A stretch of 64,000 bases of DNA, from NCBI GenBank assembly GCA_025359865.1, contig JANYDH010000028.1:1-64000 (forward strand). The letters are read 5' to 3'. Below, piece by piece: positions 1 to 64,000 of the stretch. The first letter of the stretch is position 1; each line of letters opens with the position of its first letter. The stretch comes from Actinomycetes bacterium. Lineage in GTDB: Bacteria > Actinomycetota > Acidimicrobiia > Acidimicrobiales > Ilumatobacteraceae. The notes beneath the pieces were generated by a model, which worked only from the letters and a program-made list of their open reading frames with translations, did not search any database and had not been told where the DNA came from. The position numbers and the translations under genes were made by a program.

Positions 1-106
1 GCTGATGCAGACTTTCACCACGCCCGCCTGTCATGCAACGAACGTTCACGCTGCAGCGCCATCGCACGGCCGGGGTCGGGACCCGGTACCGCCAACCCCA
101 CCCGAC

Positions 107-148
107 CTTTGGCGTTGGGCTGTCATTGACAGCAGCCCAACGCCAAAG
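107..148. repeat. TTTGGCG hairpin, copy 1
   Basis: Perfect 16-bp arms CTTTGGCGTTGGGCTG (107-122) and their complement (133-148) around a 10-base spacer. The centre reads CTGTCATTGACAG. Related hairpins lie at 14614-14665 and 50052-50099, and half-copies start at about 15897 and 44938, so this is a dispersed family rather than a single terminator. Confidence 0.75.
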
Positions 149-266
149 CTCAGAGGTGGTGCGACGTGGAGTCGCGAAGTGCAGAACGAGATGGCATTTT
201 CACGCGTTTTGTTCGTCACTTCGCCCTTGGCTGCACATCGGCACAGTTGGGGGTTCGGGTTTCCGC

Positions 267-430
267 CGTGGCGAGTTCGAATCGCTGATCGCGGCGACAC
301 GTGGGGGCACGTGTCGTTACGTACGCACACGTGCCTCCACGTGTCGAGCACGCCACACCACTCACATCGGTGAGGTCGGGGGGTTAAGGTGCCGCCACAC
401 CCGACCCGCATTTTGCGACAGCGATCATAG
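267..430 (-). repeat. CACGTG long-hairpin element, copy 1 (inverted)
   Basis: Arms of 19 bp at 296-314 and 327-345 (one mismatch) around a 12-base loop. The left flank (267-285) is the reverse complement of the right flank of copy 2. The right flank (341-385 and 408-424) is the reverse complement of the left part of copy 3, including CGAGCACGCCACACCA and GCATTTTGCGACAGC. The other copies are near 15891 and 44932. Confidence 0.8.
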
Positions 431-458
431 GGCGCTGCACCGTGATCGGCCGTCCGGA

Positions 459-1334
459 TCACCGCAGCACGTCGACGAGCGCTGCGAGCATGGCCGGGGC
501 ACTCGTTGCGGGCACGACGATGAACTCGTCGCACCCGGCATCTTCGGCGGCACGGATCGCCGCGTCCAACGCGTCGGGCGTGTACAGCGGCATCGCATCG
601 GCCAGGCCGCGGGCCAATCCCGGGGAGAACACCTCGAGGTACCGGTAGGCGAACTCACGCAAGGTCGCTTGCGCATCTGCGCCGAGCGCTACGAACGAGC
701 CCGTGACGAGCCGCGGCCGGTCGGCACGGCCGGCAGAGACCCACGCTGCTTCTGCGGCTCGGCACGAACGGGCCATCTCGGCGGGGTCGGCGAGCAGGCT
801 GAACCCGCTCACACCATCTGCCCATCGGGCGGCACGAGCCAGCGACTTCGGTCCCATCGCCGAGGCGAGTAGTGCCGGACCGCGCGGTTGAACCGGCATC
901 GGCCCAACCGCATGCCCATCGGCTGCAGCGCCTCCCGCCCAGAGTTCGCGAAGCTCGGCGACCGCCATGTCGAGACGAGCGTGACGACCGGAGTCGGGCA
1001 CACCGAGCGCGGCATAGTCCTGACCGCGACCGCCGACGCCCACGGCCACGTCGAGTCGGCCTCCGCACAGCACATCGATGGTAGCAAGTTGCTTTGCGAT
1101 CATGGCCGAATGGTGCCAAGGCAGCACGATGACGTTCGCGAGCACCCGGACACGGCTCGTCAGCGCGGCCGCTGCAGCACATGCGGTGATGCCTTCCAGG
1201 TTGTGGAACGTGATCCGCTCGCCGGCCGAGATGCTGGTGAACGGTCCGCCATCCACACCGGCACACCACTCGCGGAATCGACCCCGGTCGAGGCCGGCGG
1301 CCATTTGGGGAAGAGCAACGCCGACGTCGATCAT
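459..1334 (-). CDS. Luciferase-like F420-dependent oxidoreductase
   Basis: A 291-residue protein of the luciferase-like monooxygenase superfamily, whose actinobacterial members mostly use F420 as hydride carrier. It opens with GVALPQMA, followed by RVRVLANVIVLPWHHSAMIAKQLATID (residues about 60-86, read here as separate short motifs RVRVLANVIVLPWHH and AKQLATID) and the RLDVAVGVGG turn that shapes the cofactor pocket. It starts two bases after the enoyl-CoA hydratase stop, so the two genes form an operon transcribed away from the operator at 2182. A second family member sits at 22717-23613. The family call is firm; substrate and cofactor are inferred. Confidence 0.85.
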   Translation of the reverse strand: MIDVGVALPQMAAGLDRGRFREWCAGVDGGPFTSISAGERITFHNLEGITACAAAAALTSRVRVLANVIVLPWHHSAMIAKQLATIDVLCGGRLDVAVGVGGRGQDYAALGVPDSGRHARLDMAVAELRELWAGGAAADGHAVGPMPVQPRGPALLASAMGPKSLARAARWADGVSGFSLLADPAEMARSCRAAEAAWVSAGRADRPRLVTGSFVALGADAQATLREFAYRYLEVFSPGLARGLADAMPLYTPDALDAAIRAAEDAGCDEFIVVPATSAPAMLAALVDVLR

Positions 1335-1336
1335 GT

Positions 1337-2119
1337 TCAGCGCACGTGGGGCTGGATTCGGCGCCCGCTGACGAATGCCGCCTGCCCCTCGGCCATTGCC
1401 TCAGGAGTATTGCCCAAGGTGACGAGGTGCGGTGCCATCGCCAACGCTTGAGCGCGAGCCATTTGCCGTGCTGCCCACAGCGATCGCAGTGTGCCCTCCA
1501 CGGCTGCAGCGGGTTGCGACGCAACTGCATGGGCGATGCGCCCGGCCACCGCCCGCAACTCGTCCAGCGGGACCACGTCTTGGACGAAACCGATCTGGTG
1601 TGCTCGAGCTGCGGACATCCGTTCGTGGTTTCCCATCAGCGCCAGACGGCACAGTTCACCCCACGGAAGTTGCCCGTACAACAAGATCGGCTCGTAGCAG
1701 GCGGCCATTCCATACGTCGTGTGCGGGTCGAAGAACGTCGCATGGTCGGCGGCAACGATCGTCTCGACCTCGCCGAGCAGATAGAACGCGCCCCCGCACG
1801 CCATTCCGTTCACGGCCGCGATGACCGGCTTCCACAAGTCGGCGGTCTTCGGGCCGAGCAGCATGCCGGGATCGTCGATCATGAATGGACTGGGTGGCTG
1901 AGGAACCGACCAGTTGCGATCGATACCGGTGCAGAACGCCTTGTCGCCCGCCCCGGTGAGCACCACGGCGCGGATGGAGTCGTCGTAGCGCAGCTGCCGC
2001 CAGATTCCCTGTATTTCCTCGGCCAGCGTGGCGTCGAACGCGTTGTGACGGTCAGGACGATTGAGCGTGACCCAAGCAACCGGACCGTCGGTTTCGTAGA
2101 TCAGCGATGCGAACTCCAC
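1337..2119 (-). CDS. Enoyl-CoA hydratase/isomerase family protein
   Basis: A crotonase-fold protein of 260 residues. It begins EFASLIYETDGPVAWVTLNR, has the substrate-binding A-F-C-T-G-I segment (AVVLTGAGDKAFCTGID) and an oxyanion-hole region around GMACGGAFYLLG. The open frame extends to 2242, but the GTG at 2119 is preceded at good spacing by GGGAGGGG, and the longer N-terminus would be translated from the operator and tandem repeats. It is probably a beta-oxidation step of the surrounding pathway. The usual second catalytic Glu position is not clearly present, so isomerase or hydrolase activity is possible. Confidence 0.85.
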   Translation of the reverse strand: MEFASLIYETDGPVAWVTLNRPDRHNAFDATLAEEIQGIWRQLRYDDSIRAVVLTGAGDKAFCTGIDRNWSVPQPPSPFMIDDPGMLLGPKTADLWKPVIAAVNGMACGGAFYLLGEVETIVAADHATFFDPHTTYGMAACYEPILLYGQLPWGELCRLALMGNHERMSAARAHQIGFVQDVVPLDELRAVAGRIAHAVASQPAAAVEGTLRSLWAARQMARAQALAMAPHLVTLGNTPEAMAEGQAAFVSGRRIQPHVR

Positions 2120-2136
2120 CCGTGAACCCCTCCCTT

Positions 2137-2173
2137 GAACTGGCACTGTGAACTGGCACTGTGAACTGGCACT
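2137..2173. repeat. 13-bp tandem repeat beside the operator
   Basis: Nearly three copies of TGAACTGGCACTG lie between the enoyl-CoA hydratase ribosome-binding site and the operator at 2182. A similar array with the same TGGCA core (12-bp unit) flanks the operator at 29947, so these may be binding sites rather than inert satellites. Confidence 0.7.
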
Positions 2174-2181
2174 TCGCAGAA

Positions 2182-2198
2182 TCTGACGCAGCGTCAGA
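2182..2198. promoter_or_regulatory. Operator 1: TCTGACGC-A-GCGTCAGA palindrome
   Basis: Perfect 17-bp palindrome, the best of six copies of TCTGAY-N5-GTCAGA in the window. It lies upstream of the -10 hexamer TAGTCT (2207-2212), which ends 7 bases before the ATG at 2220, and it also sits between the divergent enoyl-CoA hydratase and amidohydrolase genes. Size and symmetry fit a TetR-family dimer site. Confidence 0.8.
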
Positions 2199-2219
2199 AA
2201 CCAAAGTAGTCTCCACCCT

Positions 2220-3428
2220 ATGCGAGATCTGCCCAAGATCATTTCGGTCGACGATCACGTGATCGAACCGGCCACCGTGTGGTCCGATCGCCTGCCCGCG
2301 AAGTTCCACGATGTCGGTCCGCGAATCGTTCGCGCACCGGTCAAGGAAATGGAGTTTCTCGGCGGCAAGTTCTCCGCCGCGCCCGGTGCCCCAGGAGATC
2401 CGGGCGAGCCGGTCGACTGGTGGTTCTACGAAGACCTGCGCCGGCCGCTGCTCCGCCTCGACACAGCCGTCGGCTATGCCCGCGAGGACATCACCTTGAA
2501 GGGCATCACCTATCAAGACATGCGGCCGGGCTCGTTCCTGGTGCCAGACCGGCTCACCGACATGGACATCAACCACGTCGAGGCATCCTTGTGCTTCCCG
2601 ACGATGCCGCGGTTCTGCGGCCAGACCTTTTCCGAAGCGAGCGACAAAGATCTCGCCCTGTTGTGCGTCAAGGCCTACAACGACTGGATGGTCGACGAGT
2701 GGTGCGGGTCGTCGGGCGGACGCCTCATCCCGCTCATCATCGTGCCATTGTGGGACCCGGTTGCGGCAGCCGCCGAGGTACGGCGCAACGCTGAACGCGG
2801 CGTGCACGCGGTGTGCTTCAGCGAGATCCCGCCCAACCTCGGGCTGCCCAGCATCCACGACAAGGACGGCTACTGGTTGCCGTTCTTCGAGGCCTGCAAC
2901 GAGGCCAAGGTCACCATCAACATGCACATCGGCTCCGGATCGAAGATGCCGTCCACCTCACCCGATGCGCCACCGGCTGTGGGTTCCACCCTCACGTTCG
3001 CGAACTGCTGCTTTTCGATGGTCGACTGGTTGATGAGTGGCCTGTTCAACACGTTCACTGATCTGAAGATCGCATACAGCGAGGGTCAGATCGGCTGGAT
3101 CCCCTACATCCTCGAGCGGGCCGACACGGTGTGGACCGAGAACCGCGGCTGGGGCGGCATCGCCGACAAAGTGCTCCAACCACCGTCGGAACTCTTCCGT
3201 GACCACATCTATGGCTGCTTCTTCGACGATCCGCACGGGGTGCGTTCGATCGAAGAGATCGGCATCCACAACGTCACGTACGAAACCGATTATCCACACA
3301 GTGATTCCACCTGGCCGCACAGCTTGAAGATCGCAGAAGAACAGACCGCCGGGCTGCCCGATGACATCGTGTACAAGGTGTTGCGTGGCAATGCGATCGA
3401 GATGTTGTCGCTCGACCACTTACGATGA
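2220..3428 (+). CDS. Amidohydrolase-2 family (decarboxylase-like TIM barrel)
   Basis: A 402-residue protein of the amidohydrolase-2 superfamily (ACMSD and gamma-resorcylate decarboxylase relatives). Metal-site motifs are visible: SVDDHVIEP (residues 9-17) on strand 1, the mid-barrel histidine in INMHIGSG (His 236) and the acidic residue in ETDYPHSDSTWP (Asp 357). Strand 1 has DDH rather than the classical HxH. The promoter is leaderless (TAGTCT, 7-base gap) beneath operator 1. It overlaps the next ligase gene by four bases (ATGA). The protein at 16052 is a close paralogue with the same motifs. Hydrolysis or decarboxylation of a ring or side-chain intermediate is likely; the substrate is unknown. 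Confidence 0.85.
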   Translation: MRDLPKIISVDDHVIEPATVWSDRLPAKFHDVGPRIVRAPVKEMEFLGGKFSAAPGAPGDPGEPVDWWFYEDLRRPLLRLDTAVGYAREDITLKGITYQDMRPGSFLVPDRLTDMDINHVEASLCFPTMPRFCGQTFSEASDKDLALLCVKAYNDWMVDEWCGSSGGRLIPLIIVPLWDPVAAAAEVRRNAERGVHAVCFSEIPPNLGLPSIHDKDGYWLPFFEACNEAKVTINMHIGSGSKMPSTSPDAPPAVGSTLTFANCCFSMVDWLMSGLFNTFTDLKIAYSEGQIGWIPYILERADTVWTENRGWGGIADKVLQPPSELFRDHIYGCFFDDPHGVRSIEEIGIHNVTYETDYPHSDSTWPHSLKIAEEQTAGLPDDIVYKVLRGNAIEMLSLDHLR

Positions 3429-4993
3429 CCGCTGACACCATCGGACGACAGGTCGATAAAGCGGCACTCCTGTTCGGGTCCACCGAGGCACTGGTCGACG
3501 GCGACACACGACTCACGTTTACCGAACTTCGCGACCACGTTCTCGCGGCGGCGGCCGCATTCGTCGCTCATGGCCTACAGCGCGGTGACCGCGTCGCGAT
3601 CTGGGCACCGAACATCAGCGAGTGGGTGATCGCCGCTCTCGGGGCATCATCAGCCGGCGGCGTCATCGTGCCGCTCAACACCCGGTTCAAAGGACGTGAG
3701 GCGGCCGACATCGTCGGACGAAGCGGGGCCTCGATGCTGCTGTGCGTCAATGGATTCCTCGGAACCGCCTACGTCGACATGCTCCGTGGGGCAGATATCG
3801 ATCTGCCCGACCTCGGCAAGATCGTGGTGCTCCGCGGCGACGTCCCCGACGGCACCACGAGCTGGGCCGAGTTCCTCCACCACGACGGTGGCCAAACGGC
3901 TGTCGATGAAGCCCTGCGGCGGATAGCCACCCAATCGGCGGACGACCTGAGCGACATCATCTTCACCTCGGGCACCACCGGTCGCCCGAAGGGTGTGATG
4001 TGCACCCACGGCCAGACGATGCGCGTGTTCGATGTCTGGAGCGGTGTGATCGGCCTCGCTCACGGGGACCGTTACCTCATCGTCAATCCGTTCTTTCACA
4101 CGTTCGGCTACAAGGCCGGATTCCTGTCATGTCTCGTCCGCGGCGCCACCATCGTCCCAGAACCGGTTTTCGACGTCTCCGCAGTCTTGCGGCGGGTGGC
4201 TGCCGAACGAATTACCATGCTGCCGGGGCCGCCGACGCTCTACTTGTCGATCCTCGACTTCCCCGACCGCAACTCGTTCGACCTGTCGTCGTTGCGTCTC
4301 GCTGTCACGGGTGCGGCGGCCGTACCGGTGGAGATGATCCGACGGATGCGCGAAGAACTCACGTTCCGCGTGATCGTCACCGCGTACGGCCTGACCGAAT
4401 CGACCGGCGTCGTGTCGATCTGTCGTCCCGACGACGCCCCTGAAACGATCGCCACAACGTCAGGGGTCGCCATTGCCGATACCGAGGTGCGAGTGGTGAA
4501 CAGCGATGGTCTCGAACTGCCAACGGGGACGCCCGGTGAGATCGTGTGCCGCGGGTACCACGTGATGCAGGGTTACTACCACGACCCCGTAGCAACCGCT
4601 GAGGCGATCGATCCCGACGGGTGGTTGCACACTGGCGACATCGGCATCATGGATGAGCACGGCTACCTTGCCATCACCGATCGTAAGAAGGACATGTTCA
4701 TCGTCGGCGGGTTCAACGCGTATCCAGCCGAAATCGAAAACGTGCTGCGGAGCCACCCTGGAGTCGCCCAGGTGGCGGTCGTCGGTGTGCCCGACCCCCG
4801 GCAGGGCGAAGTCGGCCACGCTTTTATCGTCGCCAAGGTGGCCGCCTCGGTCGATCCCGATGAGGTGATCGCATGGAGCCGTGAGCGGATGGCCAACTAC
4901 AAGGTGCCTCGCGTGGTACACGTCGTCGACACATTGCCGACCAACGCCAGCGGCAAGGTACTGAAGTTCGAGTTGCGCTCAACCGTCGGCTGA
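3425..4993 (+). CDS. Acyl-CoA synthetase (FadD-like)
   Basis: A 522-residue AMP-forming ligase that activates a carboxylic acid as acyl-adenylate and then CoA thioester. The P-loop motif IIFTSGTTGRPKGV is near residue 180, the A5-type AYGLTES near residue 320, the hinge and ribose motif GWLHTGDIG followed by DRKKDMFIVGG near residues 400-425, and the C-terminal catalytic lysine region NASGKVLK at the end. All key motifs are intact. It is translationally coupled to the amidohydrolase upstream. Free acid substrate unknown. Confidence 0.9.
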   Translation: MTADTIGRQVDKAALLFGSTEALVDGDTRLTFTELRDHVLAAAAAFVAHGLQRGDRVAIWAPNISEWVIAALGASSAGGVIVPLNTRFKGREAADIVGRSGASMLLCVNGFLGTAYVDMLRGADIDLPDLGKIVVLRGDVPDGTTSWAEFLHHDGGQTAVDEALRRIATQSADDLSDIIFTSGTTGRPKGVMCTHGQTMRVFDVWSGVIGLAHGDRYLIVNPFFHTFGYKAGFLSCLVRGATIVPEPVFDVSAVLRRVAAERITMLPGPPTLYLSILDFPDRNSFDLSSLRLAVTGAAAVPVEMIRRMREELTFRVIVTAYGLTESTGVVSICRPDDAPETIATTSGVAIADTEVRVVNSDGLELPTGTPGEIVCRGYHVMQGYYHDPVATAEAIDPDGWLHTGDIGIMDEHGYLAITDRKKDMFIVGGFNAYPAEIENVLRSHPGVAQVAVVGVPDPRQGEVGHAFIVAKVAASVDPDEVIAWSRERMANYKVPRVVHVVDTLPTNASGKVLKFELRSTVG

Positions 4994-5032
4994 CGGCTCG
5001 ACGCAGTCGAATCGCACAGCACCGTCGTCGCC

Positions 5033-5072
5033 CATCCGGCGTCACTCATCCGGCGTCACTCATCCGGGTCAC
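5033..5072. repeat. 14-bp tandem repeat over the ppk2 stop codon
   Basis: Two full copies and one partial copy of CATCCGGCGTCACT. The TGA stop of the minus-strand PPK2 gene (5056-5058) lies in the second copy. This is one of four tandem repeats in the window that contain a stop codon. Confidence 0.75.
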
Positions 5073-5850
5073 GGTCGACCGCAGGGCCAAGCCCGGCAGT
5101 AGGCACGGGCATCCCCCAGCGGACCATCCCGTGTTCGACCCGTTGGATCACCCTCTCCAGCACCTGCACACGGGCGAGGCGCTTGTTTTCACCGGAGATG
5201 ACGTCCCACTGCGCAAGGTCATGATCGGTCCGCTCGAACATCTCTTCGGCAGCGATGGTGTACTGATCAGACTTTGTGCGGTTGCGCCAATCCTCCTCAG
5301 TGATCTTCCACCGCCGCAACGGATCGTTCTGTCGGTCCTCGAACCGTTTCAGCTGCTCATCGGCGCTGATCTGCAACCAGATCTTCACGATGATCACGCC
5401 CTCCAGCGCATTGGCGCGTTCGAACTGGACAATCTCCTCATAGGCCCGACCCCATTGGCTCTGCGTCGCGAACCCCTCGATCCGCTCGACGAGTACGCGC
5501 CCGTACCAACTGCGATCGAACACCGACATCCCGCCGAGCCCGGGAACGTAGGGGTAAAAGCGCCACAGGAACGGATGACGCTTCTCGTCGGACGTCGGTT
5601 TGGCAAACGACGACACTTTGTAATGCCGGGGATCGAGCGGTTCAACCAAACGCTTGATGGCACCACCCTTTCCGGCCGCATCGCTTCCCTCGAACACGCA
5701 CAGCAGCCCCGGGCCTAGCTCGCCAGAGCCCATCTGGCCCCCGAGATGTAAACGGAGTTGCAGCCACCGTCGCTGCGCTGCCGTCAGGCGCTGCTCGTAG
5801 TCCTTGCGGGCAATGCGCTGTGTGATATCGAGCGAGTCGAGGCGGCCCAT
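5056..5850 (-). CDS. ppk2: Polyphosphate kinase 2 family protein
   Basis: A 264-residue PPK2 protein, which transfers phosphate between polyphosphate and nucleotides. Walker A is FEGSDAAGKGG, the lid region contains KPTSDEKRHPFLWRFY, and the Walker B-like segment is DRSWYGRVLVER. The frame could start at a GTG at 5877, but a TAGTGT hexamer (5859-5864 on this strand) ends 8 bases before the ATG at 5850 and fits the leaderless pattern. The gene is unrelated to the flanking catabolic genes and was probably only caught between them. Whether it uses ADP, GDP or AMP is not decidable here. Confidence 0.9.
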   Translation of the reverse strand: MGRLDSLDITQRIARKDYEQRLTAAQRRWLQLRLHLGGQMGSGELGPGLLCVFEGSDAAGKGGAIKRLVEPLDPRHYKVSSFAKPTSDEKRHPFLWRFYPYVPGLGGMSVFDRSWYGRVLVERIEGFATQSQWGRAYEEIVQFERANALEGVIIVKIWLQISADEQLKRFEDRQNDPLRRWKITEEDWRNRTKSDQYTIAAEEMFERTDHDLAQWDVISGENKRLARVQVLERVIQRVEHGMVRWGMPVPTAGLGPAVDRDPDE

Positions 5851-5933
5851 GCTCGCCGACACTACGCATTGCGCCACGCGACAGCGAACCTGCCCGCCTC
5901 ACGACGTTGATCACATGATCGCTGCGCCACCTT

Positions 5934-5950
5934 TCTGACACGCCGTCAGA
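5934..5950. promoter_or_regulatory. Operator 2: TCTGAC-ACGCC-GTCAGA
   Basis: Second copy of the 17-bp operator. The -10 TACAGT (5956-5961) follows at once, then a short leader with a GGGGG ribosome-binding site before the ATG at 5985. A separate GATCA-CA-TGATC inverted repeat lies just upstream (5909-5920). Confidence 0.8.
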
Positions 5951-5984
5951 TCGCGTACAGTGGAGCGACAGGGGGATTCACACC

Positions 5985-7088
5985 ATGCGCGGAATTGTGT
6001 ACAACGGCACCGAGACGAATCTGGTCACGGGCCTCGAACTACGGGCGCCAGGCCCGAGGGACGTGATCGTCGAGATCAAGGCGGCCGGCCTGTGCCAGAG
6101 CGACTTGTCGTACATGCACGGCCTGTACCCGGTGCCCTCACCTGGCGTTTGCGGGCACGAGGGTGCCGGCATCGTCGCCGAGGTCGGATCAGCAGTCACG
6201 CTCGTTGCCCCGGGCGACCATGTCGTGATCGCGACGCTCACCGCATGCGGTACGTGCGAGTACTGCGCCGACGGCCGCCCCACTGCGTGTCGTGCCACGC
6301 TCGGCAACTGGAGCCAACCGTTTACGCTCGACGGCCAACCGATCTACAACTTCGCCGCCACCAGCGCGTTCGCCGAGCGAACCGTTGTGCGCGATGTGCA
6401 ATGCGTGAAGATCCCTCGCGACGTTCCGCTTACATCGGCGGCAATCGTCGGCTGTGGTGTGGTCACCGGAATGGGCGCTGTGTTCAACAGGGCAAACGTC
6501 CGCCGCGGACAATCAGCCGTCGTGTTCGGCGTCGGAGGCGTCGGCCTCAACGTGATCCAAGCGCTCAAGGTGCAGGGGGCCACGACGATCATCGCCGTCG
6601 ACACGGTGCCGGAGAAAGAGTCGCTGGCGCGCCAGTTCGGCGCAACCCACTTCCTCGACGGGCGTCGCGACGACATCGTTGCGGCTATCGGCGAACTCCG
6701 CCCTGCAAGCGAGACCGCAGCGCGCGGTGCGTTCAACTCGGGTGGCGTCAACTGGGCGTTCGATTGTGTCGCCCACCCGCAGGTCACGTGGAACGCGCTC
6801 GAATGCCTCGACTGGGAAGGCACCGTGGTAGTCATCGGCGTGGCGTCACAAACTGCAGAGTTCCGCGGCCTGTACGGCCGTCTCACACAGGTCGACCGTG
6901 GCATCATCGGCTGCCGCTACGGCAGCATCTCTCCACATCGCGACATCCCGCGGATCATCGAGATGTATCGCCGCGGCGAAGTGATGCTCGATGAACTGGT
7001 CACCACCTCGCACCCAATCGAGCACTGGGCCGACGCCGTACATGAGCTCGAGTCCGGTGCCGTGGCCCGCGGCGTCCTCACGTTCTGA
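5985..7088 (+). CDS. Zinc-dependent alcohol dehydrogenase (MDR family)
   Basis: A 367-residue medium-chain dehydrogenase. Catalytic zinc ligands are in GLCQSD (near residue 37) and GHEGAG (near residue 60). The structural zinc cluster CGTCEYCADGRPTAC is complete, and the Rossmann motif is GVGGVGLN. It resembles class III and NDMA-type actinobacterial alcohol dehydrogenases. It leads a five-gene operon (to 10820) with one-base to 13-base overlaps, whose other members are three CoA-pathway enzymes and a short-chain dehydrogenase. It probably oxidises an alcohol of the pathway to an aldehyde before CoA activation. Confidence 0.9.
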   Translation: MRGIVYNGTETNLVTGLELRAPGPRDVIVEIKAAGLCQSDLSYMHGLYPVPSPGVCGHEGAGIVAEVGSAVTLVAPGDHVVIATLTACGTCEYCADGRPTACRATLGNWSQPFTLDGQPIYNFAATSAFAERTVVRDVQCVKIPRDVPLTSAAIVGCGVVTGMGAVFNRANVRRGQSAVVFGVGGVGLNVIQALKVQGATTIIAVDTVPEKESLARQFGATHFLDGRRDDIVAAIGELRPASETAARGAFNSGGVNWAFDCVAHPQVTWNALECLDWEGTVVVIGVASQTAEFRGLYGRLTQVDRGIIGCRYGSISPHRDIPRIIEMYRRGEVMLDELVTTSHPIEHWADAVHELESGAVARGVLTF

Positions 7089-8560
7089 TGCCGAACGCTG
7101 CGGCCACGCTGGTCGACCTGTTCGACGATGTGGTCGTCACCGATGGGTCCAGAGAGGCGTTCGTGCAGCGGACCGTCGATGGGGCGATGCGCAGGATCAC
7201 GTTCGGTCAGCTCGCCGCCCGTTCAACGGCGCTGGCCCGATGGCTTACCCTCGAACGCGGAGTTCGCCGCGGCGACGTTGTGGCGATCGAACTGCCGAGC
7301 GGCATCGACTTTGCGATTGCCTATCACGCCATCATCCGAGCCGGGGCAATCGCTACCGGCATCAACCCACGACTCGGCAGTACCGAGGTGGCGCACATCA
7401 TTGCGGCATGCCGTCCGGTGTACCTGTTCGATGGCCCGTTGCCCGATCTTGCCGACGACGACCCCAGCATTCGGCTGACCACTGCCGACCCGAGCGACGC
7501 GGTGGCGATCGTGTGGACCGGCGGAACCACGGGGATGCCGAAAGGTGCGTGGTTCGACCACCAATGTCTTCAGGCGATGGCACTCGGCGCGGCACCACTG
7601 AGCGAGTTCGGAGATCGGCGCCTGTCGCCGCTGCCGTTCGCTCACGTCGGCTTCATGACCCGGGCATGGGACGAGCTGAGCCACCGCATCACCACGGTCA
7701 TCGCGCCGACACCGTGGACCGCAGCCGGAACTCTCGAACTGATCGCCACCGAGGCCGTCACCGTTTGCCAGGGGGTCCCGACGCAGTACCGGCTGATGTT
7801 CGATGCGGCCGAGTTCTCCACGACCAACACATCCAGCCTGCGCATCGCCGGCATCGGCGCAGCCAGGATCCCACCAGAACTGGTCCGCGAAATGCGCGCC
7901 AAACTCGGCTGTCCCGTGGTCGTGCGCTATGCCAGTACCGAGGCGTGCGTCGCCACAGGCACCCGACTCGACGACTCGGTCGAGGTGCTGTGTACCACCG
8001 TCGGACGACCGAATGGCGGTGTCGAGTTGAAGGTGATCGACGATGCAGGGCAGCCGCAACCAGACGGCGAGACCGGCACCGTGTGCCTGCGCAGCCGGGC
8101 AGCGATGCGTGGCTATTGGCACGACCCTGAACGAACCGGCGAGGTGATCGACGCCGACGGGTGGTTGCACACTGGTGATCTCGGTTGGGTCGGCAGCGAC
8201 GACAACCTGCGACTGTCCGGGCGGGCCACCGAGATGTACATCCGCGGCGGGTACAACGTGTACCCGATCGAGGTGGAGAACTGCTTGGGGGCACACCCCG
8301 GAATCGCTGCGAGCGCACTGCTCGGTGTCGACGTCGAGGATCGTCTTGGCGAGATCGGCGTGTTGTTCGCCAGTCCTCGCCCTGGCCACGAGTTGGCGCT
8401 CGAGGAGTTGCGCGCATTCGTGAAGGAACGTCTCGCCGACTACAAAGCTCCCGATGCGCTCGTCGTCATCGCCGAACTGCCGCTCACCAGTCTGGGCAAG
8501 ATCGACAAGTTGGCGCTCCGCGCACGAGCCCACCAGGAGGCGCAACAGTGGTCACGATAG
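7088..8560 (+). CDS. Acyl-CoA ligase (AMP-dependent)
   Basis: A 490-residue member of the acyl-adenylate family. It has the P-loop VWTGGTTGMPKGAW (near residue 140), GWLHTGDLG, the GRATEMYIRGGYNVYPIEVE hinge read as GRATEMYIRGG then YPIEVE, and LGKIDKLALR with the C-terminal lysine. Its ATG overlaps the dehydrogenase stop by one base (TGATG). The second ligase follows immediately, so this operon encodes two ligases with different predicted acids or one ligase and one paralogue of altered specificity. Confidence 0.9.
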   Translation: MPNAAATLVDLFDDVVVTDGSREAFVQRTVDGAMRRITFGQLAARSTALARWLTLERGVRRGDVVAIELPSGIDFAIAYHAIIRAGAIATGINPRLGSTEVAHIIAACRPVYLFDGPLPDLADDDPSIRLTTADPSDAVAIVWTGGTTGMPKGAWFDHQCLQAMALGAAPLSEFGDRRLSPLPFAHVGFMTRAWDELSHRITTVIAPTPWTAAGTLELIATEAVTVCQGVPTQYRLMFDAAEFSTTNTSSLRIAGIGAARIPPELVREMRAKLGCPVVVRYASTEACVATGTRLDDSVEVLCTTVGRPNGGVELKVIDDAGQPQPDGETGTVCLRSRAAMRGYWHDPERTGEVIDADGWLHTGDLGWVGSDDNLRLSGRATEMYIRGGYNVYPIEVENCLGAHPGIAASALLGVDVEDRLGEIGVLFASPRPGHELALEELRAFVKERLADYKAPDALVVIAELPLTSLGKIDKLALRARAHQEAQQWSR

Positions 8561-10083
8561 ACACCCGCGGCAAGACCCTGTGGCAGCTCGTCGAGGAGCG
8601 CGCCGAGGCATCGCCCGATGCCCGGATGGCACTCGACGAGGCCGGTCGCACCATGACGTTCGCCGACTACCACCTCCGCTGCCTCCGTGCGGCCGCCGGG
8701 CTGGCCGCGCTCGGCGTGCGCGAGGGGTCGAACGTGTCGTGGATCCTGCCGTCACGGTTCGAAGCGCTTGTGCTGTGCGGCGCGCTGGCTCGGCTCGGTG
8801 CCGTACAGAACCCGATCCTGCCCATCTACCGCCAGCGTGAGGTGCGGTTCATCCTCGAACAGAGCGCATGCACCACGCTGATCGTTCCCGGCACGTTCCG
8901 CGGCTTCGACTACCCGCCGATGGCCGACGAAGCAACGGCCGGCCTCGATGTCCAGATCGTCATCGCAGGTCCCGACCTACCCGGCGGCGATCCCGCCTCG
9001 CTGGCTGTCTACCGACCCGCATTCGACGAGATGCGGTGGCTGTTCTACTCGTCGGGCACCACAGCCGATCCGAAGGGCGCGAAGCACACCGATCGTTCGT
9101 TGTCCGCGGCCAACGACGGCATGCAGTGGTCGATGCAGGTCACCGATGCCGACCGGGCTGCAGTGGTGTTTCCGGTCACCCATGTCGGCGGTCTGGTGTG
9201 GTTGTTCAACACACTGCAAACGGGCGTCGAATTGCTGATGGTCGAGACCTTCAACCCACTCGAGACCCCAGCATGGTTGGGTCACAACGGATGCACGTGT
9301 GCAGGTGCCGGCACGGTGTTCTGGATGGCGTATCTTGCTGCTCAACGGCGGCTACCGCCTCACGAACGACTGCTTCCCGACGTGCGGATCTTCAATGGAG
9401 GCGGGGCGCCGAAGCCGACCACGCTCCATGCCGAGATGATCGAGGCGTTCGGTGCACCGCTGATCGGCGGATGGGGCCTCACCGAGAGTCCGATCAACAC
9501 CATGGTGCACGTTGACGACCCCGACGACAAGAAGGCCACCACCGATGGGCGACCTTGCCCTGGTGTCTCATTGCGCGTGGTCATCAACTCGCACGAGTGC
9601 GAACCGGGCGAGGAAGGTGAGCTCAGGGTGAAGGGCCCGCAGGTGTGCCTCGGCTACCTCGACGCGTCGCTCGACGCCGACGCGTTCGACGATCTGGGTT
9701 GGTTTCGTACCGGCGATCTCGGCGTGGTCGACCGAGACGGGTTCGTCTCGATTACGGGTCGGTTGAAAGACATCATCATCCGCAAAGGTGAGAATATCTC
9801 GGCAAAGGAGATCGAAGACCTGTTGCACGGTCACCCCAAAGTGGCCGACGTCGCCATCATCGGTGTGCCCGACGATGCCAGCGGCGAACGGGCGTGCGCT
9901 GTCGTGATCACGGCAGGCGACACACCGATCACGTTCGACGAGATGACCGAACACCTGCTCCGCGCGAACTTGTCGAAACACAAAGTGCCTGAGCAGCTCG
10001 AGTTCGTCGACGCTCTACCACGCAACCCAACCGGGAAAGTGCTGAAGAAGGACCTCCGGGTCCAGTTTGGAGAAACATCGTGA
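8548..10083 (+). CDS. Acyl-CoA ligase (AMP-dependent)
   Basis: A 511-residue ligase. The open frame runs back to 8185, but GTG 8548 has a perfect AGGAGG at 8535-8540 and makes a 13-base overlap with the upstream ligase, which suits translational coupling. Motifs: YSSGTTADPKGAK (near residue 170), GWGLTES, GWFRTGDLG and GRLKDIIIRKGENIS (hinge), and NPTGKVLKKDLR at the C-terminus. It differs from its neighbour in having alanine-aspartate in the P-loop and a histidine-rich acyl pocket region, so the two are not recent duplicates. Confidence 0.9.
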   Translation: MVTIDTRGKTLWQLVEERAEASPDARMALDEAGRTMTFADYHLRCLRAAAGLAALGVREGSNVSWILPSRFEALVLCGALARLGAVQNPILPIYRQREVRFILEQSACTTLIVPGTFRGFDYPPMADEATAGLDVQIVIAGPDLPGGDPASLAVYRPAFDEMRWLFYSSGTTADPKGAKHTDRSLSAANDGMQWSMQVTDADRAAVVFPVTHVGGLVWLFNTLQTGVELLMVETFNPLETPAWLGHNGCTCAGAGTVFWMAYLAAQRRLPPHERLLPDVRIFNGGGAPKPTTLHAEMIEAFGAPLIGGWGLTESPINTMVHVDDPDDKKATTDGRPCPGVSLRVVINSHECEPGEEGELRVKGPQVCLGYLDASLDADAFDDLGWFRTGDLGVVDRDGFVSITGRLKDIIIRKGENISAKEIEDLLHGHPKVADVAIIGVPDDASGERACAVVITAGDTPITFDEMTEHLLRANLSKHKVPEQLEFVDALPRNPTGKVLKKDLRVQFGETS

Positions 10084-10820
10084 ACAGGTTCGTTGGATCC
10101 CGGGTGCTCGTCACCGGCGCAGGCTCAGGTATCGGACGTGCAACGGCGCAGCGCTTTGCTGCCGAGGGCGCGCGCGTTGCCTGCCTCGACGTGCGCGGCC
10201 ACGACGAAACCGCAGCGGGTATCGGGGCCACCGCTGTTGCGTTCGAGTGCGACGTTTCCAACGGGGCCGCTGTCGCCGCTGTGGTCGACGCGGCAGTGGA
10301 AGCGCTCGGCGGCCTCGATGTGGTGTGCAACATCGCTGGCATCGGCCACTTCCGCCACAGCCATGAAGAGACCCCCGAGGACTTCGTCCGGATCGTCGGG
10401 GTGAACCTCAATGGCACGTTTCATGTCGCCCGGTTTGCACTTCCCCATCTCCTTGCCGCCGGTGGTGGTGTCATCATCAACACCGCATCCACCGCGGGCC
10501 TCATCGGCCAGCCCTGGAGCGCGGCATACTGTGCGAGCAAAGGTGGCGTCGTGATGCTCACGAAGGCGCTTGCAACCGAGTACAAAGCCCAAAACATCCG
10601 CGTCAACGCCATTGCACCGGGCGGTACCAAGACCAACATCATCAACTCGTTCTCCACCTATCCGGAGGGTGCCGACCTTCGTCAACTGATCAAGGTGATG
10701 AGCCCGATGGAGATGGCCGAACCGGAGGAGATCGCTGCGCTCTTCGCGTTCATTGCCTCCACCGAGGGCCGCTACATGACCGGGTCGATCGTGGCCATCG
10801 ACGGAGGCATCACGTCGTAG
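10080..10820 (+). CDS. Short-chain dehydrogenase/reductase
   Basis: A 246-residue classical SDR. Cofactor motif TGAGSGIG (residues 13-20), the NIAG turn, the active-site serine in NTASTAG and the YCASK Tyr-Lys pair are all present. The basic and acidic pattern after the first strand (CLDVRG) suggests NAD(H). It overlaps the ligase by four bases (GTGA) and ends the operon that began at 5985. Probably acts on a 3-hydroxyacyl-CoA or ring alcohol. Confidence 0.9.
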   Translation: MNRFVGSRVLVTGAGSGIGRATAQRFAAEGARVACLDVRGHDETAAGIGATAVAFECDVSNGAAVAAVVDAAVEALGGLDVVCNIAGIGHFRHSHEETPEDFVRIVGVNLNGTFHVARFALPHLLAAGGGVIINTASTAGLIGQPWSAAYCASKGGVVMLTKALATEYKAQNIRVNAIAPGGTKTNIINSFSTYPEGADLRQLIKVMSPMEMAEPEEIAALFAFIASTEGRYMTGSIVAIDGGITS

Positions 10821-10853
10821 ACCACGTTTCCGACAACACCGCCACCGCTCGGA

Positions 10854-10870
10854 TCTGACGCTGCGTCAGA
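10854..10870. promoter_or_regulatory. Operator 3: TCTGAC-GCTGC-GTCAGA
   Basis: Third copy of the 17-bp operator. The -10 hexamer TACTGT (10871-10876) abuts it and lies 9 bases before the ATG at 10886, so bound repressor would block the promoter of the acyl-CoA dehydrogenase operon. Confidence 0.8.
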
Positions 10871-10885
10871 TACTGTGCTGCGGGT

Positions 10886-12073
10886 ATGGACTTGTGCTAC
10901 ACCGCCGAGGAAGACACGTTCCGCTCCGAGCTACGCGCCTGGCTAGCCGACGTACTCCCCCACGTGCCGCCCGAGCCACCAACACACGAGTGGGCCGCGC
11001 GCCGGGTGTGGGACACCGCATGGCAGCAGATGCTGTTCGAGGCAGGGTACGCCGGCATCAACTGGCCGACGGAGTACGGCGGCCGGGGTGCAACACCCAC
11101 CGAGCACCTGATCTTTCTCGAAGAGACCGAGCGGGCGCGGGCACCGTATGTCGGGATGAACTTCGTCGGCCTGTTGCATGCCGGTCCGACACTCGTGGTC
11201 GAGGCGTCGGCTGAACAGAAAGCCGCTCATCTCCCACCCATCCTGCGCGGTGAACACGTGTGGTGCCAAGGCTTCTCCGAGCCATCTGCCGGAAGCGACC
11301 TCGCGGCCCTGCGGTGTCGCGCCATTCGCGACGGCGACCACTACGTGATCAGCGGACAGAAGATCTGGACGAGCTTCGCCCATGTTGCGGACTACTGCGA
11401 GATCCTCGTCCGCACCGACACCGACGTGCCGAAGCATCGCGGTATCACCTGGTTGATCATGCCGATGGACAGTGCCGGTATCGATGTACGCCCGTTGCGC
11501 ACGATGGACGGCGGCATCGAGTTCTCGGAGATGTTCCTCGACGAGGTCCGCGTGCCCGTCGCCAACCGTGTCGGCGACGAGAACGACGGCTGGCGCGTTG
11601 CGATGACCACGCTCAGTTTCGAACGTGGCACAGCGTTCGTTTCCGAGCTGTTGCAGACGATGGAACTCGTCGCCGATCTCGCCGAGCTTGCCAAGCACAT
11701 CACCAGGCGTTCCGCACTTGCATGGGACGATGCCGGGCTTCGTCGCGATCTCGGCAAGGTCGCGGCCGAACTCGACGCGCTGTGGGCGCTCACCAGGCGC
11801 AACATCTCCGAGGCATCCCGTACCGGCCTCGTCGGAGCGGGCGGCAATGTGTTCAAGCTGGCCTATACCGACCTGCGGCACCGCCTGGGTGAGATCGCGA
11901 TGCATCTCCTCGAGCGGGCCTCGCTCTCCATGGACGACATCGACGAACTGCCAAGCGGCCGGCACGTGCACGGCCGCATCCATGGCTTGAAGATGACCAT
12001 CGCGGCCGGTACATCACAGGTGCAACGCAACATCATCGGCGAGCGCCTGCTCGGCCTGCCGAAGGAGCGCTGA
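10886..12073 (+). CDS. Acyl-CoA dehydrogenase, large partner
   Basis: A 395-residue FAD-dependent acyl-CoA dehydrogenase. Recognisable parts: INWPTEYGGRGATPTEH, the FAD and substrate segment CQGFSEPSAGSDLA, ISGQKIWTSFAHVADY, and the C-terminal HVHGRIHGLKMTIAAGTSQV region with QRNIIGERLLGLPKER. Two bases separate it from a second, shorter dehydrogenase. Such long-short pairs form alpha2beta2 enzymes in actinobacterial steroid side-chain degradation (FadE26-27 and FadE28-29 type), and I infer the same here. Confidence 0.9.
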   Translation: MDLCYTAEEDTFRSELRAWLADVLPHVPPEPPTHEWAARRVWDTAWQQMLFEAGYAGINWPTEYGGRGATPTEHLIFLEETERARAPYVGMNFVGLLHAGPTLVVEASAEQKAAHLPPILRGEHVWCQGFSEPSAGSDLAALRCRAIRDGDHYVISGQKIWTSFAHVADYCEILVRTDTDVPKHRGITWLIMPMDSAGIDVRPLRTMDGGIEFSEMFLDEVRVPVANRVGDENDGWRVAMTTLSFERGTAFVSELLQTMELVADLAELAKHITRRSALAWDDAGLRRDLGKVAAELDALWALTRRNISEASRTGLVGAGGNVFKLAYTDLRHRLGEIAMHLLERASLSMDDIDELPSGRHVHGRIHGLKMTIAAGTSQVQRNIIGERLLGLPKER

Positions 12074-12075
12074 CC

Positions 12076-13023
12076 ATGGACTTCTGGCTCAGTGACGATG
12101 AACGCGATCTCCAAGATGGCATCCGCTCGTTCCTGCTCGGTCGATTCCCGATCGACGTGGTTCGCGCCGGCGAAGAACAACCCGGGGTGATCGACCGCGA
12201 CCGGTGGCGTGAACTGGCGGCAACCGGTGTCTTCTCCGTGGCCGCCGACATAGGCATGCGCGCTGCCGTGTTGGTGTTCGAAGAGCTCGGTCGCGCGTTG
12301 GTGCCCGGCCCGCTTGCAGCGAGCGCCCTTGCCGCTGCCTGGGTCTCAGGCACTGCCACGGGCGACACGATCGTGGGCGTCCTCGAGACCCTGGACGATC
12401 CCGTGCTGGTCGAGCATCCCGCCCAGGTCGACGTGCTGCTCATCGTCTCCGACGAAGGCCTGCTTCGGCTCGACGCTTCGGCGCTCACCATGCACACCAT
12501 CGAGCGGCCACTCGACACGCTCACACCCGTCGCCGTTGTCCGACGCCCTCTGCCTGCGGCAACACGTGTCGACACCTCGTCAGCAGCGCGACAGTTCGAG
12601 CGTGATGCCGTTGTGCTCACTTCGGCGCTGCAGTTGGGCGTCGCTCTCGGCGCAACCCATCTCGCCCAGGAGTACGCCAAGCAGCGTGAGCAGTTCGGGC
12701 GTCCCATCGGCGGCTTCCAGGCCGTGAAGCACCTACTCGCCGACATGCTGGTGAAATCCGAGGTGGCCAGGTCGGCGGTGTATGCCGCGGCCTGCGCGGT
12801 CGACGGGGCCGGCACCGACGACGCATACCGTGCCGCTTCGGTTGCGAAGGTGATGGCCGGCGAGGCAGCGCTGTTCTGTGGCAAGACCGGCATCCAAGTA
12901 CACGGCGGGATGGGCTTCACCTGGGAAGTGCACGCACAGCGCTACTGGAAGCGCGCCGTCGCCCTCGACAACTCGTTCGGGATCATCGACCATCATGCCG
13001 CGATCATCGCGGCCACGTTGTAG
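12076..13023 (+). CDS. Acyl-CoA dehydrogenase, short partner
   Basis: A 315-residue acyl-CoA dehydrogenase-like protein, about 60-80 residues shorter than stand-alone family members. The N-terminal domain is reduced, while the C-terminal half keeps YAKQREQFGRPIGGFQAVKH and the IQVHGGMGFTWEVHAQRYWKR signature. Because it follows the full-length partner by two bases, it is probably the second subunit of a heterotetramer, with the FAD site shared between them. It is followed 11 bases later by an SDR with an AGGAG ribosome-binding site. Confidence 0.88.
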   Translation: MDFWLSDDERDLQDGIRSFLLGRFPIDVVRAGEEQPGVIDRDRWRELAATGVFSVAADIGMRAAVLVFEELGRALVPGPLAASALAAAWVSGTATGDTIVGVLETLDDPVLVEHPAQVDVLLIVSDEGLLRLDASALTMHTIERPLDTLTPVAVVRRPLPAATRVDTSSAARQFERDAVVLTSALQLGVALGATHLAQEYAKQREQFGRPIGGFQAVKHLLADMLVKSEVARSAVYAAACAVDGAGTDDAYRAASVAKVMAGEAALFCGKTGIQVHGGMGFTWEVHAQRYWKRAVALDNSFGIIDHHAAIIAATL

Positions 13024-13034
13024 GAGCACACGCC

Positions 13035-13934
13035 ATGGGAATCTGCGATGGTCGAGTCGTTGTCATCACCGGCGCGGGCCGCGGGCTGGGCCGGGCACAT
13101 GCTCTCGCGTACGCTGCGCACGGTGCCGCCGTCGTCGTGAACGATGTCGGGGCCTCGCTCAGTGGCGAAGGGCGCGACGACAGCCCCGCCGAGGACGTCG
13201 TGGCCGAAATCACGTCACTCGGTGGTCGGGCAGTGGTCAATGGCGACGACGTCAGCGATTGGGATGGCGCCGGGCGGATGATCGCTCAGGCGATCGACAC
13301 GTTCGGCGGCCTCGACACCCTCGTCTGCAACGCCGGCATCGTGCGTGACCGGATGATCGTCAACATGTCTGTCGACGAGTGGGACGGCGTGATCCGCGTG
13401 CATCTGCGCGGCATGTTCTGTCCCGTTCGTCAGGCGGTCGACCACTGGAGGGCGATGTCGAAAGCTGGTACGCCGGTCGCGGCCCGCATCGTCACCACCT
13501 CGTCGGGCGCCGGACTGTTCGGCAGCGTGTCGCAGGCCAACTACTCGGCAGCCAAGGCGGGCATCGCCGCATTCACCGTCGTGGCCGCTGCCGAACTCTC
13601 ACGGTACGGAATCGCCGTCAACGGGATTGCCCCCTCGGCCCGTAGTCGCATGACCGAAGAAGCATTCGCGGAGATGATGCGCGCCCCGCAAAGCGGCTTC
13701 GATGCGATGGACCCGGCCAACGTTTCGCCGCTGGTCGTGTGGCTCGGATCGGCACCCTGCCACGTGACGGGCCAGATGTTCGAGATCTCCGGCGACCAAC
13801 TCAGCATCGCCGAAGGATGGCAACACGGCGCAGTATTCGACAAAGGCACCAGATTCGAGCCTGACGAGATCGGTGCGATCGTCAGCGATCTCGAGCGCGA
13901 GTCACGCCAAGCAACGCCCGTCTACGGTGCGTGA
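13035..13934 (+). CDS. Short-chain dehydrogenase (HSD17B4/FabG-like)
   Basis: A 299-residue SDR of the type related to the dehydrogenase domain of multifunctional peroxisomal enzyme 2. It has TGAGRGLG, VVVNDVG, VCNAGIVRDRM, TTSSGAGLFG and YSAAKAG. In this group the usual reaction is oxidation of a (3R)-hydroxyacyl-CoA. Together with the dehydrogenase pair it would supply two beta-oxidation steps, though no hydratase sits in this operon. The minus-strand SDR at 14686 is a paralogue. Confidence 0.88.
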   Translation: MGICDGRVVVITGAGRGLGRAHALAYAAHGAAVVVNDVGASLSGEGRDDSPAEDVVAEITSLGGRAVVNGDDVSDWDGAGRMIAQAIDTFGGLDTLVCNAGIVRDRMIVNMSVDEWDGVIRVHLRGMFCPVRQAVDHWRAMSKAGTPVAARIVTTSSGAGLFGSVSQANYSAAKAGIAAFTVVAAAELSRYGIAVNGIAPSARSRMTEEAFAEMMRAPQSGFDAMDPANVSPLVVWLGSAPCHVTGQMFEISGDQLSIAEGWQHGAVFDKGTRFEPDEIGAIVSDLERESRQATPVYGA

Positions 13935-13956
13935 CTCGCGTTGGTAGCGTGGCCGA

Positions 13957-14610
13957 GTGGCTGACGAGTTACTTGCAACCGATGGACGGGTGATCGGCGA
14001 GCGCGCCATCGCCACGCGCCAACGACTCCTCGACGCGACGCTCGACCTGCTCCGTCGCGACGGAGTGCTCGATCTCAAGGTGGTCGACATCAGCCGCGAT
14101 GCGGGTGCCGCGCCGGCCACGTTCTACCAGTACTTCTCCGACCTCGACGCGGCGATCCTGGCATTGTCCGAGACCGCTCTCGACGACGAGGTGCCGTTGG
14201 TCGAGTTCCTCCAACCACCCTGGTCATCCGCCGCCGACATTGAGCGGGCACGCGCCTTTGTCCAGGCGTATTCCGAGTACTGGAGCGATCACTACGCGGT
14301 CTTGATCGTGCGCAACCTCAAAGCCGATGGCGGCGATGTCGACTTCCGTTCTGCCCGCAGCCGGGCCAATCTGCTGTTGTTGCGACGGATGGCCGCCATG
14401 GTGACCGCCGGCCAGGAGGCCGAACGGGTCCCGGCATCGCTCGACCCCTTTGCGGCTGCAGCAGCGATGATGGCCATGCTCGACCGGCTGTTCACCTATC
14501 AAACAGAAGTCCGGCGACGAGGCACGTCGAAGTCGGCGCAGCATGAAACGCTCACGACCATCTTGTTCCAGACCCTCACCGGAATTCCAACCTCATCGAC
14601 AAGTAGCTGA
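13957..14610 (+). CDS. TetR-family regulator, candidate repressor of the cluster
   Basis: A 217-residue TetR protein. The N-terminal helix-turn-helix spans about residues 14-60 (ATRQRLLDATLDLLRRDGV, then ISRDAGAAPATFYQYFSDLD). The GTG start is supported by TAGCGT at 13945-13950 with a 6-base gap. The C-terminal ligand domain is helical and not informative. It is the only transcriptional regulator in the 459-36041 cluster, and six copies of a 17-bp palindrome of TetR size lie in that cluster, so I infer that it controls them. No copy of the palindrome precedes its own gene. Confidence 0.88.
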   Translation: MADELLATDGRVIGERAIATRQRLLDATLDLLRRDGVLDLKVVDISRDAGAAPATFYQYFSDLDAAILALSETALDDEVPLVEFLQPPWSSAADIERARAFVQAYSEYWSDHYAVLIVRNLKADGGDVDFRSARSRANLLLLRRMAAMVTAGQEAERVPASLDPFAAAAAMMAMLDRLFTYQTEVRRRGTSKSAQHETLTTILFQTLTGIPTSSTSS

Positions 14611-14613
14611 AGT

Positions 14614-14665
14614 CCGACCTTTGGCGTTGCGTTGCTGTCTATGACAGCAGGACGCCAACAGTCGG
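14614..14665. repeat. TTTGGCG hairpin, copy 2 (between convergent genes)
   Basis: Imperfect inverted repeat: CCGACCTTTGGCG...GCTGTC, then TAT, then GACAGC...CGCCAACAGTCGG. The centre CTGTCTATGACAG matches copy 1 closely. It sits between the convergent TetR and SDR genes, so it may act as a bidirectional terminator, although there is no T run. Confidence 0.6.
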
Positions 14666-14685
14666 CCCTTGGCTTTGCCCGCCGA

Positions 14686-15576
14686 TCACATCGGCGGGCC
14701 GGCCCACGCGGGTACGCCGGCCGGATTCTCACCGAACAACTCGGCGCGACCAGCTTGGATCGCCGCCACAGTCCACCGTCGATCACCCGCTGTCACCGTC
14801 GCCGCGATCTGAGCGGGTTGCATGCGGTGGATCTGGTCGCCGAGAACGATGAACACCTGCCCGCTGACATCGCCCGCATCGTCGGAAGCGAGCCACGCCA
14901 CCATTGGGCTGACGTTGGCCGGGTCGTACTTGTCGAAGCCCATCTCCGGCTGGGCGAATTTCGGATTCACGTCCGTCATCGGCGTGCGTGCCCGCGGTGC
15001 AATGCAATTGGCGGTGACGTTCAGCCGACCGAGCTCGCGGGCCTGGACGAGCGTCATGCTCACGATGCCCCCCTTTGCCGAGCCATAGTTGCTCTGGCCG
15101 GGCCCGCCGAACAGGCCACTCTCACTCGATGTGTTGATGATCCGGCGGGCGATGAGCTGAGCTCCCTCACCTGCCGCTTTCGCCTGTGCCCGCCAGTACG
15201 CCGCAGCAAAGTGTGAGGGAACGAAGTGACCCTTGAGGTGCACGTCGACGACCGCATCGAACTGTTCTTCGGTCATCGCAAAGCTCATCGCATCACGAAT
15301 GAAACCGGCATTGTTGACCAGCACGTGCAACTCGCCGAATCGGTCGAGCGCCGTGCCGATCAGTTCCTCTGCCGCTGACCAACTGCTGACGCTCCCTCGG
15401 TGCGCCACCGCCTGGCCGCCGGCAGCGACAATGGCCTCTGCAACCTCGTCGGCCCGTTCGGTGAGGTCATTGACCACCACGCTCGCGCCTTCTGCCGCAA
15501 GCAGTTCGGCGTGACAACGGCCGACGCCTTGCCCTGCGCCCGTAACGATTGCGACTTTGCCGCTGAGTGCACCCAT
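14686..15576 (-). CDS. Short-chain dehydrogenase (HSD17B4/FabG-like)
   Basis: A 296-residue SDR with TGAGQGVG, VVVNDL, VNNAGFIRDAM, NTSSESGLFG and NYGSAKGG. The frame is open upstream to 16293, but the ATG at 15576 has GGGAGG at good spacing and gives the family-typical N-terminus MGALSGKVAIVTGAG. It is similar over its length to the SDR at 13035. A half-site TCTGAC followed by GCGTCA lies at 15597-15608, but the spacing is wrong for the operator described elsewhere. Confidence 0.9.
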   Translation of the reverse strand: MGALSGKVAIVTGAGQGVGRCHAELLAAEGASVVVNDLTERADEVAEAIVAAGGQAVAHRGSVSSWSAAEELIGTALDRFGELHVLVNNAGFIRDAMSFAMTEEQFDAVVDVHLKGHFVPSHFAAAYWRAQAKAAGEGAQLIARRIINTSSESGLFGGPGQSNYGSAKGGIVSMTLVQARELGRLNVTANCIAPRARTPMTDVNPKFAQPEMGFDKYDPANVSPMVAWLASDDAGDVSGQVFIVLGDQIHRMQPAQIAATVTAGDRRWTVAAIQAGRAELFGENPAGVPAWAGPPM

Positions 15577-16033
15577 GTACTGCCGACCTCCCCTGATCTG
15601 ACGCGTCATCGGATCATAGATCCGCCACCTTCGAGCGCGATGTCCGCGACGAGCGCTCGCACGCTCTTGCGCGGTCCTTTCCGGACGTTTAGGTTGTGGC
15701 CTCACGATTCTGCCGAGTATGTCTTGATACAAGGAGAACCCCAAGTGAGATCTCACGCAATACGTATCCTGGTATCGATCGGGCTGACCGCTGGGGGCCT
15801 GGTCTGGACGAGTGCTGCGCCGCAGAAGTTGGCCAACGTCGGGGTCAACTGGGTTAAGAAGATGCGCTCCGATCGGATACAAGCAGAATCTCGTGACGTT
15901 TGGCGTTCGGCAAGCCATCGACACGTGGAGGCACGTGTGCCTACGTAACGACACGTGCCTCCACGTGTCGCTGCGATCAGCGATTCGAACTCGCCACGAG
16001 ACAAGGTCACCACATTCGAGCGACCGGGAACTA
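15577..16033. other. Intergenic stretch with a CACGTG element
   Basis: No supported gene. The frame open upstream of the amidohydrolase (from 15812) is rejected because it would read through the repeat element and the operator. The stretch holds copy 2 of the CACGTG long hairpin (15891-16000) and the divergent promoters of the SDR and the amidohydrolase. Confidence 0.7.
15891..16000 (+). repeat. CACGTG long-hairpin element, copy 2
   Basis: Perfect 19-bp arms at 15920-15938 and 15951-15969 with the loop GCCTACGTAACG. The left end reads CTCGTGACGTTTGGCGT, as in copy 3, but about 130 bases present in copy 3 between that end and the hairpin are missing. The right end is GATTCGAACTCGCCACGAG. Arms contain two CACGTG cores each. 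Confidence 0.85.
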
Positions 16034-16050
16034 TCTGATACCGTGTCAGA
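16034..16050. promoter_or_regulatory. Operator 4: TCTGAT-ACCGT-GTCAGA
   Basis: Fourth copy, with one base different in the left half. It ends one base before the ATG at 16052, and the predicted -10 TACCGT (16039-16044) lies inside the palindrome, so operator and promoter are the same sequence here. Confidence 0.75.
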
Positions 16051-16051
16051 A

Positions 16052-17281
16052 ATGAGCATTGACAAAGAAATCCCGCTCATCGTCAGCGTCGACGACCACG
16101 TCGTCGAGCCCGCGCATCTGTTCCAGCGGTGGCTGCCGAACAAGTTCAAGAGCCATCCCGATGCCCCGCGAATCGAGCGTCGCGGGCTTGCGGGCATGAA
16201 GTATCTCGGCGGAACGAAGTACGACTTCCAGTGGGATGACGATGCCCCGAAAGCGGACTGTTGGTTGTACGAAGACCTTGTCGCCCCGCACAAGCGTCAC
16301 GTTGCAGCGGTCGGGTTCGACCGTGACGATATGACGGCGTCGCCGATCACGTACGACGAGATGCGACCCGGTTGCTACGACCCTGCGGCGCGGCTGGAAG
16401 ACATGACTGCCGATGGTGTCGACGCGTCGCTGTGCTTTCCGACCATGCCGCGGTTCTGTGGTCAGACGTTCAGCGAAGCCAAGGACAAAGACCTGGCGAT
16501 GGCGTGCATGACTGCCTACAACGACTGGATGGTCGAAGAGTGGTGCGGCGATAGCTCCGGCCGGCTGATTCCGCTGCCGATCATTCCGCTGTGGGACATC
16601 GACGCCGCCGCCATCGAGGTGCGCCGTAACGCCGCCCGCGGCGTTACCGCTGTCGCATTCAGTGAGATCCCGGCCAAGCTCGGGCTCCCGACACTGCACT
16701 CCGGTTACTGGGAGCCGTTCTTCCAGGCGTGTGAGGAGACCGGCACCGTGATCTGCATGCACATCGGTTCGTCCAGCCAGATGCCGGCGACTTCATCGGA
16801 TGCTCCGCCGGCTGTCGCCGCCACGTTGAGCTTCGGCAACGCAATGAGCTCGCTGAGCGACTTTCTCTTCTCCGGCGTACTGGTCCGCCATCCGGAACTC
16901 AAGTTGGCCTACAGCGAGGGACAGATCGGCTGGATCCCGTACATCCTCGAGCGGGCAGACGACGTGTGGCGAGAGCATCGTGCGTGGGGCGGCGTGCGCG
17001 AGATCGTCCCAGAACCACCGTCCACCTACTGGCACCGCCAGATCTACGGCTGCTTCTACCGTGATGTGCACGGGCTCGAAAGTCTGCATCGCATCGGCGT
17101 CGACAACGTCACGTTCGAGACGGATTATCCGCACACCGATTCGACATGGCCGCACACCCGCCAGATCTTCACCGATCAAGTGGTCGGCCTCGACGACGAG
17201 ACGATTGTAAAGATCGCTCGCGGTAATGCCATCCGCATGCTTCGACTCGATCCGACCACCGGTCGCTGGCGCAAGGGCTGA
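16052..17281 (+). CDS. Amidohydrolase-2 family (decarboxylase-like TIM barrel)
   Basis: A 409-residue paralogue of the protein at 2220. Shared motifs are VDDHVVEP (near residue 12), ASLCFPTMPRFCGQTF, ICMHIGSS (His 237) and ETDYPHTDSTWP (Asp 358). No ribosome-binding site precedes the ATG; the -10 TACCGT with a 7-base gap indicates a leaderless message. It heads a four-gene operon running to 20314. Two such similar enzymes under the same operator suggest sequential or alternative substrates in one pathway. Confidence 0.85.
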   Translation: MSIDKEIPLIVSVDDHVVEPAHLFQRWLPNKFKSHPDAPRIERRGLAGMKYLGGTKYDFQWDDDAPKADCWLYEDLVAPHKRHVAAVGFDRDDMTASPITYDEMRPGCYDPAARLEDMTADGVDASLCFPTMPRFCGQTFSEAKDKDLAMACMTAYNDWMVEEWCGDSSGRLIPLPIIPLWDIDAAAIEVRRNAARGVTAVAFSEIPAKLGLPTLHSGYWEPFFQACEETGTVICMHIGSSSQMPATSSDAPPAVAATLSFGNAMSSLSDFLFSGVLVRHPELKLAYSEGQIGWIPYILERADDVWREHRAWGGVREIVPEPPSTYWHRQIYGCFYRDVHGLESLHRIGVDNVTFETDYPHTDSTWPHTRQIFTDQVVGLDDETIVKIARGNAIRMLRLDPTTGRWRKG

Positions 17282-17284
17282 CGC

Positions 17285-18208
17285 GTGGGATTTCCGGCGG
17301 ACGTGCTAGAGGTTGCGGCGAGGGTACGGAACTGGCGACGATGGGGTCCCGACGACGAACTGGGCACGCTCAACCTCATCGACGACGCGGCCCGGCGACG
17401 AGGTATCGCGTGCGCCACCACCGGCAAGGCGATCAGTCTTGCGTTGCCGCTGTCGGCCGACGGCCCGCAAATGGGCTTTGTTGAGGGTCGCATCAACCCA
17501 CAACTGCACCCGTTCAGCTTTCCGCTCACCGCCGAGCCAGGCGAAGACCGGATCTGGCACGATGACCGTCTCGAGATGGGCACCCAAGCCTGCACCCACT
17601 GGGATGGACTTGCCCACGCTTCATACGGCGGCACGATCTACAACGGCTTCCCCGACAGCGAAATCGGTGAGCATGGAGCGCTGCGGTGCGGCATCCACAA
17701 CGTGCGCTCGCTCATCTCCCGGGGTGTGCTGCTCGACGTGGCTATGGTCCACGGTGTCGACCAGCTTGAACCCGGCTACGCGCTCACAGCCGACGATCTC
17801 GATGCCGCGGTAGAGCTGGCGCGGGTCACCCTCGCACCCGGCGATGTGATCCTGCTGCACACTGGTCACATCCGCACGTTCTTGAGTGGCGATCGTCTGC
17901 ACTATGCGATCGGCGCACCGGGTCCGAGCCTCGGTACGGTGGAGTGGTTCCACCGCCACGACGTTGCCGCGGTGGCGATCGACAACTTGATCTTCGAGGT
18001 GTTCCCATGCGAGCGCGATGATGCGTTCTTGCCGGTGCACTTCCTGCATCTCGTCGACATGGGACTCACCCAGGGGCAGAACTGGGACATGGAGGCGCTC
18101 GCCGCCGACTGCGCCGAGGACGGACGGTATTCGTTCCTGCTGTCGGCGTCGCCAGAGCCGGTACTCAATGGCACCGGAGCTCCGGTCAACCCCGTCGTCG
18201 TGAAGTAG
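17285..18208 (+). CDS. Cyclase family protein (kynurenine formamidase-like)
   Basis: A 307-residue protein of the putative cyclase family, which includes metal-dependent kynurenine formamidases and hydrolases of cyclic intermediates. The metal-binding region appears as GTQACTHWDGLAHASYGG (near residue 100, equivalent to HxGTHxDxPxH), with RGVLLDVA and PGDVILLHTGH downstream. The family histidine before GTQ is replaced by glutamate-methionine, so metal binding may differ. GTG start three bases after the amidohydrolase stop. Likely opens or hydrolyses a ring or amide in the pathway. Confidence 0.82.
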   Translation: MGFPADVLEVAARVRNWRRWGPDDELGTLNLIDDAARRRGIACATTGKAISLALPLSADGPQMGFVEGRINPQLHPFSFPLTAEPGEDRIWHDDRLEMGTQACTHWDGLAHASYGGTIYNGFPDSEIGEHGALRCGIHNVRSLISRGVLLDVAMVHGVDQLEPGYALTADDLDAAVELARVTLAPGDVILLHTGHIRTFLSGDRLHYAIGAPGPSLGTVEWFHRHDVAAVAIDNLIFEVFPCERDDAFLPVHFLHLVDMGLTQGQNWDMEALAADCAEDGRYSFLLSASPEPVLNGTGAPVNPVVVK

Positions 18209-18212
18209 TGCC

Positions 18213-19865
18213 ATGACGGGGGCGCTCTCGGTAGCCGGACTACTTCGAAAGCGGGTCGGCGACCAGCACCCCGGTTACGTGTTCGAAGACAGCCAGTGGA
18301 GTTGGGATGAAGTAGTCCGCGAGTCGGCGGCACGCGCCGCGATCCTCAGCGAACTGCTCGACTTGCAACCCTTGCCGGATGACCCACGCCACGTCGGCAT
18401 ACTGCTCGCGAATGTGCCCGAGTACCTGTTCCTCGCCGGGGGCGCAGCACTCGCCGGAGTTACCCTCGTCGGCATCAACCCCACGCGACGCGGTGCCGAA
18501 CTTGCTCGCGATATCGGCCATACGCGTTGTCGTTTCGTGATCACCGACGCGGCCCAAGCGCCGCTGCTCCCCCACGATGTTCCGAGCATCATCATCGACA
18601 CCGACGACTACGCGTCGCTGCTGGCACGGCACGCGGATGCCGAGCTTCCCCCCGCCGATCCTGACCCGGCCACCACGCTGTTCTTGTTGTTCACGTCGGG
18701 TTCCACGAGCGCACCGAAGGCCGTGGTCTGCACCACCGGTCGGCTGGCCCGTACCGGTATGCGCGCGGCAGCAGCGTACGGGGTCACGCGTGCAGACGTG
18801 TGCTACTGCTGCATGCCGCTGTTCCATGGCAACGCGCTCATGGCGTGTTGGGCTCCGGCCCTCGCCGTCGGGGCAACGGTCGCGTTGCGCCGCAAGTTCT
18901 CGGCCAACCGATTTCTCGCCGACATCCGCCGGCACGACTGCACCTACTTCACGTACGTCGGCCGGTCCATCGCCTACGTCCTTGCCACAGAGCCGAGCGA
19001 CGTCGACTGCGACCATCACCTGCGGCTCGGATTCGGCACCGAGGCCTCGGCTCAGGACCGCGACCGGTTTTCCTCCCGGTTCGGCTGCCGGCTGGTGGAG
19101 GGTTACGGCTCGAGCGAGTCGGCGGTGGTGATCATGCGCACCCCCGACACTCCGGCCAATGCTTTGGGCCGACCGCGCGCTGACGACGGGTCAGACATCG
19201 CGGTCGTCGACCCTGATTCGGGAATCGAGTGTGACAGTGCCCAGCTCGACGAACACGGTGCCATTTTGAACGCGACGGACGCGATCGGCGAGCTGGTCAA
19301 TCGCAACGGTGGCGGAGCGTTCGAAGGCTACTTCGCCAACGACGAAGCCACCGCCGAGCGACTGCGCAACGGCTGGTACTGGACCGGCGACCTCGCTTAC
19401 CGCGATGCTGATGGCTTCTTCTACTTCGTCGGGCGCAATGCCGACTGGCTTCGCGTCGACAGTGAGAACTTCTCCGCTGCTCCGGTCGAAGCCATCCTTC
19501 TACGCGCGGCCGGCACCGTGATGGTAGCGGTGTATGCGGTACCCGATCCACGCACCGGCGATCAGGTGATGGCCACGATCGAGATGAGTCCGGGACAACT
19601 GTTCGACCCCGACGAGTTCGCCGAGTTTCTCAGCACGCAGCGTGATCTCGGCACGAAATGGGCACCGCGATTCGTCCGCATCACCGAGCGCGTTCCGCTG
19701 ACAGCCAACAACAAGATCAACAAGCAGCCACTTCGCGCCGAGGCATGGCGCTGTGCCGACCCGGTGTGGTGGCGACCGACGCGCGAGTCGCGATATCGAC
19801 GCTTCACCAGCACCGACCGCGACACACTCGAAACCGAATTCGCGCTTCATGGTGCACCATCATGA
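18213..19865 (+). CDS. Acyl-CoA synthetase (FadD17-like)
   Basis: A 550-residue acyl-CoA ligase. P-loop LFTSGSTSAPKAVV (near residue 165), PLFHGNALMACWAPALAVGA, EGYGSSESAV, WYWTGDLAYRDADGFFYFVG and NADWLRVDSENFSAAPVE. The C-terminus has NNKINKQPLR carrying the catalytic lysine. It closely resembles the ligase at 23610-25265 in domain order and motifs (both with the RNADWLRVD hinge), a type seen in mycobacterial sterol regulons. It overlaps the next gene by four bases. Confidence 0.88.
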   Translation: MTGALSVAGLLRKRVGDQHPGYVFEDSQWSWDEVVRESAARAAILSELLDLQPLPDDPRHVGILLANVPEYLFLAGGAALAGVTLVGINPTRRGAELARDIGHTRCRFVITDAAQAPLLPHDVPSIIIDTDDYASLLARHADAELPPADPDPATTLFLLFTSGSTSAPKAVVCTTGRLARTGMRAAAAYGVTRADVCYCCMPLFHGNALMACWAPALAVGATVALRRKFSANRFLADIRRHDCTYFTYVGRSIAYVLATEPSDVDCDHHLRLGFGTEASAQDRDRFSSRFGCRLVEGYGSSESAVVIMRTPDTPANALGRPRADDGSDIAVVDPDSGIECDSAQLDEHGAILNATDAIGELVNRNGGGAFEGYFANDEATAERLRNGWYWTGDLAYRDADGFFYFVGRNADWLRVDSENFSAAPVEAILLRAAGTVMVAVYAVPDPRTGDQVMATIEMSPGQLFDPDEFAEFLSTQRDLGTKWAPRFVRITERVPLTANNKINKQPLRAEAWRCADPVWWRPTRESRYRRFTSTDRDTLETEFALHGAPS

Positions 19866-20314
19866 GTGACAATGCCGTCGGTGCCGAGCGCCAGATCCTC
19901 AACCTCATCTACCGCTATGCCGAGTGCGTCGACGATGGCGACTTCGATGCGGTATCAGCCCTGTTCGAACATGCCGACTACCACCTTGCCGGAGCAGCCG
20001 GGCAGCGCGGTGCCGCCGTGGGTGACATCATCCGCAGCACCGTCGCGACACACGCTGGCAGCCCCCGGACCAAACACGTCACCACCAACGCGATCATCGA
20101 CATCGACATCGACATCGACATGGTGACGGCAACCTGTCGTTCCTACTTCACCGTGCTACAGGCGACCCCCATGCTCTCGCTACAGCCGATCATCACCGGG
20201 CGCTATCACGACCGGTTCGAGTGTGTCGATGGCACGTGGCGCTTTTCCGATCGGTCCATCCTCATCGAGCAGATCGGCGACCTCGCCCAGCACCTCCGAC
20301 CAGGAGTGTTGTAG
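19862..20314 (+). CDS. SnoaL/NTF2-like protein
   Basis: A 150-residue protein with the NTF2-like fold: an N-terminal helix with the motif LIYRYAECVDDGDFDAVSAL and C-terminal strands GRYHDRFE and DGTWRFSDRSI. Family members are ketosteroid isomerase-like enzymes, cyclases or dehydratases. ATG 19862 overlaps the ligase stop (ATGA). The sequence includes four Ile-Asp repeats near residue 80 produced by a 6-bp tandem repeat. Function is not predictable beyond the fold. Confidence 0.8.
   Translation: MSDNAVGAERQILNLIYRYAECVDDGDFDAVSALFEHADYHLAGAAGQRGAAVGDIIRSTVATHAGSPRTKHVTTNAIIDIDIDIDMVTATCRSYFTVLQATPMLSLQPIITGRYHDRFECVDGTWRFSDRSILIEQIGDLAQHLRPGVL
20096..20119. repeat. 6-bp in-frame tandem repeat (ATCGAC x4)
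   Basis: Four perfect copies of ATCGAC inside the SnoaL-like gene encode Ile-Asp four times. Copy-number change would keep the frame and lengthen a strand or loop. Confidence 0.8.
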
Positions 20315-20396
20315 CTGCACCCGGGTGGAGGTGAGTACCGGGCCGCGATCAACTTCTCCCCGTTGCGATGTCACCTGGTGCCTAACCGGATGTCCC

Positions 20397-20436
20397 GCGT
20401 CGAGTTGTCCTCGGTGGTGACGGGTAGCTCGACGCG
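20397..20436. repeat. CGCGTCGA REP-like hairpin, copy 1
   Basis: Arms CGCGTCGA and TCGACGCG (9 bp with the flanking G/C) around a 22-24 base loop that starts with TTGTC. It belongs to a five-copy family (see 22606, 36341, 45185, 55713). It lies between convergent genes; a second, GC-rich stem (20471-20477 with 20489-20495) follows and may be the terminator. Confidence 0.65.
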
Positions 20437-20470
20437 GCTCGCGCCAGCAGACGTTGCCAAAACTTGAGCG

Positions 20471-20495
20471 GGGCGGCTGTCGGGCCGCGCCGCCC
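20471..20495. terminator. Possible GC-rich stem at the convergent junction
   Basis: GGGCGGC pairs with GCCGCCC across an 11-base loop, directly at the stop codon of the minus-strand amidohydrolase and downstream of the plus-strand SnoaL gene. No U-tract follows, so termination is only inferred. Confidence 0.4.
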
Positions 20496-21361
20496 TACTC
20501 GATGCCGAGTACGCGGGCGGCGTTGTGGCGGAGGAACTTCGGCCACACGTCGTCATTGAATGGCACGGCCGGCATGTCGGTGAAGATCCGCTTCAGCGTG
20601 AGGCCCATCGGGAAGTAGCCGGCGTAGATCACCCGATCGGCACCGCGGCTGTTGGCGTAGTCGATGATCCGCTGGTCATAGTGCTTCGGCGCGAAGGCGC
20701 TTGTGGAGTAGTGCAGGTTCGGCCACTTCAACATCAGCTTCACCATCAACTCGGTCCACGGTTGACACCCGTGACGGGTCACGATGATGAGTTCGGGGAA
20801 GTCGTAACAGACGATGTCGAGCATCTCGACGTGCTGGCACATGCTGGGTAGCCGCGGACCGGGAATGCCGGCACAGATGAAGATCGGGATGCCCAGATCC
20901 GCGCATGTTGCGTAGACCGGATACCACTTCGCATCGCTGATCGGTATCTGCGGAGAACAGCCAGCAGGAAAGGTGCCGACGGCGCGGATGTCGAACTCTT
21001 CTTTCAGTCTCCTGATCTTGCGCACGGTACCAAGAATGTCGTTCGCGTCGGCACTGGTCGAAGCGATGAACCGTGTGGGGTGCTCGCGCAGCGCGCGCCG
21101 ACTGACCTCATCCTCGCAGCCGATCAATCCCTGCGCGATGCCGTACAGATCCATCTGCTCGAGGGTGACGGCCACGGGGTCGAGGTCACCCGGCAACGCG
21201 CCGGGTACGTTGCCCTTGAACAGATACTCGACGGGGAAGATCGACGCTTTGCTCACCGGGTCTTTGATGTTGTCACGAAAGAACGCGTAGTTCTGTTCCG
21301 GATCGGAGCGCATGAACCCGATCATGCAATCGATGATCCCGATATCGGCGGGCATGGCCAT
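20495..21361 (-). CDS. Amidohydrolase-2 family, metal ligands missing
   Basis: A 288-residue protein with the amidohydrolase-2 fold (TSADANDILGTVRKIRRL, GIPIFICAGIPGPR, LMLKWPNLHYSTSAFAPKHYDQRI, ADRVIYAGYFPMGL). The strand-1 metal site reads IIDCMIGF instead of HxH or DDH, the mid-barrel His is in a different context (ICAG), and the usual Asp of SDYP is Tyr-Phe-Pro (AGYFPMG). It is therefore unlikely to bind the catalytic metal as its relatives do. It lies five bases downstream of a canonical family member, so it may be a non-catalytic partner subunit. Confidence 0.8.
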   Translation of the reverse strand: MAMPADIGIIDCMIGFMRSDPEQNYAFFRDNIKDPVSKASIFPVEYLFKGNVPGALPGDLDPVAVTLEQMDLYGIAQGLIGCEDEVSRRALREHPTRFIASTSADANDILGTVRKIRRLKEEFDIRAVGTFPAGCSPQIPISDAKWYPVYATCADLGIPIFICAGIPGPRLPSMCQHVEMLDIVCYDFPELIIVTRHGCQPWTELMVKLMLKWPNLHYSTSAFAPKHYDQRIIDYANSRGADRVIYAGYFPMGLTLKRIFTDMPAVPFNDDVWPKFLRHNAARVLGIE

Positions 21362-21366
21362 GACCG

Positions 21367-22539
21367 TCAGCCGTTCATCAACGCGAGAGCGTTGGACGAC
21401 ATGACCTGCTGCACTTCTGCCTCGGAGAAGCCGTGCAGATCGTTCACGAAAGCGAGCGGCTCGGCGAGACCCTCGGCATGAGGGTAGTCAGAGCCGAACA
21501 GCACATGTTCGACACCGATGCAGTCGGCAAGTCCACGAAGGTCGTCCTCGTAGAACGGCGCCACCCAAAGGTGGTCACGCAGTTGCTGAACCGGATCGAC
21601 GCCGAACGCATGAGGATTCTGCGCGTAGGCCTTCTTGAGCTTCTTCATCAATGGAGCAACCCACTCGCTCCCCGACTCGATTGCGGCCACTCGCAATGCA
21701 GGGTGGCGAGTGAACACTCCGTGGCAGACGAGCACGGCAAACATGTCGAATGGCGCACGGTCGCTCGTGAGGCCGCGCATCGGCGAGAATTGGAACGCCT
21801 TGAAGTCGCCCGTCGGCTCCCAGTCATCAATGTACTTGCCATAGCCGGCATCGCCGGAGTGGAACGCGACCACAATGCCCGCTTCCGCTGCCGCTGCCCA
21901 GAATCCGTCGTACACCACGTCGCCCGGCGAACGGGTGCTGCCCGTCGATGTGGGCACCGGAGCGGTGCGCATCACGATGACCCGTACACCGCGACTGATC
22001 GCCCACTCGAGCTCGCGAAGTGCCCACTCGGGATCGGCCAACGTGATGTACGGGGCGGCGAAGATCCGGTTGCGGTACGCGAAGCCCCAGTCCTCTTCGA
22101 CCCACCGATTAAACGCCCGGAATGCGGCGCACAACGCGGGCACGTCGTGGCGTAACGACTCCTCCATGCCGACGCCGAGCGTCGGGAAGAAGAATGCGCC
22201 GTCCAGCCCTTGTCGATCCATGAGCACCAGTCGTGCGTCGCGATCGCGGTATGCCGCCGGAATCGGATCGAGTTCACCGAACATCGTCCGTAGGTCGGCA
22301 CCGGCCACCTTGCCCCGGAAGTACTGGTCGAGAGCACCGGGCTTCGATACCGGGTCGAAGGTGGGGTTGGGGATGAAGCTGTTGACCTTGCCACCCACCA
22401 GCAACCGTTGCTTGCCGCCAAGGTCGACCCATTGCATACAGCGGCGTTCCATGTCTTTGGGGATATGACGCACGAACGCATCGGTCGACTCGTAGTAGTG
22501 GTTGTCCGCGTCGAAGGGCCGAAACCCGAGTGCTGCCAT
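21367..22539 (-). CDS. Amidohydrolase-2 family protein
   Basis: A 390-residue amidohydrolase-2 protein with PFDADNHYYE at strand 1, VVAFHSGDAG mid-barrel histidine and the terminal LFGSDYPHAEG acid. Most family hallmarks are intact. A TATCGT hexamer lies 6 bases before its ATG with operator 5 immediately upstream, so it is the first gene of the unit that ends with the metal-ligand-poor paralogue. The two together look like an active and an inactive subunit, or two enzymes. Confidence 0.87.
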   Translation of the reverse strand: MAALGFRPFDADNHYYESTDAFVRHIPKDMERRCMQWVDLGGKQRLLVGGKVNSFIPNPTFDPVSKPGALDQYFRGKVAGADLRTMFGELDPIPAAYRDRDARLVLMDRQGLDGAFFFPTLGVGMEESLRHDVPALCAAFRAFNRWVEEDWGFAYRNRIFAAPYITLADPEWALRELEWAISRGVRVIVMRTAPVPTSTGSTRSPGDVVYDGFWAAAAEAGIVVAFHSGDAGYGKYIDDWEPTGDFKAFQFSPMRGLTSDRAPFDMFAVLVCHGVFTRHPALRVAAIESGSEWVAPLMKKLKKAYAQNPHAFGVDPVQQLRDHLWVAPFYEDDLRGLADCIGVEHVLFGSDYPHAEGLAEPLAFVNDLHGFSEAEVQQVMSSNALALMNG

Positions 22540-22557
22540 GACCCGACGATACCGGTA

Positions 22558-22574
22558 TCTGACGCCGCGTCAGA
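22558..22574. promoter_or_regulatory. Operator 5: TCTGAC-GCCGC-GTCAGA
   Basis: Fifth copy of the palindrome, 18 bases upstream of the minus-strand amidohydrolase start at 22539. The -10 hexamer TATCGT (22546-22551 on the minus strand) lies between operator and start. Confidence 0.8.
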
Positions 22575-22605
22575 TACCAAGCGCAAAGACGACGAGTGGC
22601 CGAGT

Positions 22606-22646
22606 CGCGTCGACTTGTCGACGCTGGACGACGATACGTCGACGCG
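22606..22646. repeat. CGCGTCGA REP-like hairpin, copy 2
   Basis: CGCGTCGAC (22606-22614) pairs with GTCGACGCG (22638-22646). The loop keeps the TTGTC-N3-GCTG order seen in the other copies. It lies between the start of the amidohydrolase and the stop of the F420-type gene, both on the minus strand. Confidence 0.7.
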
Positions 22647-22716
22647 ATGCCGATTTTCCTACCCGGTTGATAATCGGCGTCGGCCAGAACGGAGTGATGT
22701 GATGGCCGGTCGATGG

Positions 22717-23613
22717 TCAAGCGATGAGCGCCTCACCGCACCCGGCGATGGCGTCGCGCCGCACACCGAGGTCGTTGGGGTCGCCCCCGGTGAAGTACCA
22801 CGGCACCACCTGGAAGGTCGCACCCATTCCGAGCGCCTCGATGTCGGCTGCCAACTTCGCGTAGCGCTCACGGCCGGAAGCGTTGGGAATGATGTCGATC
22901 GGCAATGCATTGATGTCGAACGGGACGTCGCTCCGGCCGCATTCGTCGCGGAACCGTGCCAGATCGCTGGCAACTCGACGAATCTCGTCGCTCGAGGCCT
23001 GCACGGAGATCCATCCGTCGCCGAGTCGTGCGGCCCTGCGCAGCGCTGGTTCGCTATGCCCTCCGACGTGAATCAGCACGGGCTGAGTGGGCACCGGGCT
23101 GATCATCAGCCTGCCGAAGTCGTAGTGCCGTCCGTGGTAGTCGACAAACCGTGGCGATCCACCGGCGCATACAAGCCGCAGGATCTCGATCTGCTCGTCG
23201 AGACGGGCGCCCCGGGTGCGCATCTCGGTACGGGTCCATTCGAACTCCTCGGGGATCCACGACAACCCGACACCGAGTTCGATGCGGTCGCCACTCAGCA
23301 CGGCCAACGACGACAGTTGCTTGGCAACGATCAACGGGTCGCGCAGCGGCAACTTGACGACGTTGGTGACGAACCGGATTCTTGTCGTGATCGCGGCCAT
23401 CGCTGCCATCGCCACGAACGGTTCGACGAACGGTGTGTCGGCTGCCCAGAACCGGCTGCCGTCGGCACTGTACGGGTAGTCGGCTGACACGGTCTCCGGG
23501 TAGAACGCCGAGTCGGGTACGGCGATGAGATCAAAGCCCGCCGATTCGGCAACCGGCGCGAGCGCCATCACATGATCGGCAGGAAACATCGGGAACGGTA
23601 CGCAGAACCTCAT
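22717..23613 (-). CDS. Luciferase-like F420-dependent oxidoreductase
   Basis: A 298-residue luciferase-like protein. Segments: VPFPMFPADHVMALAPVAES at the N-terminus, AITTRIRFVTNVVKLPLRDP, GDRIELGVGLSWIPEEF and PVLIHVGGHSEPALRRAARL, the last typical of F420-binding actinobacterial members. It overlaps the upstream ligase by four bases and is the last gene of the operon that runs down from 29867. It could reduce or oxidise an alpha,beta-unsaturated or alcohol intermediate. Confidence 0.85.
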   Translation of the reverse strand: MRFCVPFPMFPADHVMALAPVAESAGFDLIAVPDSAFYPETVSADYPYSADGSRFWAADTPFVEPFVAMAAMAAITTRIRFVTNVVKLPLRDPLIVAKQLSSLAVLSGDRIELGVGLSWIPEEFEWTRTEMRTRGARLDEQIEILRLVCAGGSPRFVDYHGRHYDFGRLMISPVPTQPVLIHVGGHSEPALRRAARLGDGWISVQASSDEIRRVASDLARFRDECGRSDVPFDINALPIDIIPNASGRERYAKLAADIEALGMGATFQVVPWYFTGGDPNDLGVRRDAIAGCGEALIA

Positions 23614-25265
23614 CGGGCGATCACCGCGTCACGGCCGTGGAGATGAAACGCTTCGGCGAGTGCCGCTCTATCGGCCGAGGTGAACTCCCGGTAGCCGTTC
23701 GCCACCGCAACCCAGACCGGGTCGGCGCATTCCCATCGTTGCAGCACGAGTTCACGCTTGAGCACCTTGTTGGTCTGGGTCATCGGCAACGCATCGGTGA
23801 TGCGAACGAACGAGGGCATCCATTTCGGACCGAAATCGGGCTGAGACGCTACGAAGTTCGCAAACGCGACCGGGTCGAACACCATGCCTTCGGCGAGCTG
23901 CAGCGCGGCCATCACACGGTCGCCGGCGATCGGATCGGGCACTCCATACACCGCGCCGAGAACCACGCCGGGCAACCGGGCGAGGATCCGTTCAACGGGC
24001 GTCGCAGCGAAGTTCTCGCCGTCGACGCGCAGCCAGTCGGCATTGCGTCCGGCGAAGTAGAAGAAGCCTGCCTCGTCGCGGTAGCCGAGGTCACCAGTCC
24101 AATACGCGCCTGAGCGCATCCGCTCGGCGTTTGCCTCGGCATTGTTCCAGTAGCCCTCGAACGTGGTGCTCGCCGTGTTGACGATCTCACCGGTCGCCGC
24201 TTCGCCGTTGAGTAGTCGTTGGCGATCGTCGAAGCGTGCCCGCTCACACTCGTCGCCGGTGCGGGGGTCGAGGATCTTGACCGAGGGCGCGGCAACCCCC
24301 AGTGCGCCTGCGGGCATGTCGGCGACACGCACGATCGAGGCGCCTGTCTCGGTCTGGCCATATCCGTCGATGAGACGACAACCGAAACGTTCGGCGAAGC
24401 CGGCGAGATCAGCATCGTTGGCCTCATTGCCGAACCCGCGGATCAACGAGTTGTCGCCATCGTCGGGCCGAGCAGGAGTGGCCAAGACATACGCAAGCGG
24501 TTTGCCCACATAGTTGAAGTAGGTGGCGCCGAACCGACGGACGTCGGGTAGGAACTCGCTGGCGGAGAACTTCCGGCGCAATGCCACAGTCGCGCCGACG
24601 GCCACACTCGGGGCCCACCCGGTGAACAGCGCGTTCGAATGAAACAAAGGCATTGAAATGTACGTGACGTCAGCGGATTGGAGTCCGACGACACCGATCA
24701 TTGCCTGACACAAGCCGGCCAGACGACCCTGCGTACAGATCACCGCTTTCGGAGTGCCCGAGGTGCCGGAGGTGAACAGCAACAGGAATTGGACGCCCGG
24801 CTCGACCGTCGCTGGAGGCAGCTGTGAACCGCGGTGTTCGGAAACGGCCGCTTCGTACACGGCCGCGTCGATGTCGAAGATGTGGGATGCCGACCCGAGC
24901 TCGAGACCATCGAACAGATGAAGGGCGCTTGCCTCGGTGATGATGATCTGACACTCGGTATGGCGCACATCGTGGGCCAACTGCTCACCGCGACGGGTGG
25001 GGTTGATGCCCACCACCGTGGCACCAGTCAGAGCCGCAGCGCCGAGCCACATCGTGAACTCCGTGACATTGTCGAGTAGCACTCCGATGTGGGGCGGGCG
25101 TTGCGGATCGAGCAGTGCAGTCCATAGCGCAGCTCGGTCTGCGCAGCATTGGACCCACTCCCGATAGGTCCATGACCGATCATCGGAACGGACGGCGACC
25201 CGGTCGTCGTCTGCGCGAGCGCGCACGATGTCGGCCATCGAGCTCGGCAACGAATCGGCCATCAT
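23610..25265 (-). CDS. Acyl-CoA synthetase (FadD17-like)
   Basis: A 551-residue ligase parallel in length and motifs to the one at 18213: LLFTSGTSGTPKAVICT, ALFTGWAPSVAVGATVALRR, DGYGQTETGA, AYWTGDLGYRDEAGFFYFAG, RNADWLRVDGENFAATPVE and TNKVLKRELV. The frame is open to 25343, but ATG 25265 overlaps the SDR stop as ATGA and gives the family-typical start. The duplicated ligase suggests two acids of similar size are activated in the pathway. Confidence 0.88.
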   Translation of the reverse strand: MMADSLPSSMADIVRARADDDRVAVRSDDRSWTYREWVQCCADRAALWTALLDPQRPPHIGVLLDNVTEFTMWLGAAALTGATVVGINPTRRGEQLAHDVRHTECQIIITEASALHLFDGLELGSASHIFDIDAAVYEAAVSEHRGSQLPPATVEPGVQFLLLFTSGTSGTPKAVICTQGRLAGLCQAMIGVVGLQSADVTYISMPLFHSNALFTGWAPSVAVGATVALRRKFSASEFLPDVRRFGATYFNYVGKPLAYVLATPARPDDGDNSLIRGFGNEANDADLAGFAERFGCRLIDGYGQTETGASIVRVADMPAGALGVAAPSVKILDPRTGDECERARFDDRQRLLNGEAATGEIVNTASTTFEGYWNNAEANAERMRSGAYWTGDLGYRDEAGFFYFAGRNADWLRVDGENFAATPVERILARLPGVVLGAVYGVPDPIAGDRVMAALQLAEGMVFDPVAFANFVASQPDFGPKWMPSFVRITDALPMTQTNKVLKRELVLQRWECADPVWVAVANGYREFTSADRAALAEAFHLHGRDAVIAR

Positions 25266-26005
25266 GAGGTGACGGATCCGCCGTTCACGCCGAGCGTCTG
25301 CCCGGTGACGAACCCTGCCTCGGTACTGGCCAGGTACACGCACGCCGCGGCCACGTCGGCCGGCGACCCGAAGCGCCCGACCGCTGGCATCGCCCGCACG
25401 AGCTCACTGGTGACGATGTTCGCACTCATCCGTCCCAGCGCGATGCAGTTCACGGTGACTCCGTCACGGGCAGTCTCGATCGCAAGGTGGCGGCAGAACT
25501 GCATCGTGGCGGCCTTGGCTGCGCCATAGCACGCGACACCCATGCCCATGCCCGTACGACCGGCCTCGGACGATACGAAGATGATCCGCCCGAAGCGTTG
25601 CTCGCACATCCCGTCGATGACCCGCTTGGCGGTGTTGAGCATGCCCGTGTAGTTCACGCCCATCCAGCGTTCCCAGTTCGACGGGTCGAGGTCGCGGAAT
25701 CGGGCGAGCGGAAAGCCATCGGTTGGGATGCCTGCGTTGTGCACCAACACGTCGACCGGGCCGAAGGCGGTCTCGGTGACACCGATCGCGGCATCGACGG
25801 CAGCACGGTCACGCACGTCGGCTGTGGCCACGACCGCTCTTGCGCCCGCGCGCTCGATCGCCTCGACGGTGGCGGCCGCGCGATCCTCGAACAGATCGTT
25901 GACTCCTACCACCGCCCCGTGCTGGGCTAGAGCGAGAGCGACGCCAGCACCCATGCCCTGCCCCGATCCGGTGACGAATGCGACTCTTCCGGTGAGATCG
26001 AACAT
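25262..26005 (-). CDS. Short-chain dehydrogenase/reductase
   Basis: A 247-residue FabG-like SDR: TGSGQGMGAG, ATADVRD, VHNAGIPTDG, VSSEAGRTGMGMG and CYGAAKAA. The catalytic Tyr-x3-Lys pair (YGAAK) and Ser-Ser are present. It starts directly after the flavoenzyme stop and overlaps the ligase downstream, consistent with one long minus-strand operon. Confidence 0.88.
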   Translation of the reverse strand: MFDLTGRVAFVTGSGQGMGAGVALALAQHGAVVGVNDLFEDRAAATVEAIERAGARAVVATADVRDRAAVDAAIGVTETAFGPVDVLVHNAGIPTDGFPLARFRDLDPSNWERWMGVNYTGMLNTAKRVIDGMCEQRFGRIIFVSSEAGRTGMGMGVACYGAAKAATMQFCRHLAIETARDGVTVNCIALGRMSANIVTSELVRAMPAVGRFGSPADVAAACVYLASTEAGFVTGQTLGVNGGSVTS

Positions 26006-28120
26006 CTACAACTCCTCTGCGAGTGCCCATGCGGAATGGATGGCGCCTTCGATGTAGCCGATTGCGGCAGCGTCGCCGATCGTCCGCACGTCGAATCCGG
26101 CCTGCGACAGGGACTCCGCAAGGCTGGAATCGGCATGAACATCGGAGGCGATGACGACATCATCGGCCGACACGGTATGTCGCTCGTCGCCGACGCGATA
26201 CGTGACGTACTTCGGGTCGATCGACTCGACCACCGCATTACGGTGCAACTGTACCCCGTGCGCCGCTGTCGCCCGCACCGCTGTCCAGCGGCGCGGCATG
26301 GCCATTGCCAACCCGAGGTGAGCCCCGCTCTCGAGCACGGTGACGGTGCGGCCACGTTCGGCGAAAAACTCGGCCAACTCCAGGCCGACGAGCCCACCAC
26401 CGACCACGATGACGTCGCGTCCGATCGGCATCCACCGCTTCGACAACGTCCGAACCCGCTCCGGGTCGAGGGTGATCCGCAGAGAGCGGCCGGCACGCAG
26501 CACGACACGAGTGAGCAATGGGCCTTCGAGATCGCCCTCGCCGGTGATCATGGCGCGCAAGTCATCGCCGGTGTGCACATGCGGCAAGTCTGCTCCGGGG
26601 ACGTCGGGCAAGCCGCGACGGGCGCCGGTGGCGACGACGACCACGTCCGGACCAAGGGCACGCACCACGTCGACGGTGGCCTCGGTGCCGAGATGCACGG
26701 TGACACCGGCCGCGATGGCCTCATGCTGCAGCCAATCGACGAATGGCTGGTTCGCCGGCGTGGTCAGTTGTGAGAACCACGCGGTGCCACCGAGACGATC
26801 GTTGCGTTCGAGCAGAGTGACACGGTGACCGCGGAGACTCGCGAGGCGACCGAGTTCCAAACCCGCTGGCCCTCCACCGATGACCACGACATGTCGGGGT
26901 ATCGCCACAGCGTTCGATGTGACCGACACGAGCGACTCGTGACCCAACGCCGGGTTGACCGCACAGCGCGGCGGCGAGTCGAAGAAGTTCTGCTCCACAC
27001 ACACGTAGCAGTTGATGCATGGTCGGATCTCGGATCGGCGGCCGCTGGACAGCTTGTTGACCAACTCGGGATCAGCAAGTTGTTGCCGTCCCATCGACAC
27101 GAAGTCGCAGTCACCCGCAGCGACCATCTCATCGGCGAGTTCGGGCAGGATCCGACCGACGGCGATCACGGGGATGTGCACCGCCAGCTTCACCGCCCGC
27201 GCCAGGTCGCGATACCGCCCGACCACCGAAGGCAGCGGACCATCGGTGAAGTCGGCGAACGGGTTGTGCGCGTTGCCCGACACATGGATCGCGTCGGCGC
27301 CGGCGGCCTCGACGAACGGGGCGAGCGTTGCCGCATCAGCAGCATCGATGCCGCCCTCGATGCCGAACTCTTCGCCGTTGATGCGGACGATGATCGGGAA
27401 CCCGGAACCAACCCGGCGACGCACTGCACCTACCACGTCGGCAGTGAGCCGAGTGCGGTTTTCGGCGGTTCCTCCCCATCGGTCGATGCGACCGTTGTAG
27501 GCGTTGGACAAGAACGTCGACAGCAGATACCCGTGAGCCGCGTGGATCTCGACCGCGTCGCAGCCGGCGACCTGCACCCGCCCCGCAGCATCAGCAAACT
27601 GGCCGATGACCCAGGCGAGATCGTCTTCATCGGCAACGCGGTACGTCGGCGTCTTGCCCCGGGTCGCAGTAGCGAGGCGGAGTAGCTCCGCAAGCGGGTT
27701 GTCCGTCAACGCGTCGAGGGCAAACCGCGGAACGGGCACGGAAGGAACCAGCAGCGGCCGTTCCTCAGCGGTGTCGACACCGGCCACCTTGCCGTGGTGG
27801 CAGAGCTGGATGCACAGTCGTCCGCCAACGGCATGCACGGAGTCCGCGAGTGCGGTCAGCCCAGGGATGAACCGATCATCGGACAGGCCCGGTTGGTGGC
27901 GAGAGGTGGCGCCCAACGGGAACGCGACGGCACCTGATCCGGTGATCACCATCGCCGCTCCCCCGGCGGCACGCGCCGTGTAGTGCGCGATTTCACCATC
28001 GGTGATCATCCCGTCGCTGCACAGGTTCATGTCCATCGCCGGCAGCAGCACTCGGTTGGGCAGCTCGAGACCACCGAGACGGCCAGGGGCGAGCAGATGG
28101 TTGAATGACGATGACTTCAC
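26006..28120 (-). CDS. OYE-type NADH:flavin oxidoreductase (FadH/2,4-dienoyl-CoA reductase-like)
   Basis: A 704-residue three-domain flavoenzyme. An old yellow enzyme TIM barrel covers about residues 1-345 (LPNRVLLPAMDM, GGRLCIQLCHHGK, EIHAAHGYLLSTFLSNAYN). A 4Fe-4S cluster follows near residue 365 (CINCYVC, then a Cys 11 residues on). FAD-binding VVIGGGPAGLELGRLAS lies near 400 and an NAD(P)-binding VIVVGGGLVGLELAEFF near 570. The architecture matches bacterial 2,4-dienoyl-CoA reductase and trimethylamine dehydrogenase relatives. In this context reduction of an unsaturated CoA ester or enone is likely. GTG start. Confidence 0.88.
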   Translation of the reverse strand: MKSSSFNHLLAPGRLGGLELPNRVLLPAMDMNLCSDGMITDGEIAHYTARAAGGAAMVITGSGAVAFPLGATSRHQPGLSDDRFIPGLTALADSVHAVGGRLCIQLCHHGKVAGVDTAEERPLLVPSVPVPRFALDALTDNPLAELLRLATATRGKTPTYRVADEDDLAWVIGQFADAAGRVQVAGCDAVEIHAAHGYLLSTFLSNAYNGRIDRWGGTAENRTRLTADVVGAVRRRVGSGFPIIVRINGEEFGIEGGIDAADAATLAPFVEAAGADAIHVSGNAHNPFADFTDGPLPSVVGRYRDLARAVKLAVHIPVIAVGRILPELADEMVAAGDCDFVSMGRQQLADPELVNKLSSGRRSEIRPCINCYVCVEQNFFDSPPRCAVNPALGHESLVSVTSNAVAIPRHVVVIGGGPAGLELGRLASLRGHRVTLLERNDRLGGTAWFSQLTTPANQPFVDWLQHEAIAAGVTVHLGTEATVDVVRALGPDVVVVATGARRGLPDVPGADLPHVHTGDDLRAMITGEGDLEGPLLTRVVLRAGRSLRITLDPERVRTLSKRWMPIGRDVIVVGGGLVGLELAEFFAERGRTVTVLESGAHLGLAMAMPRRWTAVRATAAHGVQLHRNAVVESIDPKYVTYRVGDERHTVSADDVVIASDVHADSSLAESLSQAGFDVRTIGDAAAIGYIEGAIHSAWALAEEL

Positions 28121-28133
28121 CAGGTGATGGCCC

Positions 28134-29867
28134 TCAACCGGCCGCTGTGACGGTGTAGGTATCTCGTCCCGAATGCAACACGGTGCCCGGCACCGCGCCG
28201 GTTGTCAGACTGTATTCGACTATCGCCACCCCGTTGACGAGGACACGATCCACGCCTCTCGAGCCGGCCGTCAACCGCACCGAGTCGCCAGGAAGGTCGG
28301 CGACCAGGGTGGCGTCGTCGGAACCCACAGTGGCCGGGTCGAAGATGACGATGTCGGCATGCGCCCCAGTGCGAAGTACGCCGCGGTCTCGAAGGCCGAA
28401 GAGCAATGCCGGAGCCGATGTCATCATCCGAATCGCTTGCTCGACCGGCACCAACTTGCGTCCGCGGATGCAGTCCGCAAGGAACCGGGTGGGATACGGC
28501 GCACCACACATGCGGTCGAGGTGGGCACCTGCATCGGACCCGCCAATCATTGCTCGCGGGTCGTTCCAGAGTTCGGCACGCATCCGCCACGACTGGGCGT
28601 CGTCGTCCTGCGGGGTCGGCCACCACACCGTGCGCAACTCGTCGGCAATCGAAATGTCGAGGAACGTTCCGAAGCATGAACGCCCGCGCTCGGCCGCGAT
28701 GTCGCGAACGACACGACCCTTCAACCCGTCGTTGGCCACCGCGTAGGTGTCGCCCACGATGTAGTCACCCCAGTCGGCAAGCCGGCGGAACACACCCGCC
28801 TCCGGCGACTTGCTGTTTTCGAGCAGGCGTACTCGGGTATCGGCGTCGTCGAGTCGGTCGATGCGTTCGGGGACGGGCACCCCGAGGACCGCCTGCCAGC
28901 CGGGGAGCAGCCACAGCCCACAGAACGTGAGCAGGCTCATGTTCATCGGTACTTGCACGGGCATCGTGAGCGCCACGACACGGCCGCCGATCGCTGCAGC
29001 CCGGTCGAAGGCCTGCATCTGTCGGGGCACCCGGTCGGGCTCGCGTGCATCGACAGTGAGCACATTCCAATTCATCGGCCGGTTGGCCGCCGCGCTCATT
29101 TGGGCGAGCAGTTCGATCTCGTCATCGGCAAATCTGTCAAGGCAGCCCGGCACGATCCCTTCGAGCGTGGTGCCTTCGTGGCGACCCGTCTCTTCGCACA
29201 GCGCGATCAACTCGTCGGGAGTTGCCCACCGACTGGCCACCGGCTCGCCCTCCCCGTCGGAGTGCGACGTCGAATTCGTGAACGAAAACCCAAGCGCCCC
29301 GGCCTGAATGGCCGCGCTGAGCTCAGCCTGCATGGCAGTCACTTGCTCAGGTGCAGCTGCGTTGCCAACGGCCTCACCGCCCATCACATAGCGACGGATC
29401 GCGCAATGGCCGACAAGGAACCCGGCGTTGACGGAGATGTTGCCGTCGAGCCTGGCGAGGTAGTCGGCAAACGTCTCCCACGACCAGTCGGCGCCATGTT
29501 CAAGCGCGGCGAGAGGCATACCCTCGACCTTGGCCATCATCCTGCGCAAGTAATCGCCGTCGCCAGGCAGTAGCGGAGCGAGTGTGAACCCGCAGTTGCC
29601 GCCGATGACAGTAGTGACACCGTGCACGCTCGAAGGGCTGGCCGTTGGGTCCCACAGCAACTGTGCGTCGTAATGTGTATGGGGATCGATGAAACCGGGT
29701 GCCACGAACCGGCCGGCCGCATCGGTAGTGATTACGGCAGCTTCGGTTAGCGCTCCTACAGCGGCGATCGCAACGATGCGCCCGTCACGAATGGCGATGT
29801 CGGCCGGTGCACCAGGGGTGCCCGTACCGTCGAACACTGTGCCCCCCGTGATGACCTCGTCGTACAT
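28134..29867 (-). CDS. D-aminoacylase-like amidohydrolase
   Basis: A 577-residue protein of the N-acyl-D-amino-acid deacylase/dihydroorotase-like branch: VFDGTGTPG, GRFVAPGFIDPHTHYDAQL (metal HxH), VIGGNCGFTLAPL, the mid-barrel FSFTNSTSHSDGE region and MIGGSDAGAHLDRMCGAPYP near the C-terminus. These proteins hydrolyse cyclic or acyl amides with one or two metals. A GAGGGAG ribosome-binding site precedes the ATG, so unlike its divergent neighbour it has a leader. It probably begins the long operon down to 22717. Confidence 0.87.
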   Translation of the reverse strand: MYDEVITGGTVFDGTGTPGAPADIAIRDGRIVAIAAVGALTEAAVITTDAAGRFVAPGFIDPHTHYDAQLLWDPTASPSSVHGVTTVIGGNCGFTLAPLLPGDGDYLRRMMAKVEGMPLAALEHGADWSWETFADYLARLDGNISVNAGFLVGHCAIRRYVMGGEAVGNAAAPEQVTAMQAELSAAIQAGALGFSFTNSTSHSDGEGEPVASRWATPDELIALCEETGRHEGTTLEGIVPGCLDRFADDEIELLAQMSAAANRPMNWNVLTVDAREPDRVPRQMQAFDRAAAIGGRVVALTMPVQVPMNMSLLTFCGLWLLPGWQAVLGVPVPERIDRLDDADTRVRLLENSKSPEAGVFRRLADWGDYIVGDTYAVANDGLKGRVVRDIAAERGRSCFGTFLDISIADELRTVWWPTPQDDDAQSWRMRAELWNDPRAMIGGSDAGAHLDRMCGAPYPTRFLADCIRGRKLVPVEQAIRMMTSAPALLFGLRDRGVLRTGAHADIVIFDPATVGSDDATLVADLPGDSVRLTAGSRGVDRVLVNGVAIVEYSLTTGAVPGTVLHSGRDTYTVTAAG

Positions 29868-29907
29868 TGAACTCCCTCAACGAAAACGCCGGCCTGAACG
29901 ACCGTGC

Positions 29908-29943
29908 AAGTGGCAACGCAAGTGGCAACGCAAGTGACAACGC
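29908..29943. repeat. 12-bp tandem repeat beside operator 6
   Basis: Three copies of AAGTGGCAACGC (the third has one change) end four bases before the operator at 29947. Compare the 13-bp array next to operator 1, which has the same TGGCA core. Confidence 0.75.
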
Positions 29944-29946
29944 AAA

Positions 29947-29963
29947 TCTGACGGACCGTCAGA
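29947..29963. promoter_or_regulatory. Operator 6: TCTGAC-GGACC-GTCAGA
   Basis: Sixth copy of the operator, in the divergent region between the D-aminoacylase-like and aldehyde dehydrogenase genes. The -10 TAGCCT (29966-29971) ends 7 bases before the ATG at 29979. Confidence 0.8.
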
Positions 29964-29978
29964 TGTAGCCTAGCCAAC

Positions 29979-31448
29979 ATGGCCAAGCACTACCGGATGC
30001 TCATCGGCGGCGAGTGGGTCGATGGCGCATCAGGCTCACGACCGATCATCAATCCCGCGAACGGCGACACAGTCGGCGAGGCGCCACAGGCCTCGGTCGA
30101 GCAGGCCGAGGCTGCAGCGCAGGCTGCGCGCAGCGCGTTTCCCGGTTGGTGGGCCACACCTCCGGCGGAACGGGCTCGGTTGCTCCAGGCAGTCGCCGAC
30201 CGGCTTCGCGAACGCCAACCCGATCTCGTCCCGCTGATCATCTCCGAGACCGGTGCTACCGCAATGGTCGGCTCACGGATGCAGGTCGCGGTCGCCATCG
30301 AACGGTTCGAGCGCTACGCCAAAGGGGCGCTGCGCGATCACTCGATTCCACTGACCCCCTCGCCTACCGCTACCACGCCGCTGGCGCCCGGCGGGCTGAT
30401 CGGAGCCATGGTCAACCGCCAACCGGTTGGAGTGGTTGCGTGCATTTCTCCCTACAACTTTCCGATGGTCAACATGGCGGGCAAGATCGCTCCAGCATTG
30501 GCCGTTGGATGCACCGTGGTGATGAAACCCGCTCCACAGGATCCGCTCGCAGTCATCGAGCTCGCCGAGATCATGCACGAGGCCGGGTTCCCTCCTGGGG
30601 TGATCAACGTCATCACGTCTACCGCTGCCGATGTACCCGCCGCACTCACCACCAGTCGTAACGTCGACATGGTCAGCTTCACGGGCTCCACCGGTGTCGG
30701 CGAGCGGATCTTCGAAGCCGGTGGGCGCACGATGAAACGCCTGCTGCTCGAACTCGGAGGCAAGGGCGCCGCGCTCGTCCTCGACGACGCCAACATGGCC
30801 ACTGCTGTCACTGCGCTGTCGAGCGTTTGGGGCTTTCATTCCGGCCAGATTTGCACTGCGCCCACGCGCGCCATCGTGCATCGCAGTCGCTACGACGAAC
30901 TGGTATCAGCCCTCGCCGCCGCTGCACTACGGATGAAAGTCGGCAACCCGTTGGCACCCGATACGGTTGTCGGCCCGGTCATCTCGGCAGCCCAGCGTGA
31001 CCGCATCGGCAGCTATGTGGCGGCAGGAGCCTCGCAAGGCGCAACCGTGGTAGTCGATGGGCGCGACCCCACGCTCGACGCAGATCTGCAACACGGCTTC
31101 TATGTCGGCCCGACCCTGCTCGCCGACTGTCATCCCGACATGACCCCCGTTCAGGAGGAGATCTTCGGACCGGTCATCGTCGTCGTGCCGTTCGACGACG
31201 ACGACGAGGGCATCGCGATTTCCAATGGAACCGACTTCGGGCTGTACGACTACGTCTTTTCGCAGAACACCGAGCGCGCCTTTCGCTTGGCAAAGCAACT
31301 ACGTAGCGGCAACGTCGGCATCAACACTGCACAACGCAACCACGACACACCATTCGGCGGATTCAAGATGTCCGGCATCGGACGCGACGGCGGCGATTTC
31401 GGGATGCTCGCCTACACCGAGATGCAGTCGATCGTCTGGCCGGGCTGA
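29979..31448 (+). CDS. Aldehyde dehydrogenase
   Basis: A 489-residue NAD(P)-dependent aldehyde dehydrogenase. YNFPMVNMAGKIAPALAVG, FTGSTGVGERI (cofactor), LLELGGKGAALVLDDA with the general-base Glu, the catalytic Cys in FHSGQICTAPTRA and EEIFGPVIVVVPF are all present and in order. Leaderless start below operator 6. It could oxidise an aldehyde formed by the alcohol dehydrogenase at 5985, which shares the operator. Confidence 0.92.
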   Translation: MAKHYRMLIGGEWVDGASGSRPIINPANGDTVGEAPQASVEQAEAAAQAARSAFPGWWATPPAERARLLQAVADRLRERQPDLVPLIISETGATAMVGSRMQVAVAIERFERYAKGALRDHSIPLTPSPTATTPLAPGGLIGAMVNRQPVGVVACISPYNFPMVNMAGKIAPALAVGCTVVMKPAPQDPLAVIELAEIMHEAGFPPGVINVITSTAADVPAALTTSRNVDMVSFTGSTGVGERIFEAGGRTMKRLLLELGGKGAALVLDDANMATAVTALSSVWGFHSGQICTAPTRAIVHRSRYDELVSALAAAALRMKVGNPLAPDTVVGPVISAAQRDRIGSYVAAGASQGATVVVDGRDPTLDADLQHGFYVGPTLLADCHPDMTPVQEEIFGPVIVVVPFDDDDEGIAISNGTDFGLYDYVFSQNTERAFRLAKQLRSGNVGINTAQRNHDTPFGGFKMSGIGRDGGDFGMLAYTEMQSIVWPG

Positions 31449-31453
31449 ACGGC

Positions 31454-32596
31454 GTGAACAGCTCCGGGTTTCGTAGCCCTATCCGACTGCTCGACGGTGT
31501 CAAGGTGCTCGACCTCTCGATCCTCGGCCCCGGCGCGGTGGGCGGATTTCTGGTCGATCTCGGCGCCGACGTCACCAAGGTGGAGAGTCCGGCGGGTGAC
31601 TACATCCGCGAAATGACGTGGCCGATCATCAACACCGACGACGGACCATTGTCGCTGATGCACCTGCACCTGAATCGGGGTAAGCAGTTCGTAACCCTTG
31701 ATCTGAAATCAGACGAAGGGCGCGCCGCCTTCGCTGTTCTGGTTGCCGAAAGCGACGTGGTGATCGAAGGGATGCGTCCCGGCTTCCTCGACAAGATCGG
31801 CTTCGGCTTCGACCGTCTGTGCGAATTGAACCCGCGAATCGTCGTCTGTTCGATCTCGGGCTACGGCGCCAGCGGGCCGTACCGCAACCTGCCGTCGCAC
31901 GGTGTTGCCTACGATGCTTGGGCGGGGGTGGTTGCACCGGTCGTCGACGACAGCGGGTATTGCCGTATCCCGAACCAGGTCAACGTCGGCATCACCGCCG
32001 GACCGGCCTTCGCCGCGCTCGCAATCTGCGCCGCACTGGTGCGGGCGCGCACGAGCGGACAACCAGCCGCGTTCGAGATCGCCCAGAGCGATGCCGCCGC
32101 ATACTTCGACTGGTACCGCATCGAAACCGAACGCGCATACACCCGCCCGCCGGACGAAGTCACCGGCAATGCTTCCGATGGTCTCGAGCGGCGAGAGGCC
32201 GGCCTCGGTGGTATGTGGCAAGGCGTGCGCTATCAGTTCTACGAGTCGTCGAACGGCCACGTTCTGTTCATGGCCAGCGAGCAGTCATTTTGGCGTAACT
32301 TCTGTGCCGGAGTGGGACGACTCGATCTGTTCGACCGGTGGCCCGGTGCAACCTATGCCGACCATGCCCGCGGCAACGCCGAACTACAGCGTGAACTGCG
32401 CGGCATCTTCAGGCTGCGCTCCACCGAGCAGTGGATGGCATTCGCCGCCGAGCACAACACCACGATCTCACCGGTCAACACTGCTGCTACCTTGCCAGCC
32501 GACCCTCAGTTCCAGAACCGTCTGCACTGGGTCGGCCGTGAAGAACTCGGCTGCGAGCAACTCGCCTTTCCGCTACACATGACGAGCGACGGCTAG
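31454..32596 (+). CDS. Class III CoA-transferase (CaiB/BaiF family)
   Basis: A 380-residue family III CoA-transferase, which moves CoA between acids without ATP. Visible: VKVLDLSILGPGAVGGFLVDLGADVTKVE, NRGKQFVTLDLKSDEGRA, VVIEGMRPGFLDKIGFGFDRL and the SGYGASGPYR turn. The expected catalytic Asp is in the following segment, and AYDAWAGV is the likely site. GTG start five bases after the dehydrogenase. It gives the pathway a second, ATP-free way to activate an acid or recycle CoA. Confidence 0.88.
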   Translation: MNSSGFRSPIRLLDGVKVLDLSILGPGAVGGFLVDLGADVTKVESPAGDYIREMTWPIINTDDGPLSLMHLHLNRGKQFVTLDLKSDEGRAAFAVLVAESDVVIEGMRPGFLDKIGFGFDRLCELNPRIVVCSISGYGASGPYRNLPSHGVAYDAWAGVVAPVVDDSGYCRIPNQVNVGITAGPAFAALAICAALVRARTSGQPAAFEIAQSDAAAYFDWYRIETERAYTRPPDEVTGNASDGLERREAGLGGMWQGVRYQFYESSNGHVLFMASEQSFWRNFCAGVGRLDLFDRWPGATYADHARGNAELQRELRGIFRLRSTEQWMAFAAEHNTTISPVNTAATLPADPQFQNRLHWVGREELGCEQLAFPLHMTSDG

Positions 32597-32751
32597 GAAC
32601 GTCGGCCAGCATCGAATCTGGTGGTCTCGGCGGGTCCGTCAAGAGCTGGTTCGTGGCGTGCGGCGCGCACGCTGTTAGGACGGCGGTTGTCGTGACACTA
32701 TCGCTGGTGGAGTCGGGGTTCGGCCGGTCTGCGGGTAACGCAGCGAGTCCT

Positions 32752-32788
32752 GTGAGTTCGGACGCAGGCTCGGCTGTCCGAACCTCAC
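32752..32788. terminator. Possible bidirectional terminator hairpin
   Basis: GTGAGTTCGGAC pairs with GTCCGAACCTCAC (one bulge) in the 231-base convergent gap 32597-32827 between the CoA-transferase and the Rieske ferredoxin. No T run follows. The remainder of the gap shows no gene. Confidence 0.45.
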
Positions 32789-32827
32789 AAACCGCGAGTA
32801 ATCTCGCCAGCGAGTACGGCAATGCGG

Positions 32828-33148
32828 TCAGTCGTCGAGTTGGATCGATGCGACACCGTCGCTCTCGGTGACCGCGTAGCAGGCGATCGGAGCGAACGCG
32901 GGCGGGCCTTGGTGCGCGCCGGTGCGCACGTCGAACTGAGCGCCGTGCAGCGGGCACGTGATCAGCGCACCACGCAGGCGCCCGTCAGCGAGCGGCGTGT
33001 CGCGGTGGGAGCAGTTGTTCTCGACGGCGTGCAGCGTGCCCCCGATGCGGCACACGATGACCCCGTGGAGGCCGAGGTCGCTGAACACCTTCATCCGACC
33101 GTCACGCAGATCGCTGAGGTCACCGAGTTCGACGAATTCTGCTGACAT
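32828..33148 (-). CDS. Rieske-type [2Fe-2S] ferredoxin
   Basis: A 106-residue Rieske protein with the pair NNCSHRDTPLADG (Cys-x-His) and CPLHGAQFDVRTG (Cys-x2-His) that hold the 2Fe-2S cluster. The frame is open to 33352, but ATG 33148 with a TACGCT hexamer 7 bases upstream (33156-33161 on this strand) gives the standard ferredoxin length. It probably passes electrons to the Rieske oxygenase at 33718-35121 or to a P450. Confidence 0.9.
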   Translation of the reverse strand: MSAEFVELGDLSDLRDGRMKVFSDLGLHGVIVCRIGGTLHAVENNCSHRDTPLADGRLRGALITCPLHGAQFDVRTGAHQGPPAFAPIACYAVTESDGVASIQLDD

Positions 33149-33219
33149 CGGGTCGAGCGTAGAGGGCGTCCCTCGCTCCCCTTCGAATCGACGCCCCCGG
33201 ACCGCTACTGTCTCGCGCC

Positions 33220-33702
33220 ATGACCGAGTTCGAAATCCGCACCAGTATCGAGGATGCGCTGCGCAGCTACTGCCGCGGTATCGACCGTCTCCATGCACCA
33301 TCGGTGGCCGCTGCCTTCCATCCGGGCGCCGACCTCGTCGACTACGGGCCAAAGCCGCTTAAGATCGAGCAGTTCGTGGAGTACGCGCTGGCATCGCTCG
33401 ACAGCAAGTTCGTGGCCACCCAACACCGGCTGAGCAACGTCACCGTCGAGGTCACCGGCGACCGTGCGCTGGTAGAGGCTTACGTGCTCGCCTTCCACGT
33501 GGAAGACACCGGCGACGAGCGTCGACTGCACACGTTCAGCGGTCGCTACATCGACCGATTCGAGGAGCGCAACGGGCAGTGGAAGATCGCCCAGCGCACG
33601 CTCAGGAACGATTGGTCAACCATCGTGCCGATGGGCGAATCGATGTCGGGCTCGTGGGTGTCGAGCGGCCGGGCCGGCTCACCCGACCCGATCTTCGACT
33701 GA
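33220..33702 (+). CDS. SnoaL-like polyketide cyclase-family protein
   Basis: A 160-residue NTF2-like protein (SYCRGIDRLHAPSVAAAFHP, then RYIDRFEERNGQWKIAQRT). Leaderless start: TACTGT at 33206-33211 and an 8-base gap. The Tyr-x-Asp-Arg pattern with a histidine-containing pocket occurs in dehydratases and dioxygenase-associated members. It converges on the Rieske oxygenase with only 15 bases between, as in small aromatic or terpenoid degradation modules. Confidence 0.82.
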   Translation: MTEFEIRTSIEDALRSYCRGIDRLHAPSVAAAFHPGADLVDYGPKPLKIEQFVEYALASLDSKFVATQHRLSNVTVEVTGDRALVEAYVLAFHVEDTGDERRLHTFSGRYIDRFEERNGQWKIAQRTLRNDWSTIVPMGESMSGSWVSSGRAGSPDPIFD

Positions 33703-33717
33703 CGCTCTCGAACGCGT

Positions 33718-35121
33718 TCAGCTCGCGGGGTGGTACCCGCCGGCGATGAGGTACTCACGTACTCTCTGCTGGAGGTGTCGGCCGCGCGACTCCTGGTAGT
33801 TCCCCAGCGTCTGGGCGCGCTTGTAGCTCGACCGAAAACCACGCGTCTGCGCAGCCATGTTCGCCGTGTCCTGGTCGTAGACCCGGCCGAGACCACCGAG
33901 GCCCTTGGCGAGCGTGTAGCTGTCGTCGACGTCGAGTTCGATCACGTCAGGCGGCGGCGGCGCCTCACCATCGAGCGGACGTGACCGCAGGATCAGCAGG
34001 TCGAAATAGCTGGCATCGTTGTTGTCCGGGTCGGGTCGGAACCGGTACACCATCGGCAGCGACAGGCCCGGGAAGAAGAACGCGTTCGGGAAGCAGAAGT
34101 ACTCGATCGAGTCGAGGGTGATCGACTCGCTGAGGTGCGAGAAGTCGCGGCCGAACGCCTGACCCATCTCGGCCTGTACGTACTTCGCGTAGAAATCGCG
34201 GGCGCGCATCCCCTCCGGCAACTCCAACGGCGACATACCGGCGCGGAGGTTACGGGTGAGATGCGTGAGCATCTGCTGCTCGGTGCGCGGCTCGGGACGC
34301 TGCGGGCTGTCCATACCGGTCGTGTGGATGAACCGGCTGATGTTCGGCTGGAACACGTCGTACTGCGTGGTGACCTCGTCGCCCAGCTTTCCGGTCGCAT
34401 GAGTCTCGCGCACGTGGTATGCCTCGAGGAACGCTTCGACGGCCGCCTTCCAATTGCATGGCATGTGCTTGCGAACGTGGGTCTCGATGTAACGGTCTTC
34501 GAACCCGAACTCGGCGAAGTGCGCCGGAAGTACTCCGAGGTACGTCGACAGCGGCTCGGCGTGAGGGTCGAAGTTGACCCACACGAAGCCGGCGAACACG
34601 TCGACCTTCAACTCTGCGAGGCGGTGCGACTCGTCTCCGACGTGCGGGAAGTCCCACCGATCGGGGAGGTCGGTGAGCGTGCCGTCGAGCGCCCATGTCC
34701 ACCCGTGGAACGGGCACTTCAACTCGCGCGTGAACCCGCACGTCCCTGGGCGACGCAGTTGCGTACCGCGGTGCATACAAGCGTTGTAATACGCCTTGAT
34801 CGCGCCATCGTCGGTGCGCATCACAAGTGCCGAATGGTGGCCGACGTCGTAGACGTAGTAGTCGCCCGGCTCGGGGAGGTGGTCGAGGTGACACGCCCAC
34901 TGCCATGTCTTGGACCACATGTGCTCGTGCTCAGCCGCGGCGTACTCCGGCGAGGTGTAGTTCGTGTACGGCACATCCTCGTCGCCGAGGAAGACCGGTG
35001 ATTCCTCGAGGAGCGGCCAAGGCGGCGTGGTCGGATCGGCCAGCAACTCCTCGTGCAGCGTCCTTCCGGGGGCGCGGGCGCGACCGGGAGCGGCAACAGG
35101 GACGTCACGTACATCAGCCAT
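33718..35121 (-). CDS. Rieske aromatic ring-hydroxylating oxygenase alpha subunit
   Basis: A 467-residue alpha subunit. The Rieske centre is NACMHRGTQLRR with CPFHGW near residues 115-140, and the mononuclear iron site is NWKAAVEAFLEAYHVRETH near residues 225-243. No beta subunit or reductase gene follows, so it belongs to the single-component-type alpha3 oxygenases served by separate redox partners, such as the ferredoxin encoded 600 bases away. Hydroxylation or demethylation of a ring compound is expected; the substrate is unknown. Confidence 0.92.
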   Translation of the reverse strand: MADVRDVPVAAPGRARAPGRTLHEELLADPTTPPWPLLEESPVFLGDEDVPYTNYTSPEYAAAEHEHMWSKTWQWACHLDHLPEPGDYYVYDVGHHSALVMRTDDGAIKAYYNACMHRGTQLRRPGTCGFTRELKCPFHGWTWALDGTLTDLPDRWDFPHVGDESHRLAELKVDVFAGFVWVNFDPHAEPLSTYLGVLPAHFAEFGFEDRYIETHVRKHMPCNWKAAVEAFLEAYHVRETHATGKLGDEVTTQYDVFQPNISRFIHTTGMDSPQRPEPRTEQQMLTHLTRNLRAGMSPLELPEGMRARDFYAKYVQAEMGQAFGRDFSHLSESITLDSIEYFCFPNAFFFPGLSLPMVYRFRPDPDNNDASYFDLLILRSRPLDGEAPPPPDVIELDVDDSYTLAKGLGGLGRVYDQDTANMAAQTRGFRSSYKRAQTLGNYQESRGRHLQQRVREYLIAGGYHPAS

Positions 35122-35180
35122 GGACGCACCATATGGCCCCGGCCTCCGGTCAGCCGACCCGGATCGACAAGACTGCGCTC

Positions 35181-36041
35181 ATGACCGACCCCATCGCCCG
35201 TAGATCCGCACGCGACCTCGGTCCGGACGACCTCGTCTGGGACCACTTCAGCAGGCCACGCGCCGATGGGGTCGCCGAACGCGTGTACGCGGCAGCTGCA
35301 GCGGGCTACGCGGCGATTGGGTTGTATCTCGGTGCGTGGGCGACACTGCGCGAGCAGCCGGCAGAGCTTGAACGGGTCGACGCAGCGCTCGCGTCGACCG
35401 GGCTCGTGGTCGCCAACATCGAGACACTGCGGGGTTGGGCCGTGCCCGGCAATGACGAGGCATGTCGCAAGCAAGAGGCGCTGGCCTACGAGATGGCCGC
35501 CCACTGGGGCTGCCGCTACGTGCAGGTGATCGGCGACGCAGAGGGTCCACTCGATAGTGCTGCAGCGGGGTTTGCTGCGCTGTGCGACCGCGCCGCCGAC
35601 CATGGTCTGCTCGTCGGTCTCGAGTGGGTGCCGGCCATGACGAACATCGGCGATGCCTCGACAGCGGTGCGAATCGTCACCGAGGCTGACCGTCGCAACG
35701 GCGGCCTGTGCGTCGACTCGTGGCACTTCACCCGCTCCACCAACAACCTCGACGACCTCCGCAACCTGCCCGGCGACAAGGTGGTCGCCACCCAGTGGAA
35801 CGACGGCACCATCACACCCCAACACCCCGACTACTTCGAGGACTGCCTCGCGAACCGGGTACTGCCGGGCGATGGCGAATTCGCCCTCGTCGAGATCGTA
35901 CGGATCCTCGATGCGATCGGCTCCACCGCACCGATCGGCGTCGAAGTCTGCTCAGCGGAACTCTGGGCCGCACCCGTCGACCACGCCGCAAGGGTGAGCG
36001 CCGATGCCATGCGCCGCGTCCTCGCCGAGGCACGAACCTAA
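35181..36041 (+). CDS. Sugar phosphate isomerase/epimerase-like TIM barrel
   Basis: A 286-residue AP-endonuclease-2/xylose-isomerase-like TIM barrel: AAAAGYAAIGLYLG, NIETLRGWAV, CRYVQVIGDAEG, LVGLEWVPAMTNIGD and CVDSWHFTRS. The metal-binding Glu and His positions of the family appear in EWVP, DSWH and VEVCSAEL. The frame extends to 34827, but ATG 35181 fits the barrel start. No ribosome-binding site or -10 is obvious. Its partner genes in this cluster do not reveal a sugar pathway. Confidence 0.8.
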   Translation: MTDPIARRSARDLGPDDLVWDHFSRPRADGVAERVYAAAAAGYAAIGLYLGAWATLREQPAELERVDAALASTGLVVANIETLRGWAVPGNDEACRKQEALAYEMAAHWGCRYVQVIGDAEGPLDSAAAGFAALCDRAADHGLLVGLEWVPAMTNIGDASTAVRIVTEADRRNGGLCVDSWHFTRSTNNLDDLRNLPGDKVVATQWNDGTITPQHPDYFEDCLANRVLPGDGEFALVEIVRILDAIGSTAPIGVEVCSAELWAAPVDHAARVSADAMRRVLAEART

Positions 36042-36055
36042 CCTGACGGACCCGC

Positions 36056-36157
36056 GCCGTCCGTGAGGTTCCGGCGGCCCAGCCTGCACCCAACCGAACA
36101 ACACCCGCCGTCCGTGAGGTTCCGGCAGCCCAGCTTGCGCCCAATCTCACAACACGT
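36056..36157. repeat. 51-bp direct tandem repeat
   Basis: Two adjacent 51-bp copies that begin GCCGTCCGTGAGGTTCCGGC, differing at a few positions. They lie in the 419-base gene-poor stretch 36042-36460 between the TIM-barrel gene and the MazE-type gene, which otherwise holds the REP-like element at 36221-36393. Confidence 0.8.
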
Positions 36158-36220
36158 CGCCCCACAGGCTGTCGCACAATGCTGTTGGGTGGTGTGGGAG
36201 GTGAGGTTGGCCGTCTGGTC

Positions 36221-36393
36221 GTGTTGTCGGCAACGGTGTCATGGTTGTTGCTGAACTCGTGCTTGTGCCGCACAAGTCGGCTCAACATCGGCGACTGACA
36301 ACCCGCCCCCCGGGCCTACCCGTTTGTTGCGGTGCCGAGTCGCGTCGAGTTATCGGGGCTGACGACATGAAAGTCGACGCGATCCTGCCCGCA
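36221..36393 (+). repeat. CGCGTCGA REP-like hairpin, copy 3 (long form)
   Basis: About 173 bp closely matching 55595-55766. The core hairpin has arms CGCGTCGA (36341-36348) and TCGACGCG (36374-36381) with a 25-base loop starting GTTATCGGGGCTG. The upstream 120 bp (TCGGCAACGGTGTCATGG and following) is shared only with the copy at 55595. The right end is followed by GCATTTTGCGACAGC, which also occurs in CACGTG element copy 1. Confidence 0.8.
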
Positions 36394-36460
36394 TTTTGCG
36401 ACAGCCTGCCCAGTCCTGAGACCGTTGCACAATCTGCGTCATACAACCTAGAATCCGCGT

Positions 36461-36712
36461 ATGACGATGATTAGCTTTCGGGTCGACAACAATGAGGCGG
36501 CTGAGGCACAACGCTGGGCAAGCGCACTCGGCATCGACAAGTCCGAACTGTTACGCGATGCGCTTCACCGTCACCTCACCCGACTCGCCTCGGAACACGA
36601 CGACCTCACCTGGGTCGACCATCCGCTCACCGCCGACGAGGGCGCGATCGGTCAGATCGCCGAGTGGGGGCCCGCCGAGGACTGGTCGGACTGGGCCGAT
36701 GCAGCACGGTGA
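36461..36712 (+). CDS. mazE: MazE-like ribbon-helix-helix antitoxin
   Basis: An 83-residue protein with an N-terminal ribbon-helix-helix (MISFRVDNNEAAEAQRWASA, then DKSELLRDALHRHLTRLA) and an acidic, tryptophan-rich C-terminus (WGPAEDWSDWADAAR) of the type that neutralises MazF. Leaderless promoter: TAGAAT at 36449-36454 with a 6-base gap. It overlaps the toxin gene by 14 bases, a normal arrangement for this family. Confidence 0.85.
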   Translation: MTMISFRVDNNEAAEAQRWASALGIDKSELLRDALHRHLTRLASEHDDLTWVDHPLTADEGAIGQIAEWGPAEDWSDWADAAR

Positions 36713-37007
36713 GGTGTGGTTCGCCGCAACCCCGGGTGGCGATCGCCCTGTGCTTGTGCTGACGCGAGACCCCGTCGCCGATCGCATTGGGTCCGTCGTC
36801 GTGGCTGCGATCACCCGCACGGTCCGCGGACTCGTCTCCGAACTCGAACTGACCACGCGTGAGGACGGCGTCCCATCGGACTGTGTCGTCAACTTCGACA
36901 ACATTCACACGATCCCGCGAGCCGCTTTTCGGCGGCCGATCGTGAAGCTTGGGCCACCCCGATTGGCCCAAGCGTGCCAGCGTCTCCGAGACGCCACCGG
37001 CTGCTGA
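36699..37007 (+). CDS. mazF: MazF-type endoribonuclease toxin
   Basis: A 102-residue MazF/PemK protein: GEVWFAATPGGDRPVLVLTR, VVAAITRTVRGL, SDCVVNFDNIHTIPRAAF. Members cleave mRNA or other RNA at short sequences, and the conserved Arg and Thr/Ser positions of the active site (RPVLVLTR and AITR) are present. The ATG overlaps the antitoxin by 14 bases. Recognition sequence cannot be predicted. Confidence 0.85.
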   Translation: MQHGEVWFAATPGGDRPVLVLTRDPVADRIGSVVVAAITRTVRGLVSELELTTREDGVPSDCVVNFDNIHTIPRAAFRRPIVKLGPPRLAQACQRLRDATGC

Positions 37008-37081
37008 CCGACCTCACCAATGACGAGTTCGACACCCTGCTCGACATCACCCAGGTCGGCGCGACCGTCTAGATTAGAGCC

Positions 37082-37279
37082 GTGCGAGTTCACCTCGATT
37101 CCGAGAAGTGCCAGGGACACAACCGTTGTTACGCGCTAGCACCGGAACTGTTCGACGTCGACGACTACGGTCAGGCCGTGCTGCGCATCGATAGCAACGT
37201 GCCTACCGACCTTCACGAAAAGGCCCGCCTCGCCGCAGCCAACTGCCCTGAATTCGCGATCAAGATCCTAGAGAGCTGA
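37082..37279 (+). CDS. P450-type 3Fe-4S ferredoxin
   Basis: A 65-residue ferredoxin with CQGHNRC and a C-terminal NCPEFAI Cys, the CxxHxxC...CP pattern of the one-cluster ferredoxins that feed actinobacterial P450s. GTG start with TAGATT at 37070-37075, six bases upstream. The P450 gene starts two bases after its stop, so it is the likely electron donor. Confidence 0.92.
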   Translation: MRVHLDSEKCQGHNRCYALAPELFDVDDYGQAVLRIDSNVPTDLHEKARLAAANCPEFAIKILES

Positions 37280-37280
37280 C

Positions 37281-38633
37281 ATGACCGACATTGTCGACGA
37301 CAACCGCACCACCGCCGATCGCGAGGTGCCGCAGCCGGCCAACTACGTCGAACCAATCTTCGGGAGCGCCCCTGCGGGGACGCACGTTTGGCAGCGCGTG
37401 CCATATGTTGCGGACCACTACGGCCCGGTCGATGACTTCACCGTCGACTTCGACCACGCCGACCCGGCCTACAACCCCATCGCGCCACAGGTCTGGAAAG
37501 AGCTCCGCGAGGACGGATGTCCGGTCGCGCACTCCGACCGCTACGGCGGCATGTGGGTTCCCATCACGCACGACACTGTGCAGGAGGTGGCCTACGACAC
37601 CGAGAACTTCACCAGCCGCAGCGTCGTCGTGTCGGTCGGCCGTCCGGGCGACCTATCGCTGCCCGCACCGATCGGTGGCGCGCCGCCCATCACCAGCGAC
37701 CCGCCGTTCCACGGCATGGCCCGCCGGTTGCTCCTTCCCCCGTTCGCGCCCAAGCAGATCGAGCCGTGGGAGCCCGAGATCCGCAAGCTCTGCCGAGACC
37801 TGCTCGACCAGATGGGCGACATCACCGCAGGCGAGACCGTCATCGACGCAGCAGTGCAGTACGCACAGCACATCCCGGTGAACGTGATCGGGCGCATGCT
37901 CGGCTTCCCTGCTGCCGACGAAGACCTCTTCCGCAAGTTCGTCCACGATGCGCTCGAACGCATCGCCGAGGAACCCGGCACACGAGAAGGCATGGATGAC
38001 CTCGGCAAGTACATCCTCACCCAGATCCAGGACCATCACGAGCATCCGCGCGACGACCTCACCAGCTACTTGTTGAACGTCGAGATCGATGGGCAACCGG
38101 TGAACGACGACATCGCCGGCGGCATGATCGTCCTGCTGCTCATCGCCGGCATCGATACCACGTGGTCAGCGATCGGTTCATCGCTGTGGCACCTCGCCCA
38201 GCATCCAGAGGACCATCAGCGGTTACTCGACGACCCGGACGTGATGACGTTCGCACTGGAGGAGTTCCTGCGTGCCTACGCGCCCGTCACCATGGCCCGC
38301 ATGGTCGCCAAGGACCACGACTTCCACGGCTGCCCGATGAAGCAGGACGACTGGGTGCTGCTGCCGTTCCCTGCGGCCAACCGCGATCCGCTCAAGTTCG
38401 AAGACCCCGACACCTTTGTCGTCGACCGCCAGGAGAACCGTCACGCGGCGTTCGGGCTCGGCATCCACCGCTGCCTGGGCTCGAACCTTGCCCGGCTCGA
38501 GCTCAAGGTCGCAATCGAGGAGTTCATCACGCGGTTCCCGCGTTTCGAGCTCGCCGGTGATGTGCGCTGGAGCGTCGGCCAGATCCGCGGCCCACGTGTG
38601 ATGCCGGTCCGCATCCTCGCCGTCGCCGACTGA
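37281..38633 (+). CDS. Cytochrome P450
   Basis: A 450-residue P450. Heme-binding FGLGIHRCLGSNLARLEL near residue 388, I-helix LLLIAGIDTTWSAIG near residue 275 and the ExxR pair in LEEFLRAYAP. All P450 hallmarks are intact; the CYP family was not assigned. Coupled to the ferredoxin, its natural reductant. Hydroxylation of a hydrophobic substrate is likely. Confidence 0.93.
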   Translation: MTDIVDDNRTTADREVPQPANYVEPIFGSAPAGTHVWQRVPYVADHYGPVDDFTVDFDHADPAYNPIAPQVWKELREDGCPVAHSDRYGGMWVPITHDTVQEVAYDTENFTSRSVVVSVGRPGDLSLPAPIGGAPPITSDPPFHGMARRLLLPPFAPKQIEPWEPEIRKLCRDLLDQMGDITAGETVIDAAVQYAQHIPVNVIGRMLGFPAADEDLFRKFVHDALERIAEEPGTREGMDDLGKYILTQIQDHHEHPRDDLTSYLLNVEIDGQPVNDDIAGGMIVLLLIAGIDTTWSAIGSSLWHLAQHPEDHQRLLDDPDVMTFALEEFLRAYAPVTMARMVAKDHDFHGCPMKQDDWVLLPFPAANRDPLKFEDPDTFVVDRQENRHAAFGLGIHRCLGSNLARLELKVAIEEFITRFPRFELAGDVRWSVGQIRGPRVMPVRILAVAD

Positions 38634-38754
38634 CTCGACGCGCATCCAAGTGCGTACTCGCACCAGGTGGCGCGGAACCCTGTGGGAACCCTGTGGGAAC
38701 ACGGTCGTGCACGACGGTCGTGCACGTTCCGGATCGGTCCCCTACCGTATGAGC

Positions 38755-39642
38755 ATGTCCAAACGGTCGCGCTTCGTGGTGTGCCTGGTACTGCTGGGCC
38801 TGGCCGTGCTCGGTGACGCAGGAACAGCATTCGCCCACGACCCGATCATTCTCACTGACACGCAAACCTCCCCGGACGCCGGTCCACTGCTGCCGGACGG
38901 CACGATCTCGTTCGCCCTGTACGGCACGCTGAACTCGGCCGATGATACGCGTGGGCTGCGGGTGGACTTCAACGCTGGCGACTCCATCGACATCACCTTG
39001 TTGATACCCGATCGCTTACCGGAGAACGAGTTGCCCGACTCGCTGCTGCCGACGCTACAGATCGATGCGCCCGACGGCACCTCACGAATTCTGACGCCAA
39101 CTGAGCGCGTCCGTTTCGACGAGCCGTTCTCCAACACGAGCTACGTGCGCTACCTCGAACTCAGTGAATCCGCGCAAGCCGGTGAGTACCGCCTTACGGT
39201 GACCGGCGCGGCGCCGGCGCGTTTCACGCTCGCTGTCGGCACGACGGAGCGCTTCGGCACTCCCGTAGAGAATGTGCCGAACCGCGGCGACGCCAGTGCC
39301 GGGGTGCAGACCTGGTACGCCACGCCGCCACCGAGCACACCGACCTCCACCACCGGGCCGACCTCCGCACCGCCCACCACCACCGCGACGCCCACCACCA
39401 CGGCCACCACCGGGCCGACCTCCACCAAGCCGACCTCCGCACCGCCCTTCACCACCACACCGACCTCCACTGCCGCGCCGCTGCAGGGGGTTCCCGGCTC
39501 CGGGTCCGGGCCGAGCCTCAACGGCGGGGACTCCAACGTGCTTGCGATAGCGATCGGCGCACTCGTCGTGCTGGCCGCAGGGTTGGCCTGGCTCATCTGG
39601 AAGCGACCCGGTCGTGATGCCGACGTCGACGTGCCCCAGTGA
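38755..39642 (+). CDS. Secreted, membrane-anchored Thr/Pro-rich protein
   Basis: A 295-residue protein with a signal peptide (SKRSRFVVCLVLLGLAVLG, cleavage after AFA), a beta-rich ectodomain, a Thr/Pro/Ser linker of about 50 residues (near 200-250) and a C-terminal transmembrane helix (NVLAIAIGALVVLAAGLAWL) followed by a basic tail. Leaderless start: TACCGT at 38743-38748, six bases before ATG 38755. No known domain was recognised. It is a cell-surface protein of unknown role. Confidence 0.7.
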   Translation: MSKRSRFVVCLVLLGLAVLGDAGTAFAHDPIILTDTQTSPDAGPLLPDGTISFALYGTLNSADDTRGLRVDFNAGDSIDITLLIPDRLPENELPDSLLPTLQIDAPDGTSRILTPTERVRFDEPFSNTSYVRYLELSESAQAGEYRLTVTGAAPARFTLAVGTTERFGTPVENVPNRGDASAGVQTWYATPPPSTPTSTTGPTSAPPTTTATPTTTATTGPTSTKPTSAPPFTTTPTSTAAPLQGVPGSGSGPSLNGGDSNVLAIAIGALVVLAAGLAWLIWKRPGRDADVDVPQ

Positions 39643-39773
39643 CGGCCACCTCGAACGAGGCTTCGGGAAGTTGGTTGGGGGTACGAGGTTGACGGGCGCA
39701 CCGCTGTGACACATCATCGACCCCGCAGCCATCGCGCCGCAGGGCCCAACACCACCACACCCACAAACTTCGC

Positions 39774-39808
39774 GGTCGTGACATGTCGCTCAACAACATG
39801 TCACGACC
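39774..39808. promoter_or_regulatory. 13-bp inverted repeat before the cupin-P450 operon
   Basis: GGTCGTGACATGT (39774-39786) and its exact complement (39796-39808) flank nine bases. It lies 91 bases upstream of the cupin gene in a 257-base gap with no other feature. No T run follows, so an operator for an unknown regulator is more likely than a terminator. Confidence 0.55.
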
Positions 39809-39899
39809 AAAGCTCACACGATCCAGCCCAGCCCGCCGAATACTGACCCACGAGCGCCTAGGGTTTGACGACGTACGAGCAACTCTGGGGGAACAGTCG

Positions 39900-40352
39900 A
39901 TGTCATCGGTGGCACCACAAGCGATACACATCGGTGATGGTCAGATTCCGTGGGTCGACATCGGTGGGGGCAACAAGATGCGCCTCCTGCAGGTGCGACC
40001 CACTGAGGGACTGTGGATCATCGAGAACATTTTTCAGACCGGGTTTGCGGTGCAGACCCATCGCCACACCGGACCGGTGTGGGGCTACACCACCAGCGGG
40101 GCGTGGAAGTACGCCGAGTACGACTACGTCAGCCGGGCCGGGTCGTTCTTGTACGAGCCGGCCGGATCGGTCCACACGCTGGTGTGCGTCGAGGACAACA
40201 CACAGGTCTGGTTCCACATGTATGGCTCCAACTTGAACCTCGATGCCGATGGCAACGTCGAGTCGGTGACCGACGGGCCTTCTTCGTTGGCGGCGTACTA
40301 CATGCTGGCCGAGGCGCAGGGCCTCGGCCGTCCCGACGTCGTGGTCGGCTGA
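39900..40352 (+). CDS. Cupin-domain protein (2,4'-dihydroxyacetophenone dioxygenase-like)
   Basis: A 150-residue single-cupin protein. The metal motif is HRHTGPVWGYTTSGAWKYAEYD (near residues 53-74) with GSFLYEPAGSVHTL carrying the second His. An upstream GGGGGA ribosome-binding site supports ATG 39900 over longer alternatives. It lies five bases before a P450 gene, so it may act on the P450's product or substrate. Cleavage of an aromatic ketone is one possibility; catalytic role is uncertain. Confidence 0.78.
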   Translation: MSSVAPQAIHIGDGQIPWVDIGGGNKMRLLQVRPTEGLWIIENIFQTGFAVQTHRHTGPVWGYTTSGAWKYAEYDYVSRAGSFLYEPAGSVHTLVCVEDNTQVWFHMYGSNLNLDADGNVESVTDGPSSLAAYYMLAEAQGLGRPDVVVG

Positions 40353-40357
40353 TCGAC

Positions 40358-41596
40358 GTGAATGCGCACGCCGGCCCGCATGGCACTCGCTTTCCGGACA
40401 TCTATGATCCGGACCTGTACGTGGACGGGCCGATCCACAAGATCTTCACCGATCTCCGCCACAACGACCCGGTGCACTGGCAGCCGATGTCGAACGAACC
40501 GGGGTACTGGGCGGTCATGGGTCATGCCGACGTCACCCACGTAGCCCGCCGGCCCGACATCTACTCGGCCGAGATCGGCGGGGTCGTGCTCGAGAACATG
40601 GCACCCGACCAACTCGCGCAGGCCAGGAACATGCTGTTGATGATGGACCCGCCTCGGCACACCACACACCGCAAGCCGCTGGCCGAGAGTTTCCAGGCCA
40701 AGGTCATCGGACAGATGCAGGACCGTATCCGCGAGCTCTGCACGACGATCTTGGCCGCAACCGCCGAGGCCGCCGAGCAGGGCTCGGTCGAGTTCAGTCA
40801 CGCTGTCGCTGGCAGGTTGCCCAGTCAGGTCGTCGGCGAGCTCCTCGGCATCCCTGAGCAGGATCGGGATCAGATCCGCGAGTGGGCCGAACAGAGCACG
40901 AGCGGGCAAGATCCGGAGCTCGCCGGGGAGGGTTACAGTGCCGGCTCGGGGCTCGGTGCGATGGGACTGTACGCCTACCAGTTCGCAGTGCGGCGGCGCC
41001 AGGAGGAACCGAAGGAAGATCTGACCTCGCTGATCCTGGCAGGCAACTTCGGCGAACGACCAATGGACGACATCGAGTTCGCGAGCTTCTTCGTCCAGCT
41101 GGTCACGGCCGGGAACGACACGACCAAGACGATGCTGTCCTCTGGGCTCGAAGTGCTCCTCGCCCACCCCGATCAGCTCGCCGAGCTGCGTGCCGACCGC
41201 AGCCTGATGACCGGTGCCGTCGAGGAGATCTTGCGGTATGCCAACCCGCTGCACTACTTCCGACGCACGGCACTGTCCGACACGGTGCTCGACGGCGTGG
41301 CGATCGCGGCGGGTGACAAGGTTGCCATGATGTACACGTCGGCGAATCGGGACGAAGCCGTCTTCGGCGAGACCGCTCAGCAGTTCAACATCCGCAGGTC
41401 GCCGAATCCACACCTGTCGTTCGGATTCGCGCAGCACTTCTGCCTCGGGGTGCACCTCGCCCGGCTCGAGGGCAGGGTCTTCTTCAACGAGCTGCTCAAC
41501 ACGTTTTCCTCGATCGAGCAGACCGGGCCATCGCGTCGCATTCGCTCGAACCTCAACAACGGGCTGAAACACCTACCGATCATGCTGCGGCGCTAG
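40358..41596 (+). CDS. Cytochrome P450
   Basis: A 412-residue P450: I-helix VTAGNDTTKTML near residue 250, ExxR in EEILRYANP, and heme-binding FGFAQHFCLGVHLARLEG near residue 353. Its GTG start is five bases after the cupin stop with no separate promoter seen, so translation is probably coupled. It shares only the P450 signatures with the one at 37281, not closer similarity by eye. Confidence 0.92.
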   Translation: MNAHAGPHGTRFPDIYDPDLYVDGPIHKIFTDLRHNDPVHWQPMSNEPGYWAVMGHADVTHVARRPDIYSAEIGGVVLENMAPDQLAQARNMLLMMDPPRHTTHRKPLAESFQAKVIGQMQDRIRELCTTILAATAEAAEQGSVEFSHAVAGRLPSQVVGELLGIPEQDRDQIREWAEQSTSGQDPELAGEGYSAGSGLGAMGLYAYQFAVRRRQEEPKEDLTSLILAGNFGERPMDDIEFASFFVQLVTAGNDTTKTMLSSGLEVLLAHPDQLAELRADRSLMTGAVEEILRYANPLHYFRRTALSDTVLDGVAIAAGDKVAMMYTSANRDEAVFGETAQQFNIRRSPNPHLSFGFAQHFCLGVHLARLEGRVFFNELLNTFSSIEQTGPSRRIRSNLNNGLKHLPIMLRR

Positions 41597-41649
41597 GAGC
41601 GTGGATCGGAATTGACGACGTTGTATTGATGACGTTGGTGTCGGCGCTT

Positions 41650-41677
41650 CGACCTACGACCTACGACCTACGACCTA
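41650..41677. repeat. 7-bp tandem repeat at the zur stop codon
   Basis: Four perfect copies of CGACCTA; the TAG stop of the minus-strand Fur/Zur gene (41675-41677) lies in the last copy. Confidence 0.8.
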
Positions 41678-42109
41678 CCCCTGTCCTGAGCAGCGACGGC
41701 ATCGACCAGCCAGCGCGAAGTGCTGCTCAGTCAAAACGAACCCGGTCTCGTGCTGCAGCTCGGATGACCATCGCTCGGTCATGGCGGAGCTGATCACTTC
41801 GATCTTCCCGCAGTCGTCGCACAGCACATGGGCGTGGCGATGCGTAGTGAGGTGATAGGCGGCCGGGCCGTGCCCGAGGTGGACGTGGGCGACCAATCCC
41901 ATCTGCTCGAGCGTTTCGAGGAAGCGATACACCGTGGTGACATGCACGTCGGGCAATGCGCTGTGTACTCGGCCGACGAGCTCATCGGCTGTCACGTGGT
42001 CCGACTCGTCGAACAGGACACGAAGGATCGCCTTGCGCTGATCGGTCACGCGACCACCGAGTTCGCGGATTGCTTGCAAGGTGCGGTCAATCGCGTCGGA
42101 GCCGATCAC
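41675..42109 (-). CDS. zur: Fur-family metalloregulator, probably Zur
   Basis: A 144-residue Fur-family protein. The winged-helix region is RVTDQRKAILRVLFDESDHV with TVYRFLETLEQMGLVAHV. The metal sites include HRHAHVLCDDCG and the C-terminal CRRC pair for a structural zinc. The longest frame begins at 42214, but GTG 42109 has TAGACT (42118-42123 on this strand) eight bases upstream and gives the usual length. Divergent from a zinc ABC importer, so Zur rather than Fur is the better call. No clear Zur box was recognised in the 95-base gap. Confidence 0.82.
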   Translation of the reverse strand: MIGSDAIDRTLQAIRELGGRVTDQRKAILRVLFDESDHVTADELVGRVHSALPDVHVTTVYRFLETLEQMGLVAHVHLGHGPAAYHLTTHRHAHVLCDDCGKIEVISSAMTERWSSELQHETGFVLTEQHFALAGRCRRCSGQG

Positions 42110-42204
42110 GGTCTCGGAGTCTACGACTATTCGTGATAACGGCTCGACGTGACTTCTGTCGGCCGGTCGCCTTGTTGCAACCAGCCTGCGATACGGTTCT
42201 TCTC

Positions 42205-43284
42205 GTGAGGCCACGAACCCACAGAGCCATCGGTACTGTCGTCGCGTTGACCATGACGGCGTGCGGAGGCAGCTCGGGGTCCGACTCCAGCCCCGTGACA
42301 GCAGGGAAGGCGACGAGCGATGCTCAGGCCGCGGCCATCGCGACCTGCACGGCCGGCGAGCCGATCCGCGATGGACGACGGATCCGGATCGGCTCGACCG
42401 TCGCGCCGATCACGTCCATCGTGGCCAACGTCGCCGGTGACCTTGCCGACATCACCGGCCTGGTCCCCGAGGGCACCAACTCCCACACCTTCGAACCGGC
42501 GCCGAGCGTTGCTGCGACCTTGGCGAAGACCGACGTGCTCTTCGCCAACGGGTTGCTGCTCGAGGAGCCGACCAAGGAACTCGCGACCGAGAACCTCCCG
42601 GCCAGCGCGGTGCTCTGTGAACTCGGTACCGCAACCCTTCCTGTCGCCGAGTACATCTACGATTTCTCGTTCCCGATCGAGGGCGGCAAGCCGAACCCGC
42701 ACCTGTGGACGAACCCCCCGATGGCGAAGCGGTACGCCGAGATCGTCAGGGACGTGCTCATACGGATGGACCCGGCCAACGCGGGCGCCTACCGCGACAA
42801 CGCAGCGGCGTACATCGGCAAAATCGATGCGCTCGACGCCGCAATGGTCGCCGCCACTGCGACGGTTCCGGCGACGCAACGCAAGTTACTCACCTACCAC
42901 GACGCGTACGCCTACTTCGCGAAGACGTACGGCTGGACCGTGATCGGCGCCATCCAACCATCCAACTTCGACGAACCGACTGCGAAGGAGGTGGCCCGCC
43001 TGATCGAGCAAGTGCGCGAGGCAGGGGTGCCCGCCATCTTCGGATCGGAAGTGTTCCCAAGTCCGGTGCTCGAGCAGATCGGTGCCGACGCCCGCGTCAA
43101 CTACGTCGATGTACTGCGTGATGACGACCTACCCGGCAAGCCGGGAGATCCTGGTCATTCGTTCCTCGGTCTGATGCAGTTCGACTACATCACGATGGTC
43201 GAAGCACTCGGCGGAAACGCTTCCACGCTCCAAGCAATCGACATCAGCGATGTCACCACCGACGTCGCCGTGTACCCACAGTGA
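42205..43284 (+). CDS. znuA: Zinc ABC transporter substrate-binding lipoprotein
   Basis: A 359-residue cluster A-I binding protein. A lipoprotein signal is present (TVVALTMTACGG, Cys as the anchor). Metal-binding residues lie in GTNSHTFEP, PHLWTNP and YHDAYAYFAKTY, the usual three-His pattern, and in FGSEVFPSPVLEQIG. GTG start with TACGGT at 42192-42197 and a 7-base gap. It overlaps the ATPase gene by four bases. Zinc is favoured over manganese because of the adjacent Zur-like regulator. Confidence 0.85.
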   Translation: MRPRTHRAIGTVVALTMTACGGSSGSDSSPVTAGKATSDAQAAAIATCTAGEPIRDGRRIRIGSTVAPITSIVANVAGDLADITGLVPEGTNSHTFEPAPSVAATLAKTDVLFANGLLLEEPTKELATENLPASAVLCELGTATLPVAEYIYDFSFPIEGGKPNPHLWTNPPMAKRYAEIVRDVLIRMDPANAGAYRDNAAAYIGKIDALDAAMVAATATVPATQRKLLTYHDAYAYFAKTYGWTVIGAIQPSNFDEPTAKEVARLIEQVREAGVPAIFGSEVFPSPVLEQIGADARVNYVDVLRDDDLPGKPGDPGHSFLGLMQFDYITMVEALGGNASTLQAIDISDVTTDVAVYPQ

Positions 43285-44078
43285 CGAACGTCGACGACCC
43301 CACCCGGTTGGACGAAGTGGCGAGCGCCGGTCGAATACTTGTCGAGGTCGACGGTGTATCGCACAGCTACGGCGGTCCCGTCGTGCTCGATCACATCCAC
43401 CTCTCGATCGAGGCCGGTTCATTCCTCGGCATTATCGGTCCGTCGGGTTCGGGCAAGACCACCCTGCTGCGCATCATCCTCGGCAACCTCTCCCCCACGC
43501 GCGGAGCCGTGCGCCGCGAGCCGGGCAAGCGGGTGGCCTATGTGCCCCAGGTAGAGACCGTGAACTGGAACTTCCCAATCACGGTGAGTGAGGTGGTGCT
43601 CATGTCGCGGGCATCGTCGATTCGCCATCCCTGGGCGACAGGGGCCGAACGTCGCGACGTGTCGGTCGTGCTGGAACAACTTGGGCTCGGCGGCCTAGAA
43701 GATCGCCACATTCGCGAGCTTTCCGGCGGCCAACAACAGCGGGTGTTTCTGGCGCGTGCACTCCACCGGCAGCCCGACCTTTTGGTGCTCGATGAGCCGA
43801 CCTCCGGTGTCGACGTGCGTACTCGTCACGAGGTCGTGCACCTCTTGACCGATCTGCATCGCGGTGGCATGGCTGTCGTGTTGACGACGCATGACATTAA
43901 CGGGCTGGCGACACATCTGCCGAGGATCGCGTGCGTGAACCGCGAACTCATCGCTCTCGGAAGCCCGCGTGACGTGCTGACTCCAAAGGTCCTCGAGCGC
44001 ACCTACGGCGCACCGATGGACGTACTCGAACACGGAGGCCTCCTCCTGGTAACCGACGTGCCGCTGGAATCGTCATGA
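43281..44078 (+). CDS. znuC: Zinc ABC transporter ATPase
   Basis: A 265-residue ATPase with Walker A GPSGSGKTTLLRI (near residue 53), signature LSGGQQQRVFLARAL, Walker B LLVLDEP and the H-loop VVLTTHDINGLA. GTG start overlaps znuA by four bases and the stop overlaps the permease gene by four. Powers the importer. Confidence 0.9.
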   Translation: MTNVDDPTRLDEVASAGRILVEVDGVSHSYGGPVVLDHIHLSIEAGSFLGIIGPSGSGKTTLLRIILGNLSPTRGAVRREPGKRVAYVPQVETVNWNFPITVSEVVLMSRASSIRHPWATGAERRDVSVVLEQLGLGGLEDRHIRELSGGQQQRVFLARALHRQPDLLVLDEPTSGVDVRTRHEVVHLLTDLHRGGMAVVLTTHDINGLATHLPRIACVNRELIALGSPRDVLTPKVLERTYGAPMDVLEHGGLLLVTDVPLESS

Positions 44079-44914
44079 ACCTGTTCGAGCCGTTCCAGTT
44101 TGCGTTCTTCCGCAACGGAATCATCGTCGCAGTGCTCGCAGGAGCGATTTGCGGACTGATCGGCGTGTACGTCGTGCTCCGCCAGATGAGCTACATCGGC
44201 CACGGGCTTTCCCACTCCATCTTCGGAGGGGCGGCGGCGAGCGCAGTGCTGTCGGTGAACTTCTACCTCGGAGCAGGGCTGTGGGGACTGCTGTCCGCGT
44301 TGATGATCGGTCGGGTGGCGCGCCGAGGCAAGATCGGCTCGGATGCGGCGATCGGGGTGATCACCACGGCCTCGTTCGCGATGGGCCTCGCGCTGTCGAA
44401 CCTGTTCGGCCAGGCGAAGCGGTCGATCGATGCCGTGTTGTTCGGCTCGATTCTCGGCGTCGGCGGTGCCGATGTGTTCGCAGTCGTCGGTGCGGGCGCG
44501 CTTTCGGTAGTGGTGATCTACTCGTGCTACCGCCAACTGCTGTTCGCAACGTTCGATCCCGAGGTCGCCGATGTATCCGGCGTGAACGTCGCCCGAATCG
44601 AAGCGCTGCTGATGTTGATGCTGGCGACCACGATCCTGTTCACCATGAAGGTGATGGGTGTGCTGTTGATCAGCGCAATGCTCGTCACTCCGGCTGCCAC
44701 GGCTCGAATGATGACCAACTCGTTCTCGCGAATGCTGACGATCGCTCCGATCATCGGTGCCCTGTGTGGATTCGTCGGCATGTTGCTCAGCTACCACATC
44801 GACGTTTCACCCGGGGCCACCATCATCCTCATCGCGTCGACCGTGTTCCTGGTGGTGTTCACGGTGACTGGAAGTCGGGGCCGACGCAACGTCGGTGGAC
44901 TCGGGCACCACTAG
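44075..44914 (+). CDS. znuB: Zinc ABC transporter permease
   Basis: A 279-residue integral membrane protein of the ABC-3 family with about seven to eight hydrophobic helices (for example IIVAVLAGAICGLIGVYVVL and ATTILFTMKVMGVLLISAML). The RQMSYIGHGLSHSIFGG and KVMGVLLISAMLVTPAATA segments are family signatures. Completes the zinc importer operon. Confidence 0.9.
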   Translation: MNLFEPFQFAFFRNGIIVAVLAGAICGLIGVYVVLRQMSYIGHGLSHSIFGGAAASAVLSVNFYLGAGLWGLLSALMIGRVARRGKIGSDAAIGVITTASFAMGLALSNLFGQAKRSIDAVLFGSILGVGGADVFAVVGAGALSVVVIYSCYRQLLFATFDPEVADVSGVNVARIEALLMLMLATTILFTMKVMGVLLISAMLVTPAATARMMTNSFSRMLTIAPIIGALCGFVGMLLSYHIDVSPGATIILIASTVFLVVFTVTGSRGRRNVGGLGHH

Positions 44915-44931
44915 CGGGACTTTCCTGGTTG

Positions 44932-45167
44932 TCTCGTGACGTTTGGCGTCCGGCTGTCATTGGCAAGCTGTCACAAATTGCGGGTGGAATGTGCCAGCAC
45001 CTCGACCCGACCTCACCGATGTGAACGGTGTGGCGTGCTCGACGAAGTTGATCATCGTGGCGAGGGGTTCGTCGCCGCAAGCCATCGACACGTGGAGGCA
45101 CGTGTGCCTACGTAACGACACGTGCCTCCACGTGTGACCGCGACCCGTGATTCGAACTCACCACGAC
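44932..45167 (+). repeat. CACGTG long-hairpin element, copy 3 (longest)
   Basis: Begins with CTCGTGACGTTTGGCGT, as copy 2 does, followed by the centre CTGTCATTGGCAAG of the TTTGGCG family, then sequence complementary to the right flank of copy 1, then the hairpin (arms 45087-45105 and 45118-45135, same loop as copy 2), and ends GATTCGAACTCACCACGAC. It appears to be the fullest version, of which copy 2 is an internal deletion. Confidence 0.85.
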
Positions 45168-45240
45168 GGCTGTGCAGGGAGGACCGCGTCGACGTTCACG
45201 TCGCCAGCCCCGATAACTCGACGCGACTCGGCACCGCAAC
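45168..45240 (-). repeat. CGCGTCGA REP-like hairpin, copy 4 (inverted)
   Basis: Reverse complement of the core of the 36221 and 55595 copies. Arms 45185-45192 and 45218-45225, 25-base loop, with the conserved GCACAG end directly against CACGTG copy 3. Confidence 0.8.
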
Positions 45241-45352
45241 GATCACCAGGGCACCGTCTGCTCGGATCTGGGACCCTAGGGCCAGCGTGGAAGTGATCGT
45301 GCGAAACCATTGGTGGACCTGTTGACTGCTGCGACCTAGTGCTGGCGCATAG

Positions 45353-46666
45353 TCAGCCGCTCGGGATGAGATCCCACACCTGACCGTTCGGGGTGTCGCG
45401 CACCTCGACCCCCGCAGCGGCGAGACCATCGCGGATCGTGTCGGACAGGTCGTACCGCTTCGCGGCGCGAACCTCGGTGCGCGCGTTCAACGCCACGTCG
45501 ATCACGGGGCCGAGGATCGAGCGCGGATCGGTGACGCCTACGACGGCAGCTTCGCCGAGGCGGACAATCATCGACCGCAGCAGGGCCCGGGCACGGGTCG
45601 TGGCATCGCTTTGCAACGTGTCGGTCGACCACCCGACGATCGCCTCGTCGAGGTCGAGCACTGCGGACACAGCCGCCGCGGCGTCGCGACGCAACAGCGC
45701 ATCGTCGAAGGCGGCGCCGAGCCGCTCGGCATCGCCAGCCAAGGATGGTGCAGACTCAGCTCGATCGACCGCCGAGATAGGCTGCGGCATGCCGGACACT
45801 GCGGCATCGGCCGTCGACGAGCCGAGCGACACCGGTACCGCCGACGAGGCCGAGGCCGAACTCGTGTCGGGGCCGGAGCGGAGCACATCGATCGGCACCG
45901 TCTCTCCCGCTGGGATCTCCACCGACTGCCCGTTGCGGCGCACGGTGAGCACTCCGAGACCGACAACCGACGCAGTGTCAGCATCGAGATCGAGGAGTAC
46001 CCCGGTGTGCTCGTCGAGCCCCAGGACGAACGCGCCATCGGGCAACAGCCGTTCCATCATTGCCAGACGGCGCTCCCCGAGGTAGCAGAACCGGGTGTCA
46101 TGATGGCCGCCTTCGGCGTTGTTGTAGTGCGGGATCACCGCCACCGGCAACCCGAACGGCGACAGCAGGTCGAGCCCGTCGAGCCAGTACGGGTCGGCAC
46201 CCGACTTGTACACCTCGTACACCGGTACGGTCGCAAGCCCCAGCGTGAGTGCAGCAGCGCTCGAAAACGTGACCGCTCCCTCGGTTCGAAGCTTCTCGGC
46301 GAGGAGATCGGGGATCGGGGTACCCGCCCACTGCCGGAGCGCGTAGGTGGGGCTCCCCGGACCCGCGAACACAAACCGTGCCTGGCGAACACGAGCGAAT
46401 GCCGCCTCGCGTTCGAGCGTCGTCGCAGTCTCGAGGCGTTGAAGACCGGCGACGCCGATGGTTCGGGTGAGACTGGTCTGGAAGTAGGCGACCGTCTTGG
46501 CCGAGAGCTCGTCCGCGTTCTCTTGGAACCCGAACGGCGTGTCAAGGAATACGGCCAGCACATCGTCAGGTGCGTTCGCTTCGAGACGTTCGAACACCAT
46601 GCGATGCGGCTTGACCATCGTCGGTGCCGTCTCACCACTTCCCATGATCGTCAGTAGGCGAGTCAT
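45353..46666 (-). CDS. Peptidase E-like domain fused to a CysRS-type C-terminal domain
   Basis: A 437-residue protein. Residues about 1-225 resemble peptidase E/cyanophycinase-like class I glutamine-amidotransferase folds (MTRLLTIMGSGETAPTM, FVFAGPGSPTYALRQW and a serine in FSSAAALTLG). The C-terminal about 120 residues (ALLRRDAAAAVSAVLDLDEA, then RAAKRYDLSDTIRDGL and GVEVRDTPNGQVWDL) match the last domain of cysteinyl-tRNA synthetase, which lies outside the catalytic core. A low-complexity Ser/Ala linker joins them. Start ATG 46666 overlaps the hydrolase stop. Role unknown; RNA binding or CysRS-related interaction is an inference. Confidence 0.8.
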   Translation of the reverse strand: MTRLLTIMGSGETAPTMVKPHRMVFERLEANAPDDVLAVFLDTPFGFQENADELSAKTVAYFQTSLTRTIGVAGLQRLETATTLEREAAFARVRQARFVFAGPGSPTYALRQWAGTPIPDLLAEKLRTEGAVTFSSAAALTLGLATVPVYEVYKSGADPYWLDGLDLLSPFGLPVAVIPHYNNAEGGHHDTRFCYLGERRLAMMERLLPDGAFVLGLDEHTGVLLDLDADTASVVGLGVLTVRRNGQSVEIPAGETVPIDVLRSGPDTSSASASSAVPVSLGSSTADAAVSGMPQPISAVDRAESAPSLAGDAERLGAAFDDALLRRDAAAAVSAVLDLDEAIVGWSTDTLQSDATTRARALLRSMIVRLGEAAVVGVTDPRSILGPVIDVALNARTEVRAAKRYDLSDTIRDGLAAAGVEVRDTPNGQVWDLIPSG

Positions 46667-47523
46667 CGTGGACTTCCTTCATGTGAGAGGTCGAGCAGCA
46701 CCTTGGCCAACTCGACCGGATGCTGGGCATGGATGTCATGGTCGGCAGGCGAAAACCACCTCACGCGACCATGCTGCAACCGGGCGAGCGCGGCGTCGAC
46801 AGCGGCACTCTTGTCGTGCGTCCAAGCCACATCACCGGTGTCTGCAGGGATGAGCAGGGTCGGCACGGCGAGTTGCGGGTACTGCACCGACGGGCGGTGG
46901 GCGTACAGCGCTTCGAGGATCATCATGTGCCGCTCAAACGTGAGCCACGGCGCGATCGTGCCATCGGACCGGACCTCGAAGTTAGCCATCGAGCCGACGA
47001 TGCCGGATTCAGGCCAGTTCGAATGACCATCGCGCATCCACTGCTCCATCTTGGAGGCCGGCGTTCCGATCAAGCGTGGTGGAGCGAGCGCCGTACGGCA
47101 TTCGTCCCAGGTGGAGAATCGATCTGCAAGTTCGATGAACCCGCCGTCGACGGCCGCGATCGCTCCGACAAGATGTGGGTAGGTGGCACCGAGCTCGATG
47201 ACGACGTTGCCGCCCCACGACTGGCCGACGACGACGGGCTGAACCCATCCGAGCGACGCGATGAGCGCCACAAGATCAGCGACGATCGTGGCGAAGTCGT
47301 AGCCCTCATCGGGTTTGCTCGATCGGCCGTGTCCACGCTGATCGACCGCTACCACGGGATGACCGGCGGCGGCTATCACCTCGGCCACGCCGTCCCACAT
47401 CCGCGCGTTCGACGCGAGGCCGTGCACGAGTAGGAACGGGACCTTGCCACTGTTGAGATTGCGGGCGAGGATCCGCACGTGCACGCCAGGTGCGACCTCG
47501 ACCATCCGCTCCGTCGATGTCAC
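46663..47523 (-). CDS. Alpha/beta hydrolase
   Basis: A 286-residue alpha/beta hydrolase. Oxyanion segment LLVHGLASNARMWD, VDQRGHGRSSKP, nucleophile elbow VGQSWGGN (Ser) and a C-terminal PADHDIHAQHP with the catalytic His. The acid is probably the Asp in PADTGDVAW. The GTG at 47523 overlaps the oxidoreductase stop as GTGA. Esterase, lactonase or dehalogenase activity is possible. Confidence 0.85.
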   Translation of the reverse strand: MTSTERMVEVAPGVHVRILARNLNSGKVPFLLVHGLASNARMWDGVAEVIAAAGHPVVAVDQRGHGRSSKPDEGYDFATIVADLVALIASLGWVQPVVVGQSWGGNVVIELGATYPHLVGAIAAVDGGFIELADRFSTWDECRTALAPPRLIGTPASKMEQWMRDGHSNWPESGIVGSMANFEVRSDGTIAPWLTFERHMMILEALYAHRPSVQYPQLAVPTLLIPADTGDVAWTHDKSAAVDAALARLQHGRVRWFSPADHDIHAQHPVELAKVLLDLSHEGSPR

Positions 47524-48497
47524 GAAATTCGCCCAGATACTGTGGCGGCCGCGCTGATCCGGTCGAGCAACTCGGCCATGATGATTGTCTCCGCCACCGG
47601 CCGAGGCCACGCGGAACGCCCGCAAACTGCCGCCGCGAATGCTTCGATCATCGCAAGGTAACAGTCGCCGCCGACGGTCGATCGGCGCTCAACTTTACCA
47701 TCGGCCCGCGTGATGGTGAACGACGTGTCGTCTCCGCCCGGCGTGAACGGACGATCGGCGATGAGCGTCGCGTTGGTGCCGCAGACGAGCAACGATTGAC
47801 GCTCCGCAAGCTCGATCGAGGTGACCACCGACGCCGTCGCACCGGTCGGCCAGACGAGCCAGGCGGCGGTAGTGGCGTCGACAGTGGCGTCGACGGTGCC
47901 GCCATGAGTGGCGTCGACGGTGCCGGCATGAGTGGCGTGCGCCACGACCGACGAAGGTGGGCCACCCATCACCGTCAGCACCGGCGCGAGGCAGTAGATG
48001 CCGACATCGAGGAGTGCACCTCCACCGCGCGCTGCCAACCAACGGTAATTGTCGACCTCGGCGAGGCAAAACGTGAAGGCGGCGTCGATGTGCCGGATCT
48101 CACCGAGTTCGCCGGAACGAAGGCATGCATCGATCGCTGCGCTCCGAGGATGGAACGGAGTCATGTACGCCTCGACCAGCAAGACCCCTGCGGCGTCGCA
48201 CGCCTCGGCCATCACCCGAGCATCGACCTGTGAAACTCCCATCGGCTTCTCGCACAACACGTGTTTGCCGGCTGCGGAGGCAGCCAGCACCCACTCGCGA
48301 TGCATATCGTTCGGAAGGGCGATGTACACGGCATCGACCGTGGGGTCGGCGAGCACGTCGGCATAACCAACCGAACCGCCGCGTGAACCGATGCTTCCCA
48401 GTGTGGCACCGGTGCTGTGCCGGATCGCAGGGATCACTGCTTGATTGGCGATCCAGGATCTGCCACCGAGCACACCGATCGTGACCCGTCGGTTCAT
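47520..48497 (-). CDS. Gfo/Idh/MocA-family oxidoreductase
   Basis: A 325-residue NAD(P)-dependent oxidoreductase: VTIGVLGGRSWIANQAV at the N-terminus, AVYIALPNDMHREW, the EKPMGVS lysine motif and the C-terminal alpha/beta domain. The ATG at 48497 lies in an 8-bp tandem repeat that also offers two earlier ATGs, each of which runs into a stop after three codons (Met-Asn-Arg). A 24-bp in-frame repeat (47884-47931) encodes Thr-Val-Asp-Ala-Thr-His-Gly-Gly-like units in the C-terminal half. Confidence 0.87.
   Translation of the reverse strand: MNRRVTIGVLGGRSWIANQAVIPAIRHSTGATLGSIGSRGGSVGYADVLADPTVDAVYIALPNDMHREWVLAASAAGKHVLCEKPMGVSQVDARVMAEACDAAGVLLVEAYMTPFHPRSAAIDACLRSGELGEIRHIDAAFTFCLAEVDNYRWLAARGGGALLDVGIYCLAPVLTVMGGPPSSVVAHATHAGTVDATHGGTVDATVDATTAAWLVWPTGATASVVTSIELAERQSLLVCGTNATLIADRPFTPGGDDTSFTITRADGKVERRSTVGGDCYLAMIEAFAAAVCGRSAWPRPVAETIIMAELLDRISAAATVSGRIS
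47872..47940. repeat. 24-bp in-frame tandem repeat
   Basis: Two copies of a 24-bp unit (GTGGCGTCGACGGTGCCG and six more bases) with partial copies on both sides. The unit adds eight residues (Thr-Val-Asp-Ala-Thr-His-Gly/Ala-Gly) to the oxidoreductase and keeps the frame. Confidence 0.75.
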
Positions 48498-48520
48498 CGG
48501 TTCATCGGTTCATCGGTTCA
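48491..48520. repeat. 8-bp tandem repeat at a stop-start junction
   Basis: GGTTCATC in 3.75 copies. It carries the stop codon of the upstream oxidoreductase (48518-48520), three minus-strand ATG codons (48511-48513, 48503-48505, 48495-48497) and the functional start of the next gene. The first two ATGs form Met-Asn-Arg-stop minigenes overlapping as ATGA. Confidence 0.85.
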
Positions 48521-49954
48521 GGCATCCGGCACAGCGTCACCGCACGCCGCAGATCGGTGCGCACGTTCGAGCACATCGACCACGTCACGCGACTGCTCGG
48601 CGGGAACAGGGCTGGGTTCGCCGAGCAACAGGTGGTCGGCAAGGGCCCGGTGAAAGGGCCATCCGGATGTCTGGACCGGAGGCAGAGCCATCTCGACGAT
48701 GCCATAGCCCGGCTCATAGCGCGCGAGGCTCAGCCTAGAGGCGACCTCGGCATGGTGCCACGTGGATCGCACGTGGCCACGGCCATCGACGAGGTCATCG
48801 GTGACCACCTGCCTGTAGTCGGCTGCGATCGTGCCTGCGGTTCCCTGGACGTAGAACTTCGGCTTGCGGATGGCCGCAACATCGCTCTGAATGAATCGGG
48901 CTTCACGGCCGTCCGCCCAGCGCATCTGCACATCGATCTGGTCCGAGTTCGTCACGTCACGCCACACGCGCTTGTGTGACGACGCACGGACGAAGTCGGG
49001 CCGCCCCCCGTAGATCTGCAGGATCCAGTCGATGTGGTGAGATCCCCAGTCGTACACGGCTCCGCCCGAGAGCGCCTCGTCGCTGTGCCACCAGCGGCAG
49101 GGGTGTTCGAACGAGCCGACAAAGGTCTCTATGTTGAAGACGTCGCCGATCTTGCCCTCGGCGATAGCCCGTCGGAGAGCGAGGTAGTCACCATCCCAGC
49201 GGCGACTCTGATGCACAGTGATGGTCCGCTGGACAGCCGCAGCCTCGGTCAGCAACATGTCGGCGTCGGCGGCCGTGAGGCACATCGGCTTTTCGACCAC
49301 GACATGCTTGCCGGCGCGCAGCAACGTCAACGCGATCGGGGCGTGGAGTACGGGCGGGGTGGCGACGATGACGACATCGACGTCGTCGTCGTCGCTCAGC
49401 GATTCGAGATCGGCGTAGGCGCTGACGTGCGGAAAGTCCACCAGTGCGGCATCACGCCGTTCGGCGTTCGTGTCGCAGATGCCGGCGAGGTGGAGCCCAC
49501 TCGTCTCCGTGGCCGCCAACCCGTGAGTGTACCCCATCCCACCGAACGGGCCGTAGCCGACGATGCCCACCCCGATACTGGTGGTAGTGCGCTCGACCGA
49601 GGCGGCGAAGCGGTCAAGCAAGCGACGGTGCTCGGCAACACTGCTCAGTCGATCGGGTCGGATCGCTGTGACGATCACGCTGCCATCAGGGGTGGCACAT
49701 TCGACGATCGCAGGCACATCGGTGAAGCGAACACTGCTGGTCGCCACGACCGCTGCGCTCGAAGGTTGTGTCACATGGATGTGCGTGAACGCACCGACAA
49801 CCGCTGCCTCACGGGGCATCCGCACCGCTTCCGGCCGCGTCGCATCTGGGCGAACGAACCACTCCCCCTCCTGCAGCGTGTCACCACGCGCGATACCGAG
49901 CGAAGCGAGTTCGGTCTCGGAGAGGTCGACCACATGAACCACGCGCACAGGCAT
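48518..49954 (-). CDS. Gfo/Idh/MocA-family oxidoreductase with N-terminal extension
   Basis: A 478-residue protein. An N-terminal 110-residue extension (VVHVVDLSETELASLGIARG, then THIHVTQPSSAAV) precedes a standard oxidoreductase: GIGVGIVGYGPFGGMGYTHG, VIVATPPVLHAP, VVVEKPMCLTAADADML. Leaderless start with TAGGTT (49962-49967 on this strand) and a 7-base gap, so it is the first gene of the operon down to 45353. Two such oxidoreductases with a hydrolase suggest modification of a sugar or inositol derivative, but nothing identifies it. Confidence 0.85.
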   Translation of the reverse strand: MPVRVVHVVDLSETELASLGIARGDTLQEGEWFVRPDATRPEAVRMPREAAVVGAFTHIHVTQPSSAAVVATSSVRFTDVPAIVECATPDGSVIVTAIRPDRLSSVAEHRRLLDRFAASVERTTTSIGVGIVGYGPFGGMGYTHGLAATETSGLHLAGICDTNAERRDAALVDFPHVSAYADLESLSDDDDVDVVIVATPPVLHAPIALTLLRAGKHVVVEKPMCLTAADADMLLTEAAAVQRTITVHQSRRWDGDYLALRRAIAEGKIGDVFNIETFVGSFEHPCRWWHSDEALSGGAVYDWGSHHIDWILQIYGGRPDFVRASSHKRVWRDVTNSDQIDVQMRWADGREARFIQSDVAAIRKPKFYVQGTAGTIAADYRQVVTDDLVDGRGHVRSTWHHAEVASRLSLARYEPGYGIVEMALPPVQTSGWPFHRALADHLLLGEPSPVPAEQSRDVVDVLERAHRSAACGDAVPDA

Positions 49955-50051
49955 TCACGTCAACCTAGCTTGATCGCCCGCCGACGGCTCGTTGGAGGCG
50001 GTCACTTCAGCGTGACACCTGGCATCCACGTCGTAGACCGTCGTCGGGGCT

Positions 50052-50099
50052 GACCTTTGGCGTTGCGGTGTTGTCATTGACAGCCCACCGCCAAAGGTC
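50052..50099. repeat. TTTGGCG hairpin, copy 3
   Basis: GACCTTTGGCG and its complement CGCCAAAGGTC flank a region centred on TTGTCATTGACAG. It lies in the divergent gap between the oxidoreductase operon and the MazE-type gene, so a terminator role is unlikely for this copy. Family members: 107-148 and 14614-14665. Confidence 0.7.
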
Positions 50100-50113
50100 G
50101 GGCGGTTTTGCCC

Positions 50114-50140
50114 AACCATCTGGTATGACCTGGTTATACT
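50114..50140. promoter_or_regulatory. Promoter and likely operator of the second mazEF pair
   Basis: An AACCA...TGGTT inverted repeat (50114-50118 and 50131-50135) overlaps the -10 TATACT (50135-50140), nine bases before the ATG at 50150. Autoregulation by the antitoxin is the usual mode in this family. Confidence 0.55.
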
Positions 50141-50149
50141 CTTGGTCTG

Positions 50150-50383
50150 ATGAAGACCGCTGTCTCGATTCCAGATCCGTTGTTCGCCGCAGCAGACGAA
50201 CTCGCAAGTCGGCTCGGGATTTCGCGTAGCGAGCTCTACGCCAGAGCATTGGCGCGCGAATTGGCCAACCAGAGCGACGACTTGGTCACCGCAGCCCTCG
50301 ACGCTGTGTATGCCGATGTCGACTCAGGGCTCGATCCGCGCCTTGCATCTGCCCAACATCGCGCGTTGAACCTTGCGCGTTGA
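50150..50383 (+). CDS. mazE: Ribbon-helix-helix antitoxin (MazE type)
   Basis: A 77-residue ribbon-helix-helix protein: KTAVSIPDPLFAAADELASR, then GISRSELYARALARELANQ, and an acidic tail. The last seven codons lie in a 14-bp tandem repeat that contains the stop codon. The MazF gene follows 24 bases later. Confidence 0.82.
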   Translation: MKTAVSIPDPLFAAADELASRLGISRSELYARALARELANQSDDLVTAALDAVYADVDSGLDPRLASAQHRALNLAR

Positions 50384-50399
50384 ACCTTGCGCGTTGAAC
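50361..50399. repeat. 14-bp tandem repeat at the end of mazE
   Basis: GCGCGTTGAACCTT in 2.8 copies (50361-50374, 50375-50388, 50389-50399). The mazE stop (50381-50383) is in the second copy. Because the unit is not a multiple of three, copy changes alter the spacing to mazF rather than the antitoxin's final residues. Confidence 0.8.
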
Positions 50400-50407
50400 G
50401 TCGGGCC

Positions 50408-50749
50408 GTGATTCATCGGGGTGACATCTGGTGGGCGGACCTCGGCGAGCCACGAGGATCCGGACCCGGATTTCGTCGCCCCATGCTCGTGGTCTCTTCC
50501 GATGTCTACAACCGAAGCAAGATCGCGACCGTCATCTGCGCCGTCATCACGTCAAACATGCGCTTGGCACCGGCACCGGGCAATGTCCCCGTCTCCCCGC
50601 CAACTGGGGGTCTCGACCGCCCTTCGGTCATCAATTGCTCGCAGGTCGTCACCCTCGACAAGGAGGACCTCATCGAGCAACTCGGCACCCTCAGCGGCGC
50701 CCACATGCGGCTCGTGGAGTTGGGGCTCCGACGAGTTCTCGGGCTCTGA
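50408..50749 (+). CDS. mazF: MazF-type endoribonuclease toxin
   Basis: A 113-residue MazF protein: GDIWWADLGEPRGSGPGFRR, PMLVVSSDVYNRSKIATVIC and CSQVVTLDKEDLIEQL. The frame is open from a TTG at 50387, but GTG 50408 gives the family start (VIHRGDIWW). A canonical toxin with catalytic-region residues present, paired with the antitoxin upstream. Confidence 0.83.
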   Translation: MIHRGDIWWADLGEPRGSGPGFRRPMLVVSSDVYNRSKIATVICAVITSNMRLAPAPGNVPVSPPTGGLDRPSVINCSQVVTLDKEDLIEQLGTLSGAHMRLVELGLRRVLGL

Positions 50750-50824
50750 GTCCTGCGCCACTTCGACGCCGAGGGGTTCGTCGGGAGGCTCAGGGCTCGC
50801 GTGTGTAGCCGGATCTGCGAGGCT

Positions 50825-51805
50825 ATGCCCATGCATTATCGACGATTGGGCCGGACCGCTCTCCAGGTCAGCGAGCTGTGCCTCGGCACGATGAACTTCG
50901 GGCCACAGACGCCTGAGGACGAGTCGTTCGCGATCATGGACCGCGCCATTGAGTTGGGGATCAACTTCTTCGACACTGCGAACCGTTACGGCGGCGACAA
51001 GGGCGCTGGTGCCACCGAGTCGATCATCGGGCGCTGGTTCGCCCAAGGCGGTGGCCGGCGAGACAAAATCGTCCTCGCTACGAAGCTTTTCGGAGCGATG
51101 TCCGAGTGGCCGAATGATGGCCGGCTATCAGCACGCCACATCAAGATGGCCTGCGAGGACAGCCTCCAGCGGATGCAGACCGACCACATCGACCTCTACC
51201 AGATGCACCACGTTGACCGGACAGCGCCGTGGGAGGAGATCTGGCAGGCGATGGACACCTTGATCCAGCAGGGCAAGATCACCTACGTTGGCAGCAGCAA
51301 CTTCGCCGGCTGGCACATCGCTCGAGCGAACGAAGCTGCTACCCGCCTACGCACGCTCGGCCTGGTCAGCGAGCAGAGCCACTACAACCTGTTGGTGCGC
51401 ACCGTCGAACTCGAGGTGCTCCCGGCGTGTCGCGAGTACGGCGTCGGCGTGATTCCGTGGAGCCCACTGTCGGGCGGGCTGCTCGGCGGCGTGCTCGGCG
51501 ACTCCGACCGCGCTCGCCGCCAGTCCCCACAATCGCTGAAGCGGATCGACAAACTTCGCCCGAAGCTGGAGCAATGGGAGAAGCTGTGCGGCGATCTCGG
51601 TGAAGACCCCGCAGCGGTCGCGTTGGCATGGCTCCTCGCCCAGGACGGCGTCACCTGCCCGATTATTGGCCCGCGCACACTCGGCCAACTCGACGGCGCC
51701 TCGCTGCGCTCCCTTGAGATCACGCTTGCTCCCGACACGCTCACTGCGATCGACGCAATCTTCCCTGGCCCCGGCGGCACCGCACCCGAAGCGTACGCCT
51801 GGTAA
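50825..51805 (+). CDS. Aldo/keto reductase
   Basis: A 326-residue AKR: GRTALQVSELCLGTMNFG, catalytic FFDTANRYG (Asp and Tyr), ATKLFG (Lys) and LYQMHHVD (His), with VIPWSPLSGGLLGG and CPIIGPRTLGQL binding NADPH. Start choice among nearby ATGs (50825 or 50831) is uncertain; neither has a clear promoter or ribosome-binding site. It is a stand-alone gene between two toxin-antitoxin loci. Confidence 0.85.
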   Translation: MPMHYRRLGRTALQVSELCLGTMNFGPQTPEDESFAIMDRAIELGINFFDTANRYGGDKGAGATESIIGRWFAQGGGRRDKIVLATKLFGAMSEWPNDGRLSARHIKMACEDSLQRMQTDHIDLYQMHHVDRTAPWEEIWQAMDTLIQQGKITYVGSSNFAGWHIARANEAATRLRTLGLVSEQSHYNLLVRTVELEVLPACREYGVGVIPWSPLSGGLLGGVLGDSDRARRQSPQSLKRIDKLRPKLEQWEKLCGDLGEDPAAVALAWLLAQDGVTCPIIGPRTLGQLDGASLRSLEITLAPDTLTAIDAIFPGPGGTAPEAYAW

Positions 51806-51960
51806 CCGGACCGATCGCGACGGGTAACGGTGCGACTGTCCCGGCCCGCCGTTGCCGCAGAACTCGCCAACGCGAGGTGCTCCTGCGCCCGGCATCCACC
51901 AGCCCGTGGCATCCCTGTAGCTAGCACGATCCACGGAATGCACGTAGTACGCGTTACATC

Positions 51961-51974
51961 GACTATGTATAGTC
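51961..51974. promoter_or_regulatory. 14-bp palindrome over the vapB promoter
   Basis: GACTAT-GT-ATAGTC is a perfect inverted repeat that contains the -10 hexamer TATAGT (51968-51973), six bases before the vapB ATG. It is a likely autoregulatory operator. Confidence 0.7.
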
Positions 51975-51979
51975 ACGGC

Positions 51980-52210
51980 ATGAAGTACGTCACGATCACT
52001 ATCCCCGACGAGCTCGACGAACGAGCTGCCGCCGAGGCGCGCCGGCGCGGTGTGTCGAAATCCGAGCTGATACGCCTCGGGTTGACAGCCGTGATGCCAG
52101 CGGTGCAGGAGGTCGAGCCTGATGATCCATGGCGGGCGCTGAGCGGTTTCGGATCGATCGATGTCGCCGTCACGCCCGGCGAGATCGACGACGTCGTCTA
52201 CGGCGGATGA
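51980..52210 (+). CDS. vapB: VapB-type ribbon-helix-helix antitoxin
   Basis: A 76-residue protein with MKYVTITIPDELDERAAAEA, then RGVSKSELIRLGLTAVM and an acidic C-terminus. The frame opens at 51830, but ATG 51980 has TATAGT six bases upstream and matches family length. It overlaps the PIN-domain toxin by four bases (ATGA), the standard VapBC arrangement. Confidence 0.85.
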   Translation: MKYVTITIPDELDERAAAEARRRGVSKSELIRLGLTAVMPAVQEVEPDDPWRALSGFGSIDVAVTPGEIDDVVYGG

Positions 52211-52617
52211 AGTTCGCAGACACCAGTTGGTGGGTGGCGTGGGCACTTCCGGGTGACGCTCGCCATGCCGAAGCGCTCGACATGCTGTCACTCCTCGGGA
52301 CGTCCGAGCAGGTCTTGACGACCAACCTCATCGTTGGTGAGACATGGACGTTTCTACGTCGGAAGGATTCGCATCTAACGGCGGTGAACTTTCTCGATCG
52401 AATCGCCACGCTCGAAGGTGCCGACAAGCTAGCCGTGCATCAGGTCACCTGTGTCCAAGAGGCCAAAGCGTGGTCATGGCTGCGACGCAGGGACGAACGG
52501 GTGTATTCGTTCGTCGATGCAACGAGTTTCGAAGTGATGCGCCAGCGGCGCCTGCGCGAGGCCCTGGCCTTCGACCAGGATTTCTCGGCTGCGGGCTTCA
52601 TCGAAGTCCGCCCGTAG
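52207..52617 (+). CDS. vapC: PIN-domain RNase toxin (VapC type)
   Basis: A 136-residue PIN protein with the four acidic active-site positions: Asp in MKFADTSWW, Glu in IVGETWTF, Asp in SFVDATSFEVM and Asp in AFDQDF. RNA cleavage is expected when the antitoxin is degraded. ATG 52207 overlaps the antitoxin stop. Confidence 0.88.
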   Translation: MKFADTSWWVAWALPGDARHAEALDMLSLLGTSEQVLTTNLIVGETWTFLRRKDSHLTAVNFLDRIATLEGADKLAVHQVTCVQEAKAWSWLRRRDERVYSFVDATSFEVMRQRRLREALAFDQDFSAAGFIEVRP

Positions 52618-53060
52618 CGTCCAAGCACTTCCGGTCGAACCTCCGACGGCCGATCCGAGAACCACGCATCGGACTCGTGGTGTGTAGTGATCCTGCTCAG
52701 AGTGCGATCTTTCCGGCTCAGCATTGGTTGCGCTGCACGCCCACAAGGTCACTCAGGCTGCGGACGATTTGCCGACCGGGCTGCGAAGCAACCTCGTGTT
52801 CCGAACGTCGCACCGCACGTTGATCAAGCCAAGCCGGAAGCCCGCCATGCCTCAACGACCACGGCATCGTAGTAGGCAGACACCCGACCTTCGGCACCAG
52901 CCGAACGGCGGCAGCGGCATGTCCGACCTAGCGCCCTGCGCCAGACACGCCTCGACCGCCGCGGTGGTCTCGTCGGTGAAGCGATCGGTCTGCAAGACCC
53001 CGGAGAAGTCAGCCAGTCCGGGGTACGTCACCGCACCATCTCTGCGGCCGTAACCGCGGA

Positions 53061-53087
53061 GGTCGATGGTCGATGGTCGATGGTCGG
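53061..53087. repeat. 7-bp tandem repeat
   Basis: GGTCGAT in 3.9 copies in the gene-poor stretch 52618-53623. Confidence 0.75.
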
Positions 53088-53590
53088 CCCATCGGATTCC
53101 GACGGTGACAGCGGCACCGCGACCGTCCAACATGTCAGGCCCCGATCGGTGCCGTCGGCACAGGCGACCGATATCGGCTCGCCGCCCGGGGCGATCGAGG
53201 GCGTCGTGTCGACGGTGGTCGAGCTGGCTGGCGCGTCGGTGACGATGGAGTAGCACGTCGACTCGCTCGAGGTGCCAGCGCGCCTCGACGCCGCTGCTCG
53301 GCGTTCAGATTGACCACTTCGATGCTGAACTGGAACTACGCCTCGGCGTCGATGGCGATCCGGTTCGCGTTCGCAACGCCGTCAAACGGCGCGAGCAGCC
53401 TGCGAGCATCCGACGATGTCAGCGAAACACTCGGCCGCAAACCAGTCGGTGTCGTCGCAGTAGGCACGCTCGCCGAGGCAGTGGTCTCTCACCCGGGCCG
53501 AGTACTCCACATGCCATTGCTGTCGGCGCAGGTGAACGACAATCCCGAAACCGGGTAGCCAGCGCGACCGGAAGTGACCCGAACGCCTTT

Positions 53591-53614
53591 GGTATCTCTA
53601 TACCAATTCGGTAT
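53591..53614. promoter_or_regulatory. Half-site array at the second vapB promoter
   Basis: GGTAT-CTCT-ATACC-AATTC-GGTAT gives three alternating half-sites, directly before the -10 TATGCT (53612-53617) of the AbrB-type antitoxin at 53624. Looks like an antitoxin operator. Confidence 0.6.
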
Positions 53615-53623
53615 GCTTATGCC

Positions 53624-53866
53624 ATGCGAGTTCGAATCGACCAATCCGGACGGCTCGTCCTACCGAAACCCTTTCGTCGCCTCGTTGGTCTCGAAGATGG
53701 CGGAGAGGTCGAGGTCACCCTTGAAGGCACCACGCTGCGTCTCGATCCGACGGTGACATCCCGTCGCGAGATCGAAGAAGTCGATGGCTGGCCCGTCCTC
53801 ACGGTGTTGGGCGGCAGTTCGATCTCCGACGCCGACGTGCAGTCGCTGCGTAACGAACAACGATGA
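53624..53866 (+). CDS. vapB: AbrB/SpoVT-type antitoxin
   Basis: An 80-residue swapped-hairpin AbrB protein: VRIDQSGRLVLPKPFRRLVG, GGEVEVTLEGTTLRLDP. Paired with a PIN toxin by a four-base overlap. Leaderless start with TATGCT six bases before ATG. Confidence 0.85.
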   Translation: MRVRIDQSGRLVLPKPFRRLVGLEDGGEVEVTLEGTTLRLDPTVTSRREIEEVDGWPVLTVLGGSSISDADVQSLRNEQR

Positions 53867-54273
53867 CCTCCTACGCGGTTGACACTTCCGTGGCGGTGGC
53901 GGCTCTCGATCCGCTCCACGACGCACATGTTGCTTGTCGGGCAATCTGCGCGGAGCGTCGGCCCGCACTCTCTGGGCACGCGTGCTTTGAGACCTACTCG
54001 GTTCTCACGCGGCTGCCCGGGGCTGCGGTGGTCAGCGCGCAGGTGGCGGGTCGGCTTCTCGCGCAAGCGTTCCCCTCGCGTTGTTGGTTGACCACGGAAG
54101 ACCAGTCCGAGCTCTACGGTCAACTCGCGCGGCTCGATATCCGGGGCGGCATGGTCTACGACGCATTAGTGGGAGCCGCTGCCAACAAGGCCGGGCTTGT
54201 GCTTCTCAGCCGCGACAGGCGCGCCGGGCGCACGTACGATCTCATCGGAGCGCTGCACGAATTCGTCGAGTGA
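53863..54273 (+). CDS. vapC: PIN-domain RNase toxin (VapC type)
   Basis: A 136-residue PIN protein. Asp in YAVDTSVAVAAL, Glu in CFETYSVLTRLP and Asp in YDALVGAAANKAGLVLLSRD supply the acidic centre. It differs from the VapC at 52207 and is paired with an AbrB-type antitoxin, so the two loci have separate origins. Confidence 0.88.
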   Translation: MTSYAVDTSVAVAALDPLHDAHVACRAICAERRPALSGHACFETYSVLTRLPGAAVVSAQVAGRLLAQAFPSRCWLTTEDQSELYGQLARLDIRGGMVYDALVGAAANKAGLVLLSRDRRAGRTYDLIGALHEFVE

Positions 54274-54403
54274 CTTCCGTCCGGTTGCCCGTGACTATGG
54301 GCTGCTCGATACGAGCGCCGAACTCGAGCGGTTGCGCCGTCGTCGTGGTGAGCAAACCCCGGTGATGGATTTGGACCGGCCTGAAAACTTTCGGCCGATT
54401 TGA
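54274..54403 (+). pseudogene. Short C-terminal remnant
   Basis: In the frame after the VapC stop, RPVARDYGLLDTSAELERLR and the following short tail look like the end of a real protein, probably an antitoxin or regulator, but no start or upstream part exists. Likely a remnant of the same mobile neighbourhood. Confidence 0.35.
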
Positions 54404-54467
54404 CCGCGCTGTATCGCTCTACAACGTCTCGACGAATTCGGTCGACGAGAGGTCACTTCGCCACGAC

Positions 54468-54926
54468 TCACGTGACGGGTGTGTGCCGCTTGGGGGCACG
54501 GGGCAACAGCGCCGAAAGGGCGACCACCTCGTGTGCGCCGTCGGTGTCGACCGCAACGACGAGCAGATCGCCACGGGCCACTTCGAGCGCGACCTGAAGG
54601 CACGCGCCGCAAGGAAAGGTGAGCTGGCCGGCCGTTCGCGGGGCACACACCGCGAGGATGGCGGGTGCAATCGCCTCGGTGACCGCAGTGAACAATGCGA
54701 CGCGTTCAGCGCACATGGAAAGGCCGAGCGACACGTTCTCGACGAGTACACCGCGCGTTGTTCGCCCGTCTATCCCAACGACAGCCGCACCCATTGCGAA
54801 CTTGGAGTACCGGGCATACGCGCTCTGCCTCGCCGCAACGGCAAGGTTGATCGCCAGCCGCAACCGCTCGTGTTCAGTTGTGGTCATCGCTTCCGGCTCT
54901 TGCGCCACGTCCCGCCCATCCTGCAT
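54468..54926 (-). CDS. cdd: Cytidine deaminase
   Basis: A 152-residue cytidine/deoxycytidine deaminase. Zinc site CAE in SMCAERVALF and PCGACLQV supply the three Cys ligands and the catalytic Glu. The alternative start at 54887 is possible, but TAGACT (54935-54940 on this strand) with an 8-base gap supports 54926. Pyrimidine salvage; it stands alone among accessory genes. Confidence 0.9.
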   Translation of the reverse strand: MQDGRDVAQEPEAMTTTEHERLRLAINLAVAARQSAYARYSKFAMGAAVVGIDGRTTRGVLVENVSLGLSMCAERVALFTAVTEAIAPAILAVCAPRTAGQLTFPCGACLQVALEVARGDLLVVAVDTDGAHEVVALSALLPRAPKRHTPVT

Positions 54927-55111
54927 GGCGCGTCAGTCTACTCATCGCCCCATTCGACGCCAGTGGGAACCGGTTGGTGGAGCAGCCCATCACGCAAGCG
55001 AGATCCAACGAATGGAACTCTCGACCGATCGATGGCTCGAACTCGCGTGCGATACCGCCAGGCGCAACCTCACAGACCGAGGACCCGCAGTTCCCGGTTG
55101 CCATCTCGCGG

Positions 55112-55357
55112 GCAGAGCAGCAGGGTCGCGGTACGCACGTCGACGTCAGCACCGCCGCCGTCACTGCCAACGCCCCCAACCGCGAGGGTGCAGTGGCGCT
55201 GCTCGAGTGGCTGGCCACAGACGGCCAGAAGCAGTTCGCCGATGCCAACTTCGAATACCCCGCGAACCCGAAGGAGCAGATCAACGCGATCGTCGCCGGC
55301 TGGGGCACCTTCACCGCGGGCCTTGCCGCTGTCCGCCGCCTCGGTGAACTGAACCGG
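55112..55357 (+). pseudogene. Remnant of an iron ABC transporter substrate-binding protein
   Basis: The frame reads HVDVSTAAVTANAPNREGAV, then LLEWLATDGQKQFADANFEYP and AIVAGWGTFTA, the C-terminal end of extracellular Fe(III)-binding proteins. The upstream 200 residues and any start are missing. A transporter gene once lay here or was brought in as a fragment. Confidence 0.7.
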
Positions 55358-55924
55358 CGGGTGTCGAGTTGTGGGCGACGCGGCTTCCGTCGATGAGCGT
55401 CGACACACGTACGTTGCTTTGCGCATAGCGCTTGTTGGTAGCGGTTCCGGGGAGTTGGTAGCGGCAGGGTGGGGTGATGCTTTGCTGGGAGTGGCGGCAC
55501 AGGGGGGTGGCCATTTCTTGTTTGGAAGGGCGAAGTTCACATGCCGTCGCAGAATGCCGTCCGGTGGGGTTGGGATGGCGTTGGACATCTGGGCGTGTGT
55601 CGGCAACGGCGTCATGGTTGTTGCTGAACTCGTGGTTGTGCCGCACGGGCCGGCGCGACGTCATCGACTCACAGCCCGCCCGCCGGACCTACCCGCTGTT
55701 GCGATGCCGAGTCGCGTCGAGTTATCGGGGCTAGCGACATGAAAGTCGACGCGATCCTCCCCGCACAGCCACCGCCGATGTCCGCCTCGGCAGACATCGT
55801 CACATCAGCAGGAAGCAACAGTTCGCGAAACGACGCAAGGATCGACTGCTACCAACGACCACCACCGTGTCCTCACCGAGCATCGCCGCCGCAGCACGAA
55901 TGATCCAATGCAACCCCTCCCGCC
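55358..55924. other. Intergenic stretch with REP-like element
   Basis: Contains the second long copy of the CGCGTCGA element (55595-55766) and no supported gene; open frames here are shadows of that repeat or G-rich sequence. Confidence 0.65.
55595..55766 (+). repeat. CGCGTCGA REP-like hairpin, copy 5 (long form)
   Basis: About 172 bp close to 36221-36393 with arms CGCGTCGA (55713-55720) and TCGACGCG (55746-55753) and the same 25-base loop apart from one change. The 5' 110 bases (TCGGCAACGGCGTCATGG onward) are conserved between the two long copies and absent from the other three. Confidence 0.8.
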
Positions 55925-56330
55925 TCACCGCACAGCCCGGGCACGCCGCAACCTCGCACGCCGAACCACCTCGACCATCTCGTCGTCACCGATCAACGTC
56001 GTGAACGGCGACATCTTCAACAACTCGACATCGACCTCATCCAGCGACAACAACACACCGACCAAATCGACTCGCGGACCGTCGAGGAGATCCCGCCACG
56101 CCTCGACATACGACGCACTCCAGACCACTCCACGACGCCTCGAGCACCTCCAGCCGGCGACGACCGAACTCGAGCACCCGCTCCGGATCCTCCAAGAACC
56201 TCTCCACCACCATCCGATGCAACTCGATCGACTTCGCGACCGAACGATCGTCCTGCCGACCACGAAATTCCCGCACCACCTCAGCAACATCCACACATCT
56301 TCGCAAGCATTGAAGGAGTGCCTCGGACGG
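55925..56330 (-). pseudogene. Frameshifted hypothetical gene
   Basis: Two minus-strand frames joined by a shift near 56118-56138 make one protein-like sequence: CVDVAEVVREFRGRQDDRSV, then ELHRMVVERFLEDPERVLEF, and, after the shift, YVEAWRDLLDGPRVDLVGVL with MSPFTTLIGDDEMVEVV. This resembles short actinobacterial proteins found near toxin-antitoxin loci. Not intact, so treated as decayed. Confidence 0.5.
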
Positions 56331-56398
56331 TCCGATGACGCAATCGCTCTCGCTGCCGACATATGTGCCTACGGTCGACCCCCGAAGGCCTCGTCGAT

Positions 56399-56466
56399 CA
56401 CGCAGCGCGGTGAACGGGCGCTCGAGCGATCCACAGCCGGTAACACCGGTATCCGCAGAACCGGCG
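56399..56466. repeat. Direct repeat, copy 1 (with 57215)
   Basis: Contains CAGCGCGGTGAACGGGCGCT then CTCGAGCGATCCACAGCCGG and a nine-base insertion relative to the second copy at 57215-57271. The two copies bracket the decayed HigBA locus. Confidence 0.7.
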
Positions 56467-56600
56467 ATAGCTGACGGGCATTCGCCGGTCGCGTGCGGGC
56501 CGCGCCCAGACGTGTTCGCGCCATGGACGATCGACGTCTGGCCCCTGGGTCTGTCATCGATGAGACGGCCGGTCTGCCGCTCCATAACGCTTGCCGTTCA

Positions 56601-56619
56601 TAACGCGACACGTTACATT
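56601..56619. promoter_or_regulatory. HigBA promoter and operator
   Basis: TAACG-CGACA-CGTTA inverted repeat (56601-56615) overlaps the -10 TACATT (56614-56619), which ends seven bases before the higB ATG at 56627. Typical of autorepression by HigA. Confidence 0.6.
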
Positions 56620-56626
56620 CGCGAAT

Positions 56627-56762
56627 ATGTTGCAGTCGTTCCGTGACAAGGACACCGAACGGGTGTGGCAACGACAACGAGCGAATCTGCTTCCGATGGA
56701 TAAGCGCCGGACCCGAGGACGTCGAGATCGTGGAGGACGTCGAGATCGTGGACTACCACTGA
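56627..56762 (+). pseudogene. higB: HigB toxin remnant with internal deletion
   Basis: The first 27 codons encode LQSFRDKDTERVWQRQRA, the HigB start with its promoter intact, and the last codons encode DVEIVDYH, the usual C-terminus. The central part, including the RNase active region, is missing, and the two ends are in different frames. An 18-bp unit (56715-56732) is duplicated at 56733-56750. The N-terminal frame reads on into higA without a stop, so 56627-57073 could encode a 148-residue fusion. Confidence 0.8.
56715..56750. repeat. 18-bp tandem duplication in the HigB remnant
   Basis: Two exact copies of GAGGACGTCGAGATCGTG, the second of which continues into the natural HigB terminus. 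Confidence 0.85.
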
Positions 56763-56773
56763 AAGGCGATGAC

Positions 56774-57073
56774 ATGACCGCACCCACCATGAAGCCGATC
56801 CATCCGGGTGAAGTCCTGATGCTCGAATACCTCGAGCCGCTCGGCCTCACCCAGCACCGCGTCGCCGTGGCGATTGGTGTGCCTCCGCGTCAGATCAACG
56901 AGATCGTCCACGGCAAGCGGGGCATCACCGCAGACACGGCGCTACGACTCGCCCGGTACCTCGGAACCAGCGAACGGTTCTGGCTCAACCTCCAGGGCCG
57001 TTACGAGCTCGAGGTTGAACGAGACCGGCTCGCCGGAACGTTCGATCAGATCGAACCGCTCGCCATCGCGTAG
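56774..57073 (+). CDS. higA: HigA antitoxin (XRE family)
   Basis: A 99-residue HigA: MKPIHPGEVLMLEYLEPLGL, LTQHRVAVAIGVPPRQINEI and the end of the helix-turn-helix. All HigA features are intact, while its toxin partner is broken. The ATG at 56774 follows the toxin stop by 11 bases; a second product, the in-frame fusion with HigB residues 1-49, is also possible. Confidence 0.88.
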   Translation: MTAPTMKPIHPGEVLMLEYLEPLGLTQHRVAVAIGVPPRQINEIVHGKRGITADTALRLARYLGTSERFWLNLQGRYELEVERDRLAGTFDQIEPLAIA

Positions 57074-57436
57074 AACCGCTTCGACGGCACCCACTGCGTG
57101 AATCCGTTTGCCGGGGCTGCGACAGAACTGCCCAACAGATCGCTACACGGCCGAACTGGAACGGACCGCCCACCAAGCGCCGAACGGTCGCGACTGCCGC
57201 GGGCTCCCTCGGCCACACAGCGCGTTGAACGGACGCTCGAACGATCCACCGCCGGTATCCGCAGAGCCGGCGTTCTGGGGCGCTTCCGCGAGAGTGTGGC
57301 CTGAGCGGTATGGGGCACCTGTACGGGCCGTTACATTCGGCTGTTCGAGCGTGGGGTTCGAGCCGTGGGAGTTGTTTCTGATCTCAGCGGCAGCCCGATC
57401 GAGGTGTGGCGTCAGTGAGGGAACGCGGGTCCTCCC
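57074..57436. other. Intergenic stretch with direct-repeat copy 2
   Basis: No gene. Holds the second copy of the direct repeat (57215-57271) and, near 57330, GTTACATTCG like that before higB. Confidence 0.6.
57215..57271. repeat. Direct repeat, copy 2 (with 56399)
   Basis: Matches 56399-56466 over the segments CAGCGCG...GAACGG.CGCTCGA and CCGGTATCCGCAGA.CCGGCG; nine bases shorter in the middle. Brackets the HigBA remnant. Confidence 0.7.
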
Positions 57437-57835
57437 TCACGCCTGCGGGTCGTTGTAGTACAGCCAGAATTGTTTGATTCGAGCGGTCTCGTCGAACTCG
57501 AAGATTGTCGAACCGGCGAGGTCAATCCTTTCCTCACCAAAATGGCCGGTCAAACGCCATGAAACAGCCGCGCCATGCGGGTCGATGATGATCCTGTCGA
57601 ACTCTCGGTGGTAGCCAGGGATTGCTGACCACAGAAACGCCTCTTGCTCGCGCTCTTGCTCACGTCCGCCTCGCGCTACGCCGTTGGCCCAGCCTTGGAC
57701 GTCAGGGGTCGAGTCCGTGTCGACTACCTGAGATTTTTGTGCCGCCGTGAGATCAGGTGAGTTCTCTGCCTGGTTGATCTCGGTGAGTGTGCGTTCGATT
57801 TCAGCGCGTGTCGTCGTTGTCGCCCATCTTGACAT
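57437..57835 (-). CDS. SnoaL-like protein
   Basis: A 132-residue NTF2-like protein: RAEIERTLTEINQAENSPDL, FLWSAIPGYHREFDRIIIDP, GAAVSWRLTGHFGEERIDLA and TARIKQFWLYYNDPQA. The frame continues to 57883 (GTG); 57835 is preferred for length, with moderate confidence. Not linked to neighbours. Confidence 0.72.
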   Translation of the reverse strand: MSRWATTTTRAEIERTLTEINQAENSPDLTAAQKSQVVDTDSTPDVQGWANGVARGGREQEREQEAFLWSAIPGYHREFDRIIIDPHGAAVSWRLTGHFGEERIDLAGSTIFEFDETARIKQFWLYYNDPQA

Positions 57836-58084
57836 CTCGCAAGGGGCGGTCGCGTGGCCCGCTTCTCGTTGGCCGGCCACCACGGTAGGCCGTGGGCTGG
57901 TCTCGGTCCGGCGGCCGGACTAAACCGCCCTCAACAGGCATCAGCTTCGCCGCAGACCGAAGGACCAATGCATAGCCGGGTGACGGCGTGAACGAAGCCT
58001 GCGCAGCGACCGTCGTTCGGCATCGAGTGTTCTGCGCTCGCAGCGGACGCGCGAACATGCTTGCATGTCATCGCGAGGTACACC

Positions 58085-58570
58085 GTGAGCCAGGTTTCGC
58101 TCAGACCTATGACAGCCGACGAGTTCGACACCTGGGCGAGCGACGCGATCGAAACCTACGCAACCGACCTGAGCGTCGCGACCGGCACGCCACGCGACCT
58201 CGCGCTCGCGCAGGCGAAAGAGCAGTTCCTGCACCTGCTCCCCATCGGCGTCGACACCGCTGACACGTGGGTAATGGTGATCGAGGACACGACCGGCAAC
58301 CGCGTTGGCACGATCTGGATCGGACCGCATCCAACCAATGAGAGCTCAGCCTTCGTGTGGGACATCAAGATCGACGAACCTCGTCAAGGACAGGGCCTCG
58401 GTCGAGCCGCGATGCTCGCGGCCGAAGAACTCGCGGTGAACGACGGACGCTCCGAGATCGGGCTCAACGTCTTCGGATTCAACGAACGAGCCCAGAAGCT
58501 CTACACCTCACTCGGCTACCGCGTCGTCAGCACAACCATGGCCAAGGACCTACCAGGTCATCGGCCGTGA
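58085..58570 (+). CDS. GNAT-family N-acetyltransferase
   Basis: A 161-residue GNAT protein. The acetyl-CoA pyrophosphate loop is RQGQGLGRAAM near residue 105, followed by ALAAEELAVND and GLNVFGFNERAQKLYTSLGY. GTG start with GCGAGG at 58073-58078 upstream. The substrate is unknown. Its 3' end overlaps the decayed regulator gene on the other strand by 44 bases. Confidence 0.82.
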   Translation: MSQVSLRPMTADEFDTWASDAIETYATDLSVATGTPRDLALAQAKEQFLHLLPIGVDTADTWVMVIEDTTGNRVGTIWIGPHPTNESSAFVWDIKIDEPRQGQGLGRAAMLAAEELAVNDGRSEIGLNVFGFNERAQKLYTSLGYRVVSTTMAKDLPGHRP

Positions 58571-59265
58571 ACTCCATGGTCGCGTCCGCAGCACCCGCAC
58601 GTTCACGAAACAACTCGATCGCGTCGGCCGTCGCCAACGACGCGACCGGCACCACCCGCTCCCCGTGGACACCCAACGGTTCGCGGCTCGTCGCCAACAC
58701 CGTCACCGTCGAACATTCGGCCATGATCGCCGATACCAACTCGGCCACCGGGTCAAGCACGTGCTCGCAGTTGTCCAGAATCAACAACGCCCGCCGTCCC
58801 GTCAACCACTCGACCGTCGACTCCAGCGTCGTCATCCCCGGCTGCAATGTCACCCCCAACGACGATGCCACCGCCGCAATCAGCACATCCGGATCGGCGA
58901 TCGGCGCCAACTCCAGCAACCACGCCCCGCCCGGGAACTGATCCAACACCAACCAGCCGACCTCGATCGCGGTTCGCGTCTTACCAACTCCACCTGTGCC
59001 GGTCAACGTCACCAGACGACGATCAACCAGATCCGTCGCCCGACGCTGCAGCACATCCACGCGACCCACGAACTCAGTCATCGGACGCGGCAGGTTCCCG
59101 GGCACCACCTGCTCGGTCGCCAACGGCCGATCCACCGGCAGCCACGGCCGCCGCCAGCAGCTCGTCATGGCGGGCCAACGCCCCCGACACCGGACACCGA
59201 CCCAAAGCACCCGGCATGTTGGTGCGAGGATTTCTCTCCGATGGCACCGAGGGGGTTGCTGGCAA
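58527..59265 (-). pseudogene. Remnant of a class III cyclase/AAA-ATPase regulator
   Basis: Two frames: ALARHDELLAAAVAAGGSAV (a class III adenylate cyclase segment) near 59200, and after a shift NLPRPMTEFVGR with the P-loop TLTGTGGVGKTR and LLILDNCEHV at 58560-59130. The gene ends inside the AAA domain, overlapping the GNAT gene, and lacks the C-terminal helical and DNA-binding parts. Typical intact relatives are about 900-1100 residues. Confidence 0.72.
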
Positions 59266-59322
59266 CTTGTGGCGAAGTCGAAGTAGCAGCGGTCGGTCTG
59301 ACGAGTTGCTGCGGTGCCATAA

Positions 59323-59394
59323 GTACGTAACGTACGTAACGTACTTAGCGTACTTGACGTACTTGACCTACTTGACGTACATGACGTACTGGCG
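59323..59394 (+). repeat. Eight 9-bp iterons upstream of a two-gene locus
   Basis: Eight units with consensus GTACTTGAC at 59323, 59332, 59341, 59350, 59359, 59368, 59377 and 59386. The first two are GTACGTAAC, the last is degenerate (GTACTGGCG). The array ends 9 bases before the -10 TACAGT (59403-59408) of the gene at 59416 and spans the likely -35 region, so a repeated-site repressor or activator could bind it. Confidence 0.85.
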
Positions 59395-59415
59395 CTCAGC
59401 AGTACAGTGATTGGT

Positions 59416-59844
59416 ATGACGACACGACATTTCGGCTCCTACACCGCCGCTCGAGTGAACTTTCGAGATCTCCTCGACACGGCACACACCGGCCGTATCA
59501 CAACCGTCGAACGCGATCGAGAGCGGTTCGCGGTCGTTGACGCAGATGTCCTGCGCGTGCAGCTGGCTACGCTGCGCCCCGCTGGCGCGGTCGTCGCCGC
59601 CGAGGGCGGTGGGTGGTCTGCGTTCCTGCCGGGGGTCCCGGTGTCGGGCGAGGGCGACGATCTCGACGGCGCACTCGAGGATCTGATCGAGGCACTACGC
59701 GAGTATGCGGCAGATTGGAACGACCGGCTCCTTGACGCGCCGAACCATCGCGGTCACTGGGTGCTCGTCGCGCTCACCGAGCTGAGCGATGACGCACAGC
59801 TCAAGAGCTGGCTCCTCTACGACGAGCTGTCCGCGTCGAAATGA
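59416..59844 (+). CDS. Antitoxin-like protein (Phd/HicB-like)
   Basis: A 142-residue protein. The N-terminal half (GSYTAARVNFRDLLDTAHTG, then RITTVERDRERFAVVDADVL) resembles the Phd/YefM prevent-host-death family, and the middle (GGGWSAFLPGVPVSGEGDDL) resembles the HicB fold, an unusual combination. ATG 59416 with TACAGT seven bases upstream is preferred over the in-frame GTG at 59407. Overlaps the next gene by four bases. Confidence 0.7.
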   Translation: MTTRHFGSYTAARVNFRDLLDTAHTGRITTVERDRERFAVVDADVLRVQLATLRPAGAVVAAEGGGWSAFLPGVPVSGEGDDLDGALEDLIEALREYAADWNDRLLDAPNHRGHWVLVALTELSDDAQLKSWLLYDELSASK

Positions 59845-60275
59845 CCGACCGCGTCGCAAGTCGGCGTGAGCATCAGCGCTTCTGTGAGGTCGAAGGCTGG
59901 GCCGAGGTACTCAACGCGCGAGGCAAACCGACACAGCATCACATCACCTACGAGTTGCTCCTCGGCGATGGGCAGATCATGCGGACACGTATCTCACGTC
60001 CCGCGAACACCGACAGGTACGGCAAGAGCTTGTGGTCCCACATACTTGACGACCAGCTCCACGTAACCGTCCTGGAGTTCTGGGAGTGTGTGGACAACAA
60101 GAACCCGCCCAAGCGCAGGGCTGCGTCGGACAAGCCCGCTGCAGCCGTACTCCCCGCCAACTTGGCCTATCAGCTCGTCCACACCCTGCAGCTGACGAAC
60201 GAGCAGATCGCGCAACTCACCCTCGACGATGCGGTACGACTGATGACCGAGCACAGGGCACGGCCCCCGAGCTGA
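59841..60275 (+). CDS. Possible toxin partner
   Basis: A 144-residue protein with no firmly identified family: HQRFCEVEGWAEVLNARGKP, HHITYELLLGDGQIMRTRIS, HILDDQLHVTVLEFWECVDN, ending LTLDDAVRLMTEHRARPPS. Similar proteins are sometimes labelled translational repressors of a toxin-antitoxin system in actinobacterial genomes (from memory, not searched). The small two-gene unit with overlapping genes and an operator-like array supports a toxin role, but that is inference. Confidence 0.6.
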   Translation: MTDRVASRREHQRFCEVEGWAEVLNARGKPTQHHITYELLLGDGQIMRTRISRPANTDRYGKSLWSHILDDQLHVTVLEFWECVDNKNPPKRRAASDKPAAAVLPANLAYQLVHTLQLTNEQIAQLTLDDAVRLMTEHRARPPS

Positions 60276-60295
60276 AACGAGCGCCTCGATGAGCC

Positions 60296-60850
60296 TCACA
60301 TGTCGGCGAAACGAGCGGACCATGTGGCGGTGCGTTGGGCCAGCGTTGCCACGCCGGGGCCGGTCAGGTCCGCGACGGCCTGGTCGCGTCCGTTGACCGC
60401 CATCAGGATCGCCTCCGCCTTGCCACTCACCTCGGCGCCGGTGCCGAACGTCCACGCCATATCCGTCGCCGTCAAGGCCAGTCCACCGACGCGCTTGCCC
60501 GCGTAGTTGACGCTTTTGCCGCCTTTGTCGTCCAGCGAGTGATCGAGCACCACCTGCACGAGGTCGGGCGCGATCGCCCGCGACCGGTTGATGGCACGAC
60601 GGATGTCCTGTTGGTGGATGACCAGTTCGCAGACCTGCGTGACGGACTCCGGGTTGTCGATCGGTTGCCCGAGCCACCCCACGAGATCGTCAGTCGTTCG
60701 CGCGCGGTGGCGATCTTCCTGAAGGACGGGTCAAGGTGGATGTGCGCCGCTACGTCGCGGACCGACATAACTGCGCACAGCGACGATGCCGACCATTCAT
60801 CGGGGGACAGCGATGCGGCCAGCCCACCGAATTCGGCCTGCTCCATGCTT
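60296..60850 (-). pseudogene. Frameshifted mycothiol-dependent maleylpyruvate isomerase-family gene
   Basis: The N-terminal frame reads AASLSPDEWSASSLCAVMSV, RDVAAHIHLDPSFRKIATAR, and after a shift near 60680 the frame continues QPIDNPESVTQVCELVIHQQ, DIRRAINRSRAIAPDLVQ and GGLALTATDMAWTFGTGAEV. Members use mycothiol and a DinB-like four-helix bundle. The middle is short, so a deletion as well as a frameshift may have occurred. Confidence 0.7.
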
Positions 60851-60889
60851 CCCAACACGGCAGATCTGGCCGGCCATGGCGAGCCATAC

Positions 60890-61796
60890 ACTGGAGCAAG
60901 AACGCGCTGCCAGCTCGCGACCTGTCACCACGCACCATCGAGATCAACCTCTGGGCGGCCAACGCAATCACCAACCTGATCGGGACCAGACGACTCCGAA
61001 CGCTCGAACCCGCAGACGTCGAAAGGGAGTTCAAGCAAACCAAGTTCTCCAGCGAGTCCTTGATCAAGATGCGGTCGGTCCTCGCCAAGGCCCTCGACTA
61101 CGGCATGCGTCGCAAACTCGTCTCGTCCAACATCGCCCGACACGTCGAACTCCCCGTCGACGCTAAACGCACCGAACCAGGCAGAGCGTTCACCGTCGAC
61201 CAGGCCAAAGCACTGATCAACGCCACCCGCGGACATCGCCTAAACGCACTCTGGCTGACCATGCTCGCCCTCGGCCTGCGCCCCGGAGAAGCCACACGAC
61301 TCACATGGGCAGACATCGATCTCGAGCGCAACGTGATCCACGTTCGCCGGTCCCTCAAACTCGAAGGCGGACACCTCACCCTAACGAACGACTCAAGACC
61401 AGTCGCGGACGACGCTCACTCGCCGCGCCGGACGTCGTCGCAACCACTCTCCGCGAACACCGCGACCAACAGACCGCTGAGGGTATCGAAGCCGGAGATC
61501 TCTGGTCGAACCCGGACCAACTCGTCCTCACCACCGGCGAAGGACACCCGCTCGACCCGAACAACCTCCGCAACGCGTTCAGTCACCTCACCACCAACGC
61601 CGGCCTCGGCCACTGGCACCCACACGAACTCCGCCACTCCGCAGAAAGCATCATGAGCGCCACCGGAGTCCCCCTTGAACACATCGCCGACACCCTCGGC
61701 CACGACGGCACTCGTATGGTCCTACAGGTCTACCGACACGCCGTCAGCCCAACCATCACCGCACCGAAGATCATGAACGACGTACTCGGGCCCTGA
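60890..61796 (+). pseudogene. Tyrosine recombinase (integrase), truncated and frameshifted
   Basis: First frame: LSPRTIEINLWAANAITNLI (core-binding part), RAFTVDQAKALINATRGHRL, LALGLRPGEATRLTWADIDL with the first catalytic Arg. A one-base shift near 61381-61387 then moves to HPHELRHSAESIMSATGVPL and TLGHDGTRMVLQVYRHAVSP, with HxxR, His and the Tyr nucleophile. All four catalytic residues exist but in two frames, and the N-terminus is lost into the neighbouring decayed gene. Confidence 0.8.
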
Positions 61797-61840
61797 CCGG
61801 GTCTCCGCTTCTCACGCCGGAGCGACGAAGTCGAGCCGGT
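61652..61840 (+). repeat. Integrase 3'-end duplication, copy 1
   Basis: About 185 bp from the ATGAGCGCC of the integrase C-terminus through its stop and about 40 bases beyond, repeated at 63322-63515. Confidence 0.8.
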
Positions 61841-62125
61841 GCCGGCGGGCAGAGTCAGACGATAAAGCGACGATCATCTCGTCTTGATCCACTTCCTGGA
61901 GGGCCGTCTCTCCTCGTTCGAGCACCACCAGAGGCTACTTCTGTGCTCCCCGGAGCAGCTTGCCGAGGCACCGGCCGACCACTTCAAGTTAGGGAATCTG
62001 CTCGTATACAACAAGGCCAAGCGTCGAAGGGAGGCGTTGCGACCCGAGCCCGTCGAAGCGCTAGGTCCATGTCGGCGAGGGTCGCGCCGACCTTTTCCTT
62101 GTTGGCGTGCTCTGACACGCGCAAG

Positions 62126-62290
62126 ATGACCGACGGCGTTGTGCGGCATGCCGCCGCCAGGCATCGAGAGGGCGAGTCGCCTAAAGCGGTTGCCGCCATG
62201 TTCGGAGTCGACGCCAGGACCGTGGCCCGCGAGTTTTGGAGAGTTGGGGTCCAGATCCGTCCGACGCACGGATGGCCACCGCCAGCCTGA
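62126..62290 (+). CDS. Small HTH protein (recombinase C-terminus-like)
   Basis: A 54-residue frame: TDGVVRHAAARHREGESPKA, VAAMFGVDARTVAREFWRVG, then IRPTHGWPPPA. The helix-turn-helix resembles the C-terminal DNA-binding part of serine recombinases and transposases. Too short to be a full enzyme; either a small regulator or a remnant. No promoter was recognised. The rest of 61841-62433 has no gene. Confidence 0.4.
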   Translation: MTDGVVRHAAARHREGESPKAVAAMFGVDARTVAREFWRVGVQIRPTHGWPPPA

Positions 62291-62344
62291 GTACCCGGGC
62301 CGCACGCACAGACTGCCGCTCGACCGGTGCCTGGGACGAAGAAA

Positions 62345-62367
62345 GGGCCCCGTGAGGTCCGGGGCCC
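62345..62367. terminator. GC-rich stem-loop
   Basis: GGGCCCC pairs with GGGGCCC around a nine-base loop, downstream of the small HTH frame and close to the end of the convergent DUF3800 gene. No U-tract, so termination is uncertain. Confidence 0.5.
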
Positions 62368-62433
62368 AGTCGCTGCGGTGCTTCGGTTGCATTCGGCCAG
62401 AGGCCTACTAACCGAACCGACAGCGGCATCACC

Positions 62434-63057
62434 CTACTCGATTCTCGCGAGAATTAAAAGAGCAGCGTCCTTGGCTGGAATGTTCGCGCCTTGATCGTCT
62501 GTAGCCCAAGACTCTCGGGCATCGTTCTCGTATGGTCCATCTGCAGGGCGAGTGCCACCAGCGAGGCCTCGCGACGCGACGAAGCTGGCGACACAGCTAC
62601 TGGCGTGTTGGTCAGCCTGATGCGATGACCAATCCGCGACGACCATTCCGGTCTCACGACGATGTCGACACTCGACTTCGAAGTGCTCGATCAACGCCTG
62701 AAGCTGAAGGGGCATCGCCTGGGCGAGCGCCATCACATGCTTCATTCTCGACTTGTCGATTGCAGCCGAGTACACGGTGCCGTCAAGTGAGGCGACGATC
62801 CGTACGAGCTCGAAAGTGAAGTCACGGTTCGCTCGTCGGTTCCAAGGGTTCGGCTTGATGACGTCGGCGGCCTTGATCTCCCACGTCGTCGGCTGACCCC
62901 GTTTGGGGAAGAACTTCCCCTTGGCACCGAGGACACGCCGCGACAGCGTCGGCACGTGCTCCGACGGGACGGAGAAGCCGGCAACAACTACCGCATTGGA
63001 CGCGTGGTTCGCGTCGGGCTTTCCCGAGTCATCAAGAAACAGAACACGCGTGTTCAT
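62434..63057 (-). CDS. DUF3800-domain protein
   Basis: A 207-residue protein: NTRVLFLDDSGKPDANHASN, GAKGKFFPKRGQPTTWEIKA, LVRIVASLDGTVYSAAIDKS and GMVVADWSSHQADQHASSCV. DUF3800 proteins have a predicted RNase H-like fold and often travel with mobile and defence genes. The C-terminus after ASFVASRGLAGG departs from the family pattern while another frame over 62454-62560 looks partly like it, so a frameshift near the end is possible. Confidence 0.65.
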   Translation of the reverse strand: MNTRVLFLDDSGKPDANHASNAVVVAGFSVPSEHVPTLSRRVLGAKGKFFPKRGQPTTWEIKAADVIKPNPWNRRANRDFTFELVRIVASLDGTVYSAAIDKSRMKHVMALAQAMPLQLQALIEHFEVECRHRRETGMVVADWSSHQADQHASSCVASFVASRGLAGGTRPADGPYENDARESWATDDQGANIPAKDAALLILARIE

Positions 63058-63321
63058 AGCCCTGCCGATCGCATCGCAACACGGTACTGCTGGAGCGACC
63101 TCGCAGCGGTTGAAAAGTCGCGTTCGATCGTGCGGACGATGTGATACCCGACCGCCGGTGTTAGCGGATTGGGAACCGAGTCATTACCATGCATTGCAAG
63201 TTGTTGGACTCAGCCCGTTTTCCTTTGCGTCCATGGATACGGCTGAAGCGCTCAAGAACGCGACGCAGGCGGTCAAGGACGCGGGGATCCCTGAAGAGTT
63301 CTGGCCGACCGCCCTTCCATC

Positions 63322-63477
63322 ATGAGCGCTATGCGCCACGCCGCCGGGGTTCGCCTCGAACACATCGCCGACACCCTCGGCCACGACGGAACACGCATGG
63401 TCCTACAGGTCTACCGACACGCCGTCAGCCCAACCATCACCGCGCCCAGGATCATGACTGAGATACTCGGGATTTGA
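63322..63477 (+). pseudogene. Second copy of the integrase 3' end
   Basis: ATGAGCGC...then the same EHIADTLGHDGTRMVLQVYR and following HAVSPTI codons as the integrase at 61652-61796, ending in a stop at 63475-63477, and similar sequence for about 40 bases after. It has no upstream integrase body. It and the first copy bracket the DUF3800 gene, as expected after recombination or tandem insertion. Confidence 0.8.
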
Positions 63478-63515
63478 CCGGGTGCCTCGCCTCTCAGGCG
63501 GGAGTGAGGATGTCG
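63322..63515 (+). repeat. Integrase 3'-end duplication, copy 2
   Basis: Direct copy of 61652-61840 lying about 1.67 kb downstream; together they enclose the small HTH frame and the DUF3800 gene. Confidence 0.8.
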
Positions 63516-63621
63516 AAGTTGTTCCAGAGACGCTGCCAGCACGCTCGAGCGACAGGAGGACAGTCATCCCACGTAGCAGGTTCTTGATACGACAAGCTGC
63601 TACACTCGGGTCAAGGAGGAC

Positions 63622-64000
63622 ATGATGGACACACTTGCCCGCATGGTTTCATCGAGGATCTCCGATGTTCACGAGCAGTTCTGGCAGGTCGGGGACTTCC
63701 CAGGCTCTCAATCCCGGATCCTGCACATCCTCGCCGACCTCGTCGAGTCCGGCGAGCTCCGCCACATCCGCAAGGGCCTGTACTGGCGCGGTATCAAGAC
63801 ACCGTTGGGGATGGCCCCACCAGCTCCGGACAGGTTGCTGGCACAAGTTGTCGGCACTGACGGTGTCGGCCCTGCGGGCCTCTCCGCCGCACACCTGCTG
63901 CGACTGTCGACCCAGGTCCCTCGTCTGCCCGAGTACGCCGTCCCTGGACGTGCGCCCACAAACATGCCCGGACTGATCGTGCGGTCACGCGCTGCACGTT
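63622..64000 (+). CDS. AbiEi-like antitoxin (incomplete at window edge)
   Basis: At least 126 residues: DTLARMVSSRISDVHEQFWQ, VGDFPGSQSRILHILADLVE, HIRKGLYWRGIKTPLGMAPP and GPAGLSAAHLLRLSTQVPRL. The winged-helix arrangement is like the AbiEi antitoxin of type IV systems. A strong ribosome-binding site AAGGAGGA (63613-63620) supports ATG 63622. The 3' end and any AbiEii toxin lie outside the window. Confidence 0.72.
   Translation, partial: MMDTLARMVSSRISDVHEQFWQVGDFPGSQSRILHILADLVESGELRHIRKGLYWRGIKTPLGMAPPAPDRLLAQVVGTDGVGPAGLSAAHLLRLSTQVPRLPEYAVPGRAPTNMPGLIVRSRAAR

Follow-up and report, generated by a model that had tools for sequence, protein, structure and literature searches.

The gene at 45353..46666 (minus strand) of the window, by which we mean the whole stretch of 64,000 nucleotides analysed here (from a bacterium of the family Ilumatobacteraceae), encodes a protein of 437 amino acids in which an S51-type hydrolase domain is fused to the anticodon-binding region of cysteinyl-tRNA synthetase (CysRS). 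We consider this two-domain architecture firm. Each module is already known; what is new is their combination and the tRNA-Cys-directed hydrolase that it implies. As to function, we tentatively take the protein for a serine hydrolase directed at tRNA-Cys, with trans-editing deacylation as its most likely role; the reaction is inferred without any biochemistry, and our confidence in it stays somewhat below even. The broader proposal, i.e., an undescribed class of tRNA-Cys quality control in which a hydrolase of the peptidase E fold with a captured CysRS anticodon reader deacylates mischarged or damaged aminoacyl-tRNA-Cys, is possible rather than probable. If it is true, proofreading of tRNA-Cys is needed by a large group of Actinomycetota, among them those with genomes of about 1 Mb; and a widespread conserved hydrolase with an intact CysRS anticodon reader would either challenge the view that no editing is needed or point to a use of tRNA-Cys not recognized so far. 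None of the top-ranked matches in the open-access literature, judged by title and the start of the abstract, is about such a fusion.

The coding sequence is an uninterrupted reading frame with an ATG start, is supported by relatives and occurs as a single copy in its own genome; the product is about 45 kDa. Taken alone, the window protein gives weak signals. Its sole Pfam match is CysS_C (PF23493) at residues 389-431, with 23.2 bits (E 7.6e-5), just above the cut-off of 23 bits; PF03575 gives no match at E 1; and among PDB sequences only faint similarity is found to CysRS 8qhp (E 0.09) and to the S51-type structure 6nqc (E 0.69). The profile of the family alignment (A1, 45 sequences) matches both halves: CysRS 8qhp with E 4.2e-10 (profile positions 296-419), CysRS 1li5/1u0b with E 1.8e-7 (301-419) and 6nqc with E 3.9e-7 (5-255). 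At E 0.01, Pfam recognizes CysS_C in 39 of the 45 aligned members and Peptidase_S51 in 11 (best 3.4e-6). The match also holds in reverse, as a true CysRS identified by TIGR00435 (G102:C109) aligns with positions 288-421 of the family profile (E 4.7e-13), and other genomes give similar matches, up to 2.0e-15, in frames of CysRS length that were not individually verified. The AlphaFold2 model built on the family alignment has a mean pLDDT of 85.5. The original prediction had named a profile search against CysRS and a structure prediction as checks; both came out positive, the former also by hhalign (E 1.6e-8), and in the latter both halves were matched to S51 and CysRS structures, respectively.

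Residues 1-264 (45875..46666, minus strand) constitute a peptidase E/cyanophycinase-like (S51) domain according to the AlphaFold2 model, Foldseek, VIA-align, the family profile and, for 11 of 45 members, Pfam, so the peptidase E-type character first proposed for the N-terminal half is borne out. Foldseek finds 6nqc (E 2.5e-13) and 1fy2 (E 5.0e-10) with the model of this domain, and VIA-align gives Z scores of 25.7 and 20.5 for the same structures; over the S51 structures (6nqc, peptidase E, cyanophycinase) Z ranges from 16.6 to 25.7 and the alignment covers model residues 1-265. The short-form members in genomes G113, G130 and G142 exceed the Pfam S51 cut-off. Three positions are the same in all 143 distinct members and align with motifs of 6nqc: Ser136, the predicted nucleophile (46259..46261, minus strand; Ser of CSAG), His180, the predicted general base (46127..46129, minus strand; IPHYNN against IPHFN), and Glu219, the predicted third triad residue (46010..46012, minus strand; IDE). 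The neighbouring Asp218, likewise 143/143, is an alternative for the third place. At the motif level these residues correspond to Ser120, His157 and Glu192, which form the triad of peptidase E (PepE) according to a source available to us in part, here and below (PMC9239234). We conclude that the domain is an S51-type serine hydrolase with the triad S136-H180-E219, which is established at the level of motif and fold; the activity is inferred.

The fold and the order of the Ser/His/Glu motifs are shared with the S51 family (peptidase E, cyanophycinase, MccG and 6nqc, a peptidase of the actinobacterial lineage acI-B1), and the GSGE-type N-terminal motif is common to the fusion and 6nqc. In contrast to the family, the fusion has an invariant set of its own (F47-Q48, Y150-E151 followed by K154, N183, D190-T191, R200 and H220) and additionally bears an anticodon-binding module; it also has SAAA where 6nqc has SAG. 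The invariant residues located in the pocket, viz. Y150, E151, K154, N183, D190, T191, R200 and H220, are absent from 6nqc, which suggests a specific, perhaps unexpected, substrate.

The two halves are joined by a disordered linker rich in Ala and Ser (residues 265-308, 45743..45874, minus strand), as had been noticed from the sequence: 20 of the 42 residues at 265-306 are Ala or Ser, and pLDDT falls below 50 at 271-295 and 297-303. It is followed by a helical bundle (residues 309-384, 45515..45742, minus strand), which VIA-align and hhalign equate with the CysRS region ahead of CysS_C, and by the CysS_C anticodon-binding domain itself (residues 385-434, 45365..45514, minus strand), supported by PF23493, by its presence in 39/45 members and by hhalign. 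The alignment of the C-terminal region matches residues 338-459 of E. coli CysRS in hhalign with a probability of 95.5. With VIA-align, model residues 310-434 are superposed on residues 332-461 of chain 1u0b_B (Z 8.3, 117 aligned residues), 1u0b being E. coli CysRS in complex with tRNA-Cys; the rmsd of 15.8 we read as two subdomains turned relative to each other. Folded alone, the region reaches a pLDDT of 92.2, and for this isolated model Foldseek places CysRS 1u0b at the top with a modest E of 1.1e-3, the runner-up having 0.49. VIA-align of the isolated model is dominated by unrelated helical bundles, with CysRS absent among the matches listed. In a search of the bacterium's own genome with Pfam DALR_2, the true CysRS was matched and the fusion protein was not; the assignment of the bundle thus rests on hhalign and structure alone. 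Residues 309-434 match the whole anticodon-binding region of CysRS. The assignment of the last 50 or so residues to CysRS was therefore correct in kind and too short in extent, as the match covers about 125 residues.

Compared with CysRS, the fusion shares the helical bundle, CysS_C (PF23493; E. coli 1u0b) and the residues that read G34, whereas the catalytic domain of the synthetase is missing: NCBIfam matches just the extreme C-end of the CysRS models, and no class I catalytic domain is found, the cysS model being matched at positions 421-463 only (15.4 bits against a cut-off of 340).

The G34-reading residues are the main ground for connecting the protein with tRNA-Cys. In the complex of E. 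coli CysRS, G34 receives hydrogen bonds from Arg427 and Asp436, is stacked on Trp432 and is reached by a water network involving Asp436 and Arg423, as far as the available part of the source describes it (PMC12684709). An ungapped alignment to the E. coli enzyme equates R396, R400, Y405, D409, R412, D424 and W431 of the fusion (45374..45481, minus strand) with R423, R427, W432, D436, R439, D451 and W458, respectively. Conservation was assessed on open reading frames that contain the N-terminal domain, the C-terminal one not being required (178 frames, 143 distinct; the source loci were mostly fetched for high scores). R396, R400, D409, R412, D424 and W431 are present in 142 of 142 distinct members, and position 405 is aromatic (F, Y or W) in the same 142; the missing row, L050, is a truncated locus with an incomplete C-terminus. 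Among 50 true CysRSs (49 from the window's class and that of E. coli), R423 is found in 47, R427 in 49, an aromatic residue at 432 in 50, D436 in 50, R439 in 50, D451 in 47 and W458 in 35. On this alignment evidence, the contact residues are conserved in the fusion no less strictly than in real CysRSs.

Over 3000 random pairs, identity averages 56% in the N-terminal domain, 14% in the linker, 42% in the bundle and 48% in CysS_C, and the G34 contacts stand out because the rest of the C-terminal region is this variable. By a simple estimate, the chance that the three polar G34 contacts all fall within the six near-invariant columns of a 50-residue segment is 0.001. The conservation shared with CysRS may partly reflect structural constraint. 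The conserved residues point to binding of tRNA-Cys rather than of a CysRS-like protein partner, which the original prediction had also allowed for; the role in cysteine or tRNA metabolism that it tentatively suggested agrees with these findings, although the function is untested. The C-terminal module is thus likely, by inference from its invariant contact residues, to dock on tRNA-Cys through G34. In the bacterium's own CysRS (L001:376-1830), several anticodon-side residues retained by the fusion are lost (R423 to L, D451 to T and W458 to L), and the CysRSs of L136 and L137 from the same family have L and T at 423 and 451 and V at 458.

Ten of the 143 members are short forms of 354-391 residues, with 67-88 residues between G254 and R396 as against 95-171 in the others, the truncated row L050 being left aside; four of them come from tiny genomes (family f50, 0.6-1.1 Mb), which we liken to Ca. 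Actinomarinales by inference from size and class. In all ten the bundle region is reduced or missing and every CysS_C contact residue is kept, and we therefore regard the CysS_C core as what selection keeps. In 17 of the 143 members the alignment has a gap at the bundle residue W346.

We presume the following course of events. A CysRS anticodon module devoid of the synthetase catalytic domain would dock on tRNA-Cys by reading G34; the flexible linker would allow the hydrolase to get to the 3' end of this tRNA, where the amino acid is attached; and the S51 domain would hydrolyse the ester bond of a wrong or altered amino acid on tRNA-Cys, i.e., perform trans-editing. The last two steps are inferred. 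PepE acts on the bond that follows an N-terminal residue whose amino group is free, and MccG, the S51 enzyme for processed microcin C (McC), cleaves an aminoacyl-nucleotide (PMC9239234); aminoacyl-A76 is therefore a short step away as a substrate. MccG resembles the fusion in being an S51 serine hydrolase that acts on such a compound; it differs in that its substrate is a free antibiotic and the third triad residue is Asp, and the part of the source available mentions no anticodon-binding domain (PMC9239234). Deacylation was chosen as the reaction because of this PepE and MccG chemistry together with a precedent for the layout, ThrRS-ed. The close linkage to a second hydrolase, described below, is also counted in favour of trans-editing.

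The free-standing ThrRS-ed of archaea acts on tRNA-Thr. Similarly to the fusion, it joins a hydrolytic domain to the anticodon-binding domain of a synthetase (PMC11295145), and it is a structural homologue of the D-aminoacyl-tRNA deacylases, DTDs (PMC7373986), as far as the parts of the two sources at hand go. The catalytic fold is where they part: DTD-like in ThrRS-ed and S51 in the fusion, whose anticodon module comes from CysRS. The fusion shows no DTD fold, considering that the Pfam scan is without PF02580 and the N-terminal domain matches S51 structures over residues 1-265. DTD is matched in 214 of 296 genomes of the class, including the window's genome and many carriers of the fusion, and is absent in other carriers (e.g., G005, G006 and G009). 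The idea that the fusion substitutes for this general deacylase is unsupported, since no pattern of co-occurrence is apparent by eye; no statistics were applied.

Several points count against trans-editing. The four positions that we take to be the zinc ligands of CysRS (E. coli C28, C209, H234 and E238) are intact in all 49 CysRSs aligned from the class, so that a lost zinc site, which would explain a need for editing, is not seen. CysRS is held to need no editing, its zinc rejecting serine, according to the accessible part of a review (PMC7373986). Within what the partial source states, PepE is unable to cleave processed McC, and some S51 proteins are without peptidase activity (PMC9239234). 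It is also possible that the substrate is something other than an aminoacyl ester, because the invariant pocket residues are not seen in 6nqc. Finally, the gene is patchy, being found in 49 of 100 relatives and in none of four other genomes of the same genus.

The fusion cannot be regarded as a replacement of CysRS in the genomes sampled: a normal CysRS is detected by TIGR00435 above the cut-off in 59 of 60 genomes of the class, including the window's own (at L001), and the fusion is therefore an additional gene. In the genome G139, which is 88% complete and carries the fusion, CysRS is not found by TIGR00435; the best match (6.1e-8, in a frame of 810 residues) is probably another synthetase. 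A second full-length CysRS-like gene appears to be present beside the usual one in G104:C87:131364-132758 and G109:C2:108237-109676.

Immediately upstream of the fusion lies an alpha/beta hydrolase gene (46663..47625, minus strand; Pfam Abhydrolase), the stop of which shares 4 nt (ATGA) with the start of the fusion. At least 900 nt of upstream sequence are available for 86 of 94 non-redundant fusions; an alpha/beta hydrolase is found on the same strand within 250 nt in 44 of these loci and DUF2017 within 250 nt in 12, both are present somewhere in the locus in 10, and neither is adjacent in 30. Of 114 hydrolase-fusion entries, which include redundant loci, 97 have the stop codon of the hydrolase in the range from 9 nt ahead of the estimated start of the fusion to 16 nt within it. 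No alpha/beta hydrolase fused into the same frame was found by phmmer. Further upstream, some lineages have ctaA, clpS and DUF2017. The order ctaA, clpS, DUF2017, then in some cases the alpha/beta hydrolase, and the fusion is observed in L088:3802-5502, L101:6112-7993 and L090:2-1525, and this order is possibly the older arrangement.

The neighbourhood bears on a reading in which tRNA is merely an anchor or a signal: CysS_C would bring an S51 peptidase to tRNA-Cys or the translation apparatus, or regulate it, and the substrate would be a peptide or peptidyl-tRNA. The fold is indeed nearest to peptidases, and clpS with DUF2017 upstream on the same strand makes a proteolysis neighbourhood in some lineages; however, DUF2017 is adjacent in just those 12 of 86 loci, and the invariant pocket residues differ from those of 6nqc. 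We find this reading unlikely. Unlikely as well is the suggestion that CysS_C no longer binds tRNA and has a structural role, or one in dimerisation, in an otherwise ordinary hydrolase. There are no data on tRNA binding to contradict it, and the two parts of the C-terminal region are variable overall, yet in spite of this background the counterparts of the E. coli G34 contacts belong to the invariant positions.

A further alternative to deacylation is acyl transfer, in which Ser136 would take over the cysteine, or a different acyl group, of Cys-tRNA-Cys and hand it on to an acceptor that is an amine or a thiol; tRNA-Cys would then be a donor for a small molecule or protein, and the alpha/beta hydrolase would belong to the same pathway. 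Serine acyl-enzyme chemistry and the close linkage of the two hydrolase genes are compatible with it. No acceptor or pathway gene has been identified, however, and the S51 enzymes known to us are all hydrolases, which makes such a transfer quite improbable in our opinion.

As regards distribution, 55 of the 100 relatives searched give some match and 49 carry the fusion by our own count, while six match in part only (G062, G077, G082, G085, G093 and G094). A scan of genome contigs yielded 183 encoding stretches, of which 80 were kept. In the sample of the window's class, the fusion is found in 108 of 296 genomes (a hand count of best E below 1e-40): 18 of 23 in the window's family, 34 in the rest of the order, 33 of 42 in family f50 and 23 in other families. 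The phylum sample (296 genomes) adds 11 genomes of other classes out of about 269 (G377, G408, G434, G463, G503, G512, G537, G551, G561, G580 and G590). In the plasmid collection, copies with 41-47% identity occur in Streptomycetaceae NBC_01309, Streptomyces CA-256286, Streptomyces NBC_01237 and Nonomuraea gerenzanensis; the copy of CA-256286 has the accession WP_207565538.1, the motif is kept in all four, two of them are annotated as 'hypothetical protein', and two are missing from an incomplete gene table.

These plasmid copies in Streptomycetaceae could be cited for MccG-like detoxification, i.e., for an N-terminal domain that destroys a toxic mimic of cysteinyl-adenylate (a peptidyl-nucleotide antibiotic) while the CysRS-derived domain targets tRNA-Cys or CysRS; so could MccG itself, an S51 enzyme that cleaves processed McC according to the part of the source available (PMC9239234). 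A small molecule can nonetheless be found without an anticodon reader, and retention of the gene in 33 of the 42 genomes of 0.6-1.1 Mb is more housekeeping-like than resistance-like; we regard this possibility as very doubtful. A gene-calling artefact, i.e., two genes fused by mis-assembly or a hidden frameshift, which the original prediction had named as a ground for its refutation, has no evidence in its support and is ruled out for practical purposes, because the fusion is conserved, with both domains in one frame in 142 distinct sequences and in the Streptomyces and Nonomuraea records; chance is excluded on the same ground.

Some sequences depart from the common pattern. The copy in G255 extends over three reading frames, with Trp in place of R396, and a TGA stands within the matched frame of the relative L009 / G025:C5:151905-153161. 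The one single-domain relative that was read (L246, 258 residues) is distant (E 3.6e-16), and the two fragments with the N-terminal domain only that were checked (L243 and L247) run into contig ends. A 'cyanophycinase' has been reported in Ca. Actinomarinales (PMC7771536, available in part); we do not claim that it is the fusion gene, as shorter S51 genes are present as well in the tiny genomes that were searched.

At 41675-44914 of the window, convergent to the fusion or beyond it, there are a FUR-family regulator, ZnuA and an ABC ATPase (by Pfam) with a permease frame, and in relatives a permease cluster (35 loci) and a ZnuA-like cluster (32 loci) lie downstream of the fusion on the opposite strand. 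CysRS is a zinc enzyme, and for this reason the zinc-uptake neighbours deserve attention; a functional link of zinc uptake to the fusion was considered and is not claimed. ARAGORN finds no special tRNA beside the fusion gene in the window. A Fur-like gene and a two-gene ABC-type transporter are located near the fusion in the tiny-genome members L170:7570-9523 and L173:7695-9672 (translations read by eye), and in two Streptomycetaceae plasmids (L249:12801-15254 and L251:3747-6766) a TPR protein and a 'nickel transporter' gene are found near it.
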